IMG/VR virus record: IMGVR_UViG_3300020200_000132
Location: 1 to 28,997 of that record
Reading direction: 5' to 3' (one strand)
DNA from: a virus
Length of the DNA stretch: 28,997 nt
Shown here: positions 1 to 28,997 of the stretch, piece by piece
Position numbering within the stretch: the stretch's first letter is position 1
How the letters are laid out: every line of letters begins with the position of its first letter
Position numbers and translations under genes: made by a program
Notes under the pieces: generated by a model
The model's input: the letters and a program-made list of their open reading frames with translations, nothing else
Databases searched by the model: none
What the model was told of the DNA's origin: nothing

Positions 1-2509
1 TAGGAATTACTATCAAATTATTGTTCGGATAACCATAGTCAGTGGCAACACCATATGAGTGTGGTATAGCCCATATATCAAATTGAACTGTTGGATATAA
101 AGCTACACCAACTTGACAGCTAAATCCAGATTCAACGCTTGCAGGAAATCCTGCCGGGATATTGTGTGGGTATGTTCCAGCTACAACGGGATTCCATGGG
201 CCTTGGACTCCGTTAGCTGTATTTATTTTTTTAGCCATTTGATTATCTAATACTAAAAATCCAGCAAATAACTCTCCTTGTGATCTATTGAAAGATGGCA
301 GTATTAAACCTTCTCCATCATTTTCTGCGCCATGAAGATCTACAGCCCAAGAAACAAAAATTGTTACTTCAACATCTGTTTGAGAAATATATCTTTTTGA
401 TGACCATATATTTGAAAATTTAGCAGCAGCCATTTGTCTTCTGTCATTATTTCCAAATCCAAATTTAGATGAGAATGACATTGGACAACAATTAAACAAT
501 TTAGCATCTACTCTCACATCAGCTACCCATGAAGCTTTTCTAACTACAAAACTTTTCTTTACAAAGCAAATAGAATAATATCCCCCTGGATTTGGATAAG
601 TATTATTATTCCCAACGAGACTAGGGAATGAACCAAATTGTTTTGTATTAGATAATAACGGGGTGGTGTGCCAGGGATGCATTCCATAGCCCCATCCATG
701 GTCAGCATAATTCCTTCTTGAATTTTGATGGAAGTATGTATCATATCTTTCATGCATGATAGAAAAGTTCATAAAATCTGTATCGTATGCACCTCTATTT
801 GTATACCCTGGTCTAGTGACCCATTCAGCTAAATCCCAATCTGGAATAGGTTTAAAGATTGTTCCTACAGGATAATCATAAATTGATCTTAGAACATTCA
901 ACATTTCTGACTGCTGTGAAAATCCAAAAGGTTGATTCTTCTTTAAGAAATCAGTTAAAGTGGCCTCAACTCCATATCTCAGTCCGCCCTTGATATATCC
1001 ACTTCTTATTATTCTTGGAGTATTAGTTGTAGATAATATACCCGTTGGGATTCCGCCCGCCAACTGATTTATTCTTTCATTAACTTCTCTAACAGATAAA
1101 TCAACATACCCTTCAGATGCTACAGGATTAGCCAATGAAACTTGAGGAGTAGCCGCAGCTAATCCAGATCTTTCATTATAAGATAATTCAGTTGTTCTGA
1201 AGAAAGGTCTGATATCTACAATATCTTCAGTAGGAATTATCCCTTCCGTTATTTTCTTTCTTACAACATAAGCTACCGGAAGAATTGTCTGACCGACTAA
1301 AGCTATATGCCCATTCTCTAAGTTTTCAGATAGAAGAGGAGAGAGATTCATTAAATCATCTGGGGATGGGAATGATCCTTTTAGCTCTCCTATACCAATA
1401 TCAATTCCTAATTCGTCTGAAATATTTGGAAGTATTATTTGATTTCCGTCTATATCTGCTAAACTTAACTCAGTTGTTCTATTATCTGGACTTGTAATTT
1501 CTTGTCCTGCTAGATTAACACCTATAGCTCTTTTAAAGTTTAAGCCTATTCCTGCTCCCTTAACTATTCCAAGCATTGGCTTATTTATTGTAGTTGGAGA
1601 GTTATTGTTAAATTTAGCTATAGTTGTTGTTGGAGCATCAATTGGTTTTGAATAAATAAATACTAAATCTATTCTTTGTGTTGCAGTTAATTGTCGTTTT
1701 TGACCTAACCTATCTAAGTAAAAATAGTCATCATCTGTAAATTCAGGTATATCTATAGATAAAACTTCATCTACATTTACGACAGAAGTTCTTGTTACTC
1801 CTCTCCATCTTTTAATAAACTGAGATTCCAAATATGGATGAACTAGGAATCCACTTTGTGAATTCCATGTCTCTTCACTTACTGAGCTAGCATTTACATT
1901 ATAATCTGGTCCATGGCCTGTCACCATTGGGTATGGCAATAGTCTTGTGATAGGGTCTGTCGGAGGAGTTGTATTGTAACCAGGGGAAGATGAGAGCAAA
2001 AATTGGCTTGGACTATCTTTAGATAGCATTGCCCTTACAAAACTTCTTTCAAACAATCCATTCATTGATAATGAATTTGCTTGAAGATTAGTTTTAAATT
2101 TATCTAAAGTTTGAAGTAATTCTTGGTCAGCTACAGTTCTATTATCATATGTATTGAATGGATAGGACGGCAATTGTCTTATAATTTGTAGTGGACTTAT
2201 AGAATATGCATCATTTATTCTAGCAATATATTTTCCTGGCCTAACATAAACTTTAGAATCAGTACCATTCACATAAGGAAGAAGCTCATCAAAATCACTT
2301 CTTTTTACTTTCCCTTGTTGCCCTGATTCACTACTTGTTTGGAACATTCCTCCTGCAAGTCCATTTATTTGATCCTTTAAGAAATTGCAATTCTCTTGTA
2401 GCTGCTTTAAAGGTATATTATCTACCTCGTAGAAGTATGGATCATTAGCTTTAAAATATCTGACTGGATCAGTATACTTATAGACAGATGAGAATGGTTG
2501 AATTGTCAT
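1..2509 (-). CDS. Virion structural protein, probable baseplate/fibre component (3' end cut by window edge)
   Basis: The frame is open from an ATG at 2507-2509 to the left edge, giving 836 codons with no stop, so the C-terminus is missing. The start is supported by a Shine-Dalgarno AAGGA (2516-2520, minus strand) six bases upstream. The ATG overlaps the preceding gene's TAA by one base (TAATG). The N-terminus carries YEVDNIPLKQLQEN at residues 27-40, followed by a heptad-like stretch. A closely similar motif occurs in the next gene upstream (residues 34-57 of the 1193-aa protein). I recognise the general type from large marine myovirus virion proteins but cannot give it a T4 name. The rest is rich in Pro, Asn, Ser and Tyr, as in beta-structured tail proteins. 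Being last in the appendage end of the operon, it probably sits at the baseplate periphery. The structural role is fairly sure; the exact role is unknown. Confidence 0.75.
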   Translation of the reverse strand, partial: MTIQPFSSVYKYTDPVRYFKANDPYFYEVDNIPLKQLQENCNFLKDQINGLAGGMFQTSSESGQQGKVKRSDFDELLPYVNGTDSKVYVRPGKYIARINDAYSISPLQIIRQLPSYPFNTYDNRTVADQELLQTLDKFKTNLQANSLSMNGLFERSFVRAMLSKDSPSQFLLSSSPGYNTTPPTDPITRLLPYPMVTGHGPDYNVNASSVSEETWNSQSGFLVHPYLESQFIKRWRGVTRTSVVNVDEVLSIDIPEFTDDDYFYLDRLGQKRQLTATQRIDLVFIYSKPIDAPTTTIAKFNNNSPTTINKPMLGIVKGAGIGLNFKRAIGVNLAGQEITSPDNRTTELSLADIDGNQIILPNISDELGIDIGIGELKGSFPSPDDLMNLSPLLSENLENGHIALVGQTILPVAYVVRKKITEGIIPTEDIVDIRPFFRTTELSYNERSGLAAATPQVSLANPVASEGYVDLSVREVNERINQLAGGIPTGILSTTNTPRIIRSGYIKGGLRYGVEATLTDFLKKNQPFGFSQQSEMLNVLRSIYDYPVGTIFKPIPDWDLAEWVTRPGYTNRGAYDTDFMNFSIMHERYDTYFHQNSRRNYADHGWGYGMHPWHTTPLLSNTKQFGSFPSLVGNNNTYPNPGGYYSICFVKKSFVVRKASWVADVRVDAKLFNCCPMSFSSKFGFGNNDRRQMAAAKFSNIWSSKRYISQTDVEVTIFVSWAVDLHGAENDGEGLILPSFNRSQGELFAGFLVLDNQMAKKINTANGVQGPWNPVVAGTYPHNIPAGFPASVESGFSCQVGVALYPTVQFDIWAIPHSYGVATDYGYPNNNLIVIP

Positions 2510-5500
2510 TAGTTATCCTTATTTAGATCAAATGTGTTTGGAGACTTGAAACCATCCCCTCTATTCTTTTCAGGCTCTTCTGCTGATTCTCCACCAAAAT
2601 AAAGATTATATGGAAAATTTATTGCTACTTTTGTTGCTAACCCAGATTTTCCTACTGTATTATGTTTAGCATTAGCGAATAAATTTGCCGCAGAATCATC
2701 TAATGTAGCATTTATTAATTTTGGATTTGATACTATAGAAGAAGCATAATAGAATCCAGATGCAACTGAACTATTAGTTCCACTTGGATACAATATTGAT
2801 TTATAATAGGTTGTCCCAAGTCCACTAAAGTTTAAATTACCTGAGAATTGATAACCTTGGGAATATACTTGAGGGAGATAGCCAATCAATCCGGTAGTAG
2901 CTATACCATCAGCATTATTTATAGCTGGATCTATTGAGAAGTATAATCTAAATGGTCCTCTATTTTGATATGAATTACTAGCATACCTATGATTGCCCGC
3001 TGCCGATCCATAATAATCTAATATAGATACAGACCCGGTATCTGGGGTATCGGCTGGTGCGCCGCTAGCATTCCCCCAAGTCCCTAGAGGACCTACATAA
3101 GCTGTTTCAGATGGATACATTCCACTTACTGAAACTAGTCTTGCATTTAGTTGTGAAGTATCAGCAATATTCCATAAGAATGTTTTACAGCATAGTCCCT
3201 CTGGACCGCTAGCTTCATATATAAGTGCGGATGGAACCCACCATCCACACGGGAAGTGGACATTATCTATATCAACTTTAGAACCTCCTAAAGCTCTTAC
3301 GCACATACCACCATTAGTTACTGAACTAAACAAATATGAATTTTCAGGAGTTCCATAGTTTGCTCCAACTGAGAGTATATAACCAGCACTAACATTTGAA
3401 TTTATTGTTGGAGTTATTGGTGATGTATAGACTGAAGTTGTATTTAAGTCTGATAAAATATTTGACTCTAATTCAGAATAGGCATTGTAGCTATTTGGAT
3501 TTGGGTAAAATTGTAAAGCTCCTGAAGCCGTAAAGTTACCATAAATATTATCAAATATTTCTTTTTCTACTATCGGAATACCAGATCCATCAATTATATT
3601 TGTCCCAGTTGATGATCTTCTCCAAATGTTTTCATAGCTTCCCAAATCTTTTGCTATAAAATTAGAATTGTTATTTACTACAACACAAGATCTAGAAGAG
3701 TGAAGTTCAACAATAGTATGATTTAGACCACTGCTTAAATTGAACTTATCTACTTCATATCTATTGTTTTTATCCTTATGTGGAGTCAGTTCTATATTTG
3801 AATTATTATCTGCTAAAAGATCTACTCCAAATTGAGCTATTAGAGTTGGACCTTGAATCTTTACTGTAGAGTTGTTTCCAGCAAATAATCCAGATTTATT
3901 TTTTTGAATATCATATAACTCTTGTTGAAAAAAACCATCTGCTGGATCATTGGAAAGATTTGATCCAATTATTTTAGTTATATAATTTCCTGTTCCTTGT
4001 AAAGTAAGTTCAGAATTATTTGTTACAGATATAGCATGACCATTAACTGTGCATTTAACATCATGAAGTGCATAGCCTAAAATAGGTTGAGTATTAATTG
4101 TAGGACTTACCAATCTCAATTTTGAATTTGAATCAACTACGATATTGGGGAGCATCAATCTTTGACTGCCTAAACTCTTTACAAACGCAGCATTCGCATC
4201 TCCAAAATAAGATTGATGATACCTAGTAGGCATTGAATAAGTATCAGTCGGTTCAAAGACAGAATTTATTAACTTTATATGTGTCTGATTTCTAAAAAAT
4301 GCTAACTGCCCTAAATCATAAGTATTTGTAAAGAAGGTAGTGTCTGGCACATAGCAATCTTTGTTGTATCTAAGATAGGAGTTGTTTAATAGAACTCCTT
4401 CTCTTTGATTGTTTTTGCACACTAACTGGTCTAAGACTAAATTAGAGTTATTTGATTTTATTCCTATGTAATTTGCAAGAATAGCTAATCGACCAGAGTA
4501 ATCTATTTGTGAATTTTCTAACAAAATTCCAGCTTCGGTATTAAGTTCGCATATTAAATTTGAATGATGATAATCTTCATCTAAAACTGTCAATCCATAC
4601 TTATCGTTTTTCTGATTTCTTCCTCCAAGTATGATTGAATTTATGGCTTTTATTCCAACATCATTCTTTGAAGTACAGAATAGCCATGAATAAGCTTCAT
4701 AAGCTGAAGCAGTTAGTGGAGAGAATTTATAGAAATGTTTTATAGCACTGGCACCATAAGCCAAATCTCTCGCAAACGTGGAACTAAAATTTAATTCTGA
4801 ATTTATAAGTTCTATACCAGCAGAATAGAACTTTTGATCAGTGTAATAATTATCAAATAAAAGTTTTGTAGTCCAAGGCAAACCTATTCTAACACCTGAC
4901 TCGTTGAAGCCATAATTTCTATAAGCTACGAATCCTCTCGTTAGAATTACTTTTGAATTTTCAGCATGAAGGCCAGCCTTATTAGCCCTAGCTACTGAAC
5001 AACTTTCTATTACTACAGTTGAATTATTTATATCAATACCATAATCTCTTCCGCCATAACTTCCACCATCAACTGTAAAATTTCTTATGTATATTGGACC
5101 ATTACAATTATAAATTTTTATTTGATTTAATCTATTGGTGTATGCTAAAGTTGTAGCTGGACCGCTGGTATTAATAAAGTTCCATTCTATTTGATCATCA
5201 CTATAGTTGTTAATATTACTAGCATCATAAGATCCAACATAGGTGCTATCAGGGCTAGCTGGATATAAATCATATGGTTTAAATGCTGTTAGACCACTTG
5301 TAGTTGATGCTCCGTCCTGCCCAACATATGTAGTAAATGGTTGAAGATCATTTGTCGCAGCGAGCGCAGCAGTTAATCTATTTGTACCATTTAAATATTG
5401 TTTTGTAAATAATGTTAGGTTACCAGTAATTCTTGAATCATAAGTTGTGCTGCTTGTAACAACAGAATTTAATGATAATACCTTTGATAGCTTGAAATCT

Positions 5501-6090
5501 GTTGGAATACAAGGAGCACTAGAACCATCTGTACTATTAACACTAAAATTTGAATTTATTAATGAATTTGGGATATAAACAGACGATGCAATTCCCTTTT
5601 CTTGAGAATAGGTATCAGATCCAAACTTTTCTGAGTTTAATGTATAAATATCTCCCGCTGAAGTTTGAAAACTTGAATGTATTTTTGAAAAGTTTCTATT
5701 TATTATTTCAATTGATCCTCTTGGACCAAAAGTTTTATTTGATAAAATTAAAGATCCAATATTCCCATAGCTAGCAACTTCAATTAAATAAGGACAATTT
5801 ATTACCTCTGGAAGGGTTGCTAGACAAGAACTTAAAGTTTTAAATATATTTGAATCGCAAGAATCTGAGGCATCCCCCGATACAACTAAGGCAATCCCAT
5901 CAATAGAAGATGTTGGGTGCCCTAGCCTTTCCCAGAGTAAACTAGTTCTTTCTTCAAGATCAAGAACTGGTAAATTATCTTGTTCCCAGTTATAGAATGA
6001 GCTTGAGTCAAATTTAGTTACAGGAGCAGTCCAGCACCCGTATAGTTTTGAAAAGCCGTAGCCTGTATAAACGTCACTTGGATTTATCAT
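2509..6090 (-). CDS. Large beta-helix tail appendage protein (tailspike/fibre-like), 1193 aa
   Basis: This is a 1193-residue protein at the distal end of the baseplate operon. Residues 34-57 hold an N-terminal motif (NWEQDNLPVLDLEER, then LLWERLG) shared with the downstream gene. Residues 60-135 form a compact domain ending in a GSIEIINR-type segment. From about residue 320 to 860 it shows an irregular ladder of Asn-Ser turns followed by alternating hydrophobic residues (356, 378, 430, 484, 526, 548, 570, 609, 655, 692, 740, 763, 808). Examples are NNSTVVI, ENSKVIL and NNSELTL. This is the look of a right-handed parallel beta-helix, the fold of many phage tailspikes. The C-terminal third is Gly/Ser/Tyr/Asn-rich and probably a receptor-facing or trimerisation region. 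No catalytic residues could be assigned, so binding versus depolymerase activity is open. Its stop overlaps the next start by one base. Confidence 0.75.
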   Translation of the reverse strand: MINPSDVYTGYGFSKLYGCWTAPVTKFDSSSFYNWEQDNLPVLDLEERTSLLWERLGHPTSSIDGIALVVSGDASDSCDSNIFKTLSSCLATLPEVINCPYLIEVASYGNIGSLILSNKTFGPRGSIEIINRNFSKIHSSFQTSAGDIYTLNSEKFGSDTYSQEKGIASSVYIPNSLINSNFSVNSTDGSSAPCIPTDFKLSKVLSLNSVVTSSTTYDSRITGNLTLFTKQYLNGTNRLTAALAATNDLQPFTTYVGQDGASTTSGLTAFKPYDLYPASPDSTYVGSYDASNINNYSDDQIEWNFINTSGPATTLAYTNRLNQIKIYNCNGPIYIRNFTVDGGSYGGRDYGIDINNSTVVIESCSVARANKAGLHAENSKVILTRGFVAYRNYGFNESGVRIGLPWTTKLLFDNYYTDQKFYSAGIELINSELNFSSTFARDLAYGASAIKHFYKFSPLTASAYEAYSWLFCTSKNDVGIKAINSIILGGRNQKNDKYGLTVLDEDYHHSNLICELNTEAGILLENSQIDYSGRLAILANYIGIKSNNSNLVLDQLVCKNNQREGVLLNNSYLRYNKDCYVPDTTFFTNTYDLGQLAFFRNQTHIKLINSVFEPTDTYSMPTRYHQSYFGDANAAFVKSLGSQRLMLPNIVVDSNSKLRLVSPTINTQPILGYALHDVKCTVNGHAISVTNNSELTLQGTGNYITKIIGSNLSNDPADGFFQQELYDIQKNKSGLFAGNNSTVKIQGPTLIAQFGVDLLADNNSNIELTPHKDKNNRYEVDKFNLSSGLNHTIVELHSSRSCVVVNNNSNFIAKDLGSYENIWRRSSTGTNIIDGSGIPIVEKEIFDNIYGNFTASGALQFYPNPNSYNAYSELESNILSDLNTTSVYTSPITPTINSNVSAGYILSVGANYGTPENSYLFSSVTNGGMCVRALGGSKVDIDNVHFPCGWWVPSALIYEASGPEGLCCKTFLWNIADTSQLNARLVSVSGMYPSETAYVGPLGTWGNASGAPADTPDTGSVSILDYYGSAAGNHRYASNSYQNRGPFRLYFSIDPAINNADGIATTGLIGYLPQVYSQGYQFSGNLNFSGLGTTYYKSILYPSGTNSSVASGFYYASSIVSNPKLINATLDDSAANLFANAKHNTVGKSGLATKVAINFPYNLYFGGESAEEPEKNRGDGFKSPNTFDLNKDN

Positions 6091-6094
6091 TTTA

Positions 6095-6688
6095 TTATCC
6101 GAAAGATATTGTCCATCTAAACATTAGACCAAAATCACTTGTTTTTTGTATAATAGTAAAATATCTGTAGGCTACAAGAATAGAAGAGTCTATACCATCT
6201 CCTCTTGGATTCTTCATAAACAGCCCTATTTCATTTAGTGGCAATAGATCGTTACATGAATCCTCATCTAAGAAAATTGTGTATCTTACGCTCCTATCGT
6301 CTATCTTTGTAACTTTTGTAAATGGGATTCTACAAAATACAGATGTATAATCAATGTTATTCTTTATTTGAGTTCCAGTAAAAGCAAAAAGATTGCTATC
6401 TAATCCACTGGACGTATACTGATCGACGCTTGTTAATGAAGAAGAGAGTTGGAATGTTGAGCTTACTTGAGCACCAGAATTTCCAGAAACACCTAACTGA
6501 AATCTATCTATTTGATAATCTGCTATGTTTTGTGACCCAAGCTTTGAAAACAAATATGCCATTCCAACTCCAAAGCCTGAAACAATTACGTTATCCTGAT
6601 CAAATAAAATTTCTTCTTCACCATTAGCTATTTTACTAATAGTAAGGTGACCTTTCATATTTAAGTTTTCTGTGAAGCTCTTATTCAT
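6095..6688 (-). CDS. Probable baseplate-to-fibre adaptor / minor virion protein, 197 aa
   Basis: This is a 197-residue protein between two large virion genes, separated by 4 bases downstream and 1 base upstream. The N-terminus reads like a short beta-domain (MKGHLTISK, then GEEEILFDQDN) followed by a stretch describing a compact globular part. The C-terminal third holds LNEIGLFMKN and ends in an alternating hydrophobic strand (LMFRWTISF). The N-E/H-I-G-L/I-aromatic element recurs in the next upstream gene as VNHIGIW, hinting at a shared beta-sandwich. No Shine-Dalgarno precedes the ATG; translation probably continues by re-initiation from the gene 1 base upstream. Virion membership is inferred from position and from remembered resemblance to small structural proteins of marine myoviruses. 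No enzymatic motif is visible. The specific role is not known. Confidence 0.6.
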   Translation of the reverse strand: MNKSFTENLNMKGHLTISKIANGEEEILFDQDNVIVSGFGVGMAYLFSKLGSQNIADYQIDRFQLGVSGNSGAQVSSTFQLSSSLTSVDQYTSSGLDSNLFAFTGTQIKNNIDYTSVFCRIPFTKVTKIDDRSVRYTIFLDEDSCNDLLPLNEIGLFMKNPRGDGIDSSILVAYRYFTIIQKTSDFGLMFRWTISFG

Positions 6689-6689
6689 G

Positions 6690-7841
6690 TTATTTAAAAT
6701 TAAATTCTAATTGTACTGTCGGTCCCTCGTTTGCAAATGAAGAAGAAGTATTCTCATTTAGTCTAACTAATCCAGAGATACCTCCTGAGTCATTATGGTT
6801 TAATATGTTTTCCCAAAAGGTAACTTTAGCTATTAGTTTATACTTCCTAGAGTTATTTATGTTATTCCAAACATAAGGTGGATTTAAGCTTGATTTTAGC
6901 ATTTCTTTAATATCTAATGCCCAAATTCCTATATGATTAACTCCCCCTAATAAAGCTAAAGCTGTTGCATCCCCTTTAGCTATTCTTACATTTAAATTTA
7001 CTGTTGGATCAGTTGGTATTGCTGTAGTATTGTAAGAAATGTAAGGTCCAGTATTAAAATTTCCTGCTCCAACAGTTGAATTTATATTTATAAATCCTTT
7101 TTTATCTATTACACCTTGAGTGTTAAACACTCCGCTCAGAGTGCCTGAGACAACTGGATTATTGACAGATTCTACAGAGCTAGCTAATCTAAATTTTCCA
7201 ATATTACCAGAAGGCGGATACCCCATGACATTCCATAAACTACTAACAAAAGCTGCCGACGCTCCATATGCAGATAATGGAGCCAACTCTGAGATGAACT
7301 CAGTGATTGCGGCGGGATCAATTACAGGATTCATATAATGACCTAAATCATAATATGAAAATAATCTTAGTACTTCTGCTCTCGATCTTGTAGACGCTCT
7401 CTCTAATCTATTGTCATAAACTGATGGATAGTTTGGATTAGAATTGTATGGGAACGGCCCAGCAGATAATTGAAGTTGAGTAGATGATGTATGGTATGAG
7501 GATGTAGATTCAGTGTTGTATCTTAAAGTTGTTAGAAACTCATCATTAAACAATCCAAATTTAAACCATTCAGCAGATGCAGCTTGTATAAAAGGGATAC
7601 CATTAATAGGGCCAAGACTATATGCAGAAAGTGAAGAAGCAACTGCATTATTTTTATTAAAATTTTCAGATAATAATGTATGCCCGTGTTGAAAAAATCC
7701 TTCAGAATCTTTACCTAAACTTATAGCATTAAAAGTATAATTTGAAGTATCTAATATAGAACTTGCCGATGGAATAGTTCTTAGTGCCGGATTTACGGTC
7801 AATACATCCACTATTAATTCTCCAAATCCTACCGTTAACAT
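6690..7841 (-). CDS. Probable baseplate structural protein, 383 aa
   Basis: This is a 383-residue protein one base downstream of the giant gpI/gp7-like wedge gene and one base upstream of the 197-aa gene. It is rich in Ser, Asn and Tyr with predicted beta structure throughout and shows no signal peptide, membrane segment or catalytic motif. Near residue 300 it contains GGVNHIGIWALDIKEML, followed by a YKLIAKVTFW strand; the 197-aa neighbour has a comparable LNEIGLF element followed by strands. Its place after the wedge genes and before the appendages fits the outer baseplate, analogous in position to T4 gp8-gp10. Sequence identity to any of those is not evident, so the assignment rests on context. 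The ATG at 7841 lacks a Shine-Dalgarno, like the other coupled starts in this operon. Confidence 0.55.
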   Translation of the reverse strand: MLTVGFGELIVDVLTVNPALRTIPSASSILDTSNYTFNAISLGKDSEGFFQHGHTLLSENFNKNNAVASSLSAYSLGPINGIPFIQAASAEWFKFGLFNDEFLTTLRYNTESTSSYHTSSTQLQLSAGPFPYNSNPNYPSVYDNRLERASTRSRAEVLRLFSYYDLGHYMNPVIDPAAITEFISELAPLSAYGASAAFVSSLWNVMGYPPSGNIGKFRLASSVESVNNPVVSGTLSGVFNTQGVIDKKGFININSTVGAGNFNTGPYISYNTTAIPTDPTVNLNVRIAKGDATALALLGGVNHIGIWALDIKEMLKSSLNPPYVWNNINNSRKYKLIAKVTFWENILNHNDSGGISGLVRLNENTSSSFANEGPTVQLEFNFK

Positions 7842-7842
7842 A

Positions 7843-10800
7843 TTAGACTGGAACCTTAAATGTATTTAGTATGTTACCGACAGTAGTATATTTTGTACTA
7901 GTTCCAGCTTGTAACCAGTCCACACTTAATTTGTAGTCTAATCTAGATCCTCCATCTGACAGTAAAACAGAACTTGTTCCTGAGGCAACTCTACTAGCCA
8001 ACCCTATTCCAGAATTCTTTCCAGAAATATAATTCCAGAACTTAAATATATTTCTAAGATCTACTTCTTCTAGATAAACTCTATTAGCTGGGCACTCATT
8101 ATCGTCTGATGATATTACGCTAGCCATAGTGTTCATTGTACTGTCTATTATTTCTACTTTATCTAATAATAGGAATTTCTTATTTTCACCAGAAGTAATA
8201 TTGTTTACTATTGGGAATATTTCTATAAAATAATCTTGCGTCTTTGAATGTATTGTTTCAAAGTTTGAAGATAAATAGTAGTCTTTTGAATACTTGCCGA
8301 AGTATGGATTATAGGTATGGAAATTAAATTCACATTCAAAGAAATCATCTTTACTAAAAGTAAGTAAAGGAGTTACCGTCCTTTCTCTATTTTGAACAAT
8401 ATCTATGCAATTTAATCTTATTATTGATGGACCTGATGGCTCTTCATGCTGGCGTACAATATCATTGTAAGTATATTTATGTAAATAGTTTTGTATATTT
8501 CTCATAAATCCATCTATCTCTAAGGATTCATAATGCCAATGACCATCCAATCCATAGAACCAAGCTGCATTGTTTACTGGTTTGGTATGGATAATCGACC
8601 CTACACCACCACCTCCAAGAATCAGACCATTATAAGAAGACATCAATCCATTTATTTTAAGTTTAAACTCATGCTCTGGGAGCAAGAAGTTTCTTGATGA
8701 TGGATATCCATTTGCAGTTGGTATACTACTATAGCAGACATTAATTCTCAGTCTTTGGCTATTTATTCCATTTTGAGCTACCGTGGACATCTTTAGGAAT
8801 GTTCTATCATACATATAATCAGAAGTCCCAAAAATTTTATTCTTTGAAGCTACTCTAAATATAGAAAAATAGTCTGATGCTAAGTTAGTAGAGGATGTCA
8901 TTATTAAATCCATCCCATTTATCATGGAAGAATTAACAAAATCTGTTCTAGTAGAAATTAGACTACTTTGTACATAGGTCCCCAGGTTAGTTAGTTGAAC
9001 TGCCGCAATAGAGAATATATTATCTTTATCTAATATTAAATTCTCTTCTTCTAAGCTAGAAGTGACATACGAAGAGTTTACTGTGTCAAAATCATAATTA
9101 TAGATCAATGGTCCGTATACATGAGATGTAAAGTTGTTGCCATCTAAATCTAATATGTAATCAGTTAGTGTATGTCTATTAAATTCTTTAGTATAGATTT
9201 GGTATAACTTATGAAGATCTTTTCCAAACTTAAAGTTTGTATAATCATTCATGGAGGCTGGGAAAGAGTTTGCTGATATAAACTCTAAATTTGTTCCGCT
9301 TCTATAAACATTCTTCCATAGAAACTGCACCGCAGGCGTCCCAGAAAAATTCTTTATTGATGGATATACTTTCTTGCTCTCACCCACCCTATGCATTGTT
9401 TGAAATATTTCTGGCAGTTGAGATCTATCAATATAATAATCATTAGATGAGAAATAAGAGATTGGTAGATGCCCTCTGCATCTAGTTGTATTACTTACAT
9501 TGTAGCCATAAAAACTTTTATTGGAATTCAAGTTTTGGCAAGTAGAATATATCTCTGGGAGATCGATGTAGTTTGTTATGCTTTCAAATTTTAATGAGCT
9601 TGGAATAAATCCTAGAGGTATACCAGATAAAGAAGAAGACATATCAAATGAAACTGGCATATTAAATCCAGTTCTATCGTAGTACCCATTTTTTGGTAAT
9701 AACTTATCGTAGTTTCTTCTTCTAATTGAATTTCTTGGTATTGAATTTAAAGAGACAGAATTTGTGTACGCTTTTGAAGCTAAGGTATTCAACTCAAATC
9801 TATTGAAATTTGTCCCAACACCTGTGTTTCTCTTATATGCTCCAATATTTAATGCAGATGCCTGATAGTTTGATTGTATTTTATTTGTTTCTAAAACTTC
9901 AATTCCATTAATGTTTACTATTGGAAGATTGTATTCTTCTGATTCAACTTTATCAATTGAAGATAGATTTAGATTTATTAGTGGTATAGCGTGGGCGGGG
10001 GAAAATTCATTGATTGCTTTAGATGCAAGTATTACTGCACCACCAGAGCCAACTTCATCTATCTTTTTTCCAAAATCAAAATTAGATGAATTTAAATCTA
10101 ACTTGAAATGAGAGGACTTTCCAGACCATAGTGATGCATACTCTGATCTATTACTATTACTATTTAATATCAAATCTTCTAAATTCGGTGGAGGAGTGTA
10201 CCCAGATGTGAAGAATAGCCAACTAGAGGCTCTTATTTCTTCATCGGTATCTATTATATTTTCTGTAATATAATCTCTAACTTTCTCAGCAAAAGATCTT
10301 GGAACTCCAAAGCAAACAAGTCTATCCATTATGGCTTGAATCATTTCATAATTAAATTCTACATTAACATAGTATGGATATTCTTCAAATGGAGGTATTG
10401 GGTATTCTCTATTTCTGTAATAGAATACAAATGGGCCTTCGTATGATCTCCAAGAAATAAAAGATCCTGAAAAAGAATTATATAAATCTAGCAATATTGC
10501 ATCTGTTGCTAATCTAATATTATGATCTAGATTTCTAGTCGAGAATCCAGAAGACACTCCCAATTGAATAAGTGTTCCTTGAAGATCAAAGTTCGGCTCT
10601 GATCTTGCCCCGATATCATTAGCAGTAAAGTAAGTAGACTCAGTAGCTAAAGAGTAATAAATTAAGTTTGGTAAATAGCATTCCCACAATTCTTTTATTC
10701 CAGTTTCAATATCAAATTGATTTTTTGGAAATATAGAATTTAATGCAAATTGTAAAGATTTTTTGGTTCCTGCTTTTTTGTATATTGAAACAGCATTCTT

Positions 10801-11805
10801 TAATTGCAGTCTCCATCTATCTGGGTCTGATCCAAACAAATTCCATCCAATGAGATTCGCTAGTAATGGCAGTTGCTCTTTTGAACATTCATCAATATCA
10901 TTTAATGATTTTAATTTTTCAATATCATTATCATAATCAAATGCAGCAAATGAAAGAGTTTTTAGTAGTTTATAAAAAGGACCTTTTGAAACAAGTTCTT
11001 TTATTGTCTGGTTGTTATCTTTAAACAAATAAAATCTATCTCTTACTGTAAAATCCGCTTTATCTGCATAAAGATTGGAGTAAACAATATCTATCCAAGT
11101 TTTTAATTTATCTAATTGTTGGGTTCCGCTTTCATACTTCCCTGTTGAACTAACAAATACTGAGGGGTAGTAACTTGTATAGTTATTCTTCCACAAAAAT
11201 TCCATTAGTAACTTAATACAATCATTTAGATTTATTTCAGATCCTAAGAAAAGTTTATTAGAGATTAGATCTGCTATTTCATCATAAACATTTGTTACTG
11301 GGCCAGAAGTGTTCAGGAAATACAGCCAGGATAAATCTTGTATTAGTTCTATATGAGAGGCTGACGCGGGCGAACCTTGATTAAAATAGCTTGTTGGACT
11401 ATTCAATCTTATAGACGGCAGAAGAGTATCCAGCAAATAGTCTTTAAATTCCTCTGTGTTCTTAAATTCGCTAAAAGAAGTTCCAACTTTATCTAATATA
11501 TTTAAATAGAAATCATTTGCATTTATATTAGTTAAATCATTTTGCTTTATAAAATATCTGTATATTCCATCAAAAGAATTTATTGAACTAAATGCTGTAT
11601 TACTTATAGCACTAATATTTAAAACAGAAGATATATTATTTGCTAAAGATATATTTGAATTTATTATCTCATCCTTTACATCATATTCTTCATCGTAAGT
11701 AATAGCATCATCGAATAAAAGATACTTAGGAACAATATGCTCTAAAGCTTTAGAGTAATTTGATTTAAAGTATTTGTTATTATTGATGTAAATATTATTA
11801 GACAT
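7843..11805 (-). CDS. Giant baseplate wedge protein with a gpI (gp7-like) domain, 1320 aa
   Basis: This is a 1320-residue protein directly after the gp6/J-like gene, overlapping its stop by one base. Residues about 305-360 match the tail-protein-I pattern. There is EQLPLLANLIGWNLFG, then a basic/aromatic stretch with DRWRLQL, then KKAGTKKSLQFAL, corresponding to the conserved KGT-like element of P2 gpI. In T4 the corresponding wedge protein is gp7, which is also very large. The N-terminal 300 residues are mostly helical and Asn/Asp-rich. The remaining 950 residues are beta-rich, with many Tyr, Asn and Ser, and have no recognised domain. The order gp25-J-I is the classic contractile baseplate wedge. 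P2 gpI is under 200 aa, so this protein carries about a thousand extra residues. The wedge assignment is fairly sure; the function of the extension is unknown. Confidence 0.75.
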   Translation of the reverse strand: MSNNIYINNNKYFKSNYSKALEHIVPKYLLFDDAITYDEEYDVKDEIINSNISLANNISSVLNISAISNTAFSSINSFDGIYRYFIKQNDLTNINANDFYLNILDKVGTSFSEFKNTEEFKDYLLDTLLPSIRLNSPTSYFNQGSPASASHIELIQDLSWLYFLNTSGPVTNVYDEIADLISNKLFLGSEINLNDCIKLLMEFLWKNNYTSYYPSVFVSSTGKYESGTQQLDKLKTWIDIVYSNLYADKADFTVRDRFYLFKDNNQTIKELVSKGPFYKLLKTLSFAAFDYDNDIEKLKSLNDIDECSKEQLPLLANLIGWNLFGSDPDRWRLQLKNAVSIYKKAGTKKSLQFALNSIFPKNQFDIETGIKELWECYLPNLIYYSLATESTYFTANDIGARSEPNFDLQGTLIQLGVSSGFSTRNLDHNIRLATDAILLDLYNSFSGSFISWRSYEGPFVFYYRNREYPIPPFEEYPYYVNVEFNYEMIQAIMDRLVCFGVPRSFAEKVRDYITENIIDTDEEIRASSWLFFTSGYTPPPNLEDLILNSNSNRSEYASLWSGKSSHFKLDLNSSNFDFGKKIDEVGSGGAVILASKAINEFSPAHAIPLINLNLSSIDKVESEEYNLPIVNINGIEVLETNKIQSNYQASALNIGAYKRNTGVGTNFNRFELNTLASKAYTNSVSLNSIPRNSIRRRNYDKLLPKNGYYDRTGFNMPVSFDMSSSLSGIPLGFIPSSLKFESITNYIDLPEIYSTCQNLNSNKSFYGYNVSNTTRCRGHLPISYFSSNDYYIDRSQLPEIFQTMHRVGESKKVYPSIKNFSGTPAVQFLWKNVYRSGTNLEFISANSFPASMNDYTNFKFGKDLHKLYQIYTKEFNRHTLTDYILDLDGNNFTSHVYGPLIYNYDFDTVNSSYVTSSLEEENLILDKDNIFSIAAVQLTNLGTYVQSSLISTRTDFVNSSMINGMDLIMTSSTNLASDYFSIFRVASKNKIFGTSDYMYDRTFLKMSTVAQNGINSQRLRINVCYSSIPTANGYPSSRNFLLPEHEFKLKINGLMSSYNGLILGGGGVGSIIHTKPVNNAAWFYGLDGHWHYESLEIDGFMRNIQNYLHKYTYNDIVRQHEEPSGPSIIRLNCIDIVQNRERTVTPLLTFSKDDFFECEFNFHTYNPYFGKYSKDYYLSSNFETIHSKTQDYFIEIFPIVNNITSGENKKFLLLDKVEIIDSTMNTMASVISSDDNECPANRVYLEEVDLRNIFKFWNYISGKNSGIGLASRVASGTSSVLLSDGGSRLDYKLSVDWLQAGTSTKYTTVGNILNTFKVPV

Positions 11806-13397
11806 TAGACTAGAACTATATTAACAGTAAAGTTGTTTAATTGTATTATTTCGTTAAACTCAATTTTTATTGTGGAATCAATATTATCTAAGGTAGCATA
11901 CCTAACATCTGTCAAATCTAAGATATACTTTATTAGATCTTGTGGAACAAAAGGGTCCCCAAAATCACTGTTATCAACATTAAAGTATTCTAATATTTTA
12001 GAAGATATTTTATTTTTTATTTCGGTTTGAAAGTTTTTAAACTTCTTATCAATAGTAGCAGTAATAAAAATATCTAATGTTCTTATTAAGCCATCAACTA
12101 TCACTGGCTCATCAGTTATCATCTTCTTGTCCTGGATAGCTTCAAGCAATTGCTTCTTGTACTCTGGGGTTGCTTTCCTTAACTGAATATCTGAGGCTCT
12201 TTCTAGTATGAATAAATCAATCATATTGGCAGATGAGTATGCTCTTCTGACTACTGCATTTGCCTTCCCCGTTGAGCCGTAATTTGAAATAAAAGAATTT
12301 GCAAAAGCCTTATAATCTGTTAAAGTTACTAACCTATCTTGGCTTCTAAATACCAGTGGGGCATATCTTATAGCCTTTTGAATTGACTCAGCGTCAGAGC
12401 CCCCTGTTCCCTGACTGCTATTTTCTAATACTCCATTTGATTCTAAAGTTGTAGCTCCATCTGTTAATGTAACTTTTATAGGAGCATTTATAACTTCTGA
12501 TGCAATATTTCCTCTGGTGCCTCCTCCGACTCTATAACTTATTGTATAATCGTCATTAACGGCGGGAGACAATCCTACCGAAGAGTCTCCAAATATTATC
12601 GTAGCTTTAAAATCATCATTTGTTGTAACTTGAAATATTTTGTCGCTTGGCCCAGAAGCAAAATAGATATTCTCTTCTTCTTTATAAATTCCTTGTGTTT
12701 GAGGAGATCCTTCAATATAAATTTGAGCACTCTTCTCAACATAAGGAAATTGAGATAGTTCAACAGTTTTTACAACATCATTATCAAAGAATATGCCTTT
12801 CTCAATAATCAAAGCTCCCTCTAGAAGCACAGCATCATCTATTACTATACTACCTCCAGAATTTGATACTTGAAACTCTAAATTATTTGATCTATTTTTT
12901 AAATCAACAGTCCCATCAACATTAACTTTATACAATGTGTATGTTATAGGTGCGGAGTCTTCAGAAGAATTAATAGTTATAATCCTATTTTCGGCTAGGA
13001 CTGATGCTGATGAGGCAGCATAGGCAGTTTTAATTGTTACCTTGGCATTGGCTGCTGCTGAGATAGGGCCCTTCATTCTAATACCTATTAACTCTAATAG
13101 CTTTTTTACGCTATTTCTTTCTCTAGCTGTTTTTAAAAAGTTTTCATTTGCCAAATAGTCAGATTTAAATGATTGAATATGACCGACAGCAGCCATCATC
13201 TCAATAAGAAACATTCCAAAATCTGATTCAGAAAAATTTGAATAATCTGATGCATAGACAGCTTTAGCATAATTTAATAAGGTGTCCCTAAATGTTGCAT
13301 AGTCTCCAGCGGAATAGTCTAATAGTTTTTCTCTATTATCTAAATCTGTTGGAACTAACTTTAAAAAATCAGATGTTACTTTTCCTGTGAAAGCCAT
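11805..13397 (-). CDS. Baseplate wedge protein, gp6/J-like
   Basis: This 530-residue protein forms the wedge core of the contractile baseplate, the ring that links hub and fibres and triggers sheath contraction. The N-terminus has the family pattern: LLDYSAGDYATFRDTLL (residues 26-42), an acidic SDFGMFLIEMMAAVGH segment (58-73), then YLANENFLKTARER (81-94) and LLELIGIRM (100-108). Residues 287-300 give the strand-turn YRVGGGTRGNIAS, and QDRLVTLTDYKAFA (353-366) is the J-type motif before the C-terminal domain. The C-terminus ends in short alternating strands, as in baseplate J proteins. It overlaps the gp25-like stop and the next start by one base each and has no Shine-Dalgarno, so it is probably translated by coupling. 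The family assignment is strong; T4 gp6 is somewhat longer. Confidence 0.87.
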   Translation of the reverse strand: MAFTGKVTSDFLKLVPTDLDNREKLLDYSAGDYATFRDTLLNYAKAVYASDYSNFSESDFGMFLIEMMAAVGHIQSFKSDYLANENFLKTARERNSVKKLLELIGIRMKGPISAAANAKVTIKTAYAASSASVLAENRIITINSSEDSAPITYTLYKVNVDGTVDLKNRSNNLEFQVSNSGGSIVIDDAVLLEGALIIEKGIFFDNDVVKTVELSQFPYVEKSAQIYIEGSPQTQGIYKEEENIYFASGPSDKIFQVTTNDDFKATIIFGDSSVGLSPAVNDDYTISYRVGGGTRGNIASEVINAPIKVTLTDGATTLESNGVLENSSQGTGGSDAESIQKAIRYAPLVFRSQDRLVTLTDYKAFANSFISNYGSTGKANAVVRRAYSSANMIDLFILERASDIQLRKATPEYKKQLLEAIQDKKMITDEPVIVDGLIRTLDIFITATIDKKFKNFQTEIKNKISSKILEYFNVDNSDFGDPFVPQDLIKYILDLTDVRYATLDNIDSTIKIEFNEIIQLNNFTVNIVLV

Positions 13398-13840
13398 TAT
13401 AAGTTAAAATTAAATTCAAAAGTTACTACTTGTTCATCATTAAGAGTACAGTCCAATAGTACCATTAATTGTGAAGTTTCAGTCTCAAATATTTGTAGTG
13501 CAGAAACTGAAATTTTACTTAAATATCTAGATATTGAAGTAAGTATTGTGTCTCTTACTTGAGAAAAAGTAATCTCATCCATTGGTTCCATTAAAAATCT
13601 TTTTAGATTACAACCGTAGTTAGGAAGCATAAACCTTTCTCCAGGCTCAGTTTTTAAAAGCTGTAATAAATTACTTTTTATTAAATTTAATCCAGTTTCC
13701 TTGGAGAAGTAACCACGAGAACCATCTTTTTCTATAGGATACTTAAATCCTATATTTTTTTTAATTTTTAGGTTAACAGTATTATTCGCTCTTTGTGATA
13801 GAACTTTACCATAAATATTTACATTATCTGAGGTTGTCAT
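13397..13840 (-). CDS. Baseplate wedge protein, gp25/W-like
   Basis: This 147-residue protein is of the GPW/gp25 family, the small wedge component that nucleates the sheath at the baseplate. The diagnostic core motif is at residues 65-69 (EPGER), followed by FMLPNYGCNLKRFLMEP, matching the conserved E-P-R element of the family. Two helices (TGLNLIKSNLLQLL before the motif, ITFSQVRDTILTSI after) and a C-terminal beta segment (VVTFEFNFNL) complete the usual layout. Its length is typical (T4 gp25 is about 130 aa). It lies directly upstream of the gp6/J gene with a one-base overlap, the universal W-J order. The upstream neighbour is the glycoside hydrolase, an unusual insertion between the spike and gp25 genes. 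The identification is secure. Confidence 0.93.
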   Translation of the reverse strand: MTTSDNVNIYGKVLSQRANNTVNLKIKKNIGFKYPIEKDGSRGYFSKETGLNLIKSNLLQLLKTEPGERFMLPNYGCNLKRFLMEPMDEITFSQVRDTILTSISRYLSKISVSALQIFETETSQLMVLLDCTLNDEQVVTFEFNFNL

Positions 13841-15963
13841 TAATATAACCTATAAAAATCATTAGTTTTTGCTGCTTCTTCTAATACGTCAAGATATCCA
13901 TTAACGTAATCAAAGGCAGTATCAAACCATTCATCGTACTTCCACCAGTCTGGAGTGGTATTGGTTCCTGGTGTAATGTAATACCCAGTTCCTGAAGCCC
14001 AAAATTTAGTAGAACTTATATTATCTAAATTTTCATTATCAGACCAAATCTGTATACTTGATCCATCTCCATACCCCTGTTCATTATTTAAACCCCTTAG
14101 ATATTGCCAAAGATGACCGCTAGCTTGTAGTCTAAGTGCTGAAGCTGGCAGATAATCGTATTGGGATCCAATCAAATATGCTTGAGGTATAGGCTCCCAT
14201 ATATTCATTATAAATTGAAAACATCTTTCAAGAACAAACATTTTTTTAACAGCTTGTTCATTTAATTGCTTATATATTGGACCAGAAGAAGTACTAGGAA
14301 TTATCTGATTTTCTGATATTGAATTATCTATTAAAATAGAAGAGAAGCTTCTAAAATATGTTTTGTAATTTCTACAAGCACTAATATAGTCAACTAGATC
14401 AACACCATCTGAAACATAGGAAGTAATTAATGGACTGTAAGGATTTTTATCATAGTAGGGCACATAATTTTTTGATTTAGTTACAAAATCTAGTGTGGAT
14501 GATAAAACGGCTCCAAGTGCATTTAATACTGGGGCATTATAAACTGCGGCTGCTATAAAATTCCACTTTTCTTGGGTAGTTGAGACATGAAGATCTGAAT
14601 CATACCTTTCATGCCATGGAATAGTCGCGCTGTAATATCCAGAATCTTTTTGAATATTAATACTATTTTCTTTTTGTTCAAACTTTAATTTTAATTGAGA
14701 TTTTTTTAGCCAACCATGTTTCAATGCTAACTCACTATATGATTCAGCATCATCAGATCTTCTTGTAGTCCCATCCCAATGAAAGAGTCCTTGAACACTA
14801 GCAAAAGGTAAATGGGTTAACCCTAAATCAATTAAACCTTGCCAAACCATTCCACCGTAATTCTTTCCATCATTCATCCACTCAATAATATCTTTATAAA
14901 AAGTATTCGGGGGTGCCCCACCTTCGTTATACATTGAGGGTCTTCCTATAATTTTAGATGCAGATACAGCTTCGTCTACATACCTCTCAGCTACCATTTT
15001 TGAATTAGTAATATATGGATGTATAGATGCAAAATTATAGCTAGAAGAAAATTGTATTAAATCAGATGGGTATAAAGGATAAGGTGATCCATTATTTGGC
15101 CCCCCTGTCAAAGTCCCACTATAAAATCTAAAAGTATCCCCATTTCCAAAAGTTATACCAACATTTATAGAAGATAATAATGAACTTATTAAATAAGAAC
15201 TACTAACGATTACTTCACTAAATAAATGGGGTCTAGAACTTGAGTCAGTTTCATTAGCTAAATCAAAAGACCAAAAAGATTGAAATGAAGATAAGCTAGA
15301 GCATAAATCATTTATAAATGGCACTGCTGAATTATTGTAAAAATTTTGAGCGGCAGATTGCGACGATACTTGATATTCAAAAGGAATTCTATTCCAAGAT
15401 TGGGCTAATCCAAAATATACTGGGTCTGTATATAATTGTGTCGCAGAACCAGTCCCTGTTACAGAAAAATCAGATCCAGGCTCCATTAATTGTGATCCTT
15501 GTGGAACATATGTTGAATCAAAAATAACTAATTGAACTCTTATTTTATGCTTTTCGCAAAGACGCATAAAGTCTTTAGTATCCTTTAGATATTTTTCTTT
15601 ATTTTTATTCCAAACATATATATTAGTAAAAACTCTAATGGCATTTATTCCAGCATCTCTAATCATTTGCAAACATTTATTATTATCTTCTGAATTGTAA
15701 TACCACCATTGAGATGTTTTGTTTGCCCCTAAAAAAGTTGACGAAGATTCAAATCCATATAGTTCAGATGATCCGTAGCCGTAGCCGGGTACTTGAAAAC
15801 TATCAACACCTATAATTTTCAAATCTTCTTTTGATAATCTAGGCATGAAGCCAGATTTTTCCCATTCTGAGTACATTATGGGAACATAGTTTACTCCTCT
15901 ACAATTAGTATAGTATTTTGTAGCTCCAGGAGAATAACCCAAATTTTGTGTTCCCTTAGTCAT
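13840..15963 (-). CDS. GH-A clan (GH5-like) glycoside hydrolase in the baseplate operon, 707 aa
   Basis: The N-terminal 420 residues read as a (beta/alpha)8 glycoside hydrolase of clan GH-A. RGVNYVP (22-28) is the first strand and DAGINAIRVFTN (103-114) carries the conserved Arg110. LANET (235-239) gives the Asn237-Glu238 acid/base pair, and IHPY (314-317) the His-x-Tyr of strand 6. SMYNEGG (343-349) places the nucleophile at Glu347, and GGMVWQGLID (370-379) the strand-8 Trp374. The two glutamates are 109 residues apart, normal for GH5-type enzymes. Residues 420-707 are an unassigned C-terminal region rich in Trp, Tyr and Ser. There is no signal peptide, as expected for a virion part. It lies 4 bases after the LamG gene and overlaps the gp25-like start by one base. 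The substrate is unknown; it probably cleaves a beta-linked host surface polysaccharide. A catalytically silent virion domain is possible but less likely given the complete motif set. Confidence 0.85.
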   Translation of the reverse strand: MTKGTQNLGYSPGATKYYTNCRGVNYVPIMYSEWEKSGFMPRLSKEDLKIIGVDSFQVPGYGYGSSELYGFESSSTFLGANKTSQWWYYNSEDNNKCLQMIRDAGINAIRVFTNIYVWNKNKEKYLKDTKDFMRLCEKHKIRVQLVIFDSTYVPQGSQLMEPGSDFSVTGTGSATQLYTDPVYFGLAQSWNRIPFEYQVSSQSAAQNFYNNSAVPFINDLCSSLSSFQSFWSFDLANETDSSSRPHLFSEVIVSSSYLISSLLSSINVGITFGNGDTFRFYSGTLTGGPNNGSPYPLYPSDLIQFSSSYNFASIHPYITNSKMVAERYVDEAVSASKIIGRPSMYNEGGAPPNTFYKDIIEWMNDGKNYGGMVWQGLIDLGLTHLPFASVQGLFHWDGTTRRSDDAESYSELALKHGWLKKSQLKLKFEQKENSINIQKDSGYYSATIPWHERYDSDLHVSTTQEKWNFIAAAVYNAPVLNALGAVLSSTLDFVTKSKNYVPYYDKNPYSPLITSYVSDGVDLVDYISACRNYKTYFRSFSSILIDNSISENQIIPSTSSGPIYKQLNEQAVKKMFVLERCFQFIMNIWEPIPQAYLIGSQYDYLPASALRLQASGHLWQYLRGLNNEQGYGDGSSIQIWSDNENLDNISSTKFWASGTGYYITPGTNTTPDWWKYDEWFDTAFDYVNGYLDVLEEAAKTNDFYRLY

Positions 15964-15967
15964 AATA

Positions 15968-18730
15968 TTACTCAGATAAAATTGGTTCCCACATCAGATT
16001 TGGTACATCAATATTTTTAAAGAAATTCTTTGATGCATTATAATTATTTAGTATTTCAGCAGCACTTAAAGGTCTTGAATAGAATTTAATTCCTCCAACA
16101 TATCCTCTAAAGCCACTTGTTATTCCTCCATATTGCCCACCCATAAAATTACCAGTCTGCATTCCATCAGTATATCCGCCCCCTATTATCCATGGAGTAG
16201 TCTCTATTTCTGGTGTATATGAGTCTAGCAATGGACCTCCCTTTAATTCATCTACTGGAACAGAGGACATGGTAGTTAAGTTATATTCAAATGAATTTGA
16301 TTTAGCTATGCTCTGAGTGTACAGATTTTCTTTTCTTATGTCAACTCCAAAGACATCTGTATAGCTAGACACAGTAAGAAGTTGTCCATCGCAGTACATA
16401 CTTATCTTGTCACCGTTTGGATCTAAAGTCAATGCTATTTGACAAAACTCTCGGCCACAAGAAGATAAAGATACTCCATTGACGCTATCCCAAATATTAA
16501 ACTTCATGTTATACCATAGACTACTTATTTGAGTACAACTGTCATTCATATCAAATGATTTGTTTACGAATCCAACACTTGAAGAATCAAATGATTGCGT
16601 CGGAGCTAATACAAGGCAAGCATCTTCTATCCTGTTATCATGACTGTTATTTGATGGTGGAAGATTAGATGTCAATCTTCTATCTCTTGTAAATCCAAAT
16701 ATTAAACCTTTTACAATATTAGGATTATTACTTCTCCTTATCTCTAATATGTTAGAATCCACAGAAGAAGCTCCAACTAAACCAGTATTTTCGTTGGCTA
16801 GTAGAAGTCTATAAAGTCCTGAAACTTCATAACCATCGCCGAATCCATAATGTTCCCCGTCTAATTCTGGTGCATAAGTCCACATCTCAAATGTGCCACC
16901 AGATCTTCTTGTAAATAAATCTTTTAATTCAGTTCTGTTTGGAAGTCTAATATAGCTTCCTACAGAACTTGGGACTGTAGGAGAGGTCATGGAGTTCCTA
17001 GTTATTCCTTCTAAGTAAGCTATGCCTACTCCCTTTCCAAATATCTCAGCCTCACTCCTACCTACTATTTGAGCATTTAATAGTTCATTAATAGAAACAT
17101 CTCTGACAAGACTTGAATTCTTTAATTTAAATTCAATTGAACTTGGATCTACTACTGTAAACCTTAAAAGATTATATAGAACAAATAAATCATTGGTGGC
17201 AATGGAATTATTTAAAGATACACTTGGAGCATCCGTATTAGTACCATTAGATACAATGCCTCCGGTAGCATAATCATTAATTTCTAAGTGATCAATTGAT
17301 ATCTTATCATTGTCTTCTACCTGCTGAACGTAGTTTACAGTTAGAGGGAGTACAACCCCAGATACATCGGCTTGGCTTAGTACAAGTTTTCTTTGTTGCT
17401 GTATTTCAACATCAAAATTAATCCCTTCTAGATAGGAGAAATCATTTACAGGAACTTCTCCTGGTCTAAACAATACTGTCCCTCTTCCATAAAGAAGAGG
17501 TAGCCTAACTGCTAATTCAATTTGTTTCTTTCTTTTATTTATCTTTTGTTGATAATGAGAACCCTCAGATAATAATACTTGTCTTAAATTTTGTATGATT
17601 ATCTCTGGCCCAGCTTCATTTTGTATTTCTACTATCTGGGAAGAAACATCAAATATTCTTCTATTCTTTTGTCCAATGATGTGCGTTAGTAATTCATCTT
17701 TCTCATAGTACGGTATAAGTTCATTTGATTCATCAATTATGTTATCATCTAGTATGGTATTAACATAAGTTTTTATATCATTTAAAGATATTTGTTTTCC
17801 CCTTCCACCTATGTTTGGATCAAAGTCTAATTTCCATGCAGAGTTTCTTTCTATTAAATCTTCTCTCCTTTGAAGTTCTATTAATACAGGCTCTACTCCA
17901 CTAGTTTGCGAATCAAAATATAATCCATCTACTGAAAAAACAAATTTTCCACTCCTTGAAACTGGAGGACCAAAAGATAATCTAATTAATTCTTCTGGCT
18001 CTGGCAACTCAGGGACCGGAGGTCTCTGAATTCTAAAATCTGTTCCTGATAATATACCTGATACTTCAGTAATAAATTCTGGCTCTAAACTTGGATCTTC
18101 CGCTCTTGCATCAAGGATTCTATCTATCTCTCTTACTAATCCTAATGCTCTATTTCTAAAGTCTACAGCAGCTTGGATATCCTTACTATGAATATTAAAT
18201 CTTTTTAAAATAATATCTCTGTACTGTTCTGCTGTCATTCTTCTTCTTTCTTGAGCAGCATTGCCACCTGTATATTTTAGTATATCGGAATATTGTTCTA
18301 AACATCTTTTTATATCTCTTATCTCATTAGCAACATTTTGAGAAATATTATATAATCTTCCAACGGTTCCTGCGGCAGACCCCAATGCACCTAGGAATCC
18401 GCCTATAGAATTTGAGTTATCTGACTCCACTCCATTTCTTGAAGACCTTGAGACTAGTCTAAAAGTTCCATTGTTAGAATCGTATTCTATAATTCCATCC
18501 AAGAATTTTAAATCGGTAAGATAACTTTTTATAGCTCTATCAGCAGCATCTGCGCCTTCCTGGGTAGATCTTTTAAGCGGCACGAGCACAGATGACGGAA
18601 TAAGATTAATTGCATTAGAAGCAAGGTTTAATAAGCATTGAGGCATTCCAAAGGCCGATCCAACAGCCTCTAGTGGTGTTCCTCCTCTACCGCTTATAGC
18701 TAAAAATGTTCTTGTATCAAAATATACCAT
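15968..18730 (-). CDS. Virion structural protein with C-terminal LamG/ConA-like lectin domain, 920 aa
   Basis: This is a 920-residue protein immediately after the spike gene (one-base overlap), with a strong Shine-Dalgarno (GAGG at 18735-18738). The N-terminal 240 residues are helical, with a Gly/Ala-rich stretch at 110-125 and basic helices up to about 210. A middle beta region includes SGKFVFSVDGLYFDSQ (260-275) and a basic KINKRKKQIELAV segment (396-408). I recall both from virion proteins of marine myoviruses. Residues about 592-905 look like a LamG/concanavalin-A jelly roll: GGTFEMWTY (611-619), ICQ-type strands at 762-784 with a DGQLL turn, and GFRGYVGGIKFYSRPLSAAE (873-892), the usual closing LamG element. 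Such domains bind glycans. With the adjacent glycoside hydrolase this suggests a paired binding and cleaving arrangement. The structural role is sure; the ligand is unknown. Confidence 0.75.
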   Translation of the reverse strand: MVYFDTRTFLAISGRGGTPLEAVGSAFGMPQCLLNLASNAINLIPSSVLVPLKRSTQEGADAADRAIKSYLTDLKFLDGIIEYDSNNGTFRLVSRSSRNGVESDNSNSIGGFLGALGSAAGTVGRLYNISQNVANEIRDIKRCLEQYSDILKYTGGNAAQERRRMTAEQYRDIILKRFNIHSKDIQAAVDFRNRALGLVREIDRILDARAEDPSLEPEFITEVSGILSGTDFRIQRPPVPELPEPEELIRLSFGPPVSRSGKFVFSVDGLYFDSQTSGVEPVLIELQRREDLIERNSAWKLDFDPNIGGRGKQISLNDIKTYVNTILDDNIIDESNELIPYYEKDELLTHIIGQKNRRIFDVSSQIVEIQNEAGPEIIIQNLRQVLLSEGSHYQQKINKRKKQIELAVRLPLLYGRGTVLFRPGEVPVNDFSYLEGINFDVEIQQQRKLVLSQADVSGVVLPLTVNYVQQVEDNDKISIDHLEINDYATGGIVSNGTNTDAPSVSLNNSIATNDLFVLYNLLRFTVVDPSSIEFKLKNSSLVRDVSINELLNAQIVGRSEAEIFGKGVGIAYLEGITRNSMTSPTVPSSVGSYIRLPNRTELKDLFTRRSGGTFEMWTYAPELDGEHYGFGDGYEVSGLYRLLLANENTGLVGASSVDSNILEIRRSNNPNIVKGLIFGFTRDRRLTSNLPPSNNSHDNRIEDACLVLAPTQSFDSSSVGFVNKSFDMNDSCTQISSLWYNMKFNIWDSVNGVSLSSCGREFCQIALTLDPNGDKISMYCDGQLLTVSSYTDVFGVDIRKENLYTQSIAKSNSFEYNLTTMSSVPVDELKGGPLLDSYTPEIETTPWIIGGGYTDGMQTGNFMGGQYGGITSGFRGYVGGIKFYSRPLSAAEILNNYNASKNFFKNIDVPNLMWEPILSE

Positions 18731-19872
18731 TATTCCTCGTAAGCATTAGTTGCTGGTGTACTTATATCTCCTATCGTTGGTGGTTCAGGAGGTATCCCTG
18801 GTGAGTTGAGGTGTACTTGTGTCCCTGTTAGGCCAGCATTCCCTGTTGCCATACCATGAAAAGTTCCTGCTGCATTTACACCAAAATTACCAGTGGTATT
18901 TACTACAAAATTTGAACACTTCATTTTTATGTCTTTATTAGCTTGAAGAGTTATATTTCCACTAAGGGATCTAATATTAATATCTTCCTTACAAGATATG
19001 TCAATAGACCCGTCATAGTTTATTTGTATTCTACCTTTTGGAGTTGATATAAATACAGCACTTCGGCTGTTTGAGTCTGTACCGGCTCTTATATTAACAT
19101 CAGAGTCTTCACTTGTAATATTAACATTTCCACATCTTTCATTTGAGCCAGCAATTATTCCGGCAGAAGCATTATCCCCCCCTGCCCCGGTAGAACAATT
19201 TTTAATATCTATCTCCCTTCCTTCTGATATCATTAACTTTATTCCACCAGTATATGACACCATATTTTGGTCACCAGCACACATTAAATATATTGATCTG
19301 CTAGCTAATAACCCATGATGCTCATCGTTATAAAACACAGACCCAATCGAGTCAGAAGTAACTCTAATACCGTCTCCGTGCTCATTTCTAATATTAATTT
19401 TATTATCTAATGGTGAGTCCTGGAGAGATACTATCTTACCCTTATCACTTTGTAATTTAACTTCCGAGGCTATGTAGCCAGAAAGTCTCTCATCCCTGAT
19501 AACTAAGCCAGCATTTTGTTCATTAGTAAATGTTATCCTCTGTGGAATATCCTTATCAGTGTAATAGCTCTCTCTGGTTATACCATATAAAAAATGTGTT
19601 GGATCTATTACGTCAGGATCATATGGGTCTGGCTCTCCTTCGACTATTGTGGATATGTAATAATACTTGTTATAATCTATATTTTTTAATATGAGAATTT
19701 TTGATCCGACATTAGGGACAGCTATGGCTCCACCTGAAGTTTTGTGAAAGAAGGGGGAGGTATACGTTACATTTACTTTTCTTCCATCCTCTAATAGTTT
19801 AACATACAATTTAAATGTATGTGATGGGTCAACTATTGATTCTACCATTCCTAATAAAAACTCACTTTTCAT
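18730..19872 (-). CDS. Baseplate central spike (gp5 C-terminal/gpV/VgrG-like), without lysozyme domain
   Basis: This 380-residue membrane-puncturing spike protein acts at the tip of the tail tube. Residues 1-80 form an OB-fold-type domain (FLLGMVESIVDP, then GSKILILKN and YYISTIVEGE). About residues 160-330 show the short-period alternation of a trimeric beta-helix or beta-prism (NKINIRNEHGDGI, GRIQINYDGSIDISCKEDIN, GNITLQANKDIKMKC). The C-terminus (GLTGTQVHLNSPG, 348-360) is the usual spike end before a Pro-rich tail. T4 gp5 carries a lysozyme domain between the OB fold and the helix; here there is none. A clear Shine-Dalgarno AAGGA (19880-19884) precedes the ATG by seven bases, and the gene is 15 bases from the hub gene. 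No PAAR tip protein or His-x-His iron-binding tip was seen. The identification is strong. Confidence 0.87.
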   Translation of the reverse strand: MKSEFLLGMVESIVDPSHTFKLYVKLLEDGRKVNVTYTSPFFHKTSGGAIAVPNVGSKILILKNIDYNKYYYISTIVEGEPDPYDPDVIDPTHFLYGITRESYYTDKDIPQRITFTNEQNAGLVIRDERLSGYIASEVKLQSDKGKIVSLQDSPLDNKINIRNEHGDGIRVTSDSIGSVFYNDEHHGLLASRSIYLMCAGDQNMVSYTGGIKLMISEGREIDIKNCSTGAGGDNASAGIIAGSNERCGNVNITSEDSDVNIRAGTDSNSRSAVFISTPKGRIQINYDGSIDISCKEDINIRSLSGNITLQANKDIKMKCSNFVVNTTGNFGVNAAGTFHGMATGNAGLTGTQVHLNSPGIPPEPPTIGDISTPATNAYEE

Positions 19873-19887
19873 TTTTTATTCCTTATC

Positions 19888-22335
19888 TTATTTATTATTA
19901 TAGTTTGCATCTTTGCTCAGTTGGAATTCTGAGTAAGCATCTCTGCTTGAGATAAAGTGCCTATACCCAAGAACATAATATCTTCCATTATAAATTGAAG
20001 AAACTTTTTTTCCTGTTCCGTCACCAATTATATTTTGAAGTCCTACAAAAAAACATGATGTGTCTTTTGTATATCCTGTTATACTAAAAAATGGTAAAGT
20101 TTTTACATTTACCTGTAGTACCATCTTAGTTAACTCATCATATAATTCTTTTTCAAATAAAACTTTTTGATTTGAATTTGCTGTTTGAATGACCGGAAGC
20201 ATATCGCTGCCCCCAGTCAACTTTCTCAACAAAATAAATGACAACTGTTCAAGTTTTAAATTTTTATTCAACTCAAGTGCTGAATCCTGATTGTTCATTT
20301 TTGCATAGTTTTCTATAAAAGAATTTATTTCTTTTAATTTTTCTGAGGATGTCTTTCCAGTAAAATCTGTGTTTTTGTAGAGCTTAGAGAATAGATTTGT
20401 TAAATCTCCTACAGTTACTGTAGTTGCTCTTGCATCTTTAGTTTCTGCTTTTTCAAATACTTTCGTAGACTCATCTATGTTTCCTACATCTACAGTTCCA
20501 GTATCTAAAATAGTTGACATTAACTTATTCTCATACCCAACATCTAAAACAGTTTTATAAATTAAATTATTTTGTAGTGATACGGATAAGACATTTGGAT
20601 TTGCAATATTAAATCTAAATATTGGTATATCTAAAATTTTTAAAACTGTTAATTCTCTCTCCGATAATGCAAGCTCATCATTCAATAAAACATTTTCTCC
20701 AAATGAAGAACTTCTTTTCCTTAGTTTCATCTTGGTATAATAATCTAATCTATAGGTTGGATTAGAGTATAATTTATAATCTAAATCAAATATGTTATCT
20801 TTATTGTAATTAATTGTACCGGCATCGACTATTGAATATGCGTTTGCTAGATATAATAAGTCTTCAATTAAATTTTGATCACCAAATATAAACGCTGGCT
20901 TATTTTCATCTTTAATAAACCCATATTTTTTCCATATCTTCAATATGTTTAAATTATTTTCTAATAATAAAGTTTGATTATATCTTATTTTTAATTCTGA
21001 ATTTATAAGTTCTTTAAACTTATTATTGAACTCTTGTAATGGAAAATAGAAATCAGGAGTGATCTCAGAAGAACTCTCCTTATTATTATTATCAAGATTT
21101 ATACTAATTTTTATTATTAATGATTTTGATTTTGCCTCTGATATAGAATCATTAGCCACATCCACATTTCTTGGAGAACTATTGTTTAGTGAGTTTGCTT
21201 GAGCAGAAACTTTATCATGAACTATCTCGCATTCTAATCCTAATTGTTTAACTATTGCATCAGGCATTAGAGAGTCTAAGATCTCTTCTGCATCAGGTCT
21301 TCTAAATAGAGAATTTGCAAATATCTCGTCTCTTCTAACAAGATTTGATTTTGTTAATGTTACAACCTTATCTGTCCCTTTAATTGTTCCTTCTATTCTC
21401 ACTACTATCATATCTGACATCACGCCGTGATGGAGAATATTTGCATCTTCTAATTCAGATCCTTCTATCGTTGTAGCTTTTTCAAAATACTTAGTGGTAA
21501 GTATATCTGTTAAATTTAACACATTAGGTAATAATACTATTACATTTTCATTTAATGAATTAGTAGATGATGAGTAATCATTTATTAAACCAATGATATA
21601 GTTTTTTATTATTTCTTTTATCTTATTGTGAATAGATTTTTCTAAATCAAAATCATTTCCTTTAAAAAGAAATAAGAATCTATCTAAATTACTATCAATT
21701 TTTATCTCTGCTGATTTTCTGTATCTTACCGTTTTATTTGAATAGATATGATCATATTTATTTAATGTTTGATATATTATATCAGAAGATATGCCTTCTA
21801 TTTCATTTCTTAAAATTTTACCTACCTCACCCCTAAACTCTAATACTATTTCTTTTATGCCGTTCTCATTTATAGAGATGTCACCTTTCATAAATGACAT
21901 AACAAATGGGCCAGCCCAATTCTCTGCTGAATCTCCAATACCATAACTAAAATATATTTCTCTGGTTGGTGAAAGTATTTCTTTCTCTAAGCCTCTATCT
22001 AAATCTACAAATGCTCCCCCAAGCTGTTTTTTTTCTTTAAGCAAATTACCTACTATTTCTGGGTATACATCAGTTGAAATAAATTGCTGCTCAAATGACT
22101 GTCCGTTTTCCACCATTCTTAATTTTAAATAAGATCCATCCCCACCAAAATTAAATGTATGATCTAATTCTATTAGATTAGAATTAAACTCTGGGCCTGC
22201 AATTATTGACGCTCTCTTTTGAGCATCGCTAAGTTTAGAAAAATAACTTTTTGTAGTTACTTTTGATATATTTAAAAATTCTTGTATTACATCTTTAGAT
22301 GTTGTAATAAAAACATTTGCAGTTGTAGAGTTCAT
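19888..22335 (-). CDS. Baseplate hub protein (gp27/gpD-like), 815 aa
   Basis: This is an 815-residue protein between the gp53/LysM-like gene (one-base overlap) and the spike gene, the place of the gp27/gpD hub that carries the spike. The C-terminus fits the hub pattern: LPFFSITGYTK (about 747-757) followed by NGRYYVLGYRHFIS (about 783-796) and SEFQLSKD. That is the strand set ending hub proteins that hold the next tube ring. Residues 125-170 contain a beta region (EIYFSYGIGDS, then GPFVMSFMKGDISI) like the first tube-like domain. The middle is long, helical and charged (Lys/Asn/Glu-rich), making this protein about twice the length of T4 gp27 (391 aa). No lysozyme or peptidase motif is visible in the extra part. 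There is no Shine-Dalgarno; the start is coupled to the overlapping stop. Identification rests on the C-terminal pattern plus gene order. Confidence 0.72.
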   Translation of the reverse strand: MNSTTANVFITTSKDVIQEFLNISKVTTKSYFSKLSDAQKRASIIAGPEFNSNLIELDHTFNFGGDGSYLKLRMVENGQSFEQQFISTDVYPEIVGNLLKEKKQLGGAFVDLDRGLEKEILSPTREIYFSYGIGDSAENWAGPFVMSFMKGDISINENGIKEIVLEFRGEVGKILRNEIEGISSDIIYQTLNKYDHIYSNKTVRYRKSAEIKIDSNLDRFLFLFKGNDFDLEKSIHNKIKEIIKNYIIGLINDYSSSTNSLNENVIVLLPNVLNLTDILTTKYFEKATTIEGSELEDANILHHGVMSDMIVVRIEGTIKGTDKVVTLTKSNLVRRDEIFANSLFRRPDAEEILDSLMPDAIVKQLGLECEIVHDKVSAQANSLNNSSPRNVDVANDSISEAKSKSLIIKISINLDNNNKESSSEITPDFYFPLQEFNNKFKELINSELKIRYNQTLLLENNLNILKIWKKYGFIKDENKPAFIFGDQNLIEDLLYLANAYSIVDAGTINYNKDNIFDLDYKLYSNPTYRLDYYTKMKLRKRSSSFGENVLLNDELALSERELTVLKILDIPIFRFNIANPNVLSVSLQNNLIYKTVLDVGYENKLMSTILDTGTVDVGNIDESTKVFEKAETKDARATTVTVGDLTNLFSKLYKNTDFTGKTSSEKLKEINSFIENYAKMNNQDSALELNKNLKLEQLSFILLRKLTGGSDMLPVIQTANSNQKVLFEKELYDELTKMVLQVNVKTLPFFSITGYTKDTSCFFVGLQNIIGDGTGKKVSSIYNGRYYVLGYRHFISSRDAYSEFQLSKDANYNNK

Positions 22336-22628
22336 TAAATTAACTTAAGTATTTTTATTTGATCTCCTACATTTAACTGCTGAAAAGGATCATTAATATT
22401 ATTTGAAACGCAAATTAACCAATCTAATGTTGGAGTATTGTAGAATAAATTTGATATTAAATCTGCTCTATGCTCGTATCCCGCTGGAACCCTTCCGACA
22501 ATAAAAGTGTAATCAGATAAAGATTTTAGATATTCCTCATATAAACTAGAATTAAAAGTTGATGTTATTAATTTATTTTTATGTAAAATAGATCCTTTAG
22601 AATATTTTAAATGATTATTATATTTCAT
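22335..22628 (-). CDS. gp53/LysM-like baseplate protein (tail protein X position), 97 aa
   Basis: This 97-residue protein has a C-terminal half matching the T4 gp53 wedge family. ADLISNLFYNTPTLDWLICV (residues 55-74) corresponds to the conserved pattern of Asp-Leu-Ile, an aromatic Y-x-T-P turn and a Trp-rich strand. NNINDPFQQLNVGDQIKI (76-93) follows, with the Asn-Asp-Pro-Phe and Gly turn typical of the family. That half is also the LysM-like fold seen in tail protein X of other contractile tails. The N-terminal 40 residues are Lys/Asn/Ser-rich and probably extended. It is the smallest protein of the structural run, sitting between the tube-baseplate adaptor (19 bases away) and the hub gene (one-base overlap). 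T4 gp53 is about twice as long. The family assignment is good; whether it acts as a wedge part or an axial adaptor is not decided. Confidence 0.8.
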   Translation of the reverse strand: MKYNNHLKYSKGSILHKNKLITSTFNSSLYEEYLKSLSDYTFIVGRVPAGYEHRADLISNLFYNTPTLDWLICVSNNINDPFQQLNVGDQIKILKLI

Positions 22629-22647
22629 AGTACTTATTGATTATCTC

Positions 22648-23580
22648 TTAAAACAAAGTTTTCATTGGTTTATTCAAGTTTAGAGAATTAAATAATGATT
22701 TCAATCCATCAGGTCTTGTAATACTATGAGTATTAAAGGCTCCTACCATACCATTATACGGATCCATATTATTTTCAGATATAACAGACTCCCACCCAGC
22801 TATATTATCTCCAAGAACAACTTCACGAGACTCAAACTTGTCTAGGTTTCCAACTCTTTGCTCATTAAGAGACATACTTATTTCTAATTGTTTTGGCAAT
22901 AATGTTTCAAAATCATATCCAGCTTCTTCATTAAATGATATTGAAAAATTATCAGCTATACATGGTATATTGTTATACATTATTCCATGATTTAGTCTAA
23001 CTATTGGAGCACCATATAGTGTGTTTGAAGCATTATTTCTAACTGAAGATCTAATTAAATTTATCCAAAATATTACTAAGTTTATTAATTTTTCTTTTTT
23101 TTGATCAAAAACTAAATCGTCGGGGACTCTAGATTTATTTATGTTAAATAGGGGAGAATTAAGTGACTCTCCTTCAGACACTAATGACTTAAAAAATTCA
23201 GAGTGATTCTTGTAATGATTAATTCCTATTAAAGTTTTCTGATCATTGTCAAAAAAACTTTCTCTATCATCTCTAGAAAATAGCTTAAATGATTGTTCAA
23301 ATCTTCTACTTATTCCTTCATATGAATACATATCAACTAAATGCTGAAATGTTATATTAAACGAAAGATTAAATGATCTAGACTTAGCTCCTAAATAGGA
23401 GAATATGCTACCAGATCTTCCTAGAAGAGAATACTCAGCTAAATTTGATTTTTGATTTTCAGAGACTTTGCAGTTTTCCAACATAGGAATATAAGTTCTT
23501 GTGATTTCATTTCCTCTAGTTGGAAATTCAAATAGGAGATAAGATCTCTCATGAAGTTTTCTAAGAGCTATATTAACCAT
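22648..23580 (-). CDS. Tail tube-baseplate adaptor-like protein, 310 aa
   Basis: This is a 310-residue protein directly after the tape measure gene. Residues 48-78 (AEYSLLGRSG, then FSYLGAKSRSFNLSFNITF) fit the element found in tube-to-baseplate adaptors of contractile tails and injection systems: a Gly-Arg-Ser turn, an aromatic-Gly turn and two beta strands. Residues 197-245 (HGIMYNNIPCIADNF, then AGYDFETLLPKQLEISMSL) form the matching second half, with the conserved iPci strand and a final leucine-rich beta strand. The linker between them is helical and charged. The order tape measure, adaptor, LysM/X, hub, spike is the standard axial series. An AGGAGG (23592-23597, minus strand) lies 11 bases before the ATG, a slightly long spacing, and is embedded in the tape measure's C-terminal Gly-Arg codons. 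It could alternatively be a gp48/gp54-type tube initiator. Confidence 0.6.
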   Translation of the reverse strand: MVNIALRKLHERSYLLFEFPTRGNEITRTYIPMLENCKVSENQKSNLAEYSLLGRSGSIFSYLGAKSRSFNLSFNITFQHLVDMYSYEGISRRFEQSFKLFSRDDRESFFDNDQKTLIGINHYKNHSEFFKSLVSEGESLNSPLFNINKSRVPDDLVFDQKKEKLINLVIFWINLIRSSVRNNASNTLYGAPIVRLNHGIMYNNIPCIADNFSISFNEEAGYDFETLLPKQLEISMSLNEQRVGNLDKFESREVVLGDNIAGWESVISENNMDPYNGMVGAFNTHSITRPDGLKSLFNSLNLNKPMKTLF

Positions 23581-23581
23581 A

Positions 23582-26479
23582 TTATCTACGTCCTCCTCTT
23601 CCTACATACGCTGATCTAGATGTATCACTAGACAAATCAATAGACTGCCTTAGGTCGGCAACTCTAGCAGCTAAATCTTGAATAGCCTTATTATCATCAT
23701 TAGATACTTTTTGATTAGCAGCTTTTGAAAGATAGTTTAATAATACGGACTCTAAACTTCTTTTTTGCTCTGGTTGATTTTCTTCCTTTGGAGGAATTAC
23801 TTTAAGTCCCTTATCCTTTATTTCTTTCATTATCTCTGATGTTACGGCCCCAGAGTCTTCTACTTTTTGTAACTTTTCATTAACGTCATTAAATATTCCT
23901 GTTAATACAAGGTGTCTTTGCTCTAGTTCATTATTGTTTTGATCGGAAAGGTTATTTGTTAACTCTTGAATTTTGGTTAATTTTTCAGTTATTCCAATGG
24001 TTTCAGATTGTTCAGGTGCGCTTCTGAGTTTTTGTGAAGCGAATACAAGTTGATCTTTTAATATTTTACTCGCTGATCCAATTTGTTCTTTTAGATCAAT
24101 TTTAGTAGGATCTAATCCATCAGACGCAGCTTTCCGGTTTGAAATTTGAATTTGTGAAGATACACCTATTGGTTGAGACACCGCATCTCTAAGGTTAGAT
24201 GATGGTTTATTCAAATCTGGAAATGCTTTTCTGATCTCCTCTGGAGTAGAGTCCAGCATTCCAAGGCTCTTAGCATATTTTTGGTTGTCAAGATTTGATC
24301 TTCCAGTCCAGTCATCTGGATCGTACTCATTAAGCAAATCATCAGTTTGTCGATTTTTTCTAATAATATCATCCATTATCTGGCTTCTTGTTTTTCCAGA
24401 GGATACCCTCTCTTCCCATCCTTGTTCGGTTCTGGAGCCTTGCGCGACAGTCATTCCAGGGTCACTTGATTTTTTTATTTTTGCAGCCCAACCCAATACT
24501 TGCTGCTCCTCCAACATAGTTTCTTTTATTTTATTTAATTCATCTCTAAGACTTAAATCTAAATATCCGCCAGTTGTAGTTTTATTAAGTTCCTCTGTTG
24601 TTGGCAATACTCTTCCATATGCAATTTTTTGCATCTCTTCAGTTGGCATAAAACTAGCATTAGTTGCATATGCAAGCCCAGGAGAAATTGCCTGATCAAC
24701 TACTTGAGTTGTTGTACTCTTTGTTTGAGCAGGGGGTTGAATATCTGGAGTTGCTTTGACATTAGTACTATTCTTTCTTGCTTGTTCAAGAGCACCATGT
24801 GTTACAAACTTAAATGAATCAGCCGTGGCTGTTTCTGATGATTTACCTATTTTTTTTACATTGTCATCTATAGCTTTAGAACTGGCATTAACAGACTCAA
24901 TAAGCTCATCAAAAGCTTTTTCAGCAGGGGTTCTGTTATCCTTAAACCAACCTAACCAATCTGAAAGAAGTGTAAAACCAGTAACTAAGGCACCAATAGC
25001 AATACCAACTGGACCAAGTAAAAAGCTTACAAATCTAAATATTCCAACACCAAGCAGCCGAAATAATGAAGTCACTGAACTGATTATGGGTCCACTTAAA
25101 ATTTTTGAAAGTCCAGGTTTAATTGAACTAAATATACTTGTTACATTTTTTAGTAGATCGGCACCTTTGATCCCTTGTGAGACCCCAATTCCAGCCTGAC
25201 CTGTAACTGGATCAATTAGCTTGGTATTCTTTAATGCTCTACCAAGACTTTCAGTCATCTCGGTTGGACTTAGGCCAAGTTGAGTTCCCTTAAAATCAAT
25301 AGCTCTTGTTACTTTAAAAGCTTTCACAGCATTACTAAATCCGTCTATTGCACCTAACAAGAACTTTCCACCAAGATAGGTTAGTACTGCTGTTTTTATA
25401 GTGCCAAGTATTGTTGGAAGTTCTTTCATCAACTCATAGTGCTTTGCTGTTTGTTGTTCTGCAAAGTTCTTTTGTTCCTCAGTAAAAGTTTTCATTTGAG
25501 CATAATAAGCATCCTCTTTGCTCATTATGTCTTTACCCTTTGCTGATTGTTCTAACAATCTATTTGTTAATATTGCAGCTTGTAGTAATTCTCCTCCTTG
25601 TGTCCCCTGAAGAGCCAAAGAAGTTCTATTCAATTTGTCCTGTGTTACAAATGTCTTCTCTGCATTTCTTGCAATTATATTTAAAACATCTTTAGAATCC
25701 ATTTGCCCGTTTAGAATCTTTTCGTTAGCATCCATTCCAACTCCAAAGCTAGCTCTTAAAGACATTATATTGGAATCTGTGCTAAACAATAAATCTACTA
25801 CTTGCTGTTGTAATTTATCAGATATACCTCTTTCTGACATCAAGCCAGTTATCTTGCTTAACTCATCTACTTGACCTTCTCCTAACCCAACAAGTGCGGC
25901 TGTATCTATTTTATCTTCATTTCTTTGAAGAGCATCAATTAATTTCTCATTTGAAATTAAAGATTCTTTAGCAATCTTAACATTAGTATCTGCAAGTCTA
26001 CTAATTGCCTCTTCATTTCCAGCAGTTGCAGTTATTAAAGTTTTACTTATTGTATTTAATTTTGCAGTTGATTGTCCCGTCTCTTGCATTCTATCTCTTA
26101 AAACATTCAAAGATCTGGAGTTTACTCTAATTCCTTCTGAAAAGGCTTCGACAAACTCTGAAACATTATCCGAGAAACTACCTCTGAGACTGTCTATGCT
26201 TTGTGCGTTTTTTTCGTATACTTTAGCTAAAGTAGTTCCTATTGCTAGAGATTTTCTCTGAACTTCATCATTCTTCTCAATAGCCTCTGTAAATCTTTCT
26301 ATTGGATTAATTAAATTGCTTAGTCTACCAACTATATTTCCTATACTATTAGTTAATGGCTTAAAACTAAACAATCCTAGTTTTACATCCTTAAGAATTG
26401 TAGTCTCACCAAGAACAGAAGCATTTAAGGCATTTACGCTAGCTGTTAATTGACTAAGTGCTTCTGTTGCTTTGGTCAT
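23582..26479 (-). CDS. Tape measure-like protein, 965 aa
   Basis: This 965-residue protein is largely helical and low in aromatics, with many Lys, Glu, Gln, Ser and Asn in heptad-like order (for example residues 60-190 and 780-930), consistent with long coiled coils. A hydrophobic stretch at 354-380 (ILGTIKTAVLTYLGGKFLLG) and a longer one at about 462-512 (FRFVSFLLGPVGIAIGALV and flanks) are probable membrane segments. Their mid-protein position is typical of tape measures, which are released into the host envelope. Residues 520-780 are Thr/Pro/Gln-rich linker. The tail ends with a basic SRSAYVGRGGRR. It overlaps the operon-head gene by 4 bases (ATGA) and precedes the adaptor gene by one base, matching the tape measure position of P2/Mu-type tails. 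At about 0.15 nm per residue the tube would be near 145 nm. No lytic transglycosylase or peptidase domain was seen. Confidence 0.78.
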   Translation of the reverse strand: MTKATEALSQLTASVNALNASVLGETTILKDVKLGLFSFKPLTNSIGNIVGRLSNLINPIERFTEAIEKNDEVQRKSLAIGTTLAKVYEKNAQSIDSLRGSFSDNVSEFVEAFSEGIRVNSRSLNVLRDRMQETGQSTAKLNTISKTLITATAGNEEAISRLADTNVKIAKESLISNEKLIDALQRNEDKIDTAALVGLGEGQVDELSKITGLMSERGISDKLQQQVVDLLFSTDSNIMSLRASFGVGMDANEKILNGQMDSKDVLNIIARNAEKTFVTQDKLNRTSLALQGTQGGELLQAAILTNRLLEQSAKGKDIMSKEDAYYAQMKTFTEEQKNFAEQQTAKHYELMKELPTILGTIKTAVLTYLGGKFLLGAIDGFSNAVKAFKVTRAIDFKGTQLGLSPTEMTESLGRALKNTKLIDPVTGQAGIGVSQGIKGADLLKNVTSIFSSIKPGLSKILSGPIISSVTSLFRLLGVGIFRFVSFLLGPVGIAIGALVTGFTLLSDWLGWFKDNRTPAEKAFDELIESVNASSKAIDDNVKKIGKSSETATADSFKFVTHGALEQARKNSTNVKATPDIQPPAQTKSTTTQVVDQAISPGLAYATNASFMPTEEMQKIAYGRVLPTTEELNKTTTGGYLDLSLRDELNKIKETMLEEQQVLGWAAKIKKSSDPGMTVAQGSRTEQGWEERVSSGKTRSQIMDDIIRKNRQTDDLLNEYDPDDWTGRSNLDNQKYAKSLGMLDSTPEEIRKAFPDLNKPSSNLRDAVSQPIGVSSQIQISNRKAASDGLDPTKIDLKEQIGSASKILKDQLVFASQKLRSAPEQSETIGITEKLTKIQELTNNLSDQNNNELEQRHLVLTGIFNDVNEKLQKVEDSGAVTSEIMKEIKDKGLKVIPPKEENQPEQKRSLESVLLNYLSKAANQKVSNDDNKAIQDLAARVADLRQSIDLSSDTSRSAYVGRGGRR

Positions 26480-26949
26480 TCTTCTAAGTCCTGTCCGTAA
26501 TTTTTACCATTAAACTTATCATCTAATTCTTCTTCACTTTCTTTTAATATTAAATCAAAAGAAATGACATCAGAAGTTTTCTTGCAGTTAAAAGTTCTAA
26601 AATTATTTATGCCTAAAAATGAACCTAAAATGTTAGGAGTATTTAAATAGGTAGCCCTAATTCTATTCTTATATAAAGTATTTATTATTAATCTTATTCC
26701 GTGAGTTGTTATCGAACTTAATAAAAATATATTTAAAAGATCGTTTCCTTTCGTAGATTTAAATATACCATCAAATCCCGATCTTCTAGACTTTACTACT
26801 ATCCCAAATCTAATTGACCCAAAATAGCTAAACTTTATGAGGTCTCCAGCTTTTAACCCAAAAACTGGTATTTCCTTTGAGATTATCTTTTCCTTATATT
26901 CTGACTCAAAAGCCATCTCCCCTTCACTTTTTTCGTCTTTTTTTGCCAT
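26476..26949 (-). CDS. Operon-head protein of unknown function, 157 aa
   Basis: This is the first gene of the structural run, overlapping the tape measure start by 4 bases. The N-terminal 30 residues are charged (KKDEKSEGEMAFESEYKEK). The core begins with GLKAGDLIKFSYFGSIRFG (32-50), which reads like a small SH3-like beta barrel. Two hydrophobic helix or strand segments follow (LLNIFLLSSI, then IRLIINTLYKNRI), and then LGSFLGINNFRTFNC. The C-terminus is acidic (EESEEELDDK). I recall similar proteins of unknown function in marine myoviruses but no characterised relative. Placed before the tape measure it could be a tail assembly chaperone or small tail protein; no slippery frameshift site joining it to the tape measure was recognised. 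No Shine-Dalgarno is visible before ATG 26949; the leader is AT-rich. Confidence 0.7.
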   Translation of the reverse strand: MAKKDEKSEGEMAFESEYKEKIISKEIPVFGLKAGDLIKFSYFGSIRFGIVVKSRRSGFDGIFKSTKGNDLLNIFLLSSITTHGIRLIINTLYKNRIRATYLNTPNILGSFLGINNFRTFNCKKTSDVISFDLILKESEEELDDKFNGKNYGQDLEE

Positions 26950-27016
26950 GATATATTATTTTTATTTAGTTTAGCATCTAATCTGACTATATTTAGAATC
27001 ATATTTAAAGGACATA
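26950..27016. promoter_or_regulatory. Divergent intergenic region with candidate promoters in both directions
   Basis: This is the only real intergenic region, 67 bases and strongly AT-rich. Rightward, TTAGCA (26971-26976) and TAGAAT (26994-26999) are 17 bases apart, matching the sigma-70 consensus at 4/6 and 5/6. Transcription would begin near 27006, just before the Shine-Dalgarno of the 95-aa gene. Leftward, the minus strand holds two copies of CTAAATA (26990-26996 and 26963-26969), 27 bases apart. They resemble the TAAATA core of T4-type late promoters (TATAAATA) and are suitably placed to drive the late structural run. Both assignments rest on short matches in AT-rich DNA and are tentative. 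Confidence 0.35.
27007..27012 (+). promoter_or_regulatory. Shine-Dalgarno for the 95-aa gene
   Basis: AAAGGA lies 4 bases before the ATG at 27017. It is the clearest sign that this plus-strand frame is a real gene, because most starts of the leftward operon have no such signal. Confidence 0.6.
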
Positions 27017-27304
27017 ATGAATAATATAGATAATGAGTTAATAGACTTAATGGAACTTATAGAATTTACTATGAGTATAAATTTTTTAGATAAATGGAAA
27101 ATGAAATATGGAGAAAGGATAATAAGATTATTTCAGATAAAGATTTTAGACTCATTAAAGAAGCAAAAGCCCTTAAAACTAGAGTCTTTAAATAAATTTT
27201 TAGTTCAAGATTCTGGGTTCAGTTCTGATTTAGTAAATAATTTTTTTATAGATATTGACTTTGAGCTTTATCGCCCTATCATCCTGGGCCAGCTAAGGAC
27301 CTAA
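27017..27304 (+). CDS. Small protein of unknown function, 95 aa
   Basis: This 95-residue, probably all-helical protein is transcribed away from the late operon. It is acidic at the N-terminus (MNNIDNELIDLMELIEF), has basic helices in the middle (DKWKMKYGERIIRLFQIKIL, then LKKQKPLKLESLNKF), and carries an acidic patch (FFIDIDFE) before RPIILGQLRT. No domain is recognised. The start is fixed by a Shine-Dalgarno 4 bases upstream and a possible promoter just before it. Its stop is one base from the next start, so the two small genes form a unit. Codon use changes sharply near codon 80: the first part uses ATA, TTA, AAT and AGA, while the last 15 codons run CGC, CCT, ATC, ATC, CTG, GGC, CAG. This may mark a recombination joint in or near the gene. 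It may be an early regulatory or accessory protein, but nothing shows which. Confidence 0.7.
   Translation: MNNIDNELIDLMELIEFTMSINFLDKWKMKYGERIIRLFQIKILDSLKKQKPLKLESLNKFLVQDSGFSSDLVNNFFIDIDFELYRPIILGQLRT
27295..27299 (+). promoter_or_regulatory. Shine-Dalgarno for the 52-aa gene
   Basis: AAGGA sits six bases before the ATG at 27306, inside the last codons of the 95-aa gene. The textbook spacing supports the small downstream frame as a translated gene. Confidence 0.6.
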
Positions 27305-27305
27305 T

Positions 27306-27464
27306 ATGAACCTAAATCCAGAATCAAAGTATACCCTTCGTCAAACCATTTTTGAGGCTAACATTAGATCGAAGGGGGGCTATACTGATGCCGAAGATGT
27401 TGCTAACTTATGGGTTTTTTTCGGTATTCTTGCTTTCGCTTATATTAAGATTAACTGGTTCTGA
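27306..27464 (+). CDS. Small protein with hydrophobic C-terminus, 52 aa
   Basis: This is a 52-codon frame ending in TGA at 27462-27464. It starts one base after the stop of the 95-aa gene, with a well-placed AAGGA. Residues 1-34 are polar (KYTLRQTIFEANIRSKGGYT, then DAEDVANL). Residues 36-52 are hydrophobic and aromatic (WVFFGILAFAYIKINWF), long enough for a short membrane helix or an amphipathic anchor. Its last 19 codons overlap, in the opposite direction, the 3' end of the nuclease gene, and a stem-loop begins at its stop codon. Codon use (ACC, CGT, GCC, AAC) resembles the nuclease and primase rather than the late genes. It resembles no protein I know. Given the convergent overlap, it could be a chance frame extending past a true end, but the start signals argue for a real gene. 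Confidence 0.55.
   Translation: MNLNPESKYTLRQTIFEANIRSKGGYTDAEDVANLWVFFGILAFAYIKINWF
27334..27376. repeat. Inverted repeat, 7-bp arms, 29-base loop
   Basis: CCCTTCG at 27334-27340 is the exact reverse complement of CGAAGGG at 27370-27376. The arms can extend by two more pairs if one bulged base is allowed. The repeat lies within the 52-aa gene, downstream of the nuclease stop in the leftward direction. It could fold in the leftward nuclease transcript, but no T-run follows in either direction. Seven-base arms are common by chance, so this is weak. Confidence 0.3.
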
Positions 27465-28250
27465 CCTAGCTTTTTCTAGGTCTCTCATTTTAATCTGTTC
27501 CTCCAGCCTCGTACAGACTTGCTCTTGAGTGCTGTAATGAGGGCAGACAGGTTGGAACTCACAGTAATCGCAGAAGATGTTCTTTTGAGGTGGAAACTCG
27601 TCCTTGGTCTTCTTACGAATCCTCCATACCTTATCAATTTCCTTCTTCCTCCAGTTCCAGATTTGAGCTTTTGAGAATCTGACTGGGTAGAAGTTACCAG
27701 TTACAGGGTAGTAATGAGCGCACCAGATGTTTGCGTAATCTACCCCATATTTCTCATGTATGGCATAAGCATAACCTTTTAGTTGCTTGTCATCTAGAAG
27801 ATCCTTGGTCTTCTTTTCTTTTTTTGAAGTCTTATAGTCTATTACAAGGTAACCACCGTCTTTTCCTTTAATTACACGGTCAATAATACCGATGTATTTA
27901 ATATCGTGTTCCTTGTCTAAATCAACCTCAAACATACCTTCGGTTGAGATCGTCTCGCCCATCTTCCCGTTCCATACTAGGAAGTTTTCGATGCAAATTT
28001 TGATACGATCATTCATGCCGAAAGGAATATTGTAAGTTTCCCGTTCAGATTCGGCCAACCTCATCAACGACTTAGCGTCATTATCTTTATACCCAAGTTC
28101 AAAGATCTTGTGTATAAATGATCCGAAGTTCAACGATTCCTCATTCTTAGATCCAAATCCTGGTATCTTCAGATTGTATTTGAGATTATATTTCCAGAGG
28201 CACTGGTCTATAATATCACTTCTTGAAGCACTAATATTATTTATGAACAT
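27408..28250 (-). CDS. PD-(D/E)XK nuclease with predicted 4Fe-4S cluster (Cas4/RecB-like)
   Basis: This is a 280-residue nuclease of the RecB/Cas4 type. SASRSDIIDQCLWKY (7-21) holds Cys17. FGSFIHKIFE (42-51) is motif I with His47. GIIDRV (121-126) gives Asp124, and VIDYKTSK (136-143) the Asp138-Tyr139-Lys140 of motif III. QLKGYAYAI (156-164) is the Q-x3-Y motif. Cys227, Cys230 and Cys236 (FCDYCEFQPVCPHY) complete, with Cys17, the four ligands typical of the Fe-S subgroup (Cas4, AddB). The C-terminal 40 residues are charged linker. Such phage enzymes act in recombination or replication, often as 5'-3' exonucleases. Cas4 itself is about 200 aa, and no CRISPR or cas1 is near. ATG 28250 is chosen because the SASR motif should be near the N-terminus. 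It is head-to-head with the primase, and its codon use matches the primase. Confidence 0.85.
   Translation of the reverse strand: MFINNISASRSDIIDQCLWKYNLKYNLKIPGFGSKNEESLNFGSFIHKIFELGYKDNDAKSLMRLAESERETYNIPFGMNDRIKICIENFLVWNGKMGETISTEGMFEVDLDKEHDIKYIGIIDRVIKGKDGGYLVIDYKTSKKEKKTKDLLDDKQLKGYAYAIHEKYGVDYANIWCAHYYPVTGNFYPVRFSKAQIWNWRKKEIDKVWRIRKKTKDEFPPQKNIFCDYCEFQPVCPHYSTQEQVCTRLEEQIKMRDLEKARSEPVNLNISESKNTEKNP
27463..27482 (+). terminator. Candidate terminator stem-loop at the end of the small plus-strand genes
   Basis: A perfect 7-bp stem is formed by GACCTAG (27463-27469) and CTAGGTC (27476-27482) with a six-base loop CTTTTT. It begins at the second base of the TGA of the 52-aa gene and is followed by TCTCTCATTTT, a pyrimidine-rich but not pure T tract. 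Its place exactly at the gene end suggests that rightward transcription stops here. It also lies in the coding sequence of the convergent nuclease gene, where it encodes part of the C-terminal RDLEKARS region. Confidence 0.4.
28209..28214 (+). promoter_or_regulatory. Candidate -10 box for the primase, inside the nuclease gene
   Basis: A perfect TATAAT ends 28 bases before the ATG at 28243. No good -35 hexamer is found at 16-18 bases (TTATAT at 28186-28191 matches only 2/6). It would give a leader of about 22 bases. The primase start has no intergenic upstream, so any promoter must lie in the nuclease coding sequence, as this one does. It may be a middle or early phage promoter that does not need a standard -35. 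Confidence 0.35.
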
Positions 28251-28997
28251 GATCGCATCCGATTTTATTAGGACTTATTGTTTAAATAAGTTTAAGGCTA
28301 ATAATAGACTTTCTGGCGATGGGACTGAACTTATTATTCCCTCCATATTTATTGAGGATGACTACAAGCGTCATATGTCAATAAATTTGGAGTCTGGACT
28401 TTGGAGATGCTTCAAGACTTATAATAAGGGTAACTTCGTCAAGCTCTATGCCCAGCTTGAAGGTATCACTTACAAGCAGGCTTACGAGAAGTTCCTTTTT
28501 GAGAGCTTCCTACAAGAGCCTCAGAAGCCCGTACAAGACGAGATAATCACGACCCTACCAGACACAGGGTCCTTTGAGAAAGTAGATTTGGGACGGGTTT
28601 ACGACGATTATACGATGGCTCTAGCGGCAGAGTTCATCCTTGATCGCAATCTAGATAAAAGTGACTTCTATGTAGCCAAGGAGGGAATCTACAAGGACAG
28701 GCTGATTATCCCATTCTTTAACGGTGAAGGGAAAATGTTCTACTTCCAAGCTAGAGGTCTACGTCCCCAGTCTTGGCCCAAATACCTAAACTGCAAGAAT
28801 CTTAAGATGTCTCAGATCTTGTACCCATTCGACTATGACTCCTTCGATTACTTGTTTGTCACAGAAGGAGTATTCGATTGTCTCTCCCTTAAGGCTTGTG
28901 GCTTTAATGCCACCACAACCCTTAGTTGCCATGTTTCCAAGGAACAGATGAATCAGCTAAAACTCTATAGAGGGCCAATCATTTGTGCCTACGATTC
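28243..28997 (+). CDS. DnaG-type DNA primase with Toprim domain (3' end cut by window edge)
   Basis: The frame is open to the right edge, 251 codons from the first ATG (28243); a second ATG at 28249 is equally possible, and neither has a clear Shine-Dalgarno. Residues 30-80 have the shape of the DnaG zinc-ribbon domain (KRHMSINLESGLWRCF, then GNFVKLYAQLEGITYKQAY). Of the usual four zinc ligands only Cys56 remains, so zinc is probably not bound. The catalytic part follows: RLIIPF (153-158), QARG (169-172) and KYLN (180-183). The Toprim domain has VTEGVFD with Glu208 and AYD with Asp251 at the edge. It would make RNA primers for lagging-strand synthesis and probably continues with the rest of Toprim beyond the window. 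Base composition is higher in GC than the structural genes. A promoter probably lies within the nuclease gene. Confidence 0.87.
   Translation, partial: MNMIASDFIRTYCLNKFKANNRLSGDGTELIIPSIFIEDDYKRHMSINLESGLWRCFKTYNKGNFVKLYAQLEGITYKQAYEKFLFESFLQEPQKPVQDEIITTLPDTGSFEKVDLGRVYDDYTMALAAEFILDRNLDKSDFYVAKEGIYKDRLIIPFFNGEGKMFYFQARGLRPQSWPKYLNCKNLKMSQILYPFDYDSFDYLFVTEGVFDCLSLKACGFNATTTLSCHVSKEQMNQLKLYRGPIICAYD

Follow-up and report, generated by a model that had tools for sequence, protein, structure and literature searches.

A predicted GH-A glycoside hydrolase encoded in an optional slot among the baseplate genes of an uncultured phage clade

Why does a phage encode a glycoside hydrolase of the cellulase/mannanase type between two of its baseplate genes? 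Most known phage depolymerases are beta-helix tailspikes, which have also served to train the prediction tools. The first-pass annotation of this locus had called enzymes of the present type rare, which agrees with the literature: TIM barrels account for 10 of 984 polysaccharide-degrading folds in phages (1.0%), and DepoScope left them out because there were too few examples (PMC11326577), yet examples of virion-borne enzymes and of phage GH5-type enzymes exist. We analyzed the gene in its 28,997-base IMG/VR virus record (IMGVR_UViG_3300020200_000132), called the window below, and in related phage loci.

The hydrolase gene and its predicted fold

The frame is open from an ATG and encodes 707 residues (Table 1). 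Its start lies 4 nt past the LamG-like gene, and at the other end its TAA stop codon and the gp25 start codon ATG share one base. Gene coordinates and Pfam matches bear out its position between a LamG protein and gp25, the LamG match being weak. A LamG-like upstream gene is common to the related loci that extend that far.

Table 1. Features of the slot region in the window and of the partner gene in type B loci
Feature	Position	Strand	Evidence
Slot gene, type A GH-A (GH5-like) glycoside hydrolase, 707 aa	13840..15963	-	Frame, residues, barrel model, Foldseek GH5_18
Residues 1-44, including strand 1; candidate baseplate-attachment segment	15832..15963	-	Regional identities; attachment role putative
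Residues 10-440, predicted (beta/alpha)8 catalytic domain	14644..15936	-	AlphaFold2 pLDDT 72.4, pTM 0.83
Asn237-Glu238, predicted acid/base, end of strand 4	15250..15255	-	Residue check, conservation, model
His315-x-Tyr317, after strand 6	15013..15021	-	Residue check, conservation, model
Glu347, strand 7, predicted nucleophile	14923..14925	-	Residue check, conservation, model
Residues 441-707, C-terminal region	13843..14643	-	Poorly conserved between types
Upstream flank, 920-aa protein, weak C-terminal LamG-like match	15968..18730	-	PF13385 E 2.7e-4, under the Pfam cut-off
Downstream flank, gp25-like baseplate wedge protein	13397..13840	-	PF04965 (GPW_gp25) E 5e-13; phrog_261
gp6-like baseplate wedge protein, query for collecting related phages	11805..13397	-	phrog_219 E 5e-33
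Type B partner gene	L011 7398-9467; L015 7409-9478; L021 7155-9536; L027 7110-9536	-	Unknown family

The 707-residue protein had no match in Pfam (including PF00150), PHROGs, NCBIfam or the PDB sequences. Searching the phage collection with it returned nothing useful, and no relative in cellular genomes turned up when the GTDB collection was scanned for a sequence pattern of the enzyme. One relative gave a weak GH98 match (E 0.009, below the cut-off). For profile comparison with hhalign, a GH5 profile was built from 18 GH5 sequences drawn from genomes. The match of type A proteins alone, the window's own type (see below), was weak (probability 64%, 53 columns) and that of all types reached 93%, both over strands 2-3 only; the negative control, gp6, gave 0.1%.

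Enzymes of clan GH-A carry their catalytic Glu residues at the ends of strands 4, where an Asn precedes, and 7. In GH5 the full set comprises Arg on strand 2, Asn-Glu after strand 4, His-x-Tyr on strand 6, Glu on strand 7 and Trp on strand 8. The seven residues named as hallmarks in the first-pass annotation (R110, N237, E238, H315, Y317, E347 and W374) are all found at the claimed positions of the translated ORF. We modeled residues 10-440 with AlphaFold2 using an alignment of 20 relatives. The model (pLDDT 72.4, pTM 0.83; pLDDT 29 in an earlier structure prediction from 5 sequences) is a (beta/alpha)8 fold with eight strands and helices in order, so that the TIM barrel on which the earlier assignment hung is present in the prediction. 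Numbered as in the window protein, its strands 1-4 span residues 22-26, 108-112, 142-149 and 230-236, and strands 5-8 residues 269-272, 310-314, 343-348 and 370-373. In this model, strand 2 carries Arg110 and strand 7 carries Glu347; Asn237-Glu238 immediately follows strand 4, and His315 and Tyr317 come after strand 6. No confident structure model was obtained for residues 441-707.

R110, N237-E238, H315-x-Y317 and E347 are invariant among the type A sequences that cover them (n = 7; down to approximately 29-31% identity). The Arg and His-x-Tyr of the GH5 set are thus found in all type A members, but the Trp varies: position 374 is W, F or Y among relatives, and Trp374, although present in the window, should therefore be dropped as a GH-A hallmark. 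Given the conservation in type A and the GH-A positions that the residues occupy in the predicted barrel, the motifs other than Trp374 are more than a chance occurrence.

Foldseek searches of the model against the PDB placed GH5_18 beta-mannosidases on top (E 1.6e-9, probability 1.0, TM 0.52-0.54), followed by GH5 mannanases and, lower down, by GH35 and beta-glucuronidase; the top PDB matches listed were all GH5 or other GH-A enzymes. GH5-type phage proteins were matched in the viral library. The TM-scores are modest, and the model (pLDDT 72) is moderately confident. As modeled, the window protein shares with the GH5_18 enzymes (BlMan5B, PDB 6mp7/6mpa) and GH5 mannanases the (beta/alpha)8 fold and the placement of Arg, Asn-Glu, His-x-Tyr and Glu on or after the same strands. 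It differs from them by its low identity (approximately 15%), long insertions, an extra C-terminal region of 270 residues and its baseplate context. The predicted barrel and the Foldseek matches thus support a GH-A fold with its catalytic residues, and the weak GH5 profile match taken with a fold search led by GH5 places the enzyme in clan GH-A as GH5-like, which is not a claim of membership in GH5.

An optional slot and its contents

The slot protein used as a query retrieved 4 distinct relatives, and gp6 retrieved 80 loci of the same phage clade, in which the interval between the LamG-like gene and gp25 is variable. The clade is uncultured and has been seen in dozens of metagenomes. Where both flanks were visible (66 loci), the slot was empty in 44 (-4 to 29 nt) and filled in 22 (type A in 5, type B in 8 and type C in 9), proportions that are rough because the counts include near-duplicates and some of the type A and C loci came from slot-gene queries. 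The content of filled slots was always of this family, and nothing else was seen in the 66 loci besides a partner of type B genes. As two thirds of the relatives are without the gene, it is not a required part of the baseplate. The first-pass annotation had placed a complete GH-A hydrolase inside the core operon of the baseplate; the catalytic residues and the barrel stand, but the core status does not, since the gene is an optional insert and two of the three types are without catalytic residues. The optional slot is a new finding.

The three types are homologous (A-C, E 2e-58; A-B, E 2e-32). In type A, the N-E, H-x-Y and E motifs are intact. Type B (L011, L015, L021 and L027) has H-D and D, with Asp for both Glu, and is without H-x-Y. 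Between the type B gene and gp25 sits a gene for 689-808 residues, oriented opposite to the baseplate operon; it always adjoins the type B gene, and its product has no family or PDB match. In type C (L024, L025, L028, L030, L032, L037, L101, L105 and L106), N-K (S-K in one case) and A replace the catalytic residues, and H-x-Y is again missing. Fused to this dead GH-A barrel is a C-terminal domain of 450-470 residues, which had no Pfam match but aligned with GH28 in hhalign (95.2%, E 2.9e-8, 284 columns; controls below 2%), its N-x-D and GDD falling on GH28 motifs. We regard this domain as a probable GH28-like beta-helix. Residues 1-44 are the stretch best conserved between types A, B and C (40-48% identity, compared with 11-47% elsewhere), which suggests that they form a baseplate docking segment.

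The gp6 tree requires at least 12 changes of slot state. The slot genes of the window and of locus L001 are 86% identical (420 residues), whereas gp25 and gp6 are 46% and 64% identical, and near the end of the slot gene DNA identity declines from 86% to 55%. Similarly, L011 and L015 share 94% identity in the type B gene and 97% in its partner, compared with 44% in gp25 and 54% in the LamG-like protein, and their DNA identity drops from 100% to 53% just before gp25. Conversely, a type A and a type C locus (L004 and L025) are 67-82% alike in their core genes and 30% in the slot. Judged by these identities, cassettes have moved between phages independently of their flanks, and the slot gene, lying amid tail genes, behaves as a module that is exchanged.

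The slot gene is under purifying selection between the window and L001 (dN/dS 0.16). Within types B and C, dN/dS is 0.09-0.18, suggesting that the phages still need the dead barrels. A different picture was obtained for the near-identical phages L039 and L036: their slot genes are separated by some 49 nonsynonymous and 6 synonymous changes, whereas the neighboring spike, LamG, gp25 and gp6 genes together show 3 and 9 (Fisher p 2e-5). Diversifying selection on the slot gene is thus seen in one phage pair. In the barrel, 15 of 19 changed codons are in catalytic-side loops (P 0.004, or P 0.20 if the block of codons 50-59 is counted as one event). Judged from the pattern of changes in this pair, a diversity-generating retroelement was rejected, as the changes are gene-wide and not adenine-specific. 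The same two phages also differ upstream of the spike, where the proteins encoded at 1109-3673 in L039 and 1153-3696 in L036 are 72% identical, with many synonymous changes; despite this diverged ORF, their spike and LamG proteins are 100% identical.

Proposed function and alternatives

That relatives have an empty slot, the same enzyme, or a dead copy fused to or paired with another protein makes the slot gene look like an exchangeable tool against host surface sugars. We consider it likely that it encodes an exchangeable, virion-borne depolymerase or host-recognition module, in which a retaining GH-A (GH5-like) hydrolase, either an integral part of a contractile-tailed phage's baseplate or attached to it, would cut a beta-linked polysaccharide of the host surface during adsorption. 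Its location in the virion is suggested by the position of the gene. By analogy with retaining GH-A enzymes, Glu238 would act as acid/base and Glu347 as nucleophile. The N-terminal segment would probably dock to the baseplate, and exchange or diversification of the remainder of the protein would fit it to the glycan of the host. The enzymes with the nearest known structures are active on beta-mannosides; the substrate proposed for the window enzyme itself is putative. In relatives that retain the barrel without catalytic residues, a second protein would probably recognize or cut the glycan, namely the fused GH28-like beta-helix in type C and the opposite-strand product in type B.

This arrangement recalls receptor-binding proteins, which are modular, with a conserved docking part, an exchangeable enzyme part and frequent recombination (PMC10684548). 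Modular tailspike and tail-fiber depolymerases share that division of parts (PMC10684548) but are usually beta-helices, whereas here the GH-A barrel itself is the recurring scaffold. More tentatively, and close to evenly divided on the point, we suggest that the barrel may be a standard adaptor of the baseplate slot, an enzyme in some phages and in others a dead scaffold presenting a second, unrelated enzyme, with the whole cassette being traded to change the glycan that is attacked. Our searches of open-licence papers turned up no baseplate slot in which a GH-A protein occurs in both active and dead versions.

Judging by types B and C, the scaffold has a use even when its catalytic Glu residues are gone, and Trp374 and much of the pocket vary. 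Both points would fit a barrel that binds carbohydrate or has a structural part in the baseplate, the type A residues being used for binding or persisting as relics. We consider this unlikely, as the motif residues are kept together in all seven type A sequences where covered, while other positions drift.

An auxiliary metabolic enzyme, made in the infected cell against plant or algal polysaccharide and absent from the virion, appears still less probable. GH5-type proteins do occur in many phages, and a viral GH5 endomannanase of confirmed activity from thawing permafrost is read as an auxiliary carbon-degrading gene in the available part of that report (PMC6786970). It resembles the window protein in being a virus-encoded GH5 enzyme (GH5-like in the window), but a baseplate operon is not described in that part of the report. 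The slot gene, by contrast, always lies between two baseplate genes, overlapping gp25 in the window; an enzyme-only role leaves the purifying selection on the dead types B and C unexplained; and swapping with diversification is the pattern of host-recognition genes.

Peptidoglycan-directed penetration machinery, in place of an enzyme for outer glycans, is the least probable reading: a baseplate-bound glycoside hydrolase acting on the cell wall is known from Bacillus phage BpSp, but the best structural matches here are beta-mannosidases and mannanases, not muramidases, and exchange and diversification suit variable surface glycans better than conserved peptidoglycan. According to the available part of its description, that enzyme, Gp255, is a GH25 muramidase that belongs to the virion and attaches to a baseplate protein (PMC4870245). 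It is thus, like the window protein with its presumed virion location, a separate glycoside hydrolase tied to the baseplate, but it is of the muramidase type, has LysM domains and acts on the cell wall, and the same part of the source describes no swap slot.

If the slot protein is an exchangeable depolymerase of the virion, as we favor, viral GH5-like genes are not necessarily auxiliary metabolic genes. Here a GH-A family that Pfam, PHROGs and NCBIfam all miss occupies a defined baseplate slot, where active versions occur alongside dead ones. The natural series of empty, active, dead, and dead with a second enzyme lends itself to testing the exchange of glycan specificity at the baseplate.

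Other features of the clade

The window also encodes, at 2509-6090 (-), a 1193-residue protein without a Pfam or PHROGs match, in which N-x-S-x-V/I-like motifs recur and whose sequence looks like that of a right-handed beta-helix tailspike. The closest gp6 (27%) and gp25 (30%) in the phage collection are those of a 595-kb uncultured phage (LR756511.1), in which the slot gene is absent between the baseplate genes. Shine-Dalgarno counts were uninformative on the host. One gp6-bearing locus with an empty slot (NZTP01000017.1, L107, the same contig as L083) is binned in an Altibacter MAG, a single binning that hints weakly at a Flavobacteriia host for the clade. In four other loci with an empty slot (L017, L018, L068 and L081), the gp7-like gene encodes 1618-1685 residues, compared with 1320 in the window, and this longer gene is perhaps another site for added domains.
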